Shown here piece after piece: positions 1 to 64,000 of a DNA stretch of 64,000 bases (position 1 is the first letter of the stretch; each line of letters starts with the position of its first letter). A model generated the notes under the pieces. It ran no database searches and was not told where the DNA came from. It saw only the letters and a program-made list of their open reading frames with translations. Source of the DNA: Brevundimonas lenta (GTDB lineage Bacteria > Pseudomonadota > Alphaproteobacteria > Caulobacterales > Caulobacteraceae). The position numbers and the translations under genes are program-made. Location of the stretch: assembly GCF_014196335.1 (NCBI RefSeq), contig NZ_JACIDM010000001.1:744001-808000 (forward strand), in the 5' to 3' direction.

Positions 1-528
<528 letters not shown>

Positions 529-783
529 GTCTGGCCCCCTGCATCGCGCGGCGCGCAACGGCGCATGCGCGGGCACGCCCCCCATAGGCGCCCTTTTTGA
601 TGCGGTTACCTAAACCTTAAAGCGGGGCCGGCAGCAACTGACGGACCGTGACGCGCGAGCGGTCGCCCGCCGCATGTGTCCCGCCCGCATTGGTCAAGCT
701 TGTCGCGTCGTTTCAGGAACCAGTCGTCGGCGCCGAAGGCGGGACCGACGTCCAGCGGTGTGCTGTCCCGTCAGGGTTGAGGT

Positions 784-3700
784 CTAGAACAGCCAGTCAT
801 CGGCGTGCGCCTGGAACATCGACCCGTCGTGCCCCCCGAATCCATCCCGGTCGGGGCGCAAGAGGCGCGAGGGGATGGACTCCTCCCTGAAGGAGAAGAC
901 GTCGTCCACGCCCGGCAGCACCTGGGGACCCGCGACGGATTTGAAGGACAGGGCGGGAGCCGGAAGTGCGGAGATCTCGGTGATGGTCCCGTCGGAGAAG
1001 CGCACCGCCTCTATGTCGTTGAGGATGTCGATGCCGTCGCGACCGGCGACCGTGTCGACGATGCGCAGCCGGCCGTCGCCGAGATCGGCGAAGTAATATT
1101 GCGCGGCGGTTCCCGACATGCGGGCTATGTCCCGTCCGCCGCCGCCGTTCAGGGTGTCGTTGCCGCCGCCGCCGGTGAAGGTGTCCAGTCCGGCGCCGCC
1201 GGTGAGGACGTTGGCGAGGGCGTTGCCGACGACAGTGAAACCGCCCGTGCCGGTATAGACGACGTTCTCGACGTTGGCGGCGAGGTTCAGCAGGTTGTAG
1301 GCGACGCGCGCCGTATCCGTGCCCGCGCCCTCGGCCTCGAAGATGGTGTCGCCTACGGCTTCCAGCACATAGATGTCGTCGCCCAGACCGCCGAATAGCT
1401 GGTTGGCGACGCCCTGTCCGCCCGCGAGCGTGTCGGCCCCGTCGAGGCCCAGCAGGGTGTCGCGGCCCGCGCCGCCGGTCAGGATGTTGCCCTGGGCGTG
1501 GCCGATCAGCAGGTCGTCGAACGCGGAGCCGATCAGGTTCTCGATGGACTCCAGTATATCGGCGGCGCCGTCGCCATCGTTGGAAGCCGTGGCGGCCGTC
1601 AGGGAAGCGGTGACGCCTGCCGCGGCGGCCGCGTAGTCGGCTGTATCGATCCCGCCGCCGCCGGACAGGATGTCGGCGCCCCCGCGACCGACGAGGACGT
1701 CGCCGCCGCCCTGGCCTTCCAGCCGGTTGGCTCCGGCGTCGCCGGAAAGTCGGTCATCGAAGCCCGAGCCGCGCAGATCCTCGAGGCCGATCAGGATGTC
1801 GTTGGACCCGTCCCCGTCCGTCGAGGCCGCGCCGAGCGCGAGACTGGCGACGACCCCCGCTGCGGCGGTCGAATAGTCGGCGCGGTCGACGCCCGCGCCG
1901 CCGGACAGGACGTCCCGCCCGACCCCGCCGCTGAGACTGTCCGCCCCGCCGGCGCCGGCGATGAAATTGTCCAGCCCGTTGCCGCGGCCGGTGAAGGCCG
2001 CTGCGCCGGTGTAGACCAGCTCTTCGACATTGGCTCCGAGGGTGAAGGTGGTGCGGTCGGTGAGGACGCGGTCGCGGCCCTGGGCGGCCAGTTCAATGAC
2101 GCTGTCGTTGGCGGTGACGAAATACTGGTCGTCGCCGTCGCCGCCCTGCAGCTGATTGGCCGCGCCCGCCCCGCCGATGAGAACGTCCGCGCCGCCCAGC
2201 CCGATCAGGGTGTCCGCGCCCGCACCGCCGGCCAGGCGATTGGCGGCGCCCGACGCCACCAGCAGGTCGTCAAACGCCGAGCCGGCGATGTTCTCGAAAT
2301 TCGACACGCTGTCGGCGCCGCCCTGGCCGTCGTTCGTCGCGCGGCCGGCCGCGAGGTTGACGGACACGCCCGAGGTCGAGCCGGCGTAGACGAGAACGTC
2401 GATCCCGTCGCCGCCGTCCAGCAGATCGTCTCCGGCGCTGCCGCGGACCTGGTCGTCGCCTGCGCCGCCATCCATATCGTCTGCGCCGGCCGTGCCGAGC
2501 AGGATGTCGAGCCCTCCGTCCTCGCCGACGACCGTGACGGTGACGGTCGCCACCTGGCCGGTGACCAGACCGTAGGTGAAGGTCTCGCTGAAGGTGCGGT
2601 TGGCGGCCCCGGACAGCGGTCCGGGCAGGGTGTTGAACAGGGTGCCGTGATCGTAGGTGAAGGTCCCGTCGGCGTTGACTGTCAGTACGGCCCCGGAGGC
2701 CATCAGGACGGGCTGGCCGACCGCTCCGATCGCGCCGTTGACCTGGCCGACCGCGATCGGCGGTCCGTCGAAATCGCCGTCGGCTCCGGAACCGTTGTCG
2801 GCGAAGACGCTGCCGGTCAGGACCCCGACCTCGGCCGCGGAGACGGCGTCGTCGAAGGCCAGCGGCAAGTCCTCCACAGCGGTGAGGGCGACGGTGATCA
2901 CGCCCGAGACAGACTGGGGCTGAACCGGGTCATTGTCGCTGAAGGTGATCTGGATGGCGGCCGACGCCGGCGGGGTGTGCGAGGCGTTCACATAGGTGAT
3001 GGACCGCAGGACCTGGTTGGCGCGGACGGTGGTGGCGGCGGCGTTGAAGGTGATGACCAACTCGCCGCCGACGTCGGTGTAGTCGCCGATGGCGACGCCG
3101 GACACGAGCACCTGGCCGTTCGCCAGCGACAGGGCGCCGGAGCCGGCGAAGACATCATCGACATTGGCGCCGTCCACCCGCGCGAGCGTCAGGGTCCCGC
3201 CGGCGTAGCTGTTGGCGAAGTCGAACTCGGCGTCGGCGATGGCGACGTCACCGTCCAGCAGGACGCCGGGGTCGTGCTCGGTGAAGGCCGGAGCGTTGTC
3301 GAGCAGGTTGGTCTGCTGCGACAGGAAGGTGCGGGCGCTGCCCGAGACGAGGCCGTTGGTCTCATCGTCGTCGGCGCCGACGATCAGATCATCGAAGCCG
3401 TCGCCGTTCAGATCGTCGGCCGAGGAAACGGAGAAGCCGAAATTGTCATCTCCGTCATCGCCGACGAAGGTGGCGATCGTGCCGCCTGTGGCGCCTGAGA
3501 TGATGCGCGCGCTGCCGGCCGTGGCGCGGTCCTCGGGCGCGCCGACGATCAGGTCGTCGCAACCGTCGCCGTCGAGATCGCCCGCCGCGGCCACCGACCG
3601 GCCGAATTGGGCCCCGACCCCGGCGCCATTGACGGCGTACAGCGTGGCGCCCGTCGCGCCCGAGATCACCCGGGCGCTGCCGGAGTTCACGCCGGTGTTG

Positions 3701-4554
3701 TCGTCGAGATTGGCCCCGACGATCAGGTCGGCGCGACCATCGCCGTTCACATCCCCGGCCCCGGCGACGGAGACTCCGAAATTGTCGCCGGAACTGGCGC
3801 CGTTGAACGTGTAGAGCAGCGCCCCCGTCGCGCCTGAATAGACATAGGCGGCGCCAGCGTTGGTGGCCGTCACGTCATCCCCGGGCGCTCCCACGATGAG
3901 GTCGGCCTGGCCATCTCCATCGACGTCGCCGGCGGAGGCCACGGACGTGCCGAACATCTCGGCCGGAACCGATCCGTTGAAGGTGTGCAGCAATGCGCCG
4001 TCTACGCCGGAATAGACGAGTGCGCTGCCGGAATTCTGACCGTTGTTGTCTTCCTGATAGACGCCGACGATCAGGTCCGGCCGTCCGTCGCCGTTGACGT
4101 CTCCGGCGGACGCAACAGACACGCCGAGACGATCGCCAGCGCTGTTGCCCGTGAATGTGTGCAGGATCGCGCCGGTCGCGCCGGAATAGACGCGGGCCAG
4201 GCCGGACTCCTGTCCATTGGGATCGGCGACCCATGCCCCGATGATCACGTCATCGAACCCGTCGTTGTCCACATCACCTGCGCCGGCGACCGAATGGCCG
4301 AAGAAGTCCTCCGCCGCTCCGCCCGTCAGAAAGTGAAGAGTGGCGCCGTTCGCGCCGGAGATCACACGGGCGCTGCCGTAGTTCGGGCCGCCGACGTCAT
4401 CCAGATCGGCGCCGACGATGAGATCCGGGACGCCGTCATTGTTCACATCGCCCGCAGAGGCGACGGAGACGCCGAAATTCTCGTTGAGGTCTACACCGTT
4501 GAATGTCGTACCAACGGTATATGACACGGTGCCGAAGCGGGGCGCACCAGGCAT
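784..4554 (-). CDS. RTX-type secreted protein with seven-blade FG-GAP propeller
   Basis: 1256 residues. Residues about 10-420 hold seven FG-GAP repeats of the form FGxSVAxAGDxNxDGxxDLIVGA, enough for a complete integrin-alpha-like seven-blade propeller. A cadherin/VCBS-like beta region follows (about 440-680), then several blocks of RTX nonapeptides (GGxGxDxLxG type) from about 690 to 1180, separated by repeated DYxxAAAGVxASL-like segments. The extreme C-terminus is DGIDILNDIEAVRFSDGTI followed by about 50 residues, as in type I secretion substrates. There is no N-terminal signal peptide. I chose ATG 4554 because GGAGGG lies seven bases before it; a TTG at 4593 has no good ribosome site. It is probably a calcium-binding surface or extracellular protein. 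No ABC/HlyD/TolC export genes lie in the window, and no enzyme domain was recognised. Confidence 0.85.
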   Translation of the reverse strand: MPGAPRFGTVSYTVGTTFNGVDLNENFGVSVASAGDVNNDGVPDLIVGADLDDVGGPNYGSARVISGANGATLHFLTGGAAEDFFGHSVAGAGDVDNDGFDDVIIGAWVADPNGQESGLARVYSGATGAILHTFTGNSAGDRLGVSVASAGDVNGDGRPDLIVGVYQEDNNGQNSGSALVYSGVDGALLHTFNGSVPAEMFGTSVASAGDVDGDGQADLIVGAPGDDVTATNAGAAYVYSGATGALLYTFNGASSGDNFGVSVAGAGDVNGDGRADLIVGANLDDNTGVNSGSARVISGATGATLYAVNGAGVGAQFGRSVAAAGDLDGDGCDDLIVGAPEDRATAGSARIISGATGGTIATFVGDDGDDNFGFSVSSADDLNGDGFDDLIVGADDDETNGLVSGSARTFLSQQTNLLDNAPAFTEHDPGVLLDGDVAIADAEFDFANSYAGGTLTLARVDGANVDDVFAGSGALSLANGQVLVSGVAIGDYTDVGGELVITFNAAATTVRANQVLRSITYVNASHTPPASAAIQITFSDNDPVQPQSVSGVITVALTAVEDLPLAFDDAVSAAEVGVLTGSVFADNGSGADGDFDGPPIAVGQVNGAIGAVGQPVLMASGAVLTVNADGTFTYDHGTLFNTLPGPLSGAANRTFSETFTYGLVTGQVATVTVTVVGEDGGLDILLGTAGADDMDGGAGDDQVRGSAGDDLLDGGDGIDVLVYAGSTSGVSVNLAAGRATNDGQGGADSVSNFENIAGSAFDDLLVASGAANRLAGGAGADTLIGLGGADVLIGGAGAANQLQGGDGDDQYFVTANDSVIELAAQGRDRVLTDRTTFTLGANVEELVYTGAAAFTGRGNGLDNFIAGAGGADSLSGGVGRDVLSGGAGVDRADYSTAAAGVVASLALGAASTDGDGSNDILIGLEDLRGSGFDDRLSGDAGANRLEGQGGGDVLVGRGGADILSGGGGIDTADYAAAAAGVTASLTAATASNDGDGAADILESIENLIGSAFDDLLIGHAQGNILTGGAGRDTLLGLDGADTLAGGQGVANQLFGGLGDDIYVLEAVGDTIFEAEGAGTDTARVAYNLLNLAANVENVVYTGTGGFTVVGNALANVLTGGAGLDTFTGGGGNDTLNGGGGRDIARMSGTAAQYYFADLGDGRLRIVDTVAGRDGIDILNDIEAVRFSDGTITEISALPAPALSFKSVAGPQVLPGVDDVFSFREESIPSRLLRPDRDGFGGHDGSMFQAHADDWLF

Positions 4555-4721
4555 GCGAAGGCCCTCCACTGCCTCCCCGACCAAACCCGCCAAGTTCAGG
4601 ATGCGCTGCGCCGCCCTCCAGGCAAAGTGCGCTATCGAGTTAGCGAGAGCGGGCTAGCCCGTTCGAACGTGTCCCCGCTGCGGCGCCTGTGCCGCCAATC
4701 CGGGTTTTTCGCCCGTCCGCG

Positions 4722-4749
4722 TTGACTCGGTCGACCCCTTCCGTATATG
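4722..4749 (+). promoter_or_regulatory. Putative sigma-70 promoter of rplU-rpmA
   Basis: TTGACT at 4722-4727 and TATATG at 4744-4749 are separated by 16 bases and lie about 70 bases before the rplU start codon. The match to housekeeping promoters is good for such GC-rich DNA. The transcription start would fall near 4756, placing the hairpin at 4762-4785 inside the leader. The assignment is by inspection only. Confidence 0.55.
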
Positions 4750-4761
4750 TCGCCGCTCTTC

Positions 4762-4796
4762 GCCCGAGGGGGGTCCCCGTCGGGCTTATTCTTTTT
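4762..4796 (+). terminator. Attenuator-like hairpin plus T-tract in the rplU leader
   Basis: GCCCGA (4762-4767) pairs with TCGGGC (4780-4785), with a G-rich/C-rich interior able to extend the stem, and is followed directly by TTATTCTTTTT (4786-4796). This has the shape of a Rho-independent terminator, but it sits between the rplU promoter and the rplU start at 4819, so it would act as an attenuator rather than an operon end. It could alternatively terminate transcripts arriving from upstream, but no plus-strand gene precedes it. Confidence 0.5.
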
Positions 4797-4818
4797 GCGT
4801 TTACGCTGAGGCTTCAAC

Positions 4819-5355
4819 ATGTACGCGGTGATCAAGACCGGCGGCAAGCAGTACCGGGTCCAACCGGGCGATGTGATCGTGGTCGAGAAACTCGATGGCG
4901 ACGCCGGCGCTGCCGTCAACTTCGGCGAAGTGCTGATGCTCGGCGGCGACAAGGGCGTTACGGTCGGCGCTCCGCTGATCGACGGCGCGACCGTCGCAGC
5001 GACGCTGGTCGAAACCCGCAAGGGTGAGAAGATCAAGATCTTCAAGAAGATCCGTCGTCAAGGCTACCGCCGCACGAACGGCCATCGCCAGATGGAAACC
5101 GTCCTGCGCATCACCGGCATCGAAGGCGCCGGCGAGAAGGCCAAGTGGGACGGCGAAACCTCGCTGATGACCAAGGCTGAAATGAACGCCCGCGCCCGTG
5201 GCCTCGCCCCGCGCGTTGAAGCGACCGAAGAAGCCAAGCCGGCCAAGAAGGCCGCGGCTCCGAAGGCCGCCAAGGTCGAGACCGAAGCCAAGGCTCCGGC
5301 CGCCAAGAAGGCCCCGGCCAAGAAGGCCAAGGCCGCGTCGACCGACGAAGCGTAA
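4819..5355 (+). CDS. rplU: 50S ribosomal protein L21 with long Ala/Lys tail
   Basis: Binds 23S rRNA and is part of the large ribosomal subunit. Residues 1-103 are the canonical L21 fold: MYAVIKTGGKQYRV start, then GEKIKIFKKIRRQGYRRTNGHRQ near residues 71-93. The protein is 178 residues, against roughly 100 for the usual bacterial form. Residues about 120-178 are a low-complexity extension built of KKAA/PKAAK/APAKKA repeats, resembling histone-H1-like tails. The gene is followed 88 bp later by rpmA on the same strand, and the pair has one promoter upstream and one terminator downstream, so they are probably cotranscribed. Confidence 0.97.
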   Translation: MYAVIKTGGKQYRVQPGDVIVVEKLDGDAGAAVNFGEVLMLGGDKGVTVGAPLIDGATVAATLVETRKGEKIKIFKKIRRQGYRRTNGHRQMETVLRITGIEGAGEKAKWDGETSLMTKAEMNARARGLAPRVEATEEAKPAKKAAAPKAAKVETEAKAPAAKKAPAKKAKAASTDEA

Positions 5356-5443
5356 TCCACCCCGCGCCCTTCCGGCGCGACTGTGCTAAGAATGACAACG
5401 TCAGGCGCCTGAGGGCCCCCGACGTAAAGCGAAGAGAGTTCCG

Positions 5444-5731
5444 ATGGCTCACAAGAAATCCGGCGGTTCGTCGCGCAACGGTCGCGACTCCGAGTCGAAG
5501 CGCCTTGGCGTGAAGAAGTTTGGCGGCGAGCGCGTGCTGGCCGGCAACATCATCGTGCGTCAGCGCGGCACCACGTTCCACCCGGGTGAGAACATGGGTC
5601 TCGGACGTGACCACACCCTGTTCGCGCTCGTAAACGGCGCCGTGAAATTCACCACCAAGCGTGGTGGCCGTTGTTACGTGTCGATTCTTGCCGCCAACGA
5701 CACCCAGCCGCAGGCCATGGCCGCCGAATAG
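5444..5731 (+). CDS. rpmA: 50S ribosomal protein L27
   Basis: 95 residues, the normal length. The N-terminus [19 protein letters not shown] is the conserved L27 tail that reaches the peptidyl-transferase centre, followed by [23 protein letters not shown] and [18 protein letters not shown]. There is no N-terminal extension of the kind processed in Firmicutes. AAGAGAG a few bases before the ATG serves as ribosome site. It lies directly behind rplU, as in most bacteria, although the obg GTPase gene that often follows is not next in line here. Confidence 0.97.
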
Positions 5732-5800
5732 CGCGAACCGCCCTCAAACCGGATCGCGCAGGCTGGAAAGCCCCGATCCGGACCAAGGGAAAATTTTCCG

Positions 5801-5837
5801 CGGGGAGTCCGGATCACCGGGCTCCCCGTTTTCGTTT
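5801..5837 (+). terminator. Rho-independent terminator after rpmA
   Basis: CGGGGAG-t-CCGG (5801-5812) pairs with CCGG-g-CTCCCCG (5817-5828) around the loop ATCA, followed by TTTTCGTTT. It lies 70 bases after the rpmA stop and closes the rplU-rpmA unit. Confidence 0.8.
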
Positions 5838-5898
5838 CCCCGCCTCGAACACCGCCCGAGCCCTCCAAGGAGGCGGTGAGAATCGAACGAGGCGTGTC

Positions 5899-6432
5899 AT
5901 GTGCGTGATCGAACCCTCTCCCGTCGTCGAGACGCGGCGTCTGGCTCTGCGTAGCCCGCAGGCCCAGGATATTTGCCGTCTGGCCACGCTCGCCAACGAC
6001 CCGGATATCGCGCGCATGACCCTTCGGATGCCGCATCCGTTCTCGATGGACGACGCCGAGGAGTTCGTTCTGCGCGTCGCGGGGCAGGATCCGGCGAAAG
6101 CGCAGACCTTCCTGATCGAGCATGAGGACCACGGGCCCGTCGGCGTGCTGGGTCTGTTCGAGGATGGGGATCTGGGGCCGGAGGTCGGCTACTGGATCGG
6201 CCGCCCGTTCTGGGGTCGCGGCTATGCGACCGAGGCGCTGGAGGCCGGCGTGGTCTGGGCCAGCCGCAACTGGCGTCGGCGCGCGCTGGTGGCGGGCCAT
6301 TTCGACGACAATCCCGCCTCCGGCCGCGTGCTGGAGAAGGCCGGCTTCCTGTACACGGGCGAGGTCCGCAAGGGTTTCAGCCGCGCTCGCGGGGAAGAGG
6401 CGCGGACGCGCCGGATGGTCTGGCTGGCCTGA
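5899..6432 (+). CDS. GNAT family N-acetyltransferase (RimJ/RimL-like)
   Basis: 177 residues. The N-terminal VVETRRLALRSPQAQDI, the central GPEVGYWIGRPFWGRGYATEAL and the late DDNPASGRVLEKAGF segments are the RimJ/RimL-type GNAT signature; the GRGYATE stretch is the acetyl-CoA pyrophosphate loop. The substrate cannot be told from sequence: candidates are protein N-termini, amino acids or antibiotics. The ATG at 5899 is the only good start in frame, and ACGAGG lies eight bases upstream. A stronger AAGGAGG at 5868-5873 is out of frame with it. The gene follows the rpmA terminator and ends before its own hairpin at 6443. Confidence 0.88.
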   Translation: MCVIEPSPVVETRRLALRSPQAQDICRLATLANDPDIARMTLRMPHPFSMDDAEEFVLRVAGQDPAKAQTFLIEHEDHGPVGVLGLFEDGDLGPEVGYWIGRPFWGRGYATEALEAGVVWASRNWRRRALVAGHFDDNPASGRVLEKAGFLYTGEVRKGFSRARGEEARTRRMVWLA

Positions 6433-6442
6433 AGAACGGCGA

Positions 6443-6475
6443 CGGCCAGAAGGGTTCGCCTTCTGGCCGTTTCGC
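6443..6475 (+). terminator. Terminator after the GNAT gene, shared with convergent gene
   Basis: A perfect 11-bp inverted repeat, CGGCCAGAAGG (6443-6453) and CCTTCTGGCCG (6459-6469), encloses a five-base loop and is followed by TTTC. It lies between the GNAT stop and the end of the convergent small gene at 6494, so it can serve both. Confidence 0.75.
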
Positions 6476-6493
6476 ACCGTTCAGGTCGGCGGC

Positions 6494-6691
6494 TTAGCCG
6501 AACAGGGTGGGGCCGAAGACCGCGGCCATGGCGACAGCGCCGCCGGTGACGGCGACGATCGCGCCGGCGACGAAGGCCACCCAGGTGCGGGCGGTGCGCT
6601 GGCGGCGCAGGCCGCTGGATTTAACGCCACGCAGGATGACGAACGGCTTGGGTCCGAAGACTTCCGAGCCAGAGATATTGTGCTGGGACAC
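6494..6691 (-). CDS. Small single-pass membrane protein, unknown function
   Basis: 65 residues from a GTG at 6691, chosen because GGGGGAG stands six bases upstream; the longer open frame lacks a ribosome site. Residues 1-32 are polar and basic (GPKPFVILRGVKSSGLRRQRTARTW), and residues about 33-60 form one hydrophobic helix (VAFVAGAIVAVTGGAVAMAAVF). I do not recognise the family. The basic stretch before the helix predicts a cytoplasmic N-terminus. Confidence 0.6.
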   Translation of the reverse strand: MSQHNISGSEVFGPKPFVILRGVKSSGLRRQRTARTWVAFVAGAIVAVTGGAVAMAAVFGPTLFG

Positions 6692-6836
6692 GTACGCTCC
6701 CCCTCGACTAAACGCCCTGGTGGGCGGATGTGACCGAGCGGGCCGGGCGGGGCGAAAAAAGGGCGAACGGCGCTCACCCACACGTCTGTGATCAGATGAA
6801 CGCCGTTAGCGCGTCAATTGCCGCGGAAGTGGCGGT

Positions 6837-7448
6837 TTAGCCGCAGAAAATCAGCTCGCCGCTGTAGCCGCGGTAATAGCCGCTGGCCGGATCGTACGAG
6901 CGATAGTTGGCGCGGCACCAGTCCATACGGCGGACGTCGCGGCCGCCGGCGTATGCCCGACCGCCGCCGGGGAAGACCACGTCCGGCCGCCCGTAGGCGC
7001 CTTCGTAGGTCGTGCCGCCGGAGCCGTGCCCGTAGCCGTAGGCCGAACCGTATCCGCGCTGATGGGATCGATAGCCGTAGCGCCCCTGGCTGTAGCCGTA
7101 GCCGTAGTCGCCATGGCCGTAGCGGCTGTACTCGTCGCGGGAGTAGCCGGCGAGCTCGCGATAGTCGCGGCGCGCCTGCGGGCTGACGCGGCGGCGCTGG
7201 TCGCGCCAGCGATCGCCGCAGTCGTCCCGGTTCGCATCCCAATAGGCGTCGCAGCGATAATCGCCCGGCCGGTCCAGCTGGCTGCGCCAGTCGAAGTTCG
7301 ACGGGACGGCGTTGGTGTCACGGCGGTCGTAGTCGTATCGCCCGTCGTACCGGTCCTGGCCGCTGTAGCTGTACGGATTCCAGGACTGGGCGGCGGCGGG
7401 CGCGGCGAGCAGGGCGAGGCCGGCGGCGGCGGTCAGGGCGAGGCGCAT
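6837..7448 (-). CDS. Secreted Tyr/Gly/Arg-rich protein with BA14K-like C-terminus
   Basis: 203 residues. A signal peptide (MRLALTAAAGLALLAAPAAAQ) with an AAAQ cleavage site is followed by a mature region very rich in Tyr, Gly, Arg and Asp. The last 30 residues, DWCRANYRSYDPASGYYRGY and the following SGELIFCG, match the BA14K pattern of a W-C-x-x-RYRSYDPxxGxYxGxxG core closed by a second Cys; two Cys probably form a disulphide. BA14K proteins were named from a Brucella antigen with lectin-like properties. The cellular role here is unknown, and periplasm or surface is the expected location. Confidence 0.75.
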   Translation of the reverse strand: MRLALTAAAGLALLAAPAAAQSWNPYSYSGQDRYDGRYDYDRRDTNAVPSNFDWRSQLDRPGDYRCDAYWDANRDDCGDRWRDQRRRVSPQARRDYRELAGYSRDEYSRYGHGDYGYGYSQGRYGYRSHQRGYGSAYGYGHGSGGTTYEGAYGRPDVVFPGGGRAYAGGRDVRRMDWCRANYRSYDPASGYYRGYSGELIFCG

Positions 7449-7504
7449 GGTTAACTCTCCAGAGCGGCCCGATACGCGGCCTTTCGAACGGGTGGCGTGA
7501 ACTT

Positions 7505-8014
7505 TCAGAGGGTGACGGCGATCCTTCCGCCGCGGGTCTGCACGCGGCGCATCAGCACCACGCGGTCTCCGCCGGCGCTGACCGGGGCGATGATGAACCA
7601 GCCGCCGTCGGGCAGGCCAGTGAACTCGAAGCGGCCGTCGGCGCAGGTCGTCGACCGGACGAACGAGCGATAGTCGGCATTGGGATCCGGAACGGTGCGG
7701 GCGCGCACGACGGCTTCCGGCAGGGCGGCGCGGTCGACCGAACCGTACAGGGTCTGGAAGCGGGCGCGGGTGTAGGGGGTGTCCGGCGTCAGGGCGACGT
7801 TGCCGGTGCAGGCGAAGGCGACGCCGTTCTGGCGGTATTCGACGCGACCGTCGATGGAGCCGCGGCCGGCGGGTGTCGACCAGCTGAAATCGTCAGTGCG
7901 GAAGGTTGCGGGGCCCGACGGAGCGCCGCCGACAGGCGTGGTCGCGCAACCGGCCAGGACGGCGCCGGCGGCGGCGAGGACGATCAGGGGCAGGGCGAAC
8001 CTGGGCTTGGACAT
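7505..8014 (-). CDS. Putative lipoprotein with carboxypeptidase-regulatory-like fold
   Basis: 169 residues. ATG 8014 has GGAGAG six bases upstream. The N-terminus MSKPRFALPLIVLAAAGAVL ends in the lipobox LAGC, so the mature protein would start at Cys22 and be membrane anchored. The mature part contains GSIDGRVEYRQNG and a late GRFEFTGLPDGGWFIIAP segment, the pattern of transthyretin-like carboxypeptidase-regulatory domains (G-x-Y/F-x-F-x-x-LPxGxY). Two Cys (in FACTGN and TTCADG) could pair. It shares orientation with the BA14K-like gene 56 bp downstream. The function is unknown. Confidence 0.65.
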   Translation of the reverse strand: MSKPRFALPLIVLAAAGAVLAGCATTPVGGAPSGPATFRTDDFSWSTPAGRGSIDGRVEYRQNGVAFACTGNVALTPDTPYTRARFQTLYGSVDRAALPEAVVRARTVPDPNADYRSFVRSTTCADGRFEFTGLPDGGWFIIAPVSAGGDRVVLMRRVQTRGGRIAVTL

Positions 8015-8149
8015 GGCTCTCTCCGTCAACTGCGGTTCGAACATCTGATCAGACGCTCAACGCCGCCATAAGGTCAAGGTTGCGACGCATGGGGCCGTGG
8101 TCCAAAAGCGCGCATCAGCCCGGCGCAGAACCGGGTATAGGGGACGCCC

Positions 8150-9352
8150 ATGACAGTCACGTTTGACGACATTCTGGCGGCGCGGGACCGTATCGCCGGT
8201 CAGGTCGACCGTACGCCCGTACGCTATTCGCGCCGCATCTCGCAGCTCACCGGAGCCGAGGTCTGGATCAAGTTCGACAACCTGCATTTCACCGGCTCGT
8301 TCAAGGAACGCGGCGCGCTGAATCGCCTGCTGCAACTGACGCCGGACGAACGGCGACGCGGCGTGGTCGCCGCCAGCGCGGGCAATCACGCACAGGCGCT
8401 GGCCTATCACGGCGGCCGTCTGGGCGTGCCGGTGACGATCGTCATGCCGGAGGGCACGCCCTTCGTGAAGGCGGACGGCACGCGGGCCCACGGCGCGACC
8501 GTCGTGATCAAGGGCGCCGATTTTTCCGGCTCGACCGAGGAGGCGCACCGGCTGCGCGACGAGGAAGGCTTCGTCTTCATCTCGGCCTTCGACGACGCGG
8601 GCATTGTGGCTGGCCAGGGCGTGTGCGGCCTGGAGTTCCTGGAGGACGCGCCTGACCTCGACGTTCTGATCATTCCGATCGGCGGCGGCGGGCTGATCGC
8701 CGGTTCGGCCATCGCGGCGAAAGCCCTGAAGCCTTCTATCCGCATCGTCGGCGTCGAGGCGGCCATGTATCCCTCGTTCTCGGCCAAACGGGCCGGCCAG
8801 CCGCCGAAATGCGGCGGCCAGACGATCGCCGAGGGCATCGCCATCAAGGCGGTCGGCGACATTCCGTTCGCGCTGGCGGACCCGCTGATCGACGAGGTCC
8901 TGGTCTGCCAGGAGGCCGATTTCGAGAAGGGCGTCGCCTTCCTCGCCACGCTGGAGAAGACGGTCGCCGAGGGCGCCGGGGCCGGCGGCCTGGCGGCCAT
9001 GCTGGCCTACCCCGACAAATTCAGGGGCCTGAAGGTCGGCATCGAGCTGACCGGCGGCAATATCGACGCCCGCATGCTGGCCGTGGTCCTGAACCGCGAG
9101 CTGGTCCGCGAGAAGAAGCTGGTGGTCTATCGCATCCTGGGCGACGACCGCCCGGGCATGCTGTCCAAGATGAGCGCGGTGATCGGCGGTCTTGGCGGCA
9201 ACATCATCGACGTGGTGCACAACCGGCTGGCGCTGGATGTGCCGGCCAAGGGCGCGGAGTTCGACATCATGGTCGAGACCCGCGGCGAAGCGCACGCTCA
9301 GGAAATCAGACAGGGACTGGAAGAGGCTGGATATGACCTTCGCATGGGCTAG
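8150..9352 (+). CDS. ilvA: Threonine ammonia-lyase with ACT domain
   Basis: 400 residues. It converts threonine to 2-oxobutanoate and ammonia, the entry to isoleucine synthesis or a catabolic step. Fold-type II PLP enzyme: the Schiff-base lysine is Lys52 in TGSFKERGAL, the substrate loop is SAGNHAQ near residue 76, and the phosphate-binding loop is PIGGGGLIAG near residue 180. Residues about 328-400 form one ACT domain (YRILGDDRPGMLSKMSAVIG). This 400-residue single-ACT type is shared by biosynthetic and degradative forms, so the symbol is uncertain between ilvA and tdcB types. Its last 20 bases overlap the start of the FKBP gene, suggesting translational coupling. Confidence 0.93.
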   Translation: MTVTFDDILAARDRIAGQVDRTPVRYSRRISQLTGAEVWIKFDNLHFTGSFKERGALNRLLQLTPDERRRGVVAASAGNHAQALAYHGGRLGVPVTIVMPEGTPFVKADGTRAHGATVVIKGADFSGSTEEAHRLRDEEGFVFISAFDDAGIVAGQGVCGLEFLEDAPDLDVLIIPIGGGGLIAGSAIAAKALKPSIRIVGVEAAMYPSFSAKRAGQPPKCGGQTIAEGIAIKAVGDIPFALADPLIDEVLVCQEADFEKGVAFLATLEKTVAEGAGAGGLAAMLAYPDKFRGLKVGIELTGGNIDARMLAVVLNRELVREKKLVVYRILGDDRPGMLSKMSAVIGGLGGNIIDVVHNRLALDVPAKGAEFDIMVETRGEAHAQEIRQGLEEAGYDLRMG

Positions 9353-9869
9353 GACCGCAGCGGCCGCAGCCGTCATGGCGACGCTGGCGCTGGCCGCCTG
9401 CAACAAGGGCCCGGCGACGGTGGACGAGACCGCCGACGTGAACGCACGCGCGGCCCAGTTCTTCCTGACCAACAACGCCAAGGCGGAGGGGGTGAAAACC
9501 CTGCCGTCGGGCGTGCAGTACAAGATCCTGCAGTCGGGCCCCGCAGGCGGCGAGAGCCCGGACCGGAACGATCTGGTTCGCGTGGAGTACGAAGGCAGCC
9601 TGACGGACGGTACGGTGTTCGACAGCTCGTTCGAACGCGGCCAGCCGGCGGTCTTCACCCTGGGCACGGTCGTCGACGGCTGGACCGAGGCGCTGCAGCA
9701 CATGAAGGTCGGCGACGAATGGGTCGTCTATCTGCCGCCCGAGAAGGGCTACGGCGAACAGGGCCAGGGCCCGATCCCGCCGAACAGCGTGCTGGTGTTC
9801 CGGCTTAAGCTGCTGGATATCGCCCGCGCGCCGGGCGGCGAGACAGGTGTCGGCTCGGCCAACGGGTAA
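9333..9869 (+). CDS. FKBP-type peptidyl-prolyl isomerase, lipoprotein
   Basis: 178 residues from an ATG at 9333 that lies inside the end of the threonine ammonia-lyase gene. The signal MTFAWARTAAAAAVMATLAL ends in the lipobox LAAC with Cys23. Residues about 45-160 are an FKBP domain: an N-terminal helical segment, then VRVEYEGSLTDGTVFDSSFERG, VDGWTEALQHMKVGDEW, PEKGYGEQGQG and IPPNSVLVFRLKLLDI, which carry the FKBP active-site aromatics. It is expected to assist folding in the periplasm from a membrane anchor. Overlap with the upstream gene indicates cotranscription, though no functional link is evident. Confidence 0.93.
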   Translation: MTFAWARTAAAAAVMATLALAACNKGPATVDETADVNARAAQFFLTNNAKAEGVKTLPSGVQYKILQSGPAGGESPDRNDLVRVEYEGSLTDGTVFDSSFERGQPAVFTLGTVVDGWTEALQHMKVGDEWVVYLPPEKGYGEQGQGPIPPNSVLVFRLKLLDIARAPGGETGVGSANG

Positions 9870-9875
9870 GGGGCC

Positions 9876-10292
9876 ATGGGGACGCTCGAATCCTCGGCGG
9901 CATCCATCGGCTTCTATGGTGACGACCTCGATCCGGCCGAGATCACGCGCAGTCTCGGGGGCGAACCAACCGTCGGCGTCGCCAGGGGCGAAACGTGGAC
10001 TAACGATTACGGCAGGGAGATCACCGCCAAAACCGGTTCGTGGCGGCTGGTGGCGGATCGACAGGAGCCTGCGGATCTCGATTGGAAGATCAGGCAGCTG
10101 TTTTCGGGCCTGAACGATGACCTCCAAGCGTGGCGGTCGTTGGCTGGTCGGTACAGGGGGCGCGTCTTCTGTGGGCTGTTCCTTGCAACGTCGAACGATG
10201 GCCTGACGCTGCAACCTGAAACACTCCGCATGATCGGGGAGCGTGGCCTCGTCGTCGATCTCGACATCTACGGGCCGATCAAACCGGATTGA
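9876..10292 (+). CDS. DUF4279 family protein
   Basis: 138 residues. The start ASIGFYGDDLDPAEITRSLG resembles the DUF4279 opening (a strand, then DxxPEEIxxxLG), followed by a WRLVADRQ strand, a helical middle and a final DLDIYG strand. The family function is not known. It begins six bases after the FKBP stop, so it may be read through from that transcript. Codon use and base composition are visibly less GC-rich than in the flanking genes, which hints at recent acquisition. It converges with queG. Confidence 0.7.
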   Translation: MGTLESSAASIGFYGDDLDPAEITRSLGGEPTVGVARGETWTNDYGREITAKTGSWRLVADRQEPADLDWKIRQLFSGLNDDLQAWRSLAGRYRGRVFCGLFLATSNDGLTLQPETLRMIGERGLVVDLDIYGPIKPD

Positions 10293-10337
10293 GTTGGGCT
10301 CGCCGGCCGCCAGACGGATGACAAGGCGCGCGGGACT

Positions 10338-11372
10338 CTACGTGGTCAGACGCGCCAGCGCCCATTCGGCGGCGTCGCGGACGACCGGGTTCGGGTCGTC
10401 CAGCAGGGCCTCGGCGGACGGGATCTGTTCCGCGTCCCCGCTGTTGCCGATGGCGTAGAGGACGTTGCGGACGAAGCGGTCGCGACCGATGCGTTTGACC
10501 GGGCTTTTCGTGAACAGGGCGCGGAAGGCGGCGTCGTCCAGGGCGGCGAGATCCGCCAGGCGGGGCGAGACCAGGGCGTCCCGGGCCTGCACGCGCCCTT
10601 CCCGGGCGGCGGCGGCGAACTTGTTCCACGGACAGACGGCCAGACAGTCGTCGCAGCCGTAGATGCGGCTGCCGGCCGCCGTGCGGAACTCGACCGGCCA
10701 GGGCCCCGCGAACTCGATGGTCAGATAGGAAAGGCAGCGGCGGGCGTCGAGCTGGAACGGGGCCGGGAAGGCCGCCGTCGGACAGGCGTCGAGGCAGGCG
10801 GTGCAGGTGCCGCAGTGCTCCCCCTCCGGCGCGTCCGGCTCGAACTCCGTCGCGGTGAGGATGACGCCGAGAAACAGCCAGTTGCCGTGACTGCGCGACA
10901 GCAGGTTGGTGTGCTTGCCCTGCCAGCCGAGGCCGGCCCGCTGGGCCAGCGGCTTCTCCATCAGGGGAGCGGTGTCGACGAAGACCTTGACCTCCTCGCC
11001 GGTGCGGGCGGCGATCTGGCCGGCGAGGGTCTTGAGCCGACCCTTGATGACCTCGTGATAGTCGTCGCCGCGCGCATAGACTGAGATGTAGCCGGCCGAG
11101 GCGTCCTGCATCTCCGGCAGGGGATCATGCTCCGGTCCGTAGTTGAGACCCAGGACGATGGCGCTGCGGGCGCCCTCCCACATGGCGGTGGGGTGGGCGC
11201 GGCGCTCAAGCGTCGTCTCCATCCAGCCCATGTCGCCGTGTCGCCCGGCCTCGACAAAATGGGCCAGCCGCTCACCCGCGCTCCACGACGCGGAGGCCGA
11301 GGCGAAGCGGCAGACGTCGAAGCCGAGCATGCCCGCGCGCTTGCGTACCTCGGCGCGCAGGTCGTCCGCCAT
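10338..11372 (-). CDS. queG: Epoxyqueuosine reductase
   Basis: 344 residues. It catalyses the cobalamin- and iron-sulphur-dependent reduction of epoxyqueuosine to queuosine in tRNA anticodons. Two 4Fe-4S motifs are visible: [12 protein letters not shown] near residue 187 and [13 protein letters not shown] near residue 239, with a further Cys in RRCLSYL between them. The N-terminal part carries the cobalamin-binding domain ([21 protein letters not shown]), and the C-terminal [14 protein letters not shown] segment is the HEAT-like tail of the family. Its ATG overlaps the stop of the upstream secreted-protein gene (TGATG), so translation is probably coupled. Confidence 0.95.
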
Positions 11373-12433
11373 CAGTCGGAAACAGCGGCCACCATAGCCG
11401 CCCGGTCCTGTTGCAGGGTCATGCGACGCGTGCCGAGACCTTCCATGGCCTGGCTGAGTGCGAGCTGACCCTCGAGGTCGCCTGCCGCTGTCTTGTCCGC
11501 CAGTTTGGTCAGCAAGGCTGCAATCTCCCGCTCGACGTTTGCGCTCTCAATGTAGGAGTCCATGGCGGCGCCGAACACCTGAGCCATACCGGCCTGCTGC
11601 ATGGCGGCGTTCATCTCCGTGCGGCTCTGTCGTGCGGCGGCGGCGAGGTCGTCTGCCTGTTGCGAGGCGGCGGCGGCCCGCTGCCGCATTTCCGTTGCGA
11701 CGAGGTCCCGATCGACCTCCTTGCCCAGCAGCGTCGCCGCGAACTGCTTCATCCAGGCCGACATCGCATAGTCGGACTCCAGCATCGCGGAGACGAGGTG
11801 GTGCTGCGGTTCGCCCGGCTTGCTGCGCATCGTCCGTAGCAGGATGATCTCGCTGTCGATGGCCGCTGCGCTGAGCATCATCACGCCGTTGATCAGGGCG
11901 AGCCGGTCCTGATCCCGACCGGACGTCGCCGTGATCATCAGGTTCGAATAGTCCGCGAACGCCGCATCCGTCTGGCGCAGGAAGGTGGCTAGGCCGTCGC
12001 GGAATTCGATGTAGCCGAGGCGGACCGCGCGGGCTTCCGGGTATTCAACAAGGAAGCCCGGCAGGGCCGGCGGGTCGGTCGGCAGGGTATCGAACGTCGC
12101 CCGCTCGCCGGCCATTCCGGACCTTTCCGCAGCAATCCAGGCTTCCGCCCAGGCGCGTGCGCCGGCCCGGTCGCCCGCGTCGACGCGGTCGATGAACTGC
12201 GCGGTGGCGTCGCTGAAGCGGCCGATGCGATCGGTCCTGGCGCTCAGGATTTCGGAATAGGCGGTGGACCACCGCGCCGAATCCGCCAGCCATTGGCGGG
12301 CCAGCTCGTCTTCATTGGCGCCGGGTTGTTCGAGAGCGGGTGCGCCCGACCCGGGTGGAGGAGCGGCCGCCGCCGGCGTCCACCCAAGCACCATCGCAGC
12401 GCCAAGCGCCGCCGCCCAAAGATTCGTATTCAT
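11372..12433 (-). CDS. Secreted helical protein, unknown function
   Basis: 353 residues. A cleavable signal peptide ([20 protein letters not shown], cleavage near AAAA) is followed by a Pro-rich linker to about residue 40. The remainder is almost entirely predicted helix, with long Ala/Glu/Gln-rich amphipathic stretches (residues about 250-345, for example [20 protein letters not shown]), suggesting coiled coil. No family is recognised. The stop codon overlaps the queG start by one base. Periplasmic location is inferred from the signal. No relation to queuosine metabolism is visible. Confidence 0.75.
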
Positions 12434-12442
12434 GCCCGCCCC

Positions 12443-13123
12443 CTAGAAATCGAGGTCGGCATACTGCCCCGAAGCGGGCACGCCAGGGAAGCGGTCGGCC
12501 AGCAGGGGCCGGAAGCACGGCCGCGATTTCAGCTTCATGTACCAGGTCTTCAACGCGGGCCAGTTGGCCCAGGCGACCTCGCCGAAATAGTCGAGGATCG
12601 ACAGGTGGGCCGCGGCGACGAGGTCGGCCTGGCTGAGCCGGCGCCCGGAGAGCCAGTCGCGCTCGGCCACCAGGCTTTCGAACTGCGACAGGTGGGCGCG
12701 CAGGGCCTCGCGGCCGGCGCGCAGGGCGCGGGCTTCGGGCGGCCCGAGGCGAAGCAGGGGCTTCTCCATGCGCTCGTGCAGAAGCACGGCGTCGACCTCG
12801 TCGGTGAAGCGGCGGTCGAACCAGGTGACCAGGCGGCGGGTCTCGGCGCGCTCGGCCGCATCGGCGGGCAGCAGGAAGGGCGCGGCGGAACGGTCTTCGA
12901 GCCAGCCGAGAATGGCCGCCGGTTCGCACAGGGTCAGGGTCCGGCCGGTCTCGGTTACCTGCAGGACCGGCGGCATGCCCGACGGATTCAGCCCCGCGAT
13001 CGGGCAGCTGTCCTCCCACGGGCGGACGGGCGTTTCCTCGAAGGCGACCTTCGCTTCGCCCAGCGCCAGGCGCGCGGCGCGCGAACCGGGATCGAAAGCG
13101 AAGTGATACAGGACGGAAGACAT
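12443..13123 (-). CDS. Glutathione S-transferase family protein
   Basis: 226 residues. The N-terminal thioredoxin-like domain begins SSVLYHFAFDPGSRAARLAL and contains the cis-proline segment GMPPVLQV and the glutathione gamma-Glu-binding CEPAAILGWLED (Glu-Pro in place of the common Glu-Ser). The all-helical C-terminal domain holds FESLVAERDWLSGRRLSQADLVAAAHL with the conserved N-capping Asp. It is a cytosolic protein; the substrate is unknown, and conjugation, peroxide reduction or isomerisation are all possible. A TTAA-N7-TTAG element resembling a CtrA site lies at 13148-13162, just upstream. Confidence 0.88.
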   Translation of the reverse strand: MSSVLYHFAFDPGSRAARLALGEAKVAFEETPVRPWEDSCPIAGLNPSGMPPVLQVTETGRTLTLCEPAAILGWLEDRSAAPFLLPADAAERAETRRLVTWFDRRFTDEVDAVLLHERMEKPLLRLGPPEARALRAGREALRAHLSQFESLVAERDWLSGRRLSQADLVAAAHLSILDYFGEVAWANWPALKTWYMKLKSRPCFRPLLADRFPGVPASGQYADLDF

Positions 13124-13178
13124 GCGCTGTCCATGCGCCCAAGGCCGTTAAGCGGGCGTTAGCCATCCCGCGAAGGCG

Positions 13179-14117
13179 TCAGGCCCAGGGTCCTTTTGCG
13201 GTCGTGGGAGAAACGTCGTCGGCATGAGGGCGGACGGGACCGCGCGGGTCCGGATGCATGAGGATGTCCGCGTGCGGCCACTGGGCCAGCAGACGTTCCT
13301 CGGCCTCCTGCATGATGGCGTGGGCCTGATCCAGGGTCAGGGCGGGGTCCATGTCGATGTGCATCTGGATCATCATGACCGGGCCGGCCTGACGGGTGCG
13401 CAGTCGATGCACGCCGCCGATGCGGGGATCGGACAGGACGGCCGTGGTGATGGCGACGCGGTCGGCGTCGGAGGCGGTGCGATCCAGCAGCTGGTCGGCG
13501 GCGCCACGCAGGATGCCCGTGGCGCCCCAGAACAGCCAGACGGCGACGACGAGGCCGGCCGCTGCGTCCAGTCCCGGCGCGGACAGGAAGGCGCCCGAGA
13601 TCACGCCGATCAGGACCACGGCGTTGGCGGCGAGGTCGGCGACGTAGTGGGCGCGGTCGGCCTCGATGGCGACGGAGCCGGTCGCCTTGACGGCCCGCGT
13701 CTGGCGCCAGACCAGCCAGCCGGTCAGGGCGATGGAGATCAGGACGACCAGCACGCTCCAGTAGCCGGCGCTGACCGGACGCGGGTCGAAGATGCGCTGG
13801 ATGGCCTCCCAGCCGATGAAGACGCTGGACGCGAAGACAAGGCCGGCCTGGACCAGGGCGGCGAGCGCCTCGCCCTTGCCGTGGCCGAATCGATGCTCGT
13901 CGTCGGGCGGGGCGGCGGCCCAGCGCACGGCGAAGAAGGTCGCCAGTGAAGCGACGAGGTCGAGGGTCGAATCCGCAAGCGACGCCAGCATTGAGACCGA
14001 ACCGGATGCGCCGAGGGCGAAGGCCTTGAGCACGATCAGGGTCACGGCCACGCCGACCGACAGTCGGGTGACGTTGCGCGTGGCGGCGTGGATGTCGTCC
14101 AGAGAGGAGGCGGTCAT
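13179..14117 (-). CDS. Cation diffusion facilitator efflux protein (FieF-like)
   Basis: 312 residues from ATG 14117, which has AAGGA five bases upstream; a longer frame to 14189 lacks a site. Inner-membrane, proton-driven efflux of divalent metal (Zn, Fe, Cd or Mn). Six hydrophobic helices are visible. Metal residues of the family are present: SLADSTLDLVAS in helix 2 (D at the usual position) and HYVADLAANAVVL in helix 5 (HxxxD). DDEHRFGHGKGEALAAL is the conserved intracellular loop. The C-terminal cytoplasmic domain includes MIQMHIDMDPALTLDQAHAI. The gene diverges from the HTH-citrate-synthase-like gene across 135 bp. Confidence 0.92.
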   Translation of the reverse strand: MTASSLDDIHAATRNVTRLSVGVAVTLIVLKAFALGASGSVSMLASLADSTLDLVASLATFFAVRWAAAPPDDEHRFGHGKGEALAALVQAGLVFASSVFIGWEAIQRIFDPRPVSAGYWSVLVVLISIALTGWLVWRQTRAVKATGSVAIEADRAHYVADLAANAVVLIGVISGAFLSAPGLDAAAGLVVAVWLFWGATGILRGAADQLLDRTASDADRVAITTAVLSDPRIGGVHRLRTRQAGPVMMIQMHIDMDPALTLDQAHAIMQEAEERLLAQWPHADILMHPDPRGPVRPHADDVSPTTAKGPWA

Positions 14118-14252
14118 CGCCGTCCTTGTCGCGGAAAGCCATGGCCGTGCCAAGGCCGACACAAGCTTCACCGTGAAGGCGTTTACCATTACAACGGTTT
14201 CCGGTCGCCGCCGGAACGCTGTTCCAGGGGGTGGCGCACCGGGGGAATGGGC

Positions 14253-15422
14253 ATGCAACCGGCGTCGGACGACCGCTGGATCGGGCGCGGAGAGGCGCTG
14301 GACCGCCTGGGCGTGAAAGCCCAGACGCTGTACGCCTATGTCAGCCGGGGGCGGATCACTGCGCGGCCCGATCCGCTGGATCCGCGCCGCAGCCTTTACG
14401 CCGTGCGCGACATCGCCCGTTTGACCGGCGAGCCGATCACCGACGAGGACTCGCCGCGGGCGCCGCCGGGCGGGCCGCCGACGCGGGGCGAGGCCGATCT
14501 GGCCTCCTCGATCAGTTTCATCGCCGACGGACGCCTGTTCTTCCGCGGGCTGGACGCCGTTCAGTTGTCGGAGACGGCGACGCTGGAGGATGTTTCGCGG
14601 CGCCTGTGGGGCGTGCGTACGATCAATCCGTTCGCCGAAGTCCGGCCGCGGGTCGGCCTGACGCCCGGCGGATCGGCGCGGGCGCGCCTGTTCGCCGCCC
14701 TGGCGCGACGGGCCGAAGAGGACGCCGAGGCCAAGCCGCGGTCGCCCGAGACCCTGGCCATCGAATGCGCGCGGGTTCTGGACGAGGCCGTGGACGCCGT
14801 GGCCGGGCCGGGACCGCGACTGTTCCTGCACCAGAGACTGGCGCGGTCGTGGAAGGCGCCCGAGCGCGACGCCCAGTTGATCCGGCGCGCCCTCGTGCTG
14901 TCGGCCGACGCCGGCCTGGACGCGGCCGTGCTGGCCGTGCGCGCGGCGGCCGCAGGCGGAGCCTCGCCCGCGGCCTGCGCGCTGGCCGGGCTGGCGGTGG
15001 TGGCCGCATCGGATGTGATGAGCGAGATGACCAGGGCCTCGTCCTGGATCATCGCGGTGCGACGTCAGGCCGCTGACGCCGCCCGGCGCGCGCATGAGGC
15101 CGGCGTGCTGGCCGGCTTCGGCGACCGGATGTGGCCAGGCGGGGATCCGCGCGCAGCGGCCCTGCTGCAGGCGGCGGACCTGCCGCTCGATCTGGCGCGC
15201 GCGGTGGCCGAAGGCGAGGCGGCGGCGGGACGTCCCCCCGCGTTCTCGCTGGCGCTGGCGGCTGTATCGCGTCGACTGGAGCTCCCGCGCGAGGGTGCGC
15301 AGGACCTGATGCTGGTCGGCCGCCTGGCCGGATTGCTGGGCCACGCGCTGGACCAGATGACCGACGGCTCGCCTATCCGGGCGCGCCTGCGCTATGTGGG
15401 TCCTGAACCGGGCGCGAACTGA
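14253..15422 (+). CDS. Degenerate citrate-synthase-like protein with N-terminal HTH
   Basis: 389 residues. ATG 14253 has GGGGGA six bases upstream. Residues about 8-55 form a MerR/excisionase-like HTH (WIGRGEALDRLGVKAQTLYA), and the rest aligns by eye with HTH-containing citrate synthases of alphaproteobacteria. The catalytic positions have changed: the usual ADHELN is ADAGLDAA, the usual GPxHGGA is replaced by AASDVMSE, and the usual GFGHxxY is GFGDRMW. Loss of all three suggests that it is not a citrate synthase. It may be a structural or regulatory paralogue, perhaps a partner of an active enzyme elsewhere. The gene is 29 bp upstream of uppP. Confidence 0.8.
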   Translation: MQPASDDRWIGRGEALDRLGVKAQTLYAYVSRGRITARPDPLDPRRSLYAVRDIARLTGEPITDEDSPRAPPGGPPTRGEADLASSISFIADGRLFFRGLDAVQLSETATLEDVSRRLWGVRTINPFAEVRPRVGLTPGGSARARLFAALARRAEEDAEAKPRSPETLAIECARVLDEAVDAVAGPGPRLFLHQRLARSWKAPERDAQLIRRALVLSADAGLDAAVLAVRAAAAGGASPAACALAGLAVVAASDVMSEMTRASSWIIAVRRQAADAARRAHEAGVLAGFGDRMWPGGDPRAAALLQAADLPLDLARAVAEGEAAAGRPPAFSLALAAVSRRLELPREGAQDLMLVGRLAGLLGHALDQMTDGSPIRARLRYVGPEPGAN

Positions 15423-15451
15423 ATCGCGCCCCAGCTTTGTAAGGGGCGCGT

Positions 15452-16255
15452 ATGCCGGATTGGTTGGCGGCGATCATCCTTGGCCTGGTGGAAGGCCTGA
15501 CCGAGTTCATTCCGGTTTCGTCCACGGGCCACCTGCTGCTGACCAAGGAGGCGCTGGGACTGCCTCCGGAGCCGTGGGACACCTTCATCGTCATGATCCA
15601 GCTGGGCGCGATCCTGGCGGTGGTGGCGATCTATTTCCAGCGCCTGTGGAAGGTCGTGCTCGACCTGCCGGGCAAGGATCCGGCGGCGCGAATGTTCGCC
15701 CTGTCGGTGCTGCTGGCCTTCATCCCCTCGGCGATCGTGGGTCTGCTGTTCCACGATTTCATCAAGGAGGTGCTGTTCAATCCGACGATCGTCTGCGTGA
15801 CCCTGATCCTCGGCGGGTTCGGCCTGATCGCGCTGGAGCGCTGGGCGCCGCCGGCGCGGATCGACGACGCCATGGCCTTCAACTGGAAGACCGCGCTGGG
15901 CGTGGGTTTGTTCCAGTGCATCTCGATCGTGCCGGGCGTGTCCCGTTCAGGCGCGACGATCGTGGGCGGCCTGCTGCTGGGCGTCGACAAGCGGGCGGCG
16001 GCGGAGTTCTCGTTCTTCCTCGCCATCCCGACGATGGTCGCGGCCTTCGGGCTCGACTTCTGGGAGAGCCGGGACCTGATCACGCAGGACGTGGCCGGGC
16101 TGATCGCCATCGGCTTCGTCGTGTCGTTCTTCAGCGGTCTGTTCGTGGTGAAGACGCTGGTCGACTTCGTCGGCCGCTACGGTTTCGCCCCGTTCGCCGC
16201 CTGGCGCATCCTGGTCGGCACCGTCGGTCTGTTGGCGATGTGGCTGATCGCCTGA
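15452..16255 (+). CDS. uppP: Undecaprenyl-diphosphatase
   Basis: 267 residues. Integral membrane enzyme that dephosphorylates undecaprenyl pyrophosphate, recycling the lipid carrier for peptidoglycan and polysaccharide synthesis; it confers bacitracin resistance when overproduced (formerly bacA). The two conserved motifs are clear: LVEGLTEFIPVSSTGHLLL near residues 11-29, with catalytic Glu residues, and PGVSRSGATIVGGLLLG near residues 160-176, with the essential Arg. About eight hydrophobic helices are visible. AAGGGG lies six bases before the ATG. It converges on the NDUFA9-like gene. Confidence 0.96.
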   Translation: MPDWLAAIILGLVEGLTEFIPVSSTGHLLLTKEALGLPPEPWDTFIVMIQLGAILAVVAIYFQRLWKVVLDLPGKDPAARMFALSVLLAFIPSAIVGLLFHDFIKEVLFNPTIVCVTLILGGFGLIALERWAPPARIDDAMAFNWKTALGVGLFQCISIVPGVSRSGATIVGGLLLGVDKRAAAEFSFFLAIPTMVAAFGLDFWESRDLITQDVAGLIAIGFVVSFFSGLFVVKTLVDFVGRYGFAPFAAWRILVGTVGLLAMWLIA

Positions 16256-16259
16256 AGAC

Positions 16260-16287
16260 GGAAGGGCGGCCTCAGGCCGCCGCTTCC
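16260..16287. terminator. Bidirectional hairpin between convergent uppP and NDUFA9-like gene
   Basis: GGAAG-GGCGGCC (16260-16271), loop TCA, GGCCGCC-g-CTTCC (16275-16287) forms a near-perfect stem between the two convergent stop codons, and it includes the end of the minus-strand gene. There is no marked T-tract, so termination efficiency is uncertain. Confidence 0.45.
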
Positions 16288-17240
16288 GCGAACTGACCGC
16301 CGCGGCGGTAGCGCCACAGGTAGGACGAGGCCACAGCCTCCAGGCCGGTGGGCTCGATGCCCAGTTCAGCGAGGCCGGGTGTCGAGCCCGATACCACGTT
16401 ATCGCTTTCCAGCAGCAGGACCTGGTCTTCCGTCAGCATAGGCTTGATGCCGAACAGGGCGGTCAGCTGGGCCAGGCCGCCGACCAGTTTCGCCACGAAG
16501 AACGGCATGGGCAGCAGGCCGCGGGTGCGGTGCGTCTCCCGCAGGACCAGCTTCATCACGTCCTCGAACGTCATGACCGCAGGACCGCCCAGTTCGTAGG
16601 TCTGCTCGCCGGCGTCGGCGCGGGCCGTCAGCGCAGCGATCGCTGCGGCGACGTCGCCGACGTAGACGGGCTGGAATTTCGTCTGGCCGCCGCCGATGAG
16701 CGGCAGGGCCGGCGCCATCTGGGCCATGGCGGCGAACTTGTTCAGGAAGTCGTCGCCCGAGCCGAACACGACAGACGGGCGCACGATGACGGCGTCGGGC
16801 TTGACCTCGCGGACGGCCATTTCGCCTTCGGCCTTGGTGCGGGCGTACTCCGACGCGCTTTCCGGATTGGCGCCGAGGGCCGACACGTGGACCAGGCGGT
16901 CGACGCCGACGGCGGCTGCAGCGGCGGCGATATTCCGGGCGGCGGCGACATGCAGGTCGTGGAATTTGCGCGACGGCGTCTCATGCAGGATGCCGATCAG
17001 ATTGATCACCGCGTCCGCGCCGGCGACCGCGGCCTCGACCTGGGCCGGGTCCGTGGCGTCGCAGCGAACGGCGAGGATCTGGCCGACGTGACCGGAGGTT
17101 TGCAGCTTCCATGCGCGGTCAGGGCGGCGGCAGGCGACGCGAATCCGCCAGCCGCGACGGGCCAGCGCCTGAACGACCTGGCCGCCGACGAAGCCCGAGC
17201 CCCCGAAAACAGTGATCAGACCGGGCGCAGCATCGACCAT
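16272..17240 (-). CDS. NAD(P)-binding atypical SDR, complex I NDUFA9-like
   Basis: 322 residues. The N-terminus ITVFGGSGFVGGQVVQALAR is the GxxGxxG dinucleotide site of atypical SDRs. DAVINLIGILHETPSRKFHD, HVSALGANPESASEYARTKAEGE (with the SDR Tyr and Lys spaced YARTK) and VIVRPSVVFGSGDDFLNKFA are the signature of bacterial homologues of the mitochondrial complex I accessory subunit NDUFA9. In bacteria the role is unclear: NADPH binding, quinone-related or structural. The start at 17240 leaves a 232-bp gap to tRNA-Leu, which probably holds its promoter. Confidence 0.9.
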   Translation of the reverse strand: MVDAAPGLITVFGGSGFVGGQVVQALARRGWRIRVACRRPDRAWKLQTSGHVGQILAVRCDATDPAQVEAAVAGADAVINLIGILHETPSRKFHDLHVAAARNIAAAAAAVGVDRLVHVSALGANPESASEYARTKAEGEMAVREVKPDAVIVRPSVVFGSGDDFLNKFAAMAQMAPALPLIGGGQTKFQPVYVGDVAAAIAALTARADAGEQTYELGGPAVMTFEDVMKLVLRETHRTRGLLPMPFFVAKLVGGLAQLTALFGIKPMLTEDQVLLLESDNVVSGSTPGLAELGIEPTGLEAVASSYLWRYRRGGQFAEAAA

Positions 17241-17472
17241 GACAGACTCCGCGAAAAGACATCGTGCCGGCTCCGGACCGGCGTTGCGGCGGGATTAGAC
17301 GATGCCTGCGAGGCCCGCAACGCACAGGCGGATTTGTTCGCTTCGGAATGCGATCGGCGTGACCCGAAATAAACGTGACAAAAGGCTGTTGACCGGATCG
17401 GGCACCTGCCTTAGAGGTCCGCGCCTTCCGGACGGAAACGCCCCCGAACAACGACGGGGCGGCGATGTCTGG

Positions 17473-17559
<87 letters not shown>

Positions 17560-17568
17560 TCTTTTGAG

Positions 17569-17606
17569 CGGCGCCGCATCTCCTGATGCGGCGCCGTTTC
17601 TGTTTT
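17569..17606 (+). terminator. Rho-independent terminator of tRNA-Leu
   Basis: A perfect 12-bp stem, CGGCGCCGCATC (17569-17580) and GATGCGGCGCCG (17585-17596), around the loop TCCT, followed by TTTCTGTTTT. It begins ten bases after the tRNA 3' end. Confidence 0.9.
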
Positions 17607-17674
17607 GGCCCCTATCGCCTCGCGCGCAACGCTCGGCTACTTGATGGGCTGACAAGTTTTACGAGACTGGCTGG

Positions 17675-18289
17675 ATGACCGTTTACCTGCACGAAGGCGA
17701 CCTGCCCGACGGCCTCGACCTGGGCCCGGTGGTGGCGGTCGACTCCGAAACGATGGGCCTGCGCTTCCGTCGCGACCCCCTGTGCGTGGTGCAGCTGTCG
17801 TCAGGCGACGGCGACGCCCATGTCGTGCGCCTGAACCGTCCGCTCTACGATTGCCCGAACCTGAAGCGGCTGCTGGTCGATCCGGCGGTGCTGAAGCTGT
17901 TCCACTTCGGCCGGTTCGACATCGGCATGTTCCAGCTGCACCTGGGCGTGGAGACGCGCCCGGTCTACTGCACCAAGATCGCCTCCAAGCTGGCCCGCAC
18001 CTACACGGACCGCCACGGCCTGAAGGACGTGGTGCGCGAGTGCGCCGGCGTCGAGCTGAGCAAGGCCCAGCAGTCCAGCGACTGGGGCGCCGCCGAACTG
18101 ACCCAGGCGCAACTGGATTACGCCGCGTCGGACGTCCTTTACCTGCACGCCGTGAAGGCCAAGCTGGACGAGATGCTGGAGCGCGAAGGTCGAACCGAAC
18201 TGGCCGCCCGGTGTTTTGAATTCCTGCCCAGCCGATCCGCGCTCGACCTGGCCGGCTGGGATGAGATGGACATCTTCGCCCATGCCTGA
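17675..18289 (+). CDS. Ribonuclease D-like 3'-5' exonuclease (single DEDDy domain)
   Basis: 204 residues. Contains the DEDDy catalytic residues: AVDSETMGL (first Asp and Glu, residues about 22-24), FHFGRFDIGMF (second Asp near residue 83) and YAASDVLYLH (Tyr and last Asp near residues 149-153). True RNase D has an additional HRDC domain; this protein stops after the exonuclease fold, as do the short RNase-D-like enzymes common in alphaproteobacteria. It probably trims tRNA or other RNA 3' ends. lptC starts 12 bases later, so the gene is probably the head of the rnd-like/lptC/lptA/lptB unit. Confidence 0.92.
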   Translation: MTVYLHEGDLPDGLDLGPVVAVDSETMGLRFRRDPLCVVQLSSGDGDAHVVRLNRPLYDCPNLKRLLVDPAVLKLFHFGRFDIGMFQLHLGVETRPVYCTKIASKLARTYTDRHGLKDVVRECAGVELSKAQQSSDWGAAELTQAQLDYAASDVLYLHAVKAKLDEMLEREGRTELAARCFEFLPSRSALDLAGWDEMDIFAHA

Positions 18290-18301
18290 TTCCGGGGCCT
18301 G

Positions 18302-18958
18302 ATGACCGAGCCGACAAACACCCGGGAAGCCGAGGACGAGGCCCGCGTGCACGCGACGGCCGTGGCCTTCCGCACGCGTTCGCGGCGGGTTCAGCTGCTG
18401 CGCCGGCTGCTGCCGGTGCTGATCGTCGTGCTGGCGGGCGGCACGCTCAGCTGGATCGTGCTCCGCACGGTGATGTCGGACGTGGAGCGGTCGGCCGAAA
18501 CGCCACGCGAGGTGACGCTGGAGAACTCGCGCTTCCTCGGCCAGGACGCTCAGGGACGCGGTTTCGTGGTGGGCTTCAAGCGCGCCGTGCGGGATCCGCA
18601 GACCGGGCATTTCAAGCTGGTCGCCCCGGCGCTGCGGCTGAATCTCGGCGGCCGCAAGGTGACGACGCTGACGGCGGACGGCGGCCTGTACAACGAGGCG
18701 GCGCGGACCGTGACCCTCGGCCCGAACGTAAAGGTCTCGGACGGCGGCTCCGGTTTTACGCTGGTGACGCCGGAGGCGGTCGTCGACACGCGCACGGGCG
18801 TCGTGACAGGGTCGAAGGGCGTTCAGGGCTCCGGCCCCCTTGGAACGGTGTCCGCTTCGTCCTATGCGATTTATGAACAGGGCGAACGGGTCGTGTTCAG
18901 CGGGTCGGGCGATAACAAGGTGCGCGGGACGATAAACCCGGCGAGGTCCAACGGATGA
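18302..18958 (+). CDS. lptC: LPS export protein LptC
   Basis: 218 residues. Bitopic inner-membrane component of the lipopolysaccharide export bridge, joining LptBFG to periplasmic LptA. A basic cytoplasmic start (RTRSRRVQLLRR) leads into one helix at about residues 38-58 (LLPVLIVVLAGGTLSWIVL), then a beta-jellyroll periplasmic domain with VVGFKRAVRDPQTGHFKLVAP and repeated YNEAARTVTLGPNVKVSDG strands. Its stop overlaps the lptA ATG (ATGA), as expected for coupled lpt genes. Confidence 0.9.
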   Translation: MTEPTNTREAEDEARVHATAVAFRTRSRRVQLLRRLLPVLIVVLAGGTLSWIVLRTVMSDVERSAETPREVTLENSRFLGQDAQGRGFVVGFKRAVRDPQTGHFKLVAPALRLNLGGRKVTTLTADGGLYNEAARTVTLGPNVKVSDGGSGFTLVTPEAVVDTRTGVVTGSKGVQGSGPLGTVSASSYAIYEQGERVVFSGSGDNKVRGTINPARSNG

Positions 18959-19434
18959 GCATGATCAGAACACTGGCGGCCGCGAGCCTCGGTCTGGCCC
19001 TTCTGGCCGCGCCGACGATCGGCGACGCCCAGAGCTTCCAGGGCGGGCAGCCGATCATGTGGGGGGCCGACGAGGTGTCGCGCACGCCCACCAGCCTGTC
19101 CCTGCGTGGACGCGCCGAGCTGACGCAGGGCGACAGCCGCATCCGCGCCGACCGGGTCGAGGGCACGATCAACAACGGCGACCTGAGCCGGGTCGAGGCG
19201 ACGGGCAACGTCTATTTCGTCACTCCCGAGCAGACGATCCGCGGCGATCGCGCCGTCTACACCCCGGCCAACGACACCATCGTGCTGACCGGCGACGTGA
19301 TCCTGACCCAGGGCGAGAACGTCATGACTGGCGGTCGGCTGACCTACAACACCCGTACCGAGGCCGCGCAGATGGAAGGCGGCTCCGGCAGCCGCGTCCA
19401 GGGCGTCTTCGTTCCCGAACGCAGCGGGACCTGA
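18955..19434 (+). CDS. lptA: LPS transport periplasmic protein LptA
   Basis: 159 residues with signal peptide (MSMIRTLAAASLGLALLAAP, cleavage near GDAQ). The mature part is one OstA/LptA beta-jellyroll: RADRVEGTINNGDLSRVEATGNV, IRGDRAVYTPANDTIVLTGDV and GGRLTYNTRTEAAQMEGG are its repeating strands. It carries LPS across the periplasm between LptC and LptD. The four-base overlap with lptC and the 20-base gap to lptB indicate one operon. Confidence 0.93.
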   Translation: MSMIRTLAAASLGLALLAAPTIGDAQSFQGGQPIMWGADEVSRTPTSLSLRGRAELTQGDSRIRADRVEGTINNGDLSRVEATGNVYFVTPEQTIRGDRAVYTPANDTIVLTGDVILTQGENVMTGGRLTYNTRTEAAQMEGGSGSRVQGVFVPERSGT

Positions 19435-19454
19435 GCCGCGGCTCGGAATGACGC

Positions 19455-20249
19455 GTGGCCCGCAAGGAACTCTCAGCTCTCAACGTCCATGACCCCGTCG
19501 CCCCCGAGGCGGCGGTCGAGGCGCCGCGCCCGACGGGTCTGCGGGCCGAACACCTGGCCCGCTCGTTCGGGCAGCGGCAGGTGGTGCGCGACGTCTCGCT
19601 GACGGTCCAGCGCGGCGAGGTAGCGGGCCTGCTCGGCCCCAACGGCGCGGGCAAGACGACCTGCTTCTACATGATCACCGGCCTGATCCCGCCGGACTCC
19701 GGCTCGATCTGGCTGGACGGCGAGGACATCACCGGCCAGCCGATGTACCAGCGCGCCCGGATGGGGCTGGGCTATCTGGCGCAGGAAGCCTCGATCTTCC
19801 GCGGCATGACCGTCGAGCAGAACGTCAAGGCGGTGGTGGAGCTGCATCACTCCGGCCAGGCGGCGATCAATGAGGAGGTCGCCCGGCTGCTTGAAGAGCT
19901 GCGCATCGACCATTTGCGCCATGCGCCGGCCTCGGGCCTGTCGGGCGGCGAGCGGCGGCGGTGCGAGATCGCCCGTGCGCTGGCCGGCAAACCCAGCTTC
20001 ATGCTGCTGGACGAACCCTTCGCCGGCATCGACCCGCTGGCCATCGCCGACATCCGCCAGGTGATCCGTTATCTGGCCGGGCAGGGGATCGGCGTACTGA
20101 TCACCGACCACAATGTCCGCGAGACGCTGGAGATCATCGACCACGCCTCGATCATCTCGGGCGGCTCGGTGCTGTTCGAAGGCAAGGCCGAGGACGTGAT
20201 CCGCGATCCGGAAGTCCGCCGGGTCTATCTGGGCGATATGTACGGTTGA
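19455..20249 (+). CDS. lptB: LPS export ABC ATPase LptB
   Basis: 264 residues, beginning with GTG. Cytoplasmic ATPase that powers LPS extraction with LptFG. Walker A GLLGPNGAGKTT (near residue 60), Q-loop in GYLAQEASIF, signature LSGGERRR, Walker B SFMLLDEPFAGIDPLA and the switch His in ITDHNVRET are all present, and HNVRE is typical of LptB. The first 30 residues are an extension before the ABC fold. lptFG are not in this window. The ribosome site is weak (GGAATG), so translation may rely on coupling to lptA. Confidence 0.95.
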   Translation: MARKELSALNVHDPVAPEAAVEAPRPTGLRAEHLARSFGQRQVVRDVSLTVQRGEVAGLLGPNGAGKTTCFYMITGLIPPDSGSIWLDGEDITGQPMYQRARMGLGYLAQEASIFRGMTVEQNVKAVVELHHSGQAAINEEVARLLEELRIDHLRHAPASGLSGGERRRCEIARALAGKPSFMLLDEPFAGIDPLAIADIRQVIRYLAGQGIGVLITDHNVRETLEIIDHASIISGGSVLFEGKAEDVIRDPEVRRVYLGDMYG

Positions 20250-20258
20250 CGGTCTGCG

Positions 20259-21554
20259 TCAGGGCTGCCCCAGGCTCAGTCGGCTGATCAGGACCGCAGC
20301 CCTTTGGGACTGCCTCACCAGACTGTCGAGATCGACCCATTCGCCGTCGGCGTGGGCATTGCCGCCCGCGACGCCCAGCCCGCCGAGCGTATCGACGTCG
20401 GCTGCCACGAAACCGCTGTCGGCGGCTCCGCGACGGGCGGGATCGTATTCGGCCATCTCGGGCAGGCCGAGGTCGCGATTGACGGCGTTGAGGCGGGCCA
20501 GGAGGGCGCGGTTGCCTTCGGTCGGGGCCATGGGCGGATAGCCGCTTTCACCGAAGACCAGTTCCGCGTCGGTGCGGGGAAGGTGGGCGTCCACGATGGC
20601 CTGCATGCCGGCGCGGATGCGGGCGTCCTGCTCGGCGGTGAGGGTGCGCAGGTCGCCGCGTGCGACGGCCGTGGAGGCGACGATATTGGTCTTGCCCGAC
20701 GCCGTGACGCTGAAGCCTTCGGCGTCGATGGCGGCAGGCGTGCCGCCGCCGATGACGCCGACGTTGTAGGTCAGGTTGGGCTCGGGCAGTTCGCGGCGGA
20801 AGCCGTCGAGGATGCGCGCCATCTCGTAGATGGCTCCGTAGCCGAGGTTGTCGTTGAACACGCCGCTGGAATGGCCGGTGCGGCCGGTGGTGGTCAGGGT
20901 CCAGTTGGCCGAGCTGCGACGCGCGATGGTGCCGAAGTCGTTCTCGTCCTCGACGGCCAGGTTCTCGAACTCCAGGGCGAAGGCGGCTTCGCGCCCGGCC
21001 GCGATCAGGTCCTGCCGCGCGATGGCGACCGGGGCGCCGATCCGTTCCTCGTCGCCGGTCAGGACGATGGTGATGTTGGCGTCCTGGAGGGTTCCGGCGG
21101 CCTGCATGGCGCGCAGGGCGGCGATGATCACCACCACCCCGCCCTTGTCGTCGCCGACGCCTGGGCCTGTGGCGCGCGAGCCGGTCCGTTCGAACCGCTG
21201 GAACGGGTTGTCGGCCTCGAACACCGTATCGAGGTGGCCGATGAGGAGGACGTTTCTGCCCGATCCCGGGTGCCTGGCGATCAAATGACCGGCGCGGCCG
21301 GTCTCCGCCATATCGACCCACGAGACCTCGAAGCCGAGAGGCTCCAGTTCGGTGCGGACCATGTCGCCGACCGCGCGGACGCCGGGCAGGTTCAGCGAGC
21401 CGCTGTTCTGGTTCACCATACGCTCAAGCAGGGCGATGTGGCGGTCGTGCTCGCTCTGCACCGTCTGCATCATCGTCTGTTCGGCCGGGTTGCTCTGGGC
21501 CGCGGCAGCCGTGGGCAGGGCGAACAGAAGCAAGGCGGCGAGGACAAGGCGCAT
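20259..21554 (-). CDS. M20 family metallopeptidase, secreted
   Basis: 431 residues with a signal peptide (MRLVLAALLLFALPTAAAAQ). Di-zinc exopeptidase of the M20/CPG2 (glutamate carboxypeptidase) type. Ligands and catalytic residues are visible: LLIGHLDTVFE (His107, Asp109), GVGDDKGG (Asp136), LTGDEERIG (Glu169-Glu170) and a late GGNAHADGEW histidine. A dimerisation domain lies between (TTTGRTGHSSGVFNDNLGYG). Likely substrates are periplasmic peptides or acylated amino acids. It lies on the opposite strand between lptB and rpoN, which are usually adjacent, so it looks like an insertion into that conserved block. Confidence 0.9.
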   Translation of the reverse strand: MRLVLAALLLFALPTAAAAQSNPAEQTMMQTVQSEHDRHIALLERMVNQNSGSLNLPGVRAVGDMVRTELEPLGFEVSWVDMAETGRAGHLIARHPGSGRNVLLIGHLDTVFEADNPFQRFERTGSRATGPGVGDDKGGVVVIIAALRAMQAAGTLQDANITIVLTGDEERIGAPVAIARQDLIAAGREAAFALEFENLAVEDENDFGTIARRSSANWTLTTTGRTGHSSGVFNDNLGYGAIYEMARILDGFRRELPEPNLTYNVGVIGGGTPAAIDAEGFSVTASGKTNIVASTAVARGDLRTLTAEQDARIRAGMQAIVDAHLPRTDAELVFGESGYPPMAPTEGNRALLARLNAVNRDLGLPEMAEYDPARRGAADSGFVAADVDTLGGLGVAGGNAHADGEWVDLDSLVRQSQRAAVLISRLSLGQP

Positions 21555-21714
21555 GGGGACTTCTCTCTGTGCAGGACCCCAGCGTTTGCCGATCCGGGGC
21601 GCCGAGTAAAGGTCGGGTCAGCCCTCTGCGCGCTTAGAACGTCGTTAACCGGTTCGGCGACAGGGTCGCCGTAGCAAGTTTCGGGCCAGACGGTCCGACG
21701 GGGGGCGACAAGCG

Positions 21715-23238
21715 GTGCTCGGACAGAGGCTGGAGATACGGCAGGGCCAGGGGCTGGTCATCACGCCCCAGCTGCAGCAAGCGATCAAGCTGCTGCAACT
21801 GTCGAACCTTGAGCTGGAAGCCTTCGTTGAGGCCGAGCTGGAACGCAATCCGCTGCTGCAGCGCGAGGACATCGAGCCCGCGGCCGAGCGCGGCGAGGCG
21901 CCCGCCGAGGCGGTCGAGAGCCGCGAAGGGGCGGAGCTGACCTTCGACGAAGGGCGGATGCAGGATGCGGATCGCACCCTCGACGCCCGATCGGACGACG
22001 TCTACGGCGACGCCAGCCCGGGCGAGCGCACTTCGGACCGGATGGAGGACGTGGGCGTCGGCGAGGCCCAGGTCGGCCTGAACGACTGGTCGCGCGCCGG
22101 ATCCGGCGGCGGGTTGCCCGACGGGGAGGGGCGCGAGCAGCCTGACACCCGCGATGCGACGCTGTGGGAGCATCTGCAGGCCCAGGCCTCGCAGGCCGGC
22201 TTCACCGCGGCCGATCACGCGATCGCCCTGACCCTGATCGATGCGGTCGACGAGGGCGGCTATCTGCGGGCGGACCTCGGCGAGATCGCGGAGCGCCTGG
22301 GTGTGGACCTGGAACGTATCGAGGCGGTGCTGACGACCTGCCACGGCTTCGAGCCGACGGGCGTCATGGCCCGGTCGGTGCCGGAGTGCCTGAAGCTGCA
22401 ACTGGTCGAGCGCAATCGTTTCGATCCGGCGATGAACTGCCTGCTCGAGAACCTGGACCTGCTGGCGAAGCGGGATCTGACGGCGCTGAAGAAAGTCTGC
22501 GGCGTGGACGCCGAGGACATGGCCGAGATGATCTCCGAGCTGAAGGCGCTGACGCCGCGGCCCGGCGCGGGCTTTGGCGGCGAGCCGGCCCAGACGGTGA
22601 TCCCGGACGTGCATGTGCGCGCCGATCCGGCCGGCGGCTGGAAGGTCGAGCTCAACGCCGACACCCTGCCGCGCCTGATCATGGACAAGCGCTATCACGG
22701 CGTGGTCTCGGCGGGTGCGCGGTCCGATACGGAAAAGACCTTCGTGGCCGATTGCGCCGCCCAGGCCAGCTGGCTGGTCAAGTCGCTGGACCAGCGGGCG
22801 AAGACGATCCTGAAGGTGTCGTCGGAGATCGTGCGCCAGCAGGACGCCTTCCTCGCGTTCGGCGTGGAGTTCCTGCGGCCGCTGAACCTGAAGACGGTGG
22901 CGGACGCGATCGGCATGCACGAGTCGACCGTCAGCCGGGTGACCTCGAACAAATACGTCTCGACGCCCCGTGGCGTGTTCGAGCTGAAATTCTTCTTCAC
23001 GGCGGCGATCCAGTCGTCGGACGGCGGGGCGCTGCATTCAGCCGAGGCCGTGCGCCACCGGATCAAGTCGATGATCGACGGCGAGGGCCGGGATGGCGAC
23101 GTCCTGTCCGACGACCGGATCGTCGAACTGCTGAAGGAGGCGGGCATCGACATCGCTCGCCGCACTGTGGCGAAATACCGCGAGGCTCTCCGGATACCCT
23201 CCTCGGTCGAGCGCAAACGCCTGCTGAAGGCGGGCTAG
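21715..23238 (+). CDS. rpoN: RNA polymerase sigma-54 factor
   Basis: 507 residues from a GTG. Sigma-54 directs transcription of genes served by AAA+ activators; in Caulobacterales these include polar development and flagellar genes. Region I is the Gln/Leu-rich LVITPQLQQAIKLLQLSNLE near residues 17-36; region II is acidic (about 50-130). The core-binding and DNA-binding parts follow, with the HTH around GMHESTVSRVTSNKYV and the RpoN box ARRTVAKYRE near residue 483. Downstream hpf and ptsN complete the classical rpoN cluster. Confidence 0.96.
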   Translation: MLGQRLEIRQGQGLVITPQLQQAIKLLQLSNLELEAFVEAELERNPLLQREDIEPAAERGEAPAEAVESREGAELTFDEGRMQDADRTLDARSDDVYGDASPGERTSDRMEDVGVGEAQVGLNDWSRAGSGGGLPDGEGREQPDTRDATLWEHLQAQASQAGFTAADHAIALTLIDAVDEGGYLRADLGEIAERLGVDLERIEAVLTTCHGFEPTGVMARSVPECLKLQLVERNRFDPAMNCLLENLDLLAKRDLTALKKVCGVDAEDMAEMISELKALTPRPGAGFGGEPAQTVIPDVHVRADPAGGWKVELNADTLPRLIMDKRYHGVVSAGARSDTEKTFVADCAAQASWLVKSLDQRAKTILKVSSEIVRQQDAFLAFGVEFLRPLNLKTVADAIGMHESTVSRVTSNKYVSTPRGVFELKFFFTAAIQSSDGGALHSAEAVRHRIKSMIDGEGRDGDVLSDDRIVELLKEAGIDIARRTVAKYREALRIPSSVERKRLLKAG

Positions 23239-23340
23239 GGCGCTTCGGGGACCGACGGCGGAACGGGCGAAATCCGGACCGTCACCACAAATCGGTGATC
23301 GGCGTTGACACCAACCCAAGCCGGGCGCGTTCTAATCCAC

Positions 23341-24003
23341 ATGCAAGTCCAAATCAGCGGCAAGCATGTAGATGTCGGCGAAGCGTTAGGCTCGCGCATC
23401 TCCCAGGAACTCCAGGACGGGATCGGTAAATACTTCGAACGCGGCGCCCAGGACGCCGAGGTCGTGGTGTCGAAAGACGGACACGGCTTCAAGGTGGACT
23501 GTTGGGTGCGGCTGGCGTCGGGGCAGGCCATCGTCACCACCGGACTCGGTGGCGACGCACATGGCGCCTTCTCTGACTCACTCGACAAGCTCGAGAAGCG
23601 GGTCCGCCGCTACAAGCGGCGGCTCAAGGATCACCACATCGGTCCGAAGCGGCTATCGCCGGAGAAGACGGAGGATGCGGCCCGCGAGGTTGCGCGCAGC
23701 ATCGTCCTTCGCAATCCGGACGAGGTCGAGGACGACACCTTCGGTGACGTCTCCAACGACGAGCCGCCCCCGACGGGGATGGTCATCGCCGAGACCGAGG
23801 CGGAAATCCGCACGGTCACCGTCGGCCGCGCTGTGCTCGAACTCGACATGACCGGCTATCCGGTCGTGGTGTTCCGCAACGCCGGGCACGGCGGCATCTC
23901 GGTGGTCTACCGCCGGCCCGACGGAAACGTCGGCTGGATCGACCCGGAGCGAACGTCAAAAACGTTCAACGGACACGGTTCTGTAAACGGTCAAGAGTCA
24001 TAG
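23341..24003 (+). CDS. hpf: Long-form ribosome hibernation promoting factor
   Basis: 220 residues from ATG 23341. Binds the 30S subunit in slow growth and, in the long form, drives dimerisation into 100S ribosomes. Residues 1-105 are the S30AE domain (MQVQISGKHVDVGEALGSRI; FKVDCWVRLASGQ; DKLEKRVRRYKRRLKDH). An acidic linker follows. Residues about 160-220 are the dimerisation domain (GMVIAETEAEIRTVTVGRAV; VVVFRNAGHGGISVVYRRPD; GWIDP). A TTGACA at 23305 with TTCTAA 19 bases further on could be a promoter of its own, but the spacing is poor. Confidence 0.94.
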   Translation: MQVQISGKHVDVGEALGSRISQELQDGIGKYFERGAQDAEVVVSKDGHGFKVDCWVRLASGQAIVTTGLGGDAHGAFSDSLDKLEKRVRRYKRRLKDHHIGPKRLSPEKTEDAAREVARSIVLRNPDEVEDDTFGDVSNDEPPPTGMVIAETEAEIRTVTVGRAVLELDMTGYPVVVFRNAGHGGISVVYRRPDGNVGWIDPERTSKTFNGHGSVNGQES

Positions 24004-24073
24004 TGCTTCCCACAACGGGGCGGGTCGTCTAAATGGCGCCCGCCCGAACGGGTGCAGTCGGGGCGTAATCGTC

Positions 24074-24541
24074 ATGGACATCGGTGATTTGCTGGCGGAC
24101 GGCGGTGTCGTTCTGCGCAGCGGCGCATCGTCTAAGCGTCAGGCTCTCCACGTGGTGGCGGACGCCGCGGCGGAAGCGCTGGGCATGCCTGCCAATCGCG
24201 TGCTGGAGGCCCTGCTCGAGCGCGAGGCTCTGGGGTCGACCGGCCTCGGCGCCGGCGTGGCTGTGCCTCACGCGCGCCTGGAGGGCATCGCCCGGGTGAC
24301 GGCCGTGTTCGTTCGTCTGGATACGCCGGTGGCCTATGGCGCCGTCGACGACCGTCCGGTGGACCTGCTGTTCGCCCTGTTCGCGCCGCCGCGTGACGGA
24401 GCGGACCACCTGCGGGCCCTGGCCGCCGTTTCGCGCGCCCTGCGCTCGTCCGAAATGCGCGAGCAACTGCGTCAGGCGCATACGCCGGACGCTATCCACG
24501 CGCTGTTCGTCCGCGACAACGCGCCGGCGACCGCGGCCTGA
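24074..24541 (+). CDS. ptsN: PTS IIA-like nitrogen-regulatory protein
   Basis: 155 residues. EIIA-Ntr, the last phospho-acceptor of the nitrogen PTS (PtsP-NPr-EIIANtr), regulating potassium, nitrogen and stringent responses rather than sugar uptake. The phosphorylated His is in GLGAGVAVPHARLEGI near residue 67; DLLFALFAPPRDGADHLRAL and the following AAVSRALRS are typical of the family. It sits 70 bases after hpf, as in the conserved rpoN-hpf-ptsN arrangement. Confidence 0.95.
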   Translation: MDIGDLLADGGVVLRSGASSKRQALHVVADAAAEALGMPANRVLEALLEREALGSTGLGAGVAVPHARLEGIARVTAVFVRLDTPVAYGAVDDRPVDLLFALFAPPRDGADHLRALAAVSRALRSSEMREQLRQAHTPDAIHALFVRDNAPATAA

Positions 24542-24569
24542 TTTTCAGGGTTGGCGTCGGTGGACGCCT

Positions 24570-24827
24570 TCAGTGAACCGAAACCGGCTCCAGCTCGTGG
24601 GCCACAGCGGTGGCGAAGGCCGTCTCGCGGTCCATCATGATCGCCAGTCGTTCGCCGTCGGCGCCGTGGACCGCGTACAGGGTGGCCGCTGGATCGATCG
24701 AAAGGCCGGCGGTAGCGGCCACAGGGGCGTCCGCGATCACGTCGGCGGCGCGGATCGCGCGCACATAGACCAGGTCTGGGGCCCCGAGATCGGCGAAGTC
24801 CTGTCGGTTCATTTTCATCGGCGTCAT
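24570..24827 (-). CDS. DUF1150 family protein, paired with Hsp20
   Basis: 85 residues from ATG 24827, which has a strong AAGGAGG eight bases upstream. The sequence DFADLGAPDLVYVRAI, LSIDPAATLYAVHGADGERL and the DRETAFATAVAHELEPVSVH end is the DUF1150 pattern. In alphaproteobacteria this small protein is repeatedly found beside small heat-shock protein genes, as here (Hsp20 lies 143 bases upstream on the same strand). The function is not established. Heat-induced cotranscription with hsp20 is inferred from order and orientation. Confidence 0.85.
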   Translation of the reverse strand: MTPMKMNRQDFADLGAPDLVYVRAIRAADVIADAPVAATAGLSIDPAATLYAVHGADGERLAIMMDRETAFATAVAHELEPVSVH

Positions 24828-24970
24828 AACGACCGCCTCCTTACGCTGCACTAACGCGCCGGAGCGCGCACTGGTTCGGTCCCGAAAGCGGCGACCGCGA
24901 TTTAAAGAGCGATGATCGCCCGTCCGCCACGACGGACGACCCAATCGATATAGTCTTAAAAGCCAGACCC

Positions 24971-25390
24971 TTAGCCGGTGGTGATAGGGATCCGTCGGAT
25001 GGCGGGGACATCGTCGGGTCGGCTCATGTCGACATGCAGGAGGCCGTGCTCCAGTCGGGCTCCGTCGATCTCCAGGCCGTCCGCAAGAACGAAGCTGCGG
25101 ACGAAGCCCCGGCCGGCGATTCCGCGATGCAGGAAGGCCTGATCGGCCTTGTCCGAGGGCTCGCGCTTGCCGGCGATGGTCAGCTGCCGGCCTTCGAGCG
25201 TGACGGCCAGATCGTCTGGACCGAAGCCGGCGACGGCCAGGGTGATCCGCACCGACTGCTCGCCGAGCTGTTCGACATTGTAGGGCGGGTAGCTGTCCGC
25301 GGCGGCGCGGGCGGCCCGGTCGATCAGGGCCCGGGTGTGGTCGAAGCCCAGCAGGAAGGGGCTGTCGAACAGGATGGTTCGCGTATTCAC
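24971..25390 (-). CDS. Small heat shock protein, Hsp20 family
   Basis: 139 residues, beginning with GTG. An alpha-crystallin domain runs over residues about 35-130: PPYNVEQLGEQSVRITLAVA, then GFGPDDLAVTLEGRQLTIAG, then FLHRGIAGRGFVRSFVLAD. The N-terminal MNTRTILFDSPFLLGFDHTR and the IPIT near the C-terminus (an IxI-like anchor) match the IbpA class of alphaproteobacteria. An ATP-independent holdase that prevents aggregation of unfolded proteins. A sigma-32-type promoter lies at 25464-25493, overlapping the end of the DoxX gene, and leaves a leader of about 65 bases. Confidence 0.93.
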   Translation of the reverse strand: MNTRTILFDSPFLLGFDHTRALIDRAARAAADSYPPYNVEQLGEQSVRITLAVAGFGPDDLAVTLEGRQLTIAGKREPSDKADQAFLHRGIAGRGFVRSFVLADGLEIDGARLEHGLLHVDMSRPDDVPAIRRIPITTG

Positions 25391-25463
25391 GTCTCGCAGC
25401 CCCCGAAGCAGGCGTTAAGGCCGTCCACGCCCCCCGCAATCGGCGAGGCGCCAGCCAGCGCTC

Positions 25464-25493
25464 TAGATGGGGCTGTCCTGCGTCGGGTTCAAC
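25464..25493 (-). promoter_or_regulatory. Putative sigma-32 (RpoH) promoter of hsp20
   Basis: On the minus strand GTTGAA (25493-25488), 15 bases, then CCCCATCTA (25472-25464). This closely matches the heat-shock consensus CTTGAA ... CCCCATNTA. It lies about 75 bases before the hsp20 GTG and its -35 element overlaps the DoxX stop codon, so hsp20 and DUF1150 can be heat-induced independently of DoxX. Confidence 0.65.
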
Positions 25494-25926
25494 GCCCTTT
25501 TCGGAGCAGGCCGTCGAGGGACAGCTTGCCGGCGCCGTGGGTCGCGAGGAGGAAGCCGGCGAGCACGCACATCATCGGGCCGAACTGTTCCCGGGCCACC
25601 GCCTCGGCCGGGGCTTCGAGCCGGCCGAGCAGCCAGACGGCGACCGTGAAATTGATGGTCAGCAGCAAGCCTGCCCAGCGCGTGAGAAAACCGGGGATCA
25701 GAAGCGCGCCGATCAGCAACTGGGCCCAGACCGACGCCGGGGCCGCCAGGGCCGGCCAGGGGCAATCCAGGGCCCTCAGGAAGGCCTCGAACTCGGCCAT
25801 GCGCGCCGCCGACGTGATGTTGTCCCAGACGCCCCAGACGAGGAAGCCGCCGAGGTAGAGGCGGAACAGGCCGAGCGCGGCGTCCTGGCCGCGCGCAAGA
25901 CCGTCGAGTCGAAGCAAGGTGTTCAC
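25489..25926 (-). CDS. DoxX family membrane protein
   Basis: 145 residues with four hydrophobic helices, starting at about residues 18-37 (ALGLFRLYLGGFLVWGVWDN), then about 63-80 (APASVWAQLLIGALLIPGFL), about 85-102 and about 115-132 (FGPMMCVLAGFLLATHGAGK). The layout and the GRxxAP/HGAGKLSLDG end match DoxX-type proteins, some of which act with redox partners at the membrane. The substrate is unknown. The gene ends within the hsp20 promoter. An unbiased start is ATG 25926; no stronger upstream candidate was seen. Confidence 0.8.
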   Translation of the reverse strand: MNTLLRLDGLARGQDAALGLFRLYLGGFLVWGVWDNITSAARMAEFEAFLRALDCPWPALAAPASVWAQLLIGALLIPGFLTRWAGLLLTINFTVAVWLLGRLEAPAEAVAREQFGPMMCVLAGFLLATHGAGKLSLDGLLRKGR

Positions 25927-25994
25927 GATCGCCTCCCGTGCCGCCCGAAGGTAGCGCGAGCGCGGGCGATGGAGAAGCGGAGGCCAGATATGGC

Positions 25995-26024
25995 GAAGGC
26001 CCCGCGGTTTCCCGCGGGGCCTTC
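25995..26024 (-). terminator. GC-rich hairpin downstream of tRNA-Ala
   Basis: GAAGGCCCCGCG and CGCGGGGCCTTC form a 12-bp stem that starts two bases after the tRNA 3' end on the minus strand. No T-tract follows in that direction, so it may act as a processing or pausing structure rather than a strong intrinsic terminator. Confidence 0.5.
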
Positions 26025-26025
26025 A

Positions 26026-26101
<76 letters not shown>

Positions 26102-26205
26102 GAACCTTTCGGTCGGTCCGCCGAGGCCTTCGAGAAGGTGGCCCCCGGCGAGGCGGCGGAACCTATGTCAGGGCTTTGGATCGATCAAGCCCGGTTCCAC
26201 ATTTA

Positions 26206-26234
26206 TTTTCATCAATCAGCGTAATTGATGAAAA
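26206..26234. repeat. AT-rich perfect inverted repeat
   Basis: TTTTCATCAAT (26206-26216) and ATTGATGAAAA (26224-26234) are perfect 11-base arms around CAGCGTA. The site lies between the tRNA-Ala gene and the 3' end of the zinc-ribbon protein gene, in a locally AT-rich patch of an otherwise very GC-rich region. It could be an operator, a terminator stem for the minus-strand gene, or a protein-binding site. Confidence 0.6.
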
Positions 26235-26293
26235 GGGGTGCGATTTCAACGTTCAAGCATGCCTGAAGCGCAGCTTTCACACCCCCGTTTCGA

Positions 26294-26758
26294 TCAGTCT
26301 TCGTCCTTCTCGGGAGTGCCGATCTCGTCCTCGAACGAGTCGTCGTCCTCGTCCTCGATGAACGGCACGGAGTCGTCATCGTCGTCAGCCAGGACGTCGT
26401 CATCCTCGACCGCTTCGCCCATGCCGGGCTCTTCGGTCGGATCGACGGCGGTGTCGTCGTCGTCGTCCGGCGTGAGGATGGGCTCGTGGCCTTCCTCGTC
26501 GATCTCCGGCGTTGCGACCGCTTCTTCTTCTTCCTCGTCCTCGTCGCCGTCGACCTTCTTGTCCTTGACCTGATCCTCGGCCTCGTCGTCAGCCGGGTAG
26601 CCGGCCGGACGGCCGCGACGGTTGCGCAACTTCAGCGCTTCCTCAGGGTCGAAGTCGGTCGCACATTTGGGGCAGTGAGCCGGGCGACGGCCCAGATCAT
26701 AGAATTTGGCCTGGCAGTTCGGGCAGACCTGCTTTTGGCCCAGTTCGGGATTAGCCAC
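26294..26758 (-). CDS. TIGR02300-type zinc-ribbon protein with acidic tail
   Basis: 154 residues from GTG 26758, with AGAGG seven bases upstream. Residues 1-40 hold a zinc ribbon, CPNCQAKFYDLGRRPAHCPKC (two CxxC pairs), and the opening ANPELGQKQVCPNC matches the TIGR02300 family found in alphaproteobacteria. Residues about 60-154 are almost purely Asp/Glu with many runs, so the tail must be disordered and strongly negative. The function is unknown; binding to a basic partner such as nucleic-acid proteins or ribosomal components would fit the charge. It is divergent from aroA across 116 bp. Confidence 0.85.
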   Translation of the reverse strand: MANPELGQKQVCPNCQAKFYDLGRRPAHCPKCATDFDPEEALKLRNRRGRPAGYPADDEAEDQVKDKKVDGDEDEEEEEAVATPEIDEEGHEPILTPDDDDDTAVDPTEEPGMGEAVEDDDVLADDDDDSVPFIEDEDDDSFEDEIGTPEKDED

Positions 26759-26874
26759 GGAGGCGCCTCTCACGGTAGGGGGAATTCGGGCGGCTCCCTT
26801 GCCACCCCTGAGGGCCGCTGTCAAAAGCCATCTCCGCGCGCCCGCGCCGCCCTGACCTTTTCGGAGACCGCCGG

Positions 26875-28200
26875 GTGCCGACCACCACTCATCTGACCGC
26901 CCGCCGCAGCCCCGCGCTGATCGGTGTGACGCGCGCGCCGGGCGACAAGAGCATGTCCCACCGGGCGATGATCTTCGGCGCGATGGCGACCGGCGTGACC
27001 GAAATCGAAGGGCTGCTGGAAGGCGACGACGTTCTGGCCACAGCCCGCGCGGTCGAGGCCTTCGGTGCGACGGTCGAACGGTTGGGCGAGGGGCGCTGGC
27101 GCGTGACCGGACAGGGCGGCTTCCGCACGCCTGGGGGCGTTATCGACTGCGGCAACGCCGGCACCGGAGTGCGCCTGCTGATGGGCGCGGCGGCCGGCTA
27201 TCCGATCACGGTGACCTTCGACGGGGACGCGAGCCTGCGGAAGCGGCCGATGAAGCGGGTGACCGGACCCCTGGCCGATATGGGAGCGCGGTTCGAGTGG
27301 CAGGCAGACGACGACCGGCTGCCGGTGGCCGTCAGCGGCGGCGGCCTGACGGTGATCGACTATGTGCAGACGGTAGCCTCGGCCCAGATCAAATCCGCAA
27401 TCCTGCTGGCCGGGCTGAATGCAGACGGCGTAACGACGGTGACGGAGCCGGAGAAGAGCCGGGACCACACCGAGCGCATGCTGCGCGCCTTCGGAGTCGA
27501 GGTCGGCGTCTTGCCGATGGGCGAGGGCTGGAAGGTGTCGCTGCAGGGCGGGCAAAGCCTGACCGGAACCGCCGTAGCCGTGCCCGGGGATCCTTCGTCG
27601 GCGGCCTTCCCGCTGGCGGCCGGCCTGGTCGTTCCGGGTTCGGTGGTGACGGTCGAAGGCGTGATGCTCAACGCGCTGCGGACCGGTCTGTTCGAGACCT
27701 GGCGTGAGATGGGTGCGGATCTGACCATCGCGAACCGGCGGATGGCCGGGGGCGAAGAGGTCGGCGACATCACGGCGCGACACTCTGCGCTGAAGGGCGT
27801 GGTCGTGCCGGAAGAGCGCGCCGCCTCGATGATCGACGAATATCCGATCCTGGCCGCCACGGCCGCCTTCGCCGAGGGCGCGACGGTGATGCGCGGGATC
27901 GGCGAGATGCGGGTCAAGGAGAGCGACCGGATCGCCCTAATGGCGGCGGGCCTCCAGGCGTGCGGCGTGAAGGTGGAGGAGGAGCCTGAGGGATTCACCG
28001 TCACCGGCGGTCCGGTGCGCGGCGGAGCGACGGTGACGACGCACGGCGATCACCGCATCGCCATGAGCCATCTGGTGCTGGGCCTTGCGGCCGATGAGGC
28101 GGTGACGGTGGACGAGCCTGGGATGATCGCAACCAGCTTCCCGGGCTTCGTGGAGCTGATGCAGGGCCTGGGCGCGATCGTGGAGACGGGTGATGCGTGA
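26875..28200 (+). CDS. aroA: 3-phosphoshikimate 1-carboxyvinyltransferase (EPSP synthase)
   Basis: 441 residues from GTG. Joins shikimate-3-phosphate and phosphoenolpyruvate in the chorismate pathway; cytosolic. Visible motifs: [19 protein letters not shown] (residues about 22-40, with substrate-binding Lys and Ser), [14 protein letters not shown] (near 92), [10 protein letters not shown] (near 121), and late [20 protein letters not shown] and GDHRIAMS. The residue after NAGT is G (GNAGTGVR), and SLRKRPM carries Pro at the position that varies between glyphosate-sensitive and tolerant classes. Its stop overlaps the next small gene. Confidence 0.96.
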
Positions 28201-28480
28201 GGAAACCGGATTGACCGGCCGGCCGAAGTCGAAGGGCCGTCACGCGTTTGACGCCGTGCTGTTCGCCGGGGTGGCTCTGGCCATCGCCTGGGCGGGCTTT
28301 GGGCGGCTGGACGTGGGCGAGATCAACCTGCGGCGGGGAGGCGTCGTGCGCCTGGCGGAGGATCCGGTGATGTTCTGGCTCTGGCTAGCCGGGCATCTGG
28401 TTGTCGCTCTGGCCTGCGGATGGCTGGCGTATCGCGCGGCCCGTGGCTTCCTTCGCCTTCAGGGGAGCGCGCGCCCATGA
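28193..28480 (+). CDS. Small two-helix membrane protein between aroA and cmk
   Basis: 95 residues. ATG 28193 lies inside the last codons of aroA, and the stop overlaps the cmk ATG (ATGA), so it is embedded in a coupled aroA-orf-cmk unit. Two hydrophobic helices are seen at about residues 22-38 ([17 protein letters not shown]) and about 60-84 ([23 protein letters not shown]), with a basic N-terminus. The family is not recognised and no link to its metabolic neighbours is visible. Confidence 0.75.
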
Positions 28481-29121
28481 GTCTGGTGATCGCTGTTGAC
28501 GGTCCGGCCGCCTCGGGCAAGGGCACGATCGCCGCGCGGCTGGCGGCCGAATATGGTCTGCCGCACCTCGACACCGGTCTGCTGTACCGCGCCGTGGGCG
28601 TCGGCGTGCTCGACGCCGGCGGTTCTCTGGACGACGAGGCCGTCGCCGAGAGCGTGGCCCGGGCGCTGGACGCGAGCCATCTGAGCGACACCGAGCGGTT
28701 GACCAGCGGCGACGCCGGCGAGGCCGCCAGCCGCGTGGCGGGCCACACCGGGGTTCGCGCCGCCTTGCTGGAGTTCCAGCGGGCGTTCGCCGCCCAGCCT
28801 GGTGGAGCGGTGCTGGACGGGCGCGATATCGGCACCGTCATCGCGCCGGATGCGCCGGCGAAGCTGTTCGTGACCGCCACCCCGGAAGTGCGCGCCATGC
28901 GCCGCTGGAAGCAGCTGACCGGGCGCGGCGCGACCATCGCCTTCGAGGAGATGCTGGCCGATATCGTCAAACGCGACGAGCGTGACGCCGGACGCGGCGC
29001 GGCTCCGATGGTGCAGGCCGCCGACGCCGTCTTGCTGGACACGACCGACATGGGTATAGAGGCCGCCTTCGATGCGGCCCGCCGTATCGTCGAGGCGGCG
29101 CGCGCGAAACACGGTCTCTAG
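28477..29121 (+). CDS. cmk: Cytidylate kinase
   Basis: 214 residues. Phosphorylates CMP and dCMP with ATP; cytosolic. The P-loop is VDGPAASGKGTIA (residues about 7-19), followed by GLPHLDTGLLYRAV with the CMP-binding Asp/Thr, DGRDIGTVIAPDAPAKLFVTA, and the lid arginines in KRDERDAGRGAAPM. Start ATG 28477 has AGGGGAG upstream and overlaps the preceding stop. cmk followed by rpsA is a conserved order in proteobacteria. Confidence 0.95.
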   Translation: MSLVIAVDGPAASGKGTIAARLAAEYGLPHLDTGLLYRAVGVGVLDAGGSLDDEAVAESVARALDASHLSDTERLTSGDAGEAASRVAGHTGVRAALLEFQRAFAAQPGGAVLDGRDIGTVIAPDAPAKLFVTATPEVRAMRRWKQLTGRGATIAFEEMLADIVKRDERDAGRGAAPMVQAADAVLLDTTDMGIEAAFDAARRIVEAARAKHGL

Positions 29122-29278
29122 ACCGCTTCGCAAATCCAACGCTCCCATCCTCGGCTTCCGCGGGCGTCCTGGCTGATTTCGTTGCCTCGCGTCCCGACGA
29201 CCTGACTTCCCTTTTTCCACCACCCGCGCGGGGCCGTCCGGCCACGCGCCTCAACCCATTCGGAAACTCCAGAGTTAC

Positions 29279-30982
<1,704 letters not shown>

Positions 30983-31006
30983 GGTCCTCGCCACTGGCGA
31001 ATGAAG

Positions 31007-31038
31007 AAGGCGGCCGGAGCGATGCGGCCGCCTTTTTT
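31007..31038 (+). terminator. Rho-independent terminator of rpsA
   Basis: AAGGCGGCCG (31007-31016) and CGGCCGCCTT (31025-31034) form a 10-bp stem around an eight-base loop and run into TTTTTT at 31033-31038. Confidence 0.9.
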
Positions 31039-31224
31039 CATGTCTCATGCCGGGACAGTCGATCACGATTTATGTACGGTTTCGGACAGTTAACCCACAA
31101 TTCGAGACCTCAAGGGGGGTTTGGGTCTTTTTCCCCAACGGGACGAAGGATAGTGTGGGCTTGCATCCATCGCCCGGATGCACCCGTATGTGCCCCGGAA
31201 GGGCTGAACAGGGCGGGGGCCTGC

Positions 31225-31515
31225 ATGATCAAATCCGAGCTCATCGAGAGGCTCGCGGCCGAAAATACGCACCTGACCCACGCTGAAGTGGAGCGTGTGG
31301 TGAACGTCGTGCTCGGGCGCATGGTTGAAGCGCTGGGGGACGGCGGCCGGGTGGAGCTTCGCGGCTTCGGCGCCTTTTCCGTCCGGGGACGACCCGCGCG
31401 CGCCGGTCGCAACCCGCGCACCGGCGAATCCGTTGAGGTTCCTGCGAAGGCCGTGCCGTTCTTCAAGAGCGGCAAGGAACTGCGCGAGCGGCTGAACGCG
31501 TCCGAGGACGCCTGA
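31225..31515 (+). CDS. ihfB: Integration host factor, beta subunit
   Basis: 96 residues, standard length. Heterodimeric DNA-bending protein with IhfA; it assists sigma-54 promoters, replication and recombination. [60 protein letters not shown] and [19 protein letters not shown] follow the IHF/HU fold, with the beta-arm tip RNPRTGE that intercalates in DNA. RpoN, its functional partner at many promoters, lies 8 kb upstream. The leader (31039-31224) contains a small hairpin with GCATCC/GGATGC arms. Confidence 0.94.
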
Positions 31516-31529
31516 TCGAGGAATCGCAG

Positions 31530-31937
31530 ATGGGCCTGGTCACCGAGTTCCGGGAGTTCATCGCGAAAGGCAACGTCATCGACCTGGCCGTCGGCGTCAT
31601 CATCGGCGCCTCGTTCGGCAAGATCGTCACCAGCCTCGTCGACAACATCGTCATGCCGCCGATCGGCCTGCTGCTGGGCGGCATGGACTTCTCCAAGCTG
31701 GAATGGGTGCTCAAGCGCGAGAACCCGGCCACGGCTGAGGTCGAGAAGGTCGCGATCCAGTACGGCGCCTTCATCAACGTCGTGATCCAGTTCCTGATCG
31801 TCGCCTTCGTCATCTTCCTGCTGGTGAAGGTGGTGAACCAGCTGCGGCGTGCGGAAGCGGCCGCGCCTGAACCGACCGCGACCGAAGCCCTGCTGGCGGA
31901 AATCCGCGACGAGCTGAAGGCCCGGCCGAAGGGCTGA
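31530..31937 (+). CDS. mscL: Large-conductance mechanosensitive channel
   Basis: 135 residues. Homopentameric safety valve of the inner membrane opened by tension in hypoosmotic shock. The amphipathic N-terminal helix MGLVTEFREFIAKGNVIDLA, pore helix TM1 (VGVIIGASFGKIVTSLVDNI), periplasmic loop, TM2 (VIQFLIVAFVIFLLVKVVNQ) and the C-terminal bundle helix (TEALLAEIRDELK) are all present and of normal length. It follows ihfB by 14 bases and could share its transcript. Confidence 0.96.
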   Translation: MGLVTEFREFIAKGNVIDLAVGVIIGASFGKIVTSLVDNIVMPPIGLLLGGMDFSKLEWVLKRENPATAEVEKVAIQYGAFINVVIQFLIVAFVIFLLVKVVNQLRRAEAAAPEPTATEALLAEIRDELKARPKG

Positions 31938-31989
31938 AGCGGCTTTTCCCACCCTTGGCGGCGATTCAAATTTGACTCTCTGACGGTCA

Positions 31990-32004
31990 GAACAAATAGT
32001 GAAC
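31990..32004. promoter_or_regulatory. LexA (SOS) box of the imuA-imuB-dnaE2 operon
   Basis: GAAC (31990-31993), seven bases, GAAC (32001-32004) is the reverse form of the alphaproteobacterial LexA site GTTC-N7-GTTC. It ends only 13 bases before the first imuA ATG, so LexA would block RNA polymerase at or just beyond the promoter. The neighbouring genes are textbook SOS targets in this class. Confidence 0.85.
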
Positions 32005-32017
32005 ATTCAGCGTTTGA

Positions 32018-32677
32018 ATGGTCATGACCGCCGCACCCGCCCCTTTTCAGGATCGCTTTCCCGAGGCCGCCGCGCCTCTGGAGGAAGCCTGCGCGCCGGG
32101 TCCGCGGGACATGGCGGCGACGATGCTGTTCGCCCTGTCGCGGCGGCGTGGGGATGACGCCCGGCCGGTGCTGATGACGGCCCCAAGAGCCTGGCTGGGG
32201 GAATATGGACGCCCCTACGGTCCCGGGCTGCCCGGGACCGCCTTTATCCTCGCGCCGACCGCCACCCTGGCCGAAGCGCTTTGGGTGCTGGAGCAGGCGC
32301 TGCGATCGGGAGCGGTGTCGGTGGCGTTGGGCGCCGTCGACGGGGCCACCCTGACCCAGACCAGGCGCCTGGAGTTCGCGGCCAAACAGGGGAAGGCGGT
32401 CGGCCTGATCCTGTCGCGCGATCTGGACGGGCTGAGCGCGGCGCGACGTCGCTGGCGCGTCTCGACCCAGGCCAGCGCCAGGGATTTCGAGGACGGGAAG
32501 GCTCCGGGGGCGGCCCGGCTTCTGGCCGAATTGACGCGCAGCCGGAGCGAACGCCCAGGCGCGTGGTTGCTGGAGCAGGATGATGAGACGCATCGTCTCC
32601 GTCTGGCTGATCGACTGGCCGATCTCGGTCCGGCGTCGATCGCTGGAGCGGGCGCGCCGTCCGGCCTCGCCGCCTGA
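32018..32677 (+). CDS. imuA: SOS mutasome accessory protein ImuA
   Basis: 219 residues. RecA/SulA-like protein of the damage-induced mutagenesis cassette. It lacks a usable Walker A, as is usual for the ImuA group; the domain core is visible as MLFALSRRRGDDARPVLMTA, FILAPTATLAEALWVLEQAL and GLILSRDLDGLSAARRRWRV. Two start codons are possible, ATG 32018 and ATG 32024; neither has a clear ribosome site, and the LexA box lies immediately upstream, so the mRNA leader must be very short. The last 98 bases overlap imuB in another frame. Confidence 0.88.
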   Translation: MVMTAAPAPFQDRFPEAAAPLEEACAPGPRDMAATMLFALSRRRGDDARPVLMTAPRAWLGEYGRPYGPGLPGTAFILAPTATLAEALWVLEQALRSGAVSVALGAVDGATLTQTRRLEFAAKQGKAVGLILSRDLDGLSAARRRWRVSTQASARDFEDGKAPGAARLLAELTRSRSERPGAWLLEQDDETHRLRLADRLADLGPASIAGAGAPSGLAA

Positions 32678-34190
32678 TCCCGCGCTCGATCCGCACAATC
32701 CGTTCGCCCTGATCCTGAAGAACAGCCGGGGCGCGGTGATCCTGCACGCCCTGAACCCGGCGGCGCGGGCGACAGGCCTGAGGCGGGGGCAGACCCAGGC
32801 CGACGCCCTGGCCATGATCCCGCACCTGATCAGCCAGCCCGCCGACAGGGAGGCTGATGCGCGGGCGCTGGAGGCTCTGGCGGTCTGGGCCGAGCGGTGG
32901 TCGCCGTCGGTCAGCCTGGATCCTTCGGGAGACGGGCTGGAGGGGCTGTTCCTCGACGTCACCGGAGCGGCGCATCTGTTCGGCGGCGAAGCGGCGCTGC
33001 TGGCGCAAATCCGGGAACGGCTGGCGGAAGCCGGCGTGCGGGCCCGCGTGGCCATGGCCCCGACGCCGGGGGCGGCATGGGCGCTGGCGCGCTGGGGCGA
33101 AGGAGAGCCGGTCGCGACCGACGAGACGCTGTCCGATGATCTGGCGGACCTGCCTGTCGAGGCGCTGCGGATCGACGAACCCACCCTGGCGACGGCCCGG
33201 CAGTTCGGCCTGAAGACCATCGGGAGCCTGTACGCCATGCCGCGCGCCGGGCTGGCGCGGCGGTTCCGCGATGGCGACGGCGTGGGACTGGTGCGGCGGC
33301 TGGATCAGGCCCGGGGCTATACGGCCGAGGCGCTGACGCCGGTGCGCCCTCCCGCCCGCTATCGCGCCTGGCAGGCGTTCGCCGAGCCTATCGGCGATCT
33401 GGCGGGCGTGGAGATGCGCCTGCCGGAGCTGGCCGCCGATCTGGCGGCGGCGTTGGAGCGCGACGGGCAGGGCGGCCGGGCGCTGACGGTGACCGGCTTC
33501 CGCACCGACGGGCAGACCACCAGCCTGTCGGTGCGGCTGGGGCGGCCGGGGCGCGAGGCGGGCGTCTGGATGCGCCTGTTCCGGGAGGCGGGACTGGGAC
33601 GGCTGGAGCTGGGGTTCGGCCTCGACGCCCTGATGCTGACCGCGGATGCGGTCGAGCCGATGACCGCGCGGCAGGGCGCGCTGGAGAGCGAGGCGGAGGC
33701 GAAGCAGGCGGAGAGCCTGGCGGCGCTGATCGACCGGCTGACCGCCCGGCTGGGCGAGGACCGGGTGCTGGCGCCCGAGCCGGTCGACAGCTGGATTCCC
33801 GAGCGTGCCGAACGGCTGCGCGCCGCGCTGGGCCGGCCGTTGGTCGCCGGTGCGGCCGACATGGGGCGGCGACCCCTTCTGCTGCTGGATCCGCCCGAAC
33901 CGGTGGTGGACCCGGTGTTCGATCTGCCTGAGGGCGCGCCGGCGCGGTTCGTGTGGCGCCGGGTCAGCCGCCGGATCGTCCGCGCCGAGGGACCGGAACG
34001 TCTGTCGCCGGAATGGTGGCGGCCCCGGCCGGACGGGCGTGAGGTGCGCACCCGGGACTACTATCGCGTCGAGGACGGCGACGGCGGCCGCTACTGGCTG
34101 TTCCGCGAGGGGCTGTACGGCAAGGACTACGCCGGCGCGGGGGATGAGCGGGCGGCGCCGTCGTGGTGGATGCACGGGGTTCTGGCATGA
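32580..34190 (+). CDS. imuB: Inactive Y-family polymerase homologue ImuB
   Basis: 536 residues. Organises the mutasome by binding the beta clamp, ImuA and DnaE2 but does not polymerise. The N-terminus RRIVSVWLIDWPISVRRRSL has Trp/Ile where active Y-family enzymes carry metal-binding acids, while the fold markers LDPSGDGLEGLFLDVTGAAH, FGGEAALLAQI and RVAMAPTPGAAWALA remain. Residues about 180-260 are the thumb-like helices (ARQFGLKTIGSLYAMPRAGL). The C-terminal PPEPVVDPVFDLPEGAPARF, the WW pair in SPEWWRP and DYYRVED...YWLFREG are the ImuB tail. It begins inside imuA, and its stop overlaps the dnaE2 ATG. Confidence 0.93.
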   Translation: MMRRIVSVWLIDWPISVRRRSLERARRPASPPDPALDPHNPFALILKNSRGAVILHALNPAARATGLRRGQTQADALAMIPHLISQPADREADARALEALAVWAERWSPSVSLDPSGDGLEGLFLDVTGAAHLFGGEAALLAQIRERLAEAGVRARVAMAPTPGAAWALARWGEGEPVATDETLSDDLADLPVEALRIDEPTLATARQFGLKTIGSLYAMPRAGLARRFRDGDGVGLVRRLDQARGYTAEALTPVRPPARYRAWQAFAEPIGDLAGVEMRLPELAADLAAALERDGQGGRALTVTGFRTDGQTTSLSVRLGRPGREAGVWMRLFREAGLGRLELGFGLDALMLTADAVEPMTARQGALESEAEAKQAESLAALIDRLTARLGEDRVLAPEPVDSWIPERAERLRAALGRPLVAGAADMGRRPLLLLDPPEPVVDPVFDLPEGAPARFVWRRVSRRIVRAEGPERLSPEWWRPRPDGREVRTRDYYRVEDGDGGRYWLFREGLYGKDYAGAGDERAAPSWWMHGVLA

Positions 34191-37100
34191 CCGGCTGGAA
34201 CGGCGAGTACGCCGAGCTGGGCGCGGTGACCAACTTCAGTTTTCTGGAGGGGGCGTCGCATCCGGCTGAGCTGATGCTTCAGGCGAAGGCGCTGGGGCTG
34301 GCCGCCGTGGGCGTGGCGGATCGCAACACCTTGGCCGGGATGGTGCGCGCCCTGATGGGGGCGGAGAAGGTCGACCTGCAACTGGTGATTGGCTCGCGGC
34401 TGGGGTTCATCGACGGGACGCAGCTGATCGTCTTTCCGCGCGACCGCGCCGCCTATGGACGGCTGTGCCGTCTGCTGTCGCTGGGCAAGAGCGAGGCGGT
34501 GCCGCAGCCGGGGGCCGATCCGGAGGCGGCGCGGATCGTCAAGGCCGAGACGCGGCTGACGTTCGAACAGGCGGTCGCCTTGGGCGAGGGGATGATCGCC
34601 CTGGCTCCGGCGCCGGAACGGCCGGATGCGGCGTTCGAGACGCGGCTGGCGGCGTGGCGGGCGGCCTGGCCGGACGATCTGTATCTGGCCGCGTCGCCCC
34701 TGTGGCGCGGTGACGACCGGCGGCGGCTGAACCGGCTGGCGGCCATGGCCGACCGGACCGGCGCGCCGATGATCGCGACCAACGCCGTGCTGTACCACCA
34801 CCCGGACCGCAGGATGCTGCAGGACGTGCTGACCTGCATTCGCGAGGGGACGACCATCGACAAGGCCGGGCGGCGGCTGCAGGCCAACGCCGAGCGTCAT
34901 CTGAAGCCTCCGGCGCAGATGGCGCGATTGTTCCGCGGACATGAGGCGGCGCTGGCGCGGACGATGGACGTCATTCGGGCATGCCGGTTCTCGCTGAGGG
35001 AGCTGGAATACCGGTATCCGGAGGAACCGGTGCCGGATGGCTGGACGGCACAGCGACGTTTGATCCGCCTGGCCTTCAGAGGCGCGCGTGAGCGATGGCC
35101 GGACGGCGTGCCTGAGAAGGTGCGCGAGACCATCGTCAAGGAACTGGGTCTCATCAAACTGCTGAAGTATCCGAACTACTTTCTGACGGTGCACGACATC
35201 GTCGCCTGGGCGCGGAAGCAGCCGGATCCGATCCTGTGTCAGGGGCGCGGGTCGGCGGCCAATTCGGTGGTCTGCTACTGCCTGGGCGTCACCAATGTGA
35301 ACCCGGCCGAGCAGGACGTGCTGATCGAGCGGTTCATGTCGGCCGACCGGGACGAGCCGCCGGATATCGACGTCGATTTCGAGCACGAGCGGCGCGAGGA
35401 GGTGATGCAGTACGTCTATCGCCGCTACGGGCGGGACCGGGCGGCGATCGTGGCGACGATCATCCACTACCGTCCCCGCTCGGCGATCCGGGACGTGGGC
35501 AAGGCGCTGGGCCTGACCGAGGACGTGACCGCGCGGATGGCGGACACGGTCTGGGGCTCGTGGGGCGACGAGGTGAAGGAGGAGCACGTCGACCGCACCG
35601 GCCTGAGCCGCGACGACGCGCGGATGAAGCTGGCGCTGGCGCTGACGGCGGAGCTGATCAAATTTCCCCGGCATCTGAGCCAGCACGTCGGCGGCTATGT
35701 GCTGAGCCAGACGCCACTGATCGAGATCGTGCCGGTGGGCAACGCCGCCATGGCCGACCGGACCTTCATCGAATGGGACAAGGACGACATCGACTTCCTC
35801 AAGCTGATGAAGGTCGATGTGCTGGCGCTGGGGATGCTGACGGCGCTGAGGCGCGGGTTCGACATGATCGCCGGGAGCTATGGCCAGAGGTTTGAGCTGC
35901 ACACCGTCCCGCAGGGTGACGCGGCGGTTTACGGGATGCTGCAGCGGGCGGACTCGCTGGGCGTCTTCCAGGTGGAGAGCCGGGCGCAGATGGCGATGTT
36001 GCCGCGGCTGAGGCCCGCGACCTTCTACGACCTGGTGGTGGAGGTGGCGATCGTGCGGCCGGGGCCGATCCAGGGCGGGATGGTGCATCCCTATCTGAAG
36101 CGCCGGAAGGAGCGGCGGGAGGCCGAGGCGCGGGGCCGGCCCTATGTCATCGACTATCCGCATCCGCATCCGGATCACGGAGACCGGGACGAGCTGAAGC
36201 GGGTGCTGCACAAGACCCTGGGCGTGCCCCTGTTCCAGGAGCAGGCGATGCGGATCGCCATGGAGGCGGCGCGCTATTCGCCGGCGGAGGCGAACAGTCT
36301 GCGGCGGGCCATGGCGACCTTCCGGCACATGGGGACGATCCATGAGCACGAGGATAAGTTCGTCGGGCGGATGATCGAGCGGGGCTACGACCCCGACTTC
36401 GCCCGCAGCTGTTTCGACCAGATCAAGGGTTTCGGCGAGTACGGCTTTCCGGAGAGCCACGCCTGCTCCTTCGCCCACCTGGTCTACATCTCGGCATGGA
36501 TGAAGCATCACTATCCGGAGGTGTTCACGGCCTCGCTGCTGAACAGTCAGCCGATGGGTTTCTACGCCCCGGCGCAGCTGGTCCGGGATGCGCGGGAGCA
36601 TGGGGTGGAGGTGCGGCATCCCGATGTGAATGTGAGCGACTGGGACGCCTCGATGGAGCCGCGGAGAGATGGCGAGCGGTGCGCCCTGAGGCTGGGGATG
36701 CGGTCGATCGACGGGTTCCGGAGGGATTGGGCGGAGCGGATCGTGGCGGCGCGGGGCGGGCGGGCGTTCGCGGACGTGGACGATCTGAGGCTGAGGTCGG
36801 GACTGCCGCCGTCGGCGCTGGACCGGCTGGCGGAGGCGGATGCGTTCGGGTCGCTGAAGCTGTCGCGGCGGCAGGGGCTGTGGGCGGCGAAGGGGGCGCC
36901 GAAGGCGTCGTCGGCGCCGCTGTTCGAGGCGGTGGGGCTGCGCGAGGCCGACGGGCGGCCGCCGGAGGCGCTGCCGGAGCTGGCGCCGTCCGAGGAGGTG
37001 GTCAGCGACTACCGGACGATCCGGCTGTCGCTGAAGGGGCATCCGGTCAGCTTCCTGCGGGAGCGGCTGACGCAGATCGGGGCGCTGTCGGCGGACGAGT

Positions 37101-37471
37101 ATGCGAAGCGGCCGAACGGGCGGACGGTGACGGTCGGCGGCGTGGTGCTGGTGCGGCAGCGCCCGGGGACGGCGAAGGGCGTGTGCTTCATCACCCTGGA
37201 GGACGAAACCGGGGTGGTGAACCTGGTGCTGTGGCCGGACGTGTTCGAGCGGTTCCGGCCGGTGGCGATGGGCGCGCGGATGGTGCTGGTGAAGGGCAAG
37301 GTCCAGACGGCGGAGGAGGTGACCCATCTGGTCGTCGACCACATGGAGGACTGGACGCCGATGCTGGGCCATCTGACGCCGGACGCCGCGCCGGGATCGG
37401 GGCATTCGCCGGCCCGCGGACGGCACCCGCGCGATGTGCGGGTGCTGCCGGGGTCACGCGACTTTCACTAG
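34187..37471 (+). CDS. dnaE2: Error-prone DNA polymerase DnaE2 (ImuC)
   Basis: 1094 residues. C-family polymerase for translesion synthesis in the SOS response. ATG 34187 overlaps the imuB stop (ATGA). Residues 1-210 are a PHP domain that opens YAELGAVTNFSFLEGASHPA, with the DnaE2-type loss of the first His pair. The palm Asp residues are in PPDIDVDFEHERREE near residue 401. GRGSAANSVVCYCLGVT, EVAIVRPGPIQGGMVHPYL and FGEYGFPESHACSFAHLVYI are DnaE2 motifs, and an OB fold near the end holds VVNLVLWPDVFERFRP. It lacks the tau-binding C-terminal domain of DnaE1. Confidence 0.96.
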   Translation: MTGWNGEYAELGAVTNFSFLEGASHPAELMLQAKALGLAAVGVADRNTLAGMVRALMGAEKVDLQLVIGSRLGFIDGTQLIVFPRDRAAYGRLCRLLSLGKSEAVPQPGADPEAARIVKAETRLTFEQAVALGEGMIALAPAPERPDAAFETRLAAWRAAWPDDLYLAASPLWRGDDRRRLNRLAAMADRTGAPMIATNAVLYHHPDRRMLQDVLTCIREGTTIDKAGRRLQANAERHLKPPAQMARLFRGHEAALARTMDVIRACRFSLRELEYRYPEEPVPDGWTAQRRLIRLAFRGARERWPDGVPEKVRETIVKELGLIKLLKYPNYFLTVHDIVAWARKQPDPILCQGRGSAANSVVCYCLGVTNVNPAEQDVLIERFMSADRDEPPDIDVDFEHERREEVMQYVYRRYGRDRAAIVATIIHYRPRSAIRDVGKALGLTEDVTARMADTVWGSWGDEVKEEHVDRTGLSRDDARMKLALALTAELIKFPRHLSQHVGGYVLSQTPLIEIVPVGNAAMADRTFIEWDKDDIDFLKLMKVDVLALGMLTALRRGFDMIAGSYGQRFELHTVPQGDAAVYGMLQRADSLGVFQVESRAQMAMLPRLRPATFYDLVVEVAIVRPGPIQGGMVHPYLKRRKERREAEARGRPYVIDYPHPHPDHGDRDELKRVLHKTLGVPLFQEQAMRIAMEAARYSPAEANSLRRAMATFRHMGTIHEHEDKFVGRMIERGYDPDFARSCFDQIKGFGEYGFPESHACSFAHLVYISAWMKHHYPEVFTASLLNSQPMGFYAPAQLVRDAREHGVEVRHPDVNVSDWDASMEPRRDGERCALRLGMRSIDGFRRDWAERIVAARGGRAFADVDDLRLRSGLPPSALDRLAEADAFGSLKLSRRQGLWAAKGAPKASSAPLFEAVGLREADGRPPEALPELAPSEEVVSDYRTIRLSLKGHPVSFLRERLTQIGALSADEYAKRPNGRTVTVGGVVLVRQRPGTAKGVCFITLEDETGVVNLVLWPDVFERFRPVAMGARMVLVKGKVQTAEEVTHLVVDHMEDWTPMLGHLTPDAAPGSGHSPARGRHPRDVRVLPGSRDFH

Positions 37472-37479
37472 TCGGGGCG

Positions 37480-37689
37480 CTAGCCCGGACGCTGATCCCG
37501 CCGGTGGTGCCGCCATTTCCAGACGCGGTAGCCGACGATGGGGGCGAAGCCGCAGGTCAGGGCGGCGAACAGCACCGTCCAGAAGCCGCCGCCCAGCCAG
37601 AACTCGCCGGCCAGCGCCCCGACCACGGCCGCGAGGAGCGGACCGAGCCAGGGCAGCCAGGACGGCGGCCCGAAACGGAACTCAGGCAT
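37480..37689 (-). CDS. Small membrane protein overlapping the end of hpd
   Basis: 69 residues from ATG 37689, which lies within the last codons of hpd (eight-base overlap), implying translational coupling. Two hydrophobic helices, about residues 13-30 (WLGPLLAAVVGALAGEFW) and 35-52 (FWTVLFAALTCGFAPIVG), end in a strongly basic tail (KWRHHRRDQRPG). The family is not recognised. It converges with dnaE2, only eight bases away. Confidence 0.65.
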   Translation of the reverse strand: MPEFRFGPPSWLPWLGPLLAAVVGALAGEFWLGGGFWTVLFAALTCGFAPIVGYRVWKWRHHRRDQRPG

Positions 37690-38782
37690 CAACCTTGATG
37701 ACGCCGCGCCGGATCTGATCCAGCTCGATGGAGTCGAAGAGGGCCTGGAAATTGCCCTCGCCGAACGCCTGGTTGCCCTTGCGCTGGATGATCTCGAAGA
37801 AGATCGGACCGAAGGTGTCCTGGGTGAAGATCTGCAGCAGCAGGCCGTCCTCGTCCGAACCGTCGATCAGGATGCGGTTCAGGCGCATGCGGGCGACGTC
37901 GTGGCCGTGGCCCGGCAGGCGTTTGTCGATCAGGTCGAAATAGGTGTCGATCGTATCCTGGAAGGGAATGCCGCGACGCTTCATCTCCTCGACGGTCTCG
38001 AAGATGTCGTCGGTGGCGAGCGCGATGTGCTGGATGCCCTCGCCGTTGTAGCGACGCAGGAACTCCTCGATCTGCGAGTTCTCGTCCTGGCTCTCGTTCA
38101 GCGGAATGCGGATGGCGCGGTCGGGGGCGATCATCGCCTGGGACAGCAGGCCGGTCGCCTTGCCCTTGATGTTGAAGTATTTTTGCTCTTCGAAATTGAA
38201 GACGTCGCCGTAGAAGCCCGACCAGGTGCGCATCTCGCCGCGGCGGACGTTGTGGGTCAGGTGGTCGAGCGAGAACAGGCCGACGGCGTTCTTGCGCTCG
38301 GCCTCTTCCCAGCCCTCGATCTCGTTCCAGCCGTCGTAGAGCGAGGTCTCGCCGTACTGGTCGATGATGTAGAGCAGCGAACCGCCGATACCCTGCAGGA
38401 CGTAGGGATAACCATTGGCCAGCGCGCCGCCGTCGTGGCCTTCGGCGGGTTTGGCGCCGCGGGCGACCGCGCCCTCGAAGGCGGCCTTGGCGTCACTGAC
38501 GCGGAAGGCCATGCCGTTGGCCGAGGGGCCGTGATCGGTGGAGAAGGCGGCGGCCTGACCGGTCGGGGTGCGATGCACCAGCATGGTGATGTCGCCCTGC
38601 TTGAGGCGGACCACGTCATTGGCCGGGTTCACGTGCGTCTGGGTGAAGCCCATCAGCTCGAGGCGGGCGACCATGGCGGCCGGATCCGGGCCGGTGAATT
38701 CAACGAACTCGAAGCCGTCGACGCCGAGCGGGTTTTCCTTGTCGAGCGCCGCGGCGGTTTCGGATTGGGGGGCGTCGTGCAT
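37682..38782 (-). CDS. hpd: 4-hydroxyphenylpyruvate dioxygenase
   Basis: 366 residues. Fe(II) enzyme converting 4-hydroxyphenylpyruvate to homogentisate in tyrosine degradation; cytosolic. The iron ligands are visible: His174 (SLDHLTHNV), His252 (GIQHIALAT) and Glu330 (PIFFEIIQRKGNQAFGEGNF). The C-terminal gating helix region FQALFDSIELDQIRRGV is typical. AGGAG lies eight bases before the ATG. No other tyrosine-catabolic genes (hmgA, maiA, fahA) are in the window. Confidence 0.96.
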   Translation of the reverse strand: MHDAPQSETAAALDKENPLGVDGFEFVEFTGPDPAAMVARLELMGFTQTHVNPANDVVRLKQGDITMLVHRTPTGQAAAFSTDHGPSANGMAFRVSDAKAAFEGAVARGAKPAEGHDGGALANGYPYVLQGIGGSLLYIIDQYGETSLYDGWNEIEGWEEAERKNAVGLFSLDHLTHNVRRGEMRTWSGFYGDVFNFEEQKYFNIKGKATGLLSQAMIAPDRAIRIPLNESQDENSQIEEFLRRYNGEGIQHIALATDDIFETVEEMKRRGIPFQDTIDTYFDLIDKRLPGHGHDVARMRLNRILIDGSDEDGLLLQIFTQDTFGPIFFEIIQRKGNQAFGEGNFQALFDSIELDQIRRGVIKVDA

Positions 38783-38881
38783 GGCGCGTCTCCTGGAGCG
38801 TGGCGGCCTTGGCCGTTCTTGTGCGGCGGAACCTAGGGGCGAGGGGACCGGAATGGAAGGCCGGGCGCGCTCACATGGCCG

Positions 38882-40189
38882 TCAGGCCCGACCGGCCCAG
38901 GCGGCGAGGGCCGCGTCGAGGATGACTTCCTCCCAGGGCGAGGCGGCCGAGCGGGCGCCGGACAGGCCCTCGGCGTCACGCGGCGTGCCGGAGATCATGT
39001 ACGCGAAGGTGCGACCGTCGAGGATATTCCAGAACAGGCCGGACTGGAGGCCGTAGGCCTGGCCGAAATGGCCGCGCCAGTTTGCGGAGCCGGGGCCGAA
39101 GAAGTCGTCGCCGGCCCGGCCGGTGGGGATGTGGACCGACAGGCCGTAGCTCTGCAGCAGGCCGCGGTCGGTATGGCCGTTGGGGCTGACCGGGTCATAC
39201 GTCCACAGCGGCGCGCTCATCTGTTCGACAGTCCGGCGCGAGACGATCTGCGGGGCGTCGGCGTGGCCGGCGTAGCTGCGGGCGAGGCGGTCGAGGTCGG
39301 CGACGGAGGCGCGCAGGCCGCCCTGGGGCGAGAAGACGAAGCCGTTGTCGCCGGGGACGTAGTCGTCCGCGGTGAGGCCGGGCGCCTCGGACGGGGTGGT
39401 GACGCGGATGGCCGGGGCGGGCGCGACCTCGCCGTCGACCTGGGGCTCCCAGCGGCCGTCGACCGGGCGGCAGGCGGCGGAGGCGCGGGCGCGGACGGGG
39501 TCGGAGACGCCGCTCCAGTTGAGGCCGGCGTCGAGGCCCGCCGGGTCGAGCACGGTGCGCTTGAGGAAGCGGTCGAACCGCTCGCCGGAGACGCGTTCGG
39601 CGATCTGGGCGAGGACGGCGAAATTGACGTCGGCGTAGGCGAAGAAGCCGGGCGGCTCGGCGGCGGGTGAGAACCAGGCGCCGTCGTCGTAATGGCGTCC
39701 GCCGGGGACGAAGGCCCCGGACAGGGGGCGGCCCAGCGGGACGGGATAGCTGGGGCCGTTGCGCAGGCCGGACGTATGGCTGGCCAGCATGGCCGGGGTG
39801 ACGCGGACGTCCGGATGGGCGGGATGGCGCAGCGGGAAGCCGGCCAGCGCGCCGGCGTCGTCGTCCAGCGACAGACGGCCCTGTTCGACCAAGGTCATCA
39901 GGCCGGTCATGGCGACGAGTTTGGTGATCGAGGCGATGCGCATGGGCGTGTCGAGGGCGAAGGGGCGGGCCTGAAGCGCGCCGTCGATGGTCAGCCGGCC
40001 GGAGCCGTGGGCCTGTTCCAGCACCGGGCGGCCGGCGCCGTCCCGGGCGATGACGCCGAAGCCCATGACGGTGTCGGGACGGGCGGGGTCGGCCAGCTGC
40101 CTCAGCGAATCCGCCGTGGGGGCGGAGACGCGTCCGGCCAGCGGCAGGGCGGCGGCGGCGGCGAGCAGGCTGCGGCGGTCGAGGGACAT
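38882..40189 (-). CDS. Serine hydrolase, beta-lactamase/class C family, Tat-like signal
   Basis: 435 residues. The N-terminus MSLDRRSLLAAAAALPLAG has a twin-arginine (DRRSLL), suggesting Tat export. The catalytic SxxK is Ser87-Ile-Thr-Lys90 in RIASITKLVA. The usual Tyr-x-Asn is replaced by Tyr-Ala-Asp (FFAYADVNFAVLAQI), and HTSGL and a late GHFGQAYGLQSG complete the fold. Family members are esterases, D-aminopeptidases, carboxypeptidases or lactamases; which one cannot be told here. It lies 99 bases after hpd, and a repeat-rich gap follows its start. Confidence 0.88.
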   Translation of the reverse strand: MSLDRRSLLAAAAALPLAGRVSAPTADSLRQLADPARPDTVMGFGVIARDGAGRPVLEQAHGSGRLTIDGALQARPFALDTPMRIASITKLVAMTGLMTLVEQGRLSLDDDAGALAGFPLRHPAHPDVRVTPAMLASHTSGLRNGPSYPVPLGRPLSGAFVPGGRHYDDGAWFSPAAEPPGFFAYADVNFAVLAQIAERVSGERFDRFLKRTVLDPAGLDAGLNWSGVSDPVRARASAACRPVDGRWEPQVDGEVAPAPAIRVTTPSEAPGLTADDYVPGDNGFVFSPQGGLRASVADLDRLARSYAGHADAPQIVSRRTVEQMSAPLWTYDPVSPNGHTDRGLLQSYGLSVHIPTGRAGDDFFGPGSANWRGHFGQAYGLQSGLFWNILDGRTFAYMISGTPRDAEGLSGARSAASPWEEVILDAALAAWAGRA

Positions 40190-40240
40190 GGCGGCTCCGT
40201 GTGCGGATGGAGGCTACGACGGCGAAGCTCAAATGCGAAT

Positions 40241-40415
40241 TCCTTCCCCCATTTCGGGGGAAGGTGGCAGGCGGAGCCTGACGGATGGGGGCTGTCGAAG
40301 GCGGCCATCCGGCAAACAGTTGAGGCGCGGACAGAGCCCCTATCCGAGCTGCTCCGCAGCCCGTCGTCGGATCGGCTTCGCCACCGCTCCTCCATCCCCC
40401 GAAATGGGGGAAGGA
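40241..40415. repeat. Intergenic repeat element A with 20-bp terminal inverted repeats
   Basis: The left end TCCTTCCCCCATTTCGGGGG (40241-40260) is exactly repeated in inverted orientation at the right end (40396-40415). Each end is itself a hairpin around ATTTC/GAAAT. Inside lie CAGGC-gga-GCCTG and a longer pairing of CGGATGGGGGCTGTC with GACAGAGCCCCTATCCG. This nested, fold-back structure without coding capacity resembles a non-autonomous mobile or extragenic repeat. Only one copy was found in the window. Confidence 0.7.
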
Positions 40416-40462
40416 CATGCGGGTGCATCTTCCGGCGGGAGCCGCCGGAAGGGAGGGGAAGG

Positions 40463-40530
40463 CGCGGGGCGTCCGGGCCTCGCCCGGTGCTTTGATAGTT
40501 TTACCGTTTCGACGAGGTGGACGCCCCGCG
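40463..40530. repeat. Inverted repeat with inner hairpin
   Basis: CGCGGGGCGTCC (40463-40474) and GGACGCCCCGCG (40519-40530) are perfect 12-base arms. Between them lies a second hairpin, CCGGGC-ctc-GCCCGG (40473-40487), then an AT-richer stretch around 40490-40510. It could be a stable RNA structure or part of a larger repeat. Confidence 0.55.
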
Positions 40531-40891
40531 TGGTCGTTGGTTTCGCGCGCCCTCCGGCTGGCGGCCCTGTTAGAGCCTTGACGGATCTCCGCCGCCGCCA
40601 TTGCTGGAGGCGACGTGGGTGGGACATCGGCTGAGCCAGCGGTCCGCACCTTCGATGCGCGGCGAGCAAGCGGACAGCATCCATCGCTGTCCGACGAGGA
40701 CCCCCGGACTACCCTTCGCCCGGGCTTCATCGCTCGACCACACCCCGCCGTCGTCGAGGCGCTGGATCCGACGCCTTCCCCATCGACGGGATGCGGGCAT
40801 TATCGCCGCGGCGGATACCTCGCTGCGTAGAGGGAATTTAGGTGGGGGAAGTCAGCGGGTTGGCGAAAAGAATCCGGGAATAGCCGACAGA

Positions 40892-41067
40892 TTCACCTCC
40901 CCATCGCCCCCGAGGCGATGGGGAGGACAGACCGCGTAAGCGGTCAGGAGGGGGCGACGCCGGCGGGTGTTGTTGGAGCTCTGATCGCATGCGCTGGCGA
41001 CGCCCCCTCCACCATTCCGGCTGAGCCGCCGGAATGGTCCCCCTCCCCATCTGCGATGGGGAGGTGA
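40892..41067. repeat. Intergenic repeat element B, copy 1
   Basis: Starts TTCACCTCCCCAT and ends ATGGGGAGGTGAG, so the ends are inverted repeats. Inside are hairpins CCTCCCCATCGCC...GGCGATGGGGAGG, GACCGC-gtaa-GCGGTC, a long pairing GGAGGGGGCGACGCC with GGCGACGCCCCCTCC, and ACCATTCCGGC...GCCGGAATGGT. A second copy in the same orientation is at 43187-43367. It lies just downstream of the M1 aminopeptidase gene. Confidence 0.8.
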
Positions 41068-41114
41068 GTGGCGGCGTCAGCCCTTCCCCGCAAAGGAGGA
41101 AGGGGCTGGCGTGA

Positions 41115-43079
41115 TTACGGCCGCCCGACCAGCGCATCCACCGAGTTGCTGGTCACCGCGTGGTAGCCGGGGCGGGCGGTGGCGTAGATGCGGCGGGCGA
41201 TGGGTTGGCCCCAGTCGCCTTCGGCCCAGAGGCTCTGGAACAGGGGCAGGACGAATTTGCGCCGGCCCTGGGTGGTGAGGAAATGCTCGAGCGTCGGGAC
41301 GGCGGGCTCGTAGCGGTGCTGGACCGCGATCTGGAGCCAGGCGAACAGGACCTCGGCGTTGCCTTCGTTACGCAGGTTCAGGGTCGACTCCAGGTCGGCG
41401 AGCCTGGCGGTGGTGGTGAAGCCGCCATCGCTGCCGTCGGCGATGGCCGGACGCCACGCCAGGAAGCGCTGACGTTCCTGGGTGGACCATCCAGCCCAGG
41501 GAATGGCGGAGGCCGGAATGCGTCCCGAGTAGAAATCGCTCGCGGCGGCGTCGACGGGGACGAAGGCGGTGGAGACCGGGGGCTGCCAGTTGGACGGCAT
41601 GCCCGGCTGGTAGATCCAGGCGTCCATCATCAGGGCGCTTTCCAGCGCCGCGTCGCCCTTGATCAGGTGGGTGCGGATGTCCTGCAGGAACAGCTCGGTG
41701 GTCATCGGGCGGAAGGCGTTGCGCTCGAAATAGCCGTTCAGCCAGGCGTCGAAACGCTCGCGGCCGACGATGCGCTCGATGGTGAAGAGGAAGGCGGCGC
41801 CCTTCTCATAGGCGACGTCGGTGAGGCCCTCGTCGGGGTCGCGGCCGGTCAGGTCGAGGTGCAGGCGGGTGTCGGCGGGCGGCAGGCCGGCCATCTCGTC
41901 CTGCAGGTCGCCCCAGCCCAGAGAGGCCAGCATCAGGGCGCGGTCGCGGCCGTACAGGGCCTCCATGATGCGGTTCTCGAAATAGACGGTGAACCCCTCG
42001 TTCAGCCACATGTCGTTCCAGGTGGCGTTGGTGACGAGGTTGCCCGACCAGGAGTGCGCCAGTTCGTGCGCGACCAGCGAGACCAGCGACTGGTCGCCGG
42101 CGATGATGGTCGGGGTGGCGAAGGTCAGGCGCGGGTTCTCCATGCCGCCGAAGGGGAAGGACGGCGGCAGGACGAGCAGGTCGTAGCGGCCCCAGCGGTA
42201 GGGGCCGTAGAGGCCCTCGGCGACGTCGACCATCTGCGCGGTCGGGGCCAGTTCGTCATGGGCGGCCTGGAGGCGCGAGGGCTCGGTGAAGACGCCGGTG
42301 CGCTCGTCGATCGGGGCGAAGGCGATATCGCCGGCGCCGATGGCGATCAGATAGGGCGGGACCGGGTTGGTCATGTTGAAGCGCCAGGCCTTGAGGCCGT
42401 CGCCGGCGGGCTCGCCCTCGGGCGTCAGGTCCTGGGCGCTCATGACCACGCGCAGGTCGGCGGGGGCGACGATGCGGGCGTCCCAGGTCTGGCGGATGCC
42501 GGGGCTGTCCTGGGTCGGCACCCAGGTGCGGGTCAGGATGGCCTGGCCCTGGCTGAACATGTAGGGGCGCTTTCCGCCGGCGGTCTGGGACGGGGCCAGC
42601 CATTGCAGGGCGGCGGCGTCGGGGCGGGTCGAATAGGCGACGACGACGCGCTGGGTCCCGCCGGCGGCGAGGGCCGGGAAGCGGACGGTCAGGGGCTGGC
42701 CCTTGATGGCGTCGACCGGGCCGAGGTTGAACTGCAGCGGGGCGCCCGAGGCGTCGGTGACGCCGCGGATGTCGAGGTTCTTGGTGTCGAGGACGACCTC
42801 GGTCGCGCCGGGCGCGCCCTGGATGTCGAGGGCGGCCGTGCCGGACAGGGTCTTGCTGTCGAAATCGGTCGTCAGGTCCAGCGAGACGTGGCGGACGTGG
42901 GCGACCGCGGGCTGTGCGAAGGAGTGGGTGTCCAGGGCGTACTGGACCGGGGCCGTGGCCGAGGCCGGCAGCGGCGGCATGTCGGAGATGGACCCCGAAC
43001 CGGAAGCGGGCATGGCGGCGCATCCTCCCATGGCGAGCGTGAGCGCGAGCGCGGAGACCAGTCCTGCGGTGCGGATCAT
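41115..43079 (-). CDS. M1 family aminopeptidase, lipoprotein
   Basis: 654 residues from ATG 43079. The signal MIRTAGLVSALALTLAM ends in lipobox MGGC (Cys20). M1 features: exopeptidase motif GGMEN at 311-315, zinc site HELAH with His338, Glu339 and His342, and third ligand Glu361 in WLNEGFTVYFENR. The C-terminal third is the helical cap of leukotriene-A4-hydrolase-type M1 enzymes (YQPGMPSNWQPP, ATARPGYHAVTSNSVDALVG). It probably degrades peptides in the periplasm, anchored to the membrane. It is followed by repeat element B on its 3' side and preceded by a second copy. Confidence 0.94.
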   Translation of the reverse strand: MIRTAGLVSALALTLAMGGCAAMPASGSGSISDMPPLPASATAPVQYALDTHSFAQPAVAHVRHVSLDLTTDFDSKTLSGTAALDIQGAPGATEVVLDTKNLDIRGVTDASGAPLQFNLGPVDAIKGQPLTVRFPALAAGGTQRVVVAYSTRPDAAALQWLAPSQTAGGKRPYMFSQGQAILTRTWVPTQDSPGIRQTWDARIVAPADLRVVMSAQDLTPEGEPAGDGLKAWRFNMTNPVPPYLIAIGAGDIAFAPIDERTGVFTEPSRLQAAHDELAPTAQMVDVAEGLYGPYRWGRYDLLVLPPSFPFGGMENPRLTFATPTIIAGDQSLVSLVAHELAHSWSGNLVTNATWNDMWLNEGFTVYFENRIMEALYGRDRALMLASLGWGDLQDEMAGLPPADTRLHLDLTGRDPDEGLTDVAYEKGAAFLFTIERIVGRERFDAWLNGYFERNAFRPMTTELFLQDIRTHLIKGDAALESALMMDAWIYQPGMPSNWQPPVSTAFVPVDAAASDFYSGRIPASAIPWAGWSTQERQRFLAWRPAIADGSDGGFTTTARLADLESTLNLRNEGNAEVLFAWLQIAVQHRYEPAVPTLEHFLTTQGRRKFVLPLFQSLWAEGDWGQPIARRIYATARPGYHAVTSNSVDALVGRP

Positions 43080-43186
43080 CGGGGGTGTCCTCTCTTTTCG
43101 TTGGCCTGGTGCGCTTCGCGCTGATTGAGGCCGAGCTTTTCGCTGGCGGGACAACGCCCCGTCAGACGGAAAAGATCAAGAGGGGG

Positions 43187-43367
43187 TTCACCTCCCCATT
43201 CGCCTTGAAGCGAATGGGGAGGACAGACCGCGAAGCGGTCAGGAGGGGGCGACGCCGGCCTGGGCCGGTTGAGCTCTGATATTCATCCGCCGGCGACGCC
43301 CCCTCCACCATCCTTCGCCCTGCGGGCTTCGGATGGTCCCCCTCCCCATCTGCGATGGGGAGGTGAG
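43187..43367. repeat. Intergenic repeat element B, copy 2
   Basis: Same orientation and same termini as copy 1 at 40892-41067. Conserved blocks are the ends, GGACAGACCGCG/GCGGTCAGGAGGGGGCGACGCCGG and the mirror CCGGCGACGCCCCCTCCACCAT, while the tips and several stem positions differ with pairing kept: CATTCGCC...GCGAATG here against CATCGCC...GCGATG in copy 1, and ACCATCC...GGATGGT against ACCATTCC...GGAATGGT. The element ends one base before the stop codon of the MFS gene and may also act as its terminator. Confidence 0.8.
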
Positions 43368-44624
43368 TTATTGGGCTGCCACCGGGGCGAGGTGCTTGGC
43401 CTGGAACAGGCGGCCGCGCTCGGCGATGAGGACGAAGACCAGGGCGGCGGTTCCCATGACCGTGAACCCGAGCGCCATGGGGGTGGCCGAGCCGTTGAAG
43501 GACTGGCCGATGGCGAAGCCCAGCAGGGAGCCGACGATGGTCGAGATGAAGCCCTGGGCCGAGGAGGCGGTGCCGGCGATGTGGCCCATGGGCTCCATGG
43601 CCATGGAGCCGAAATTGCCGGCGATGAAGCCGAAGCAGAACATGGTCAGGGCCTGGAGCACGGCGAAGGTCCAGATCGACTCGTGGCCGCTGAGATTGAT
43701 GACGCTGTGGATGGCGCCCATGGCGATGAAGCCGAGCAGGGCGGTGTGCGAGATCAGGCGCGAGCCCAGCCGCTCGACGAGGCGGGCGTTGAGCAGCGAA
43801 GCGACGGCGATGCCGCCGGCGATGGCGGCGAAGACGGTGGTGAACAGCTGCGGCGCGTGGAAGACGTCGTAGAAGATCTGCTGGCTGGAGTTGATGAAGC
43901 CGAACAGGGCTCCGGTGATGCAGGTCATGGCCAGGGTGTAGCCGATGGACTGGCGGTTGGTGACGGCCTCGCGGAAGGCGCCGAGGATGCGGCCGGCGCT
44001 GATGGGCAGGCGGTCTTCCGCGTGCAGGGTCTCGGGGAGGCGGATGGTCGCCCACAGCAGGACGCTGCTGCCGAAGACGGCGAGGACGCCGAAGATCCAG
44101 CGCCACGGGGCGACGTTGAGGATCAGTTGGCCGACCGTGGGAGCGAGGATGGGCACGCCGAGGAAGACGAGGAAGCTCAGCGACATGACGCGCGCCATGG
44201 TGCGGCCGGAGTAGCGGTCGCGGACGATGGAGACGGCCAGCACGCGGGTGGCTGCGGCGCCGACGCCGGTGGCGACGCGGGCGGCGATGAGCAACTCGAA
44301 GGTCGGGGCGAAGGCGCAGGCGACGGCGAAGACGACGTAGATCAGCAGGCCGGCGACCAGCACCGGCTTGCGGCCGTAGCGGTCGGCGAGCGGGCCGTAG
44401 ACGATCTGGGCCGCGCCGAAGCCGAGCAGATAGGCGGTGATGACCCACTGGCGGCTGTTGTCCGAGACGACGCCGAGCGCCGCGCCGATGTCGGGCAGGG
44501 CGGGCAGCATGGAGTCGATGGCGAGGGCGTTGAGCGCCATGAACATGGCGATCAGGCAGACGAACTCGGGGAAGCCCGGGCCCCTGGCGGAAGCGGGGGC
44601 GGCGGGGGCGGCGTCAGTCGTCAT
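43368..44624 (-). CDS. MFS multidrug efflux transporter (Bcr/CflA type)
   Basis: 418 residues with 12 hydrophobic helices. FPEFVCLIAMFMALNALAID and the following SMLPALPDIGAALGV open TM1; the loop 2-3 motif is GPLADRYGRKPVLVAGL, and TM5 has FLVFLGVPILAPTVGQLIL, the antiporter motif C region. These are typical of Bcr/CflA drug exporters. The substrate is unknown. ATG 44624 was chosen by homology of the N-terminus; the site upstream is weak. The stop codon abuts repeat element B. Confidence 0.9.
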   Translation of the reverse strand: MTTDAAPAAPASARGPGFPEFVCLIAMFMALNALAIDSMLPALPDIGAALGVVSDNSRQWVITAYLLGFGAAQIVYGPLADRYGRKPVLVAGLLIYVVFAVACAFAPTFELLIAARVATGVGAAATRVLAVSIVRDRYSGRTMARVMSLSFLVFLGVPILAPTVGQLILNVAPWRWIFGVLAVFGSSVLLWATIRLPETLHAEDRLPISAGRILGAFREAVTNRQSIGYTLAMTCITGALFGFINSSQQIFYDVFHAPQLFTTVFAAIAGGIAVASLLNARLVERLGSRLISHTALLGFIAMGAIHSVINLSGHESIWTFAVLQALTMFCFGFIAGNFGSMAMEPMGHIAGTASSAQGFISTIVGSLLGFAIGQSFNGSATPMALGFTVMGTAALVFVLIAERGRLFQAKHLAPVAAQ

Positions 44625-44741
44625 CGTGGCCAGATGGGGCCGCGAAGCCTGAGCGCAACCGGCTCGGGTGCAGAAAGCGGTGCTGATTGCGCCTTTCGAG
44701 TCGAGCAGGCTACGGTCGCCGCGAGTGAGGAAGGACAAGCG

Positions 44742-45143
44742 ATGCTCAGGATCATTCTTGGAATTCTGGCGGGCGTGGCGGTCGCGATGGTCCTGGTGAT
44801 CTGCCTGGAGCTGGCGGGTCACGCGGTGTTCCCACCGCCGGCGGGACTGGATCCGTTGGACAAGGCGGACCAGGCCCGACTGATCGCCATGATGCCGCTG
44901 GGCGCGGCCCTGACAGTCGTGAACGCGTGGCTTCTGGGATCATGGGGCGGTGCCGCCGTGGCGGGACTTATCTCGCGCCGCATGTGGCCGGGCTGGGTCA
45001 TCGCGGCGCTGATCGCCTGCGGAGGTCTGTACACGGTTCTGACCATCCCGCACCCGCTGTGGATGCAGGTCGCGGCGGTTGCGGCGCCATTGATCGGCGG
45101 GTGGCTGGCGATGTTTTTCGGGCGGCGTATAACGGCGCGATGA
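44742..45143 (+). CDS. Four-helix membrane protein, unknown function
   Basis: 133 residues. ATG 44742 has AAGGA six bases upstream. Hydrophobic helices are at about residues 2-24 (LRIILGILAGVAVAMVLVIC), 50-70 (MPLGAALTVVNAWLLGSWGG), 83-103 (GWVIAALIACGGLYTVLTIP) and 108-126 (WMQVAAVAAPLIGGWLAMFF). The family is not recognised. Its stop overlaps the arsC-like ATG (ATGA), so the two are translationally coupled. Confidence 0.78.
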   Translation: MLRIILGILAGVAVAMVLVICLELAGHAVFPPPAGLDPLDKADQARLIAMMPLGAALTVVNAWLLGSWGGAAVAGLISRRMWPGWVIAALIACGGLYTVLTIPHPLWMQVAAVAAPLIGGWLAMFFGRRITAR

Positions 45144-45493
45144 CCTTTCCCGTCACCATCTTCCACAATCCGAACTGCGGCACGTCGCGCAATGTGCTGG
45201 AGATGATCCGCGCGGCCGGCCACGAGCCGGAGGTGGTGGAGTATCTGAAGGCCGGGTGGACGCCGGGGGCGCTGAAGGCGCTGCTGGACGAGGCCGGGCT
45301 GACGCCGCGCGAGGCGCTGCGGACGAAGGGCGAGCTGGTGGCCGAGCTGGGCCTGCTGAAGGACGGTGTCGGCGAGGCGGCGATCCTGGAGGCGATGATC
45401 GAGCATCCGGCGCTGGTCGAACGGCCGCTGGTGAAGACGCCCAGGGGCGCGGTGTTGGCCCGCCCGAAGGAGCGGGTGCTGCACATCCTTTAG
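45140..45493 (+). CDS. arsC: ArsC/Spx-family arsenate reductase-like protein
   Basis: 117 residues. Thioredoxin fold with the reactive Cys13 in IFHNPNCGTSRNVLEMI, and LVERPLVKTPRGAVLARPKE near the end, as in glutaredoxin-dependent arsenate reductases. The TPREALRTK region in the middle is also typical. No arsenic transporter, ArsR or arsenite pump is adjacent, so the physiological substrate could be different. It overlaps the upstream membrane gene by four bases and converges with the patatin gene, sharing its last bases. Confidence 0.88.
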   Translation: MTFPVTIFHNPNCGTSRNVLEMIRAAGHEPEVVEYLKAGWTPGALKALLDEAGLTPREALRTKGELVAELGLLKDGVGEAAILEAMIEHPALVERPLVKTPRGAVLARPKERVLHIL

Positions 45494-46716
45494 GGGACGG
45501 TGACCGCTGCAAAGCCGGGCGGGGCCTTGTCCCAGACGTAGCCGGCGGTGGCCATCTGCCGGGCGCGGTCGAACAGCTGGCTCATGTAGACCGGGTCGAA
45601 CTCGGACGTTTTGGGGACCGTGAAGTCCGCCGGGATGTAGGCGAGATTGTAGTCGAGGCCGTCGCGGGTGGCGGTCAGATAGATGCGCGTCAGGTCGCCG
45701 ACGCCCTGGGTCTGGATGAGGGACGAGACGGCGCGGTTGGCGATCGAGAGGGTGCGGCGGTCGACGCTGGCCCAGTCGGGATCGAGGCGCGAATTGCGGA
45801 TGATGTAGAGGTGGCGGGTGCGCACGGCGTCCTCCCGGGCGGCGAGTTCGCCGAGGTGGATGCTGGGCGGGTACATGAAGACCTGCCGCGTCGCGCCGCC
45901 GTCGACGTGCATCTCCTGGTACGACTGCCCGCCGGCGGTGACGTCGAACATCTGCGGCGGGAAGGCGCCGGGGATGGAGGCGGAGGCGAGGATGATCTTG
46001 CGGAACAGCGGCAGGGCGGCCGGGTCCCGGCTGCTCGCGATGGCGCCCATGTTCCAGTAGACCGGCTCGCGGGCGTCGAGGTTGGTCGTGCCGATGACCA
46101 GCAGGCGGCCGTGGGCGTATTCCACCGCGATGGCGTCCAGCAGCTCGCGGGTGACGTAGCGCTCGACCAGATGCGCCATCGGCGCGGTGTCGGCCATGGC
46201 GTCGTCGAACAGGGCGGCGGTGAAATCGCGCGGGTGGAAGATGTCGCTGTCGGAGACCCCGGTGTAGGTCTCCTTCAGGATGGGATCGTACCGGGAGCCG
46301 AGGAAGGCGAAGGGGGCGATCAGGGCGCCGGTGCTGATGCCGGTGACCAGTTTGAACTCGGGCCGGGTTCCGGATTCGGTCCAGCCGGTGAGCAGCCCGG
46401 CGCCGAAGGCGCCGTCGCCGCCGCCGCCGGAGATCGTCAGGAAGCTGACGGGCGGCAGGGGGCCGGTCTGACCGCTTTCGCGGCGCCACGCCATCTCGCG
46501 CCGGAGGGACTGGAGCCCTTCCTCGGCCAGGGGACCGGGGTCGCGGTCCGGGAAGAAGCGGGCGTTGGGGATCGCGACCTCGGCCTGGGCCGTCAGTTCG
46601 CTGGGCACCGCAGGCATGCGCACCGGGGTGGCGCAGGCGGCGAGCTGGAGCTGCAGGACCGCGGCGGCGCCGAGGAGGAGGCGTCCCATGGTTTTCCGGA
46701 GCGATGGGAGGGGCAT
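45490..46716 (-). CDS. Patatin-like phospholipase, lipoprotein
   Basis: 408 residues from ATG 46716 (GAGG six bases upstream); ATG 46689 is an alternative. The signal region MGRLLLGAAAVLQLQLAAC contains a lipobox (LAAC). The Ser-Asp dyad fold is clear: oxyanion loop SGGGGDGAFGAGLL, nucleophile elbow VTGISTGALIAPFAFLG, and catalytic Asp in HVDGGATRQVFM. Family members are phospholipases A or acyl hydrolases; membrane anchoring suggests action at the envelope. It overlaps the convergent arsC-like gene by four bases. Confidence 0.9.
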   Translation of the reverse strand: MPLPSLRKTMGRLLLGAAAVLQLQLAACATPVRMPAVPSELTAQAEVAIPNARFFPDRDPGPLAEEGLQSLRREMAWRRESGQTGPLPPVSFLTISGGGGDGAFGAGLLTGWTESGTRPEFKLVTGISTGALIAPFAFLGSRYDPILKETYTGVSDSDIFHPRDFTAALFDDAMADTAPMAHLVERYVTRELLDAIAVEYAHGRLLVIGTTNLDAREPVYWNMGAIASSRDPAALPLFRKIILASASIPGAFPPQMFDVTAGGQSYQEMHVDGGATRQVFMYPPSIHLGELAAREDAVRTRHLYIIRNSRLDPDWASVDRRTLSIANRAVSSLIQTQGVGDLTRIYLTATRDGLDYNLAYIPADFTVPKTSEFDPVYMSQLFDRARQMATAGYVWDKAPPGFAAVTVP

Positions 46717-46816
46717 GGGAGCCTCACGCATTACGGGTACTGGCCCGGACGGTGTCGCCGGAAGCGGCGCGATCCCATCCGGTGCAACCCGGAGGCATGG
46801 GGGAAATACCCCAGGG

Positions 46817-47197
46817 TCAGGCGCCGCTGAGGACGTCGCGGACCTGACCGGCGAGGGTCATGGGATCGAAGGGTTTGGTGATGACGCCGACCGCGCCGAG
46901 CCGGACCCATTGCTGGACCTCGCTGCCCTGGGTGCGGGCGGTCATGAAGATGACGGGGGTGTCCTCCAGCCCCGCGATACGCCGCAGGCCCTCCAGCGTG
47001 CCGGGTCCGTCGAGGCGGGGCATCATGACGTCGAGCAGGATGACGTCGGGGCGCAGGCCGGCGCTGAGGAGATCGAGCGCCTCCTCGCCCGAGGCGGCGC
47101 TGGTCAGGTCGATGGTGGGGTCCAGCTCCAGCGACATGGCGGCGACGTCGCGGATGTCGTCGTCATCATCGACGTGGAGCAGCGACAGGGGCTTCAT
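46817..47197 (-). CDS. Single-domain response regulator
   Basis: 126 residues, receiver domain only. Phospho-acceptor Asp56 in VILLDVMMPRLDG, acidic pocket DDDDD near residues 10-14, Thr/Ser switch in FMTAR and Lys108 in ITKPFDP. No output domain, so it works by protein contact or in a phosphorelay. Its ATG overlaps the stop of the hybrid histidine kinase (ATGA), which strongly suggests that the kinase is its partner. Confidence 0.93.
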   Translation of the reverse strand: MKPLSLLHVDDDDDIRDVAAMSLELDPTIDLTSAASGEEALDLLSAGLRPDVILLDVMMPRLDGPGTLEGLRRIAGLEDTPVIFMTARTQGSEVQQWVRLGAVGVITKPFDPMTLAGQVRDVLSGA

Positions 47198-49746
47198 GGC
47201 GTGGGGACCTCCTTGCGCGTCAGGCGGCGTACGGTGCGGGCCAGGGTCGACAGCGAGGTGCGGGATTTGACCAGAACGGCCTGGACGCCGCTGAGCATGG
47301 CGGCGTCGGTCTCCTGGGCCGAATAGACGACGACCGGGATGGATGAGCCGTCAGCGTCTTGCAGGTCGCCGAGGAGTTCGATGCCCGAACCGTCCGGAAG
47401 GCCGAGGTCGAGCACGACGAGATCGGGCAAGGGGGCCGCCAGCACCTCGCGCGCCTCGCCCAGCGAGCCGGCGATGACGACCTCCGCCGACTCGCCCAGG
47501 GCGGAGGCGGTGAGGCGCTGGATGTCGGGGTCGTCCTCGACCAGCAGGACCAGCGGACGCCGCTCGTTGAGCCGGACCAGGATGGCGCCGACGGCCTCGC
47601 GCAGGCGGTCGGTCTCGAACGGCTTTTCCAGCCAGTCCAGCACCTCGAGCGAATAGCCGCGCGCACGGCCGCGGGCGACATCGGCGGAGACGACGACGAC
47701 CGGCAGATCGCGCGTGGCCCGCTGGCTGCGGAGGGCGCGGATGAGGCCGATGCCGTCGGCGTCGGGGAGCTGAAGGTCGACGAGGGCGGCGGAGTAGGAG
47801 CCGGTGCGGGCGGCGGCGAGACCCTCGCGCGCGGTCGGGGTCACGTCTGCGCCGAAGCCGTCCTCGGCCAGCATGGTGCGCAGGACTTCGGCCGCGTCGG
47901 CGTCGTCCTCGACGATGAGCAGGCGGGGGCCGTCGCCCTGGATCACATCCTCGGCCCCGGCCGCCAGCGGCAGGTCGAGGTGGAAGGTGGCGCCTTCGCC
48001 GACGCTGGACTCGAACCACAGGCGGCCGCCGTGGCGTTCGGCGATCTCGCGGGCGATGGCGAGACCCAGGCCGGTGCCGCCCTTGGCGCGGGTGTCCGAG
48101 GCGTCGGCCTGGGCGAATTTGGAGAAGATGCGGGCGCGGAATTCCTCCGGCACGCCGGGACCGTTGTCGCGGACGCTGAGGCGGACGATGCGGTTGGCGG
48201 CTTCGACGACGAGGAGGACCTCGCCGCCGGCGGGCGAGAATTTGATCGCATTGGACAGAAGGTTGACGACCACCTGGATCAGCCGGTCGGCGTCGCCGCG
48301 CACCGGGCAGGGCGTGCCGTCGCGCATGGTCACCGTCACTTCGAGACCGTCGGCCATGCCCCGGACGCTTTCGATCGAGCGCTCGGCGACGTCGCGCAGA
48401 TCGAGGGGCTGGAGGTCGAGCGTCATCTGGCCCGACTGGATCTTCTCGATGTCGAGGATGTCATTGATCAGCCGGACGAGGCGTTGGGTATTGGCGTGGG
48501 CGATGCCGATCAGCCGCGATGCTTTCTCGGGCAACTGCCCCGCCGCGCCACCGGCCAACAGGCCCAGCGAGCCGGCGATGGAGGTCAGGGGGGTGCGCAG
48601 TTCGTGACTGACGGTGGAGACGAACTGGGTCTTCATCTCCTCGATCCGCCGGCGTTCGGAGATGTCGCGCACGGCGGCGAACATGCAGTGGCCCTCGGTC
48701 AGCTCGACCGGGCTGAGGGAGACGTTGGCGGGGAAGGTGGAGCCGTCCTTGCGGATGCCGGTGAGGTCGCCGACGAGGGTCAGGTCCAGCATACCGCGCC
48801 GGTTCTTGAGCCGGTCGACCATGTGGGCGTCGGCGGGACCGGTGACGTCGATCAGGAAGGTGACGTCCTTGTCCTCCATCTCGGCAGCGGACCAGCCGAA
48901 CAGACGTTCGGTCGCCGGGTTGACGGTCTGGATCGCCGCCTTCGAGTTCAGGACCATCAGGCCGTCCTGGCTGCTGTCGAACAGGGCCTCCTGGCGGCGG
49001 ACGGAGGAGGTCAGGCTGGCGAGCAGGTCGTTGCGGGTGCGCAGGGAGCGCCAGATGACGAAGGCCGAGACGGCCAGCAGGACGGCGAACAGCATCATCA
49101 GCCCGGCCAGGAAGCGGCCGGTCTGGGTGGAGCGATCGATGGAGGCGTCGCGCAGGTCGCGGAACGAGATGGCTTCGTAGGCGGCCATCTCGCCGACCAG
49201 GATTCGGATGCGGTCCATGGTCGTCTTGCCGGTGCCCGTCAGGGGGTTTCCGGTGACGCCCCGCCGCTTCATGTCCTCGTACCGGTTCAGACTGCCCTGG
49301 AGGGCGGTCCGCTTGAGGGCGATCAGGGCGCTGAGCTCGCGGAGCTGGGCGGCCTGGCGCGGCTGGTCGGCGAGCAGGCGGGACAGCAGCACCAGCTGGG
49401 GATCGAGCTGTTCGAGCGCATTGCTGTAGACGTCGAGGTATTCGGGATTGCCAGTGACGATGTAGCCGCGCTGGCCGATCTCGGCGTCCTGCATCAGCGA
49501 GAAGACGCGCAGGATCTGGGTCTGCTCGTAGTGAGACTGTTCCAGCGCCGCCTCGAGCCGCCGTTCGCGGGCCAGATCGCGGACGAGTTCGTAGCTGAGC
49601 ATGGCCACGAGCAGCGCCGTCAGTACGGTCGCGAGGCCGACGACCACCAGCGATTTGCTGACGATCGCTCGCCGCAGCATGCGCCGGAAGAACGACGGGG
49701 AAGGCTCCTGGCCCGGGCTCGCCGGCGAACTATGCGAGACGCTCAT
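47194..49746 (-). CDS. Hybrid histidine kinase (CHASE3-PAS-HisKA-HATPase-REC-REC)
   Basis: 850 residues. TM1 about 33-55, a CHASE3-like periplasmic sensor about 60-208 (DAEIGQRGYIVTGNPEYLD), TM2 about 212-232, PAS about 250-365, HisKA with phospho-His381 in VSTVSHELRTPL, and HATPase with the N box VVNLLSNAIKFSP, G1 DNGPGVP and G2 GGTGLGLAI. Then come two receivers, with Asp657 (ALVDLQLPD) and Asp780 (LVVLDLGLPDG). No HPt domain is visible in the protein or beside it. The signal is unknown. Coupled by a four-base overlap to the single receiver at 46817. Confidence 0.94.
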   Translation of the reverse strand: MSVSHSSPASPGQEPSPSFFRRMLRRAIVSKSLVVVGLATVLTALLVAMLSYELVRDLARERRLEAALEQSHYEQTQILRVFSLMQDAEIGQRGYIVTGNPEYLDVYSNALEQLDPQLVLLSRLLADQPRQAAQLRELSALIALKRTALQGSLNRYEDMKRRGVTGNPLTGTGKTTMDRIRILVGEMAAYEAISFRDLRDASIDRSTQTGRFLAGLMMLFAVLLAVSAFVIWRSLRTRNDLLASLTSSVRRQEALFDSSQDGLMVLNSKAAIQTVNPATERLFGWSAAEMEDKDVTFLIDVTGPADAHMVDRLKNRRGMLDLTLVGDLTGIRKDGSTFPANVSLSPVELTEGHCMFAAVRDISERRRIEEMKTQFVSTVSHELRTPLTSIAGSLGLLAGGAAGQLPEKASRLIGIAHANTQRLVRLINDILDIEKIQSGQMTLDLQPLDLRDVAERSIESVRGMADGLEVTVTMRDGTPCPVRGDADRLIQVVVNLLSNAIKFSPAGGEVLLVVEAANRIVRLSVRDNGPGVPEEFRARIFSKFAQADASDTRAKGGTGLGLAIAREIAERHGGRLWFESSVGEGATFHLDLPLAAGAEDVIQGDGPRLLIVEDDADAAEVLRTMLAEDGFGADVTPTAREGLAAARTGSYSAALVDLQLPDADGIGLIRALRSQRATRDLPVVVVSADVARGRARGYSLEVLDWLEKPFETDRLREAVGAILVRLNERRPLVLLVEDDPDIQRLTASALGESAEVVIAGSLGEAREVLAAPLPDLVVLDLGLPDGSGIELLGDLQDADGSSIPVVVYSAQETDAAMLSGVQAVLVKSRTSLSTLARTVRRLTRKEVPTP

Positions 49747-49808
49747 GGATGGCGAACGCCACCGCGCGTGCAGGGTTCACCGGCGAGCCCGGCCGGACGT
49801 GGTTACCG

Positions 49809-51455
49809 TCAGTCGCAGCCCGGGGCGGCGGCCGGCAGGACGGGCGAGGCGAGGCCCGCATTCCAGTTCCACGCCATGGTCCCGTCGGCCTTGCGGCGGC
49901 ACATGGCGCGTTCGTGCAGGGCGTACATGCCCGGCATCAGACCGGTCTCCATGACCGGACCGTCGCGGAACGCGATGTAGGCGCCCGAGGCGTCGTACGG
50001 GGTCCACGCCGGAGCATCGGCGGCCTGGGGCCGGCCGGTGCGGGCGAAGCTGGTCCAGTAGTCGACCATGGCGGCGGACAGGGCGGCCTCTTCCGCGGTC
50101 TGCGGGATCTTCGGCCAGAGCGGCGGCGTGCGGTCCAGAAGGCCGAACATGTAGGGCAGTTCGGCGGCATGGAAGGCGTGCAGGCCGGCGCTGTCGGAGG
50201 CCGGATAGCCGTGGTCGAACAGGTAGAGGAAGGAGGCCTGGCCGCGGGCGGTCTGGCTGCGGGCGAGGCGTTCGGCGGTCCAGCCGTAGAGGGCGTCGCG
50301 GCTGGCGGCGATGACGCTCTCCTCCATGTCGGTGGAGGGATAGAGCCGCAGGAAGTCGTCGGCGAGGTCGCCGTAGCGCTCGCGGATGACGCGTTCGTAT
50401 TCCGCGGCGCCGGCGGGCGGACGCGGGGCCAGCATGCGGAGCGAGCGGATCTCGCCGCTGTTGAAGCCGGCGAGGATGGGCACGGGCGCCTGTTCGCCGC
50501 GATCGAAGATGTCGACGAGCTGGCCGGGCAGGAGCTTGCCGTCGACGGCGCCGAAGGGCGCGAAGCCGGACATGGCGGCGGTGTTGGTGATCTCCTGGGC
50601 GTCCATGGCGCGCAGGACGCGGGTGGACGGCGCCTGGAGGGTGCGGGCCAGGCGAGCGCCGGCGTCCTCGGCGGACGGGGCGCCGAAGCGGGCCTCCTTC
50701 AGCTCGGGCGTGGAGATCATGTAGGCGCTCTGGGCGATGGCCTTGTGGAACAGGCCCCGGGCGTAGGGCGAGGCCATCAGATACATGACGCTGAGGCCGC
50801 CGGCGGACTCGCCCGCGATGGTGACGTTGTCAGGATCGCCGCCGAAGGCCGCGATGTTCTGACGGACCCAGTGCAGGGCCTGAATCTGGTCCATCAGGCC
50901 GTAGTTGCCCGATATACCCTGGGGCGATTCCGCGCTGAGGTCGGGATGGGCCAGCCAGCCGAGGACGCCGAGGCGGTAGTTGATCGAGACGACGACGGCG
51001 CCGTCTGCGGCCAGGGTGGAGCCGTCGTACAGCGGCTCCTTGCTGGAGCCGGCGACCAGGGCGCCGCCGTGGATCCAGACGATGACGGGCGCCTTGCCGG
51101 CGACGTCGGGGGTCCAGACGTTCAGCGACAGGCAGTCCTCGCTGGTGGGGCCCAAGTCCGACGAATAGATGGTGCGGACCGGCGAGACGGGCTGGACGCA
51201 GGCGGGACCGAAGCGGGTCGCGTCGCGGACGCCCTGCCACTGCGGGGCCGGCGCGGGCGGGCGCCAGCGGAGCGGACCGACCGGGGCGGCGGCGTAGGGA
51301 ATGCCCTTGAACGCGGAGACGCTGCCGTCGGCGACGCCGCGCACGGCGCCCGCAGGTGCGGTGACGACCGGGGCGGTCTGGGCCGAGGCCGCGGCCGGGG
51401 CGAGGAGGGCCCCGACGAGGCAGGCGGCGGCGAGGGCTTTCAGCGACGGGGTCAT
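49809..51455 (-). CDS. Type-B carboxylesterase, secreted
   Basis: 548 residues. ATG 51455 has GGAGG seven bases upstream. A signal peptide (MTPSLKALAAACLVGALLAP, cleavage near ASAQ) precedes an alpha/beta-hydrolase of the cholinesterase/type-B class: the N-terminal RWRPPAPAPQWQGVRDATRF, EDCLSLNVWTP, PVIVWIHGGALVAGS oxyanion loop and nucleophile GESAGGLSV. The Glu (NSGE region) and His (late HAAELPYMFG) of the triad are at the usual positions. It overlaps the MFS stop (ATGA), so transporter and esterase form one unit. It would cleave an ester in the periplasm. Confidence 0.92.
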   Translation of the reverse strand: MTPSLKALAAACLVGALLAPAAASAQTAPVVTAPAGAVRGVADGSVSAFKGIPYAAAPVGPLRWRPPAPAPQWQGVRDATRFGPACVQPVSPVRTIYSSDLGPTSEDCLSLNVWTPDVAGKAPVIVWIHGGALVAGSSKEPLYDGSTLAADGAVVVSINYRLGVLGWLAHPDLSAESPQGISGNYGLMDQIQALHWVRQNIAAFGGDPDNVTIAGESAGGLSVMYLMASPYARGLFHKAIAQSAYMISTPELKEARFGAPSAEDAGARLARTLQAPSTRVLRAMDAQEITNTAAMSGFAPFGAVDGKLLPGQLVDIFDRGEQAPVPILAGFNSGEIRSLRMLAPRPPAGAAEYERVIRERYGDLADDFLRLYPSTDMEESVIAASRDALYGWTAERLARSQTARGQASFLYLFDHGYPASDSAGLHAFHAAELPYMFGLLDRTPPLWPKIPQTAEEAALSAAMVDYWTSFARTGRPQAADAPAWTPYDASGAYIAFRDGPVMETGLMPGMYALHERAMCRRKADGTMAWNWNAGLASPVLPAAAPGCD

Positions 51456-52777
51456 GCGGCGCCTCCGGCCTGACGGTCGTTGCGTCCCAGGACTTTGGCC
51501 AGCCACAGGAAGAGGCCGATGGCGGCGAAATAGACCGGGATCAGGGTGTAGAGGGCGATCTGCAGCGAGTTCTCCGGGTGCGTGGCGCGGAAGAAGTCGC
51601 TGGCCATGCCGACGTAGGTCGGGCCGACGCCCATGCCGATGAAGTTCATCACCAGCAGCAGCAGGGCGCCGGACATGACGCGCTGGTTGGGCCGGACCTC
51701 GCCCTGGACCAGGGCCACCGAGGACGACAGGTAGAAATAGTTAAGGAAGGTCGGGCCGATCAGGAAGGCCAGGGCCAGCGGCCACGACGGGGCCCAGACG
51801 AAGGCGATGTAGAAGGGCACGGCCAGGGCCAGCGAGATGGCGGGCAGCATGGCGTAGGCGCGCTTCGACCGGCGGGTGAAGCGGTCGATCAGCCAGCCCG
51901 AGACGAAGATGCCGCCGCTCATGCCGATGGCGACGACGAGGGCGTACCAGAGGGCGACGTTCTCAAGCGTCATGCCCTTTTCGCGCATCAGGAACAGGAC
52001 GGCGAAATTGCCCAGACCGTAGGTGACGATCTGGGTGACGCCGCTGCCGAGCGAGGCGAGGACCAGGGTCGGGCGCGAGAAGAACATGCGCACCGTCTCC
52101 CAGAAGCCGGCGCGGGCCGGGCCGTCGGTGGCGGAGACGGGATCCAGGCCGCCGCGCTTCGGTTCCTTGACGATCAGGATCAGGGCCAGGGCGGCGACCA
52201 GGCCGACCAGACCGATGACGATGAAGGCCGCGCGCCAGCTGAAGGCCGCGGCGACCGAGGCGCCGAAGGCGATGCCGATGGCGGCGCCGACGGGCGGGCC
52301 GAGGTTATAGATGCCCAGCGCCATGCCGCGACGGCCGGGCGGGAAGGAGTCGGTGATGATGGCGTAGGACGGGGGCACGCCGCCGGCCTCGCCGAAGCCG
52401 ACGGTCATGCGCGCGACGGCCAGTTCGCCGTAGTTGCGGGCCATGCCGCAGGCCATGGTCGCGGCGCTCCAGATGCCGCAGGCGACGGCGACGACGGCGA
52501 CCCGGTTGGTGCGGTCCGCCAGCCAGCCGACCGGGATGGCGATGAAGCAGTAGAAGAATGCGAAATAGAGGCCGCCCAGAAGGCCCAACTGACTGTCGCT
52601 GATGTTCAGCGTGTCCTGGATGGGCTTGGCCAGGATCGACAGCAACTGCCGGTCGAGGAAGTTCAGCACATAGATGAACCACAGGGCCCCGAGGGTGATC
52701 CAGGCGCCCCTGCCGACGCCTTGCGGTTTCGTCGTCGGCGGCGCGTCGAGGCCGATGGCGGCGTCTTTCTGGCTCAT
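51452..52777 (-). CDS. MFS transporter (spinster-like)
   Basis: 441 residues with 12 helices. WITLGALWFIYVLNFLDRQL and the following LSILAKPIQDTLNISDSQLG form the first helix and loop of the anion/spinster-like MFS group; GWLADRTNRVAVVAVACGIW is the loop 2-3 motif and RMTVGFGEAGGVPPSYAIIT is typical of spinster-like carriers of lipids, steroids or organic acids. Direction of transport is not evident. The downstream esterase start overlaps its stop. The TetR gene lies 62 bases upstream on the same strand, so TetR-MFS-esterase may be one operon. Confidence 0.9.
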   Translation of the reverse strand: MSQKDAAIGLDAPPTTKPQGVGRGAWITLGALWFIYVLNFLDRQLLSILAKPIQDTLNISDSQLGLLGGLYFAFFYCFIAIPVGWLADRTNRVAVVAVACGIWSAATMACGMARNYGELAVARMTVGFGEAGGVPPSYAIITDSFPPGRRGMALGIYNLGPPVGAAIGIAFGASVAAAFSWRAAFIVIGLVGLVAALALILIVKEPKRGGLDPVSATDGPARAGFWETVRMFFSRPTLVLASLGSGVTQIVTYGLGNFAVLFLMREKGMTLENVALWYALVVAIGMSGGIFVSGWLIDRFTRRSKRAYAMLPAISLALAVPFYIAFVWAPSWPLALAFLIGPTFLNYFYLSSSVALVQGEVRPNQRVMSGALLLLVMNFIGMGVGPTYVGMASDFFRATHPENSLQIALYTLIPVYFAAIGLFLWLAKVLGRNDRQAGGAA

Positions 52778-52839
52778 GGTCGTTTCCTCGGTGATGCGGG
52801 CGTCGAGGCCCGTCTATTTTTCGGAGTGACGGAGGGGCG

Positions 52840-53541
52840 TCATGGCTCCCCCGCCTTGCGCCGTTCAGCGGCGCGGCTGTTGCAGATGCCGACGAAGCCG
52901 TGGGCCATGAAGGCGGCCATGCGGGCCTTGATGGCCTCGAAGTCGTCGGACTTGCACAGGCCGCCGGACAGCTGGTCGATCCGGCCGGTGCGGGCGAGCG
53001 TCAGGGTCAGGGCGCCGGTGACGAAGTGATAGCCCCAGAAGACGTCCTCCTCGGCGCAGTCGGGCATGGCCTTCTTCAGCAGGCCGATGAGGCGCAGGAC
53101 GACCGGGTCGTAGAGGCGGTCCATGACCTCGGCGCCCCAGGCCGGGGTGTTGTTGATCTGGGCGCTGAGGGCGCCGAAATGGCGCCAGCCCTCGCCGCCG
53201 GTGGAATAGGTGTCGAGGTCGGTGTCGAGGAAGGCGCGCAGGGCGCCCTCGACCGTCGGCTTGCCGTCGACGGAGGCCTCGTAGGCGTCGAGTGCGTCCA
53301 TGCGGCGGCCGCTGGTGACGGGCGCGCGGCGCGCCATCACCTTGTCGAACACCTCCTGCTTGTCGGTGAAGTAGTAGTGGATCAGCGACTTGTGGACGCC
53401 GACCTTGTCGGCGATGTCCTTGATGGTGACCCCGTGCAGGCCGTGCCGGGAGAACAGCTCCTCGGCGGCGTCCAGCAGCTGTTCCAGACTCTCGGCGCGC
53501 TGTTCCGCCTTGCGGCGCCGGGGACGGGGCGGGGTGGTCAT
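52840..53541 (-). CDS. TetR family transcriptional regulator
   Basis: 233 residues from ATG 53541. The N-terminal HTH is RAESLEQLLDAAEELFSRHG followed by VTIKDIADKVGVHKSLIHYYFTDKQEV. The C-terminal ligand domain resembles the acyl-CoA/xenobiotic responsive TetR types (RHFGALSAQINNTPAWGAEV, WGYHFVTGALTLTLARTGRI). It stands among transport and acyl-CoA genes and is the best candidate to bind the inverted repeat at 57539-57572. A longer frame to 53610 exists but would run into the upstream gene's end. Confidence 0.9.
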   Translation of the reverse strand: MTTPPRPRRRKAEQRAESLEQLLDAAEELFSRHGLHGVTIKDIADKVGVHKSLIHYYFTDKQEVFDKVMARRAPVTSGRRMDALDAYEASVDGKPTVEGALRAFLDTDLDTYSTGGEGWRHFGALSAQINNTPAWGAEVMDRLYDPVVLRLIGLLKKAMPDCAEEDVFWGYHFVTGALTLTLARTGRIDQLSGGLCKSDDFEAIKARMAAFMAHGFVGICNSRAAERRKAGEP

Positions 53542-53611
53542 GACCTGAACCTCGAGGCGGTCCGGCGTCACCGTGAAAAGGCCCGCCGACTCAATGGAGA
53601 CGGCGGTCATC

Positions 53612-55201
53612 CTATGCAGCTCCGTAGGTTGCGCGAAGCTGCTGCTTGTTGATCTTGCCGGTTGCGGCGAGAGGCATGGTTTCGACGCGGACGATCCGCT
53701 CGGGAATCCACCAGTCCGCGACCCGGCCCTTGAGGCTGGCCTTGAGGGCGCTGTCGTCGATCTGCTGGCCCTGGGCGGGCTCGACGACCATCAGCGGACG
53801 CTCGCCCCATTTGGCATCCGCCGTGCCGATGACGGCGACGAGGCCGATGGAGGGGAGGGCGCCGATGATCTCCTCGATCTCGACCGGATTGATCCATTCG
53901 CCGCCCGACTTGATCAGGTCCTTGGCGCGGCCGGCGATGGTCAGGTTGCCGGCGTCGTCGATGATCGCCAGGTCGCCGGTGTCGAACCAGCCGTCGGCGT
54001 CCAGCGCGGTTTCCGGGGCGTTGAAGTAGCGCTGGACGACGCTGTGGCCGCGCACCTTGAGGTGGCCGACGACGTTGCGCTGTTCGGGCAGGGGCGTTCC
54101 GGACGCGTCGGTGAGGAGAAGGTCGAGGCCCATGGGCGGGCGGCCGGCGCCGCGGGCCGCGCCCGGCGTGGTGCTGCGCGGTGAGAGGGTGCCCTGGGGC
54201 GACAGCTCGGTCATGCCCCAGCTGGTCTGGACCGTGGCGCCGAGACGGGTCTCCATGCGCTTCATCAGGGTGTCGGGGCAGCTGGAGCCGCCGATGACGA
54301 CGCGCTGGAGGGTGGGGGTGTCGCCGCCCGCGGCGTCGAGATGATCCAGCAGGCCGAGCCAGACGGTGGGGACGCCGACGGCGACGGTGACGCCGTGGGT
54401 CTGGATCAGACGGGCGAGGCTGGCGCCGTCGGTGACGCGGCCGGGCAGGACGAGGCTGGCGCCGACCGCCGGCCCCGCGAACGGCAGGCCCCAGGCGTTG
54501 GCGTGGAACATGGGCACGGCGACCAGCACCACGTCCTCGGCGGTCAGGGCGAGGGCGTCGGCCTGCAGCGAGCGGATGGTGTGCAGGTAGTTGGAGCGGT
54601 GGGTGTAGGCGACGCCCTTGGGCGCGCCGGTGGTGCCCGAGGTGAAGCAGAGGCCGGCCAGGGCGGTCTCGTCGAACTGACCCCAGGGCGCGGGGCGGCC
54701 GGCGGCGATGAGGGCTTCCAGGGGCGTGCCGGCGCCGCGGGTCGAGACGACGCGGTCGTCGGCCTCGTCGAGCACGATGAGATGTTCGAGGCAGGGGCAG
54801 GCGGCCATCAGCGCTTCGGCGACGGCGCGCAGGCCTGCGCCGATGGCGAGGACGCGGTCGCCGGCCTCGATGACCATGGCAGTCAGGTGGGCGAGCGTCA
54901 GGCGGGGATTGAGCGTGTGGCAGACGAGGCCGGCGCCCATGGAGGCGTACCAGAGCTCGACATGGTGCTGGGTGTTCCAGGCGAGGGTGGCGATGCGATC
55001 GCCGGGTGCGAGGCCGAGATCGAGCAGGGCGCCGGACAGGCGGTTGGCGCGATCGCGAAGGTCCGCATAGCCGACGGCGGCGTCGTCATGGTCGCCGGCG
55101 GTGATGACCCGGGCTGAGCCGTGCCACTTGGCGCCGTGATCCAGGAAGCGATCCACGGTCAGGGCGTAGTCCTGCATCGGGCTGGGGGTCGGCGCGATCA
55201 T
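53612..55201 (-). CDS. Long-chain/medium-chain acyl-CoA synthetase
   Basis: 529 residues (ATG 55201; ATG 55177 is the alternative). AMP-forming ligase making acyl-CoA from a carboxylic acid. The motifs are complete: P-loop LCFTSGTTGAPKGVAYTHRS, adenine motif SWGMTELSPQGTLS, DGWFDTGDLAIIDDAGNLTI and the hinge/lysine loop GRAKDLIKSGGEWINPVEIE, with a final MPLAATGKINKQQLR. The opening MQDYALTVDRFLDHGAKWHG is of the FadD3/medium-chain type. It would activate the acid released by the esterase. Confidence 0.93.
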   Translation of the reverse strand: MIAPTPSPMQDYALTVDRFLDHGAKWHGSARVITAGDHDDAAVGYADLRDRANRLSGALLDLGLAPGDRIATLAWNTQHHVELWYASMGAGLVCHTLNPRLTLAHLTAMVIEAGDRVLAIGAGLRAVAEALMAACPCLEHLIVLDEADDRVVSTRGAGTPLEALIAAGRPAPWGQFDETALAGLCFTSGTTGAPKGVAYTHRSNYLHTIRSLQADALALTAEDVVLVAVPMFHANAWGLPFAGPAVGASLVLPGRVTDGASLARLIQTHGVTVAVGVPTVWLGLLDHLDAAGGDTPTLQRVVIGGSSCPDTLMKRMETRLGATVQTSWGMTELSPQGTLSPRSTTPGAARGAGRPPMGLDLLLTDASGTPLPEQRNVVGHLKVRGHSVVQRYFNAPETALDADGWFDTGDLAIIDDAGNLTIAGRAKDLIKSGGEWINPVEIEEIIGALPSIGLVAVIGTADAKWGERPLMVVEPAQGQQIDDSALKASLKGRVADWWIPERIVRVETMPLAATGKINKQQLRATYGAA

Positions 55202-55254
55202 CCGTGGGGGGCAGTCCAAACAGTTACAGGGGCGCCGGGAAGCCGGCGGCGGTT

Positions 55255-55281
55255 GCGGGGGCGGCTGTGGGCCGCCCCCGC
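55255..55281. terminator. GC-rich hairpin between TonB receptor and acyl-CoA synthetase genes
   Basis: GCGGGGGCGG (55255-55264) pairs with CCGCCCCCGC (55272-55281). It lies behind the TonB-receptor stop on the minus strand. No T-tract follows, so it could be a partial terminator or mRNA-stabilising stem separating the two genes. Confidence 0.4.
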
Positions 55282-55288
55282 GCCGGGA

Positions 55289-57463
55289 TCAGAAGGTCCG
55301 CATCAGGTTCAGGCCGATCTGCCGCGGCGGTCCGGCGTAACGCAGGCCCGCATTGACGGCGGCGATGTAGGTCTGGTCCGTGGCGTTCAGCGCGTAGGCG
55401 GCGAGCGTCCATTCGTCGAGCTGATAGGTCAGCTTCAGATTGACGATGTTGCGCGCCTCCAGCTTGTCGCCCAGGGCCTCGTTGTTGAAGATCGAGGTCC
55501 AGGACTCGCCGATGTGCGAGTAGTCGATGCGCGGCGTCAGGATGGCTCCGCCTTCGAGGGCGAACTCGTACTGAAGCCCCGCGTTGAAGGTGAGCTCCGG
55601 CGCGTAGCTCTGGCTGTTGCCTTCCAGGTTCTGGCAGTTGCCGGCGGCAGGCCCCGTCTGGGGGTTGCAGGGCAGGCGCGCCAGGCGCGGATCGACGGCG
55701 TAGAACTGGCCCAGCTCGGAGCTGGAGAGGGAGCCGCCGACGTCGACGGACCACTGGCCGAAGCGCGCCTGGGCGGAGGCCTCGATGCCCTTCAGCACGG
55801 TTTCGCCGTTCACGTTCACGATCGAGTTGAACAGCGGCACCGTCGGGTCGCCGACGATGACCTGGAAGCCCTCGTAGACCATGTAGTAGGCGCCCAGCTG
55901 GGTGCGGACGCGACCATCGAACATGGTCGATTTCCAGCCCAGTTCGTAGTCGATGACGTCTTCCGGCCCGAAGGAGCTGGCGGGCACGTAGAAGTTCGGC
56001 GCGTTCAGGCCGCCCATCTTGAAGCCCGTGGCGACGAAGCCGTAGACGAAATTGTTGTCGTCGAGCTTGTAGTTGACGCTCAGCTTGCCGGTGGTCTTTT
56101 CGGCGGTGACCTCGTCGTTCTGCAGCAGGGTCAGGCCGAAGGCCGGGTAGGTCGTGTAGACGTTGTCGTTGGTCGAGGTGCTTTCCGACCAGCGGGCGCC
56201 CAGCTGGATCTGCAGGTTCTCAGACACGTCGTAGCTGATCTGGCCGAAGACGGCCTGGGTCTCCTTCGGCGTCTCGCCGAAGATGTAGTAGTCGACCACG
56301 CCTTCGGGGAAGCCGACGTGGTAGGCGCCCTGCGGGAAGGTGGTGACGGGGAAGACCACGTCGTCGTACTGCCAGAAGGCGCCCAGGATCCAGGTCAGGC
56401 GCTGGTCGTCCGGCGAGACGATGTTGAACTCCTGCGACCACACCTCTTCCTCGACGCGGTCGTAGAAGGTGTTGTTCAGCGCGCTGGTGCCGTCCAGATC
56501 GGTCGAGAATTCGCTGATCCCGTCCTGGTAGCCGGTGATCGAGCGCAGGGTGATGCCGTTGTCGAGCACGTAGCTGACGTTCAGCGACACGCGCGCGGTC
56601 TCGTCGTGACCCGAGTGCGGGCCGTTGGCGGTGATCTTGAACGGATCGTTGGTGGCCAGCGCCGGATCGGCCGGATAGCCGCCGAAATCGAGGTTGTTGT
56701 AGTCGCCCTTCAGCAGGACGCGGAGGGCCGGCGTCGGGGTCCACAGGACGCTGGCGCGGTAGCTCTTGGAGTCGATTTCGCCCGGGTGGCCCGAATAGGT
56801 GCCGGTGATCTCGTGGAAGCTGTCGCGGATTTCGCTGTTCAGGGCGAAGCGCGCCGCCAGGGTGTCGCTGATCGGCACGTTGATCGCGCCCTGCAGCTTG
56901 AGGTTCCCGTAGGTTCCGGCCTGGCCCATGACGTAGCCGTTCACGCCGGTGAAGTCGGGGTTGCGGGCGTTGATGAAGACCGCGCCGCCCGTGGCGTTGG
57001 TGCCGGCGAAGGTGCCCTGCGGGCCGCGCAGCAGTTCAACGCTGCCGATGTCGTAGTAGGGCTCGGTCTGGAAGTAGCCGGGGAAGACGGCCACGCCGTC
57101 ACGGTAGGTGGTGACGCCGACGCCGATGGCCGTGGTCGGCTCCGACTTGCCGATGCCGCGCACGTTGAAGAAATTGCCCTGACCGAAATTCTGGACCGTG
57201 GTCGAGGGAGCCACGAACTGGAGCTGCTCCAGCGAGGTCACCCCACGGTTCTCCAGGTCCTCGCCGCTCAGGACCGTGGCGGCCACCGCGGTTTCCTGCA
57301 GATTGGTGGTGCGGCGTTCGGCGGTGACGACGACGTCGTCAAGCGTGTCGGCCTGTTCGTCCTGGGTGTTCTGGTTCGCAGGACGTGCGTCCTGGGCGTT
57401 GGCGGCGCCTGCGGCGAACAGGAGCGCAGCGGCAGACGCGGTTATCCAGAGCTTCCGGCTCAT
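55289..57463 (-). CDS. TonB-dependent outer-membrane receptor
   Basis: 724 residues. Signal peptide MSRKLWITASAAALLFAAGA (cleavage near ANAQ), TonB box DDVVVTAERR near residue 43, plug domain (about 50-165: GVTSLEQLQFVAPSTTVQNF, VELLRGPQGTFAGTNATGGA) and a 22-strand barrel ending in an aromatic residue (GLNLMRTF). Actively imports a large or scarce ligand with energy from TonB. Neighbours (esterase, CoA ligase, SDR) suggest a hydrophobic acid or ester rather than a siderophore. It diverges from the SDR gene, with an operator-like repeat between. Confidence 0.95.
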   Translation of the reverse strand: MSRKLWITASAAALLFAAGAANAQDARPANQNTQDEQADTLDDVVVTAERRTTNLQETAVAATVLSGEDLENRGVTSLEQLQFVAPSTTVQNFGQGNFFNVRGIGKSEPTTAIGVGVTTYRDGVAVFPGYFQTEPYYDIGSVELLRGPQGTFAGTNATGGAVFINARNPDFTGVNGYVMGQAGTYGNLKLQGAINVPISDTLAARFALNSEIRDSFHEITGTYSGHPGEIDSKSYRASVLWTPTPALRVLLKGDYNNLDFGGYPADPALATNDPFKITANGPHSGHDETARVSLNVSYVLDNGITLRSITGYQDGISEFSTDLDGTSALNNTFYDRVEEEVWSQEFNIVSPDDQRLTWILGAFWQYDDVVFPVTTFPQGAYHVGFPEGVVDYYIFGETPKETQAVFGQISYDVSENLQIQLGARWSESTSTNDNVYTTYPAFGLTLLQNDEVTAEKTTGKLSVNYKLDDNNFVYGFVATGFKMGGLNAPNFYVPASSFGPEDVIDYELGWKSTMFDGRVRTQLGAYYMVYEGFQVIVGDPTVPLFNSIVNVNGETVLKGIEASAQARFGQWSVDVGGSLSSSELGQFYAVDPRLARLPCNPQTGPAAGNCQNLEGNSQSYAPELTFNAGLQYEFALEGGAILTPRIDYSHIGESWTSIFNNEALGDKLEARNIVNLKLTYQLDEWTLAAYALNATDQTYIAAVNAGLRYAGPPRQIGLNLMRTF

Positions 57464-57538
57464 CGGTCATCCTCCTCGATGTTTCCTCGGCGCTCTTCCG
57501 GCACCATGGAGGCGACCGTCCCACCGTCACGGTTGGTT

Positions 57539-57572
57539 GTCAACATTCACTAGGCGGCGGGTGAATATTGAC
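57539..57572. promoter_or_regulatory. Operator-like inverted repeat in the TonB/SDR divergent promoter
   Basis: GTCAACATTCAC (57539-57550) and GTGAATATTGAC (57561-57572) are 12-base arms with a single mismatch around a 10-base spacer. On the minus strand a perfect TTGACA (57543-57538) overlaps the left arm and can serve as the -35 of the TonB gene; on the plus strand TTGACC overlaps the right arm. A regulator bound here would control both genes, and the TetR at 52840-53541 is the likely candidate. Confidence 0.65.
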
Positions 57573-57671
57573 CTTTTGACGAAGATCGCTTCAGTCTGCG
57601 CCGCGCACCGCGAAGTATGCGGGCGTCGCCGGTCGTCGTGCGCGGCCGTCGGAATTTCGGGGAAATACGCC

Positions 57672-58580
57672 ATGACGATCGATCTGAGCCATCGCACCGC
57701 AATCGTAACGGGGGCCGGCGGCGGCCTGGGCCGCAGCCACGCCATCGCCCTGGCGAAGCGCGGCGCGCGCGTCGTCGTCAACGACCTGAGCCCCGGCGCG
57801 GCCGATGCGGTGGCGGCGGAAATCCAGGCCCTGGGCGGCAAGGCCATGCCGTGGACCTGCAGCGTCACCGACCGCACGGGCGTCGAGGACATGGTGCGCG
57901 AAACGATCGCCCGCTGGGGCTCGATCGACATCGTCGTCAACAACGCGGGCATCCTGCGCGACCGCACCTTCGCCAACCTGGACCTCGACGATTTCGCCAT
58001 GGTCATCGACGTGCACGTGATGGGCTCGGTGAACCTGACCAAGGCGGTGTGGCCGCACATGCGCGAGCAGGGTTATGGCCGGATCGTCTTCACGACCTCG
58101 TCGTCGGGGCTGTACGGAAACTTCGGCCAGTCGAACTATTCGGCGGCGAAGATGGCGCTGGTCGGCCTGATGCAGACCCTGGCCCTGGAAGGCCAGAAGT
58201 ACGGCATCCACGTGAACTGCCTGGCGCCCAGCGCGGCCACCCAGATGACCGAGAAGCTGTATTCGCCCGAGGACCTGCGCGGCCTGTCGACGGACCTGGT
58301 CAGTCCGGGCGTCGTGGCCCTGGTGAGCGAGAATGCGCCGACGCGGACGATCCTGCTGGCCGGCGCGGGCGCCTTCGAACAGGCCCACATCACGATGACG
58401 AACGGCATCCATGTCGGCGATGCGGACGACGCGGCCGAGCAGATCGAGGCGCAGTGGGCGCGGATCGCGGACCGTTCGGGCGAGCAGGTCCCGGAGTCCG
58501 GCGCGGCCCAGTACCATCACGAGGTGAACCACCCCGGAAAGCCGGTCCCGGCGCGGGCGCCTGAACGGGTCGACGCCTGA
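57672..58580 (+). CDS. SDR oxidoreductase, 3-hydroxyacyl-CoA dehydrogenase-like
   Basis: 302 residues. Classical SDR: NAD(P) site VTGAGGGLGRSHA at about 13-25, NNAG at about 92, catalytic Ser in TTSSSGLYGNFG and the YSAAK pair. The sequence resembles the N-terminal dehydrogenase of peroxisomal multifunctional enzyme 2 (17-beta-HSD4), whose bacterial relatives act on 3-hydroxyacyl-CoA or steroid side chains. The C-terminal 50 residues form an extension beyond the SDR fold. GGGGAAA lies seven bases before the ATG. It is the only plus-strand gene of the island. Confidence 0.92.
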   Translation: MTIDLSHRTAIVTGAGGGLGRSHAIALAKRGARVVVNDLSPGAADAVAAEIQALGGKAMPWTCSVTDRTGVEDMVRETIARWGSIDIVVNNAGILRDRTFANLDLDDFAMVIDVHVMGSVNLTKAVWPHMREQGYGRIVFTTSSSGLYGNFGQSNYSAAKMALVGLMQTLALEGQKYGIHVNCLAPSAATQMTEKLYSPEDLRGLSTDLVSPGVVALVSENAPTRTILLAGAGAFEQAHITMTNGIHVGDADDAAEQIEAQWARIADRSGEQVPESGAAQYHHEVNHPGKPVPARAPERVDA

Positions 58581-59978
58581 TCAGAAGGTGATGCGCGAGC
58601 GGACGCTGAGGACGGTGATCGAGTCCCGCGTCGGATAGAGGCTGGGGTTGAGGACCAGCTGCAGCACCGGGGTCAGGGCGAAGTTTTCGGTCAGGTGGTA
58701 CCGGTAGAAGAGCTCCGCCGTGTACTGGGTTTCGAGGAAGTCGTTCGACGGACTGGTCCAGCCGCCTGCGAATCCGAGCAGGTCGGAAGGCGCGGTCGGC
58801 GGGCGCCAGCCGAGGCCGGCGCTGAGGTTCGCGTCGGCCAGCCAGCCGTTCGACCAGCCGCCGCGCACGAACCACATGAAGTCCTCGCCGGCCATGAAGT
58901 TGGCGTTGAAGGCGACGCCGTAAGCGCGGGGACTGCCGTCGTTGAGGGCGTCGCGGTACCAGGTGGTGACGTGGAAATTGTTGCGGTCCATCGGGCCGCG
59001 GGCGTGGATCGGCATGCCCGCGCCGGACAGGCCGCTCCAGCCGGTTTCGAAGAAATAGAATTTGGCGCTCTCGCCGAAGAAGTCGTCGACGGTCCAGCCG
59101 GTGTCGTCGCTGTACGGCGTGAAGATGCCGCCCTTCAGATACAGGCCGCCCTCGGTCGGGAAGCCCGCCGCGACCGCGCCGAAGCCGCGCAGGGGAACGG
59201 CGATGGTGGGGCTGGTCGAGAACTGCAGGCTGAGGAACTGACGGTTGTCGTCGAAGAAGGGATAGGCGTTGACGAAGTTCGGCGCGAAGATCTTGCCGAC
59301 GGCGTACTGGAAGCGGTTGCCGGCGAGATTCTGCCGGATGTAGGCCTGGGTCACGCCGAGGCTGAAGTCGCCCCAGGTGGCCGCGGTGGGCACCCCCGAA
59401 CCCGCGCCGATGCCGGCCTGGAGCGGGGGCAGGTCGGTGCCGACCGGGCGCCGGTCCTCGATGGCCATGTCGAACATCAGGGCGTCGGGTTCGCCGCGGT
59501 TATCGACGGCCCACGACAGGTTGAGGGTGAATTTGCTGCCGACGGCGTCCTGCTGGTCGATGCGGCTGTTGGAGTAGTTCTGCCACAGCAGGCCCCATGA
59601 GCCGCCGATGGTCAGGCCGGTGCGTTCGGTCAGGCCCTGCTTCCAGGCGAACCAGGGGGCGAGCGCCGTCTCGCGGCGCGGGCCGGGCGGGCCGTCGGGC
59701 TCGAGGTCGCCCTCGACGGACAGGGTGGTCTCCAGCAGCGTGGGGTAGAGCGGTTCGTCATCGTCCGTCGACGGAGCGTCCTGGGGCGCGGCGTCGGGAG
59801 CGACGGCTGTCGGATCGGGCGGCGCTTCGGGATCGGGGTGGGTGATCACCGGCAGACCGGCCGCTTCGTCGGCGGGCGCTATGGCGTCCTGGGCGATGGC
59901 CGGGAAGGCGGGGAGGAGCAGCAGGGCGAAGGCGAGCGAGGCCCTGCCGACGCCCGTGCGTGGATCGCAGGAACGCAT
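58581..59978 (-). CDS. OprB-like carbohydrate-selective porin family protein
   Basis: 465 residues. A signal peptide (about residues 12-30, FALLLLPAFPAIAQ) is followed by an acidic, Pro-rich linker (residues about 31-80: PDPEAPPDPTAVAPDAAPQD). A beta-barrel then begins TGLTIGGSWGLLWQNYSNSR and continues with alternating strands such as FSLGVTQAYIRQNLAGNRFQ and YAVGKIFAPNFVN, ending in an aromatic Phe (VLSVRSRITF). The pattern fits OprB-like outer-membrane proteins. The proline/acidic linker is unusual for such porins. It ends one base after the SDR stop (convergent) and lies four bases after the CoA-transferase gene, with which it is probably cotranscribed. Confidence 0.82.
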   Translation of the reverse strand: MRSCDPRTGVGRASLAFALLLLPAFPAIAQDAIAPADEAAGLPVITHPDPEAPPDPTAVAPDAAPQDAPSTDDDEPLYPTLLETTLSVEGDLEPDGPPGPRRETALAPWFAWKQGLTERTGLTIGGSWGLLWQNYSNSRIDQQDAVGSKFTLNLSWAVDNRGEPDALMFDMAIEDRRPVGTDLPPLQAGIGAGSGVPTAATWGDFSLGVTQAYIRQNLAGNRFQYAVGKIFAPNFVNAYPFFDDNRQFLSLQFSTSPTIAVPLRGFGAVAAGFPTEGGLYLKGGIFTPYSDDTGWTVDDFFGESAKFYFFETGWSGLSGAGMPIHARGPMDRNNFHVTTWYRDALNDGSPRAYGVAFNANFMAGEDFMWFVRGGWSNGWLADANLSAGLGWRPPTAPSDLLGFAGGWTSPSNDFLETQYTAELFYRYHLTENFALTPVLQLVLNPSLYPTRDSITVLSVRSRITF

Positions 59979-59982
59979 GGGA

Positions 59983-61614
59983 TCAACTCTCCCACACGGG
60001 CCGATCGCCGCCGCGCACGCGCAGCAGGGGGGCTGGCCAGCGGCCGGGCGTCCGGGACAGTTTGACCAGTGGCGCCAGGCGGTGGACCTCGCCGTAGCAG
60101 GTCGTGCCGGTGATCGTTTCCGGCGGGACCATGCGATGTTCGGGACGGCTGACGTCGACCTCGCGGTTCGGGAAGACGCCGAGGCTCTGGTACCACATGG
60201 CGGCGCGCGAGAGGCTGATGCGGACGTGGTAGCTGCCGCCCTCGGTCGCCCGCCGGCGCAGGGCCTCGATGACCCCGGCCGCGCCCAGATAGCCGGCGAC
60301 ATAGTCGTTGAGGACCAGGGTGGGCGGGAAGGCCGGAGCCGTCGTCGAGGTGCCGGCGGCGGGATAGTTCTCGCCGAGCGACGGCTGGCCGCCGCCCTCC
60401 AGCAGGGTGAAGCCGGTGACGGTCAGGGCCTCCATGTCGAAGCCGCCGCGGTCCTGCCAGGGCCCGTCCCAGCTGTAGCAGCGCATGGACATGTAGATGA
60501 CGCCGGGCTTCCGCCGGACCACCTCGTCGACGCCGAAGCCGAGTCGTTCGATGCCGCGGCCGCTGAAGCCCTCGATGAACACGTCGGTCTGTGGAAGCAG
60601 GGCCTGGAGCGCCTGTTTGTGCGGGTCCTGGGTCAGGTTCAGCAGGGTCGACCGCATGCCGACGTTGACGTCGGTCCAGATGGCCTCGTGCTCGAACGAC
60701 TGGTCGCGGACGACGTGCAGCACCTCGGCGCCGTATTCGGACAGGGTGCGGGCGGTGGTGGAGCCGGCGATGACATGGGTCAGGGACAGGGCGCGGATAC
60801 CCGACAAAGGCTGTTGCGGGTTCGGCGTCCACGGCACCGGCGGCGAGTCGGCCACCTTGACGATGTCGATCAGCGGCCGCGCGCCGAGGTGGCGTCCTTC
60901 GGGGTGGGCGGCCCATTCCTCCGTCGAGCGGTGGATGGCGCCGACGGCGCGGTTTTCGGCGAGGGCATCCTCCAGCGCTTCGGCGTCCCAGGTGCGGACC
61001 GCGGCGGCGATGGACTCGCGGTTCGGCGTGGCCTTCAGCACGTTGAGCGCGCGGTCGTAGAGGTGCGGATAGGCCCCGGTGATGTTGGCGAAGCGGCCGT
61101 CCTTCGTCTCGAACGGCACGAACGACATCGGATTGCCGAGGCCGACGGGCGCCTGCAGCCAGCGGTCGTTGATCAGCGGCACGAAGGAGAAGTTGGCGAC
61201 CACCGGATCGTCGGCCGGCAGGGCGCCGACCATCACGCGGTGCTGCATGATCAGGGTGATGAGCGGGTTCACCCCGTAGAGGGCCTCGCGCAGATCGATG
61301 GCCACGTCCTGGGTCTGGCCGGTGCGGTCCTTCCAGATCGCCGCCGCGCCCAGCGCCGCAGCCGTGGCGGGCAGGGCCATGGAGGTGGCGATGCGGAAGC
61401 GGCTGTGGATCAGGGGGTCGGCGCCGGTGAAGCTGACGCCGCCGCCGGCGTCCCCGGGACTGCGCCCGATGTCGGCGAGGAAGGCGGTGAAGGCGCGATC
61501 TATATTGAAATCAGCGGCTTGTGCTGCCGCCATGGGTGAGAATTCGGAAGAGATCATGGCCCCGGCGACAGCATATCCGGTCGCCTTGACCACGCTTCTG
61601 CGGCTGATATCCAA
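59983..61614 (-). CDS. Family III CoA-transferase with twin-arginine signal
   Basis: 543 residues. The start MDISRRSVVKATGYAVAGAM has the Tat motif SRRSVVK and a hydrophobic segment to about residue 35, so export is predicted. The rest is a two-part CaiB/BaiF fold: N-terminal half with GQTQDVAIDLREALYGVNPL and C-terminal half with LSGIRALSLTHVIAGSTTAR, DVFIEGFSGRGIERLGFGVD, VIYMSMRCYSWDGPWQDRGG and GGSYHVRISLSRAAMW. The catalytic Asp of formyl-CoA transferase is not at its usual place (SLSRAA replaces the SLxDA pattern), as in this subfamily generally. Function in the periplasm would be puzzling, as CoA substrates are cytosolic. Confidence 0.88.
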   Translation of the reverse strand: MDISRRSVVKATGYAVAGAMISSEFSPMAAAQAADFNIDRAFTAFLADIGRSPGDAGGGVSFTGADPLIHSRFRIATSMALPATAAALGAAAIWKDRTGQTQDVAIDLREALYGVNPLITLIMQHRVMVGALPADDPVVANFSFVPLINDRWLQAPVGLGNPMSFVPFETKDGRFANITGAYPHLYDRALNVLKATPNRESIAAAVRTWDAEALEDALAENRAVGAIHRSTEEWAAHPEGRHLGARPLIDIVKVADSPPVPWTPNPQQPLSGIRALSLTHVIAGSTTARTLSEYGAEVLHVVRDQSFEHEAIWTDVNVGMRSTLLNLTQDPHKQALQALLPQTDVFIEGFSGRGIERLGFGVDEVVRRKPGVIYMSMRCYSWDGPWQDRGGFDMEALTVTGFTLLEGGGQPSLGENYPAAGTSTTAPAFPPTLVLNDYVAGYLGAAGVIEALRRRATEGGSYHVRISLSRAAMWYQSLGVFPNREVDVSRPEHRMVPPETITGTTCYGEVHRLAPLVKLSRTPGRWPAPLLRVRGGDRPVWES

Positions 61615-61747
61615 AATACGCCCTCCGGCCCCCGGCGAGCTGAAATGAAATGCGCCGTCGTCTCTTGCGCGCAGCCGACGCTACGGCCGATATCGCATCG
61701 AAATCCTGCAGCGAATAGTATTGCAGGGGTCGAATACAGGGTTCTTT

Positions 61748-63031
61748 ATGGCGCAGTTCAGGGAAAACCCTGACGGTATGCACGTCCTGGTGGTCGTCGC
61801 GGCGGCCGGACAGGCCGTGGCCTACGCCCTGTCGGTGATGCTGGCGCGGAGTCTCGGGGCGGCGGGGTTCGAGGCCTATGTGGTGGCGTCGGCGGCCTTC
61901 ATCGTCATGGCGTCGTTCGCGCCGCTCGGTTCCGACAAACACGTGCTCAGCCGGTTGCCCGGATTGTTGCAGCGCGGCGACTGGAGTCAGGCGTCGGGGC
62001 TGCTGCGGTTCGGCGCGCGACGGACGCTGGCGACGGCCCTGGTCACCGGTGCGGTGGTCGGGGGACTGAGCTGGTCGATGCGCGATCCGGGCGACGCGGT
62101 GTGGCCGGCGATGGTCGTGACCTGTCTGTCGCTGCCGGCGGGCGCCCTGGCCCACTACGGCGTCGAGGCGTTGAGCGCGGCCGGGCGTCCGCTGCGGGCG
62201 CTGGCGTTGTTCAAGCTGCTGACTCCGGTTCTGGCGCTGGTGCTGGCGGGGATGCTGATGCTGAGGTCGGTTCCGCTGACTGGCGCGGCCGCGGTGGGGT
62301 GCTGGGGCGTGGCGTGGGTCGTGACCCTGGGCGCCATGATCGCAGCCCTGCGACGGGCGGCGCCGCAAGCGCTGTCCGCGCCCGCCGACGTCGGGGAGGC
62401 CGCCGTCTGGCGCGTCGAGAGCCGGCCGTTCTTCGTCTATCGCGTGTCGCTGGCGATTCTGGCCCAGGCCGGGGTGATCGGGCTGGAGCTGATGCAGGCG
62501 TCGGCGGCGGCGATCGGCGCTTATGCCGCGGCGAGCGCGACGGTGGGCGTGGCGGCGGTGCTGGCGACCTCCACCAACCGGGCCTACGGCCGCAAGCTGT
62601 CGCTGCTGATGGAGCAGGGGGATTTCGAGGCCGTGATGACGGCCCGGCGTGAGCGGCTGCGCCGGCTGGGGCCGGCGGTGATCGTGTTCCTGCTGGCGAT
62701 CTTCGTGTTTTCGCGTCCGCTGCTGGCGATGTTCCGGCCCGAGTTCGCGGCGGAGGGCGTCGCGGCGCTGAGGATCCTGGCGGTCGCGACCGGGGTGACG
62801 GTGCTGTTCTCGCTGGCGCCGACCTGGCTGAAGATCCGGCAGCGGCGCGGGGTCATCTATGCCGCCGTGGCTGTGGCGGCGGCGGTGCAGGTGGTCCTGC
62901 TGATCGTGCTGATCCCGCCGTTCGGGGCGACCGGCGCGGCGCTGGCCTACGCCCTGTGCGTGGGCGGGATGTACGGCGTCCTGGCCGTGGTGGCTCACCG
63001 TGAGGCGATGCGCCTGGGCGGCGTCCGATGA
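61748..63031 (+). CDS. Wzx/MATE-like polysaccharide flippase
   Basis: 427 residues from ATG 61748 (AGGG eight bases upstream). About 12 hydrophobic helices are seen, opening with HVLVVVAAAGQAVAYALSVM and including FIVMASFAPLGSDKHVLSRL and the late GVIYAAVAVAAAVQVVLLIV. The pattern, with charged residues between helices and a GFEAY motif early, fits oligosaccharide flippases of the Wzx/PST group, which translocate lipid-linked sugars across the inner membrane. No glycosyltransferases lie nearby in the window. A 12-bp hairpin follows the stop. Confidence 0.82.
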   Translation: MAQFRENPDGMHVLVVVAAAGQAVAYALSVMLARSLGAAGFEAYVVASAAFIVMASFAPLGSDKHVLSRLPGLLQRGDWSQASGLLRFGARRTLATALVTGAVVGGLSWSMRDPGDAVWPAMVVTCLSLPAGALAHYGVEALSAAGRPLRALALFKLLTPVLALVLAGMLMLRSVPLTGAAAVGCWGVAWVVTLGAMIAALRRAAPQALSAPADVGEAAVWRVESRPFFVYRVSLAILAQAGVIGLELMQASAAAIGAYAAASATVGVAAVLATSTNRAYGRKLSLLMEQGDFEAVMTARRERLRRLGPAVIVFLLAIFVFSRPLLAMFRPEFAAEGVAALRILAVATGVTVLFSLAPTWLKIRQRRGVIYAAVAVAAAVQVVLLIVLIPPFGATGAALAYALCVGGMYGVLAVVAHREAMRLGGVR

Positions 63032-63037
63032 TTGAGC

Positions 63038-63069
63038 CGGGGGAGGACGCAGGAGGACGTCCTCCCCCG
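63038..63069. terminator. Bidirectional hairpin between flippase and repeat-protein genes
   Basis: CGGGGGAGGACG (63038-63049) and CGTCCTCCCCCG (63058-63069) are a perfect 12-bp stem around an eight-base loop, between two convergent stop codons. It lacks a clear T-tract on either side but is the only structure available to end both transcripts. Confidence 0.6.
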
Positions 63070-63077
63070 ACCCTGCC

Positions 63078-64000
63078 TCAGACCGAAGGCGACCAGGGGT
63101 TCCAGCCCAGGCCGGGACCGGTCTGGGCGGTCGAGTAGAGGGTCTGGTTGCCGTCCAGCGCCCAGATGCGGCACGTGCCGTCGTTCTGCTGGCACACGGC
63201 GACCGAGCCGATGTGGGACGGCGATGCGCCGTTCCACACGCCGGACCACGACGACCACGGACCGCCCGGCGACTCCTGGAAGCTGCAACGCAACTGACCG
63301 CTGGTGTCGACGCCCCAGAGCGCGACGCTGCGGCTGCCGCCCTGCTGCGAGGCGGCGACCGTCTGCAGCGGCGGGGCGTTGTTCCAGCCGGCGGCGGACC
63401 AGCCGGACCAGCCGCCGCCCGGCGAGGTCTGGGCGTTCGAATAGACGGCGTTGTGCAGATCCACGACCCAGATGCGGACCGTGCCGTCGTTCTGTTGCGC
63501 CGCGGTCACCGAGATCAGGCCCGCGGGCGAGGCGTCGTTCCAGACGCCCGACCAGCCGGACCAGGGCCCGCCCGGCGTCTCCTGGAAGGTCGAGCGGAGC
63601 TGGCCGTCCATGTCGATGCCCCAGAGCTGGGCCCCGCGGGAGCCGCCCTGCTGGGAGGCTGCGATGGAGCGCAGCGTCGGGGCGCCGTTCCAGCCGGCAG
63701 GAGACCAGCCGGACCAGCCGCCGCCCGGCGAGGTCTGGGCGTTGGAGTACAGGGCGTTGTTCGCATCCAGCAGCCACAGGCGGACCGTGCCGTCGTTCTG
63801 CTGGGCCGCGGCGAGCGAGATGGCGTTGGAGGGCGAGGCGCCGTTCCAGACGCCGGACCAGGGCGACCAGGCGCCGCCGGGAGTCTCCTGGAAGGTCGAA
63901 CGCAGCTGGCCCGACGGATCCACGCCCCACAGCTGGGCGCCGCGCGAGCCGCCCTGCTGCGACGCCGCGATCATGGTCAGGGGCGGGGCGCCGTTCCACG
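63078..64000 (-). CDS. Tandem-repeat beta-propeller (tectonin/PLL-like) protein, 5' end beyond window
   Basis: The frame is open to the right edge; at least 306 residues are visible, ending in GLGWNPWSPSV. It consists of a double repeat of about 102 residues present three times: IAASQQGGSRGAQLWGVD..GQLRSTFQETPGG.WSxWSGVWNGASP, then QQNDGTVRLWxLDxxNALYSNAQTSPGGGWSGWS. Each half looks like one propeller blade with regularly spaced Trp, as in tectonin and Photorhabdus-type lectins. The repeats are almost identical at protein level. The likely role is binding to sugars or a surface, and the N-terminus (secretion signal) is not visible. It converges with the flippase gene. Confidence 0.75.
   Translation of the reverse strand, partial: WNGAPPLTMIAASQQGGSRGAQLWGVDPSGQLRSTFQETPGGAWSPWSGVWNGASPSNAISLAAAQQNDGTVRLWLLDANNALYSNAQTSPGGGWSGWSPAGWNGAPTLRSIAASQQGGSRGAQLWGIDMDGQLRSTFQETPGGPWSGWSGVWNDASPAGLISVTAAQQNDGTVRIWVVDLHNAVYSNAQTSPGGGWSGWSAAGWNNAPPLQTVAASQQGGSRSVALWGVDTSGQLRCSFQESPGGPWSSWSGVWNGASPSHIGSVAVCQQNDGTCRIWALDGNQTLYSTAQTGPGLGWNPWSPSV

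Follow-up and report, generated by a model that had tools for sequence, protein, structure and literature searches.

CoA chemistry is taken to be cytosolic, acylation of the envelope being explained by membrane proteins that ferry acyl groups, and to our knowledge family III CoA-transferases are known only inside cells, where CoA is. Where, then, does a CaiB/BaiF-type protein of Brevundimonas lenta act if it begins with a twin-arginine (Tat) leader, and what could it do there? We analysed its gene within a window, a stretch of 64,000 nucleotides of B. lenta DNA whose numbering is used below. The gene and the elements of its start are as follows.

59983..61614, minus strand: Tat-leader family III (CaiB/BaiF) CoA-transferase-like gene, 543 aa, TTG start.
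61621..61626, minus strand: Shine-Dalgarno sequence GGAGGG, 6 nt 5' of the TTG start, read from the sequence.
61516..61614, minus strand: predicted Tat signal peptide, aa 1-33, with cleavage between AQA and A, from the leader comparison and AlphaFold2 (AF2) pLDDT below 50 for residues 1-31.
61597..61602, minus strand: twin arginine R5-R6, invariant in 23/23 intact close orthologues.

The product matches Pfam CoA_transf_3 (PF02515) at 133 bits (cut-off 23.3, E = 1.7e-38). Its N-terminus reads (M)DISRRSVVKATGYAVAGAMISSEFSPMAAAQA up to the predicted cleavage site and continues as ADFNID, and it shows the tripartite layout of a Tat signal peptide, with SRRSVVK, a hydrophobic stretch and the AQA-A junction. 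By our own rule-based test (RR, hydrophobic stretch and AxA site) the leader has the features of a Tat substrate, S/T-R-R-x-phi-phi followed by a hydrophobic region and AxA, and the host genome encodes Tat machinery, with a TatC gene at 232.7 bits.

Searches of sampled relatives, of the class and of the phylum returned mostly 29-42% relatives, the majority aligning only inside the query, together with one leader-bearing orthologue at 56% identity from Pseudoxanthomonas daejeonensis (L040, a locus that also appears as L085/L069); in the plasmid collection, a 64% copy with a leader turned up in Microvirga ossetica. Scanning 84,980 species genomes with a three-sequence alignment yielded 80 loci, a reach limited by the use of two peptide patterns. 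Tat-type leaders (RR, hydrophobic stretch and AxA) were present in 25 of the 80, comprising essentially all intact members at at least 49% identity plus the distant L098 (40%). The exception near this threshold is L095, which is leaderless and is 46% identical by local match and 49% over the alignment. At four further loci (L094, L102, L119 and L120) the gene is broken or short or has no clear leader motif, L094 and L119 being broken gene copies, and about 45 less similar relatives are leaderless, L098 alone among the distant ones having a leader. As a control, 61 weaker relatives from whole genomes gave one match to the rule, in read-through sequence 5' of the likely start.

Anchoring the leaders of 23 close orthologues, the window included, on the twin arginine revealed S (11) or T (9) at position -1 (S/T in 20/23), both arginines in all 23, F9/V5/L4/I3 at +3 and L14/V6 at +4, from which the consensus S/T-R-R-x-(F/V/L/I)-(L/V)-K emerges. 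Pairwise identity across these orthologues is 26% in the leaders, RR excluded, versus 63% in the mature parts; an invariant RR within otherwise fast-changing leaders shows that the motif is under selection. The first-pass annotation had described a twin-arginine leader ahead of a CaiB/BaiF-type protein and had set its absence from orthologues as the refuting outcome; the alignment came out for the leader, which all intact close relatives keep. Of the two explanations then offered, a non-cleaved relic is contradicted by the retention of RR, hydrophobic stretch and AxA in all intact close orthologues, the remainder being variable, and export of the protein is supported, at the level of sequence, by the same conservation.

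A cytosolic enzyme, with a leader that is a relic or fortuitous or with its true start 3' of the RR (GTG at V8), would agree with the TTG start, with the otherwise cytosolic family and with the existence of a leaderless outgroup that has a porin (see below), but we consider it very improbable given the RR kept in 23/23 leaders that are otherwise 26% identical. The GTG start in particular is disfavoured, as the Shine-Dalgarno sequence is spaced for the TTG and orthologues mostly have an ATG before the RR, TTG also being used in L075-L077. The frame has no start codon 5' of the TTG.

An hhalign comparison with the ordinary CaiB/BaiF paralogue at L001 divided the chain behind the leader into three segments.

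60829..61509, minus strand: aa 36-262, C-terminal half of a normal CaiB/BaiF chain (L001 141-354, probability 92).
60169..60822, minus strand: aa 265-482, N-terminal Rossmann half of a normal chain (L001 1-229, probability 99.9).
59986..60168, minus strand: aa 483-543, C-terminal tail of a normal chain (L001 334-379, probability 70).

The order is thus C-half, N-half, tail, and not the canonical Rossmann half, small domain, tail. The full CaiB/BaiF-type fold that had been claimed for this protein is therefore right in content, with the segment order rearranged according to both profile alignment and hhalign, and these alignments place the product in a rearranged branch of the superfamily, outside the canonical single-chain form. 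We know of no solved structure for this branch. The AF2 model has a pLDDT of 88.7 and a pTM of 0.90, with residues 1-31 below 50 and the leader disordered, as expected of a leader that is removed. Its top hits in the PDB are family III enzymes throughout, and only about 215-275 columns align with any one chain, which agrees with the rearranged order. The plasmid copy from M. ossetica (L067) carries an in-frame TAG (9808-9810) where the two halves join.

Two acidic positions in the Rossmann half bear on catalysis.

60304..60306, minus strand: D437, the canonical nucleophilic Asp (LVLND437Y), aligned with Rv3272 D175.
60436..60438, minus strand: D393 of the GGFD loop, D in 24/24 Tat members, E (31) or D (15) in non-Tat members.

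In a 70-sequence profile alignment to 5yit/5yiy, D437 falls on Rv3272 D175, in a column that reads A in the D175A mutant 5yiy; the column is D in 24/24 Tat members and in 45/46 leaderless members. The nucleophilic Asp is D169 in FRC and D175 in Rv3272. Work on YfdE assigns covalent catalysis to the equivalent Asp173/Asp177 (PMC3720670). The first half-copy (aa 36-262) has no Asp at the matching position in an alignment read by eye. The catalytic Asp, reported earlier as absent from both expected positions, is hence present as D437 and invariant in the Tat clade; the rearrangement of the chain seems to have hidden it. The non-transferase role that had been proposed from its absence loses that basis, the nucleophile being kept both in the exported clade and in nearly all leaderless relatives, and the best reading of the conserved residues is that the product is probably catalytically intact.

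Two genes adjoin the transferase in the window.

58581..59978, minus strand: OprB-family outer-membrane porin (Pfam OprB PF04966, 39.3 bits, cut-off 22.9).
61748..63031, plus strand: divergent MOP-superfamily (WzxE-like) inner-membrane flippase/transporter, 427 aa, assigned by AF2 fold match and as a conserved neighbour.

The porin gene lies 4 nt downstream of the transferase gene and is likewise a conserved neighbour. We compared 32 exported-type loci, broken copies included (31 distinct, as L069 and L085 are the same locus), with 51 leaderless ones. A porin of the window subfamily adjoins the gene in 28/32 exported-type loci (27 at at least 80 bits, and L072 at 69 bits), the four loci without a detected porin including some that are broken or at contig ends, and a window-type flippase lies within 17/32. 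Among the 51 leaderless loci neither the window porin subfamily nor the flippase was found, and the porin profile matched one, L095 of Bradyrhizobium, among the nearest outgroups, by a distant OprB-family porin. We therefore rejected chance adjacency of the porin (28/32 exported-type versus 1/51 leaderless loci, any OprB-family porin counted). The case of L095 suggests that the porin association may predate the leader, and that the porin by itself is no proof of a periplasmic site. In that genome (dw_411, L095:2058-7437) the porin gene is flanked by two leaderless CaiB/BaiF genes. The porin is downstream in most loci and upstream in L080, L081, L083 and L088, and the flippase may be divergent, convergent or downstream, an arrangement too variable for one frozen operon.

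The flippase returned no Pfam and no sequence-family match; its AF2 model (pLDDT 90) is closest in the PDB to the lipid III flippase WzxE (9g9p, TM 0.77/0.80). It shares its fold with the WzxE/MurJ/MATE proteins of the MOP superfamily, as its porin partner shares a Pfam family with OprB porins, but unlike known MOP flippases its subfamily has no Pfam match, occurs in 2/385 genomes of the class and has no polysaccharide locus that we noticed around it. A flippase match in genome G101 was set aside as a clue, as its neighbours are efflux genes and genes of sugar-transfer type, with neither a porin nor a CaiB/BaiF gene among them.

Uncleaved Tat anchors exist, and a conserved inner-membrane partner would suit a leader of this kind, which would tether the enzyme next to the flippase on the periplasmic side of the inner membrane. 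We regard this as improbable, since an AxA-type site follows the hydrophobic region in the leaders compared and the leader is disordered and of low confidence in the AF2 model.

In a tree of 70 mature sequences, 23 exported members form one branch (SH-aLRT 100). The leader label changes twice on this tree, against a mean of 20 when shuffled, and the porin label once; the second leader change is L098, whose placement is unsure because of its long branch. The exported members have a patchy distribution, occurring in Caulobacterales, Sphingomonadales, Hyphomicrobiales, Burkholderiales, Lysobacterales and Microbulbifer. No orthologue came from the other genomes sampled within the window's genus, which marks the gene as accessory; the species scan did return Brevundimonas sp. 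Root1279. The organism labels of L072 (a 12-kb contig of Nitrobacter winogradskyi), L074 (an Exiguobacterium MAG) and L120 (a cyanobacterium MAG) are doubtful and may reflect contamination or misassignment.

With a conserved leader, a catalytic Asp, the fold and the gene linkage in hand, we favour, at a probability of roughly 0.6, a family III acyl-thioester transferase that is exported by Tat, is catalytically intact and works in a porin/flippase envelope module. From what is known of these families, the enzyme would fold in the cytosol and be exported folded via Tat, which fits the interlocked dimers that family III enzymes form (PMC3720670, PMC9196870). Signal peptidase would cleave the leader after AQA, leaving a periplasmic enzyme for which the OprB-type porin may admit a small, probably carboxylic acid, substrate or release a product, with the WzxE-like MOP transporter as putative inner-membrane partner. 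D437 would accept the acyl group of a thioester, forming a mixed anhydride, and the thiol would then attack again and be handed on to another carboxylate; candidate periplasmic thiol carriers are CoA, pantetheine, glutathione or another. Against this reading, export and cleavage are predictions, L095 is leaderless with a porin, and we know of no CoA or acyl-CoA in the periplasm.

A second CaiB/BaiF protein, of 850 aa and two domains, is encoded at three loci (L072:6370-8922, L086:5478-6374 and L078:4767-7067). The proteins of L072 and L086 have Tat leaders of their own, STRRDAIRIGVGAV and ATRREVLVGLTGAV, respectively; the L078 protein is a relative, 63% identical, whose N-terminus is lost at a contig end. 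The L072 protein, read by eye, keeps an Asp at the matching motif of its second half. The Tat clade also has invariant motifs specific to it, RDQxFEHE, and DVNVGMRS where leaderless members mostly have GKRS. This altered pocket, like the want of a known periplasmic CoA pool, would suit an exported protein that is no longer a CoA-transferase, its fold being reused, for example, as an acyl hydrolase acting via D437 or as the porin's substrate-binding partner. We think such reuse rather unlikely, as all Tat-clade members keep D437 and D393, and L072 and L086 are predicted to export a second CaiB/BaiF protein too, that of L072 with its Asp. Returning to the acyl-thioester transferase, we tentatively propose, as a broader possibility that we hold with less than even confidence, that in some proteobacteria family III transfer, of CoA or of other acyl-thioester type, takes place in the periplasm from a thioester pool supplied via the WzxE-like transporter or the porin, and that the exported transferase, the OprB porin and the flippase, joined at some loci by another exported CaiB/BaiF protein, make up one horizontally spread envelope pathway.

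The window protein shares its fold, Rossmann half and nucleophilic Asp with FRC/YfdW (formyl-CoA transferase), YfdE, Rv3272 and SUGCT, but unlike these intracellular enzymes of 360-430 aa it has 543 aa, a Tat leader, a rearranged chain and porin/flippase neighbours. Closer are the leaderless rearranged CaiB/BaiF proteins of about 480 aa (from Bordetella, Belnapia, Nocardia, Bradyrhizobium and others), which align over their full length with the mature part at 33-49% identity but differ in lacking the leader and the flippase, in having the GKRS motif and, for the most part, Glu at position 393, and in that an OprB-family porin occurs only in L095, the closest of them. Extracytosolic acyl chemistry is described for MBOAT-SGNH (PatA/PatB) and acyltransferase-3 systems (PMC12148441, PMC9833829). 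These pass the acyl group through a membrane protein, whereas here a soluble thioester-type transferase seems itself to be exported. In the open-access literature we found no account of an exported CaiB/BaiF protein or of the transferase/porin/flippase trio, and a paper on P. aeruginosa Tat substrates mentions neither CoA nor transferase. A conserved, probably catalytically intact CoA-transferase-type enzyme that is, as predicted, exported folded and linked to a porin and a flippase in scattered proteobacteria would mean that the periplasm contains activated acyl thioesters or else that the fold has gained another extracytoplasmic role; the conserved leader and near-constant porin neighbour in about 25 bacterial genomes point to undescribed chemistry between the two membranes.

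The wider surroundings of these genes are less uniform. Positions 49809-58580 of the window hold a catabolic-looking cluster (carboxylesterase, MFS, TetR, acyl-CoA ligase, TonB-dependent receptor, SDR), and we discarded the acyl-CoA ligase, SDR, TonB receptor and MFS genes as a substrate clue because this neighbourhood is unconserved beyond a few close relatives. A Pfam tally of 102 neighbour ORFs of exported-type loci gave weak themes, glutathione S-transferase in 5 and patatin in 3; together with one gamma-glutamyltranspeptidase (L071), the former might hint at a glutathione link. Arginine deiminase genes lie near exported-type loci of different lineages (L074:10566-11801 and L069:8846-10153, the latter by eye), and HdeD-like DUF308 genes at L080 and L083. 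At 63078-63974 on the minus strand, the window encodes repeated GGxWSxWS-type units that look tectonin/lectin-like by eye.
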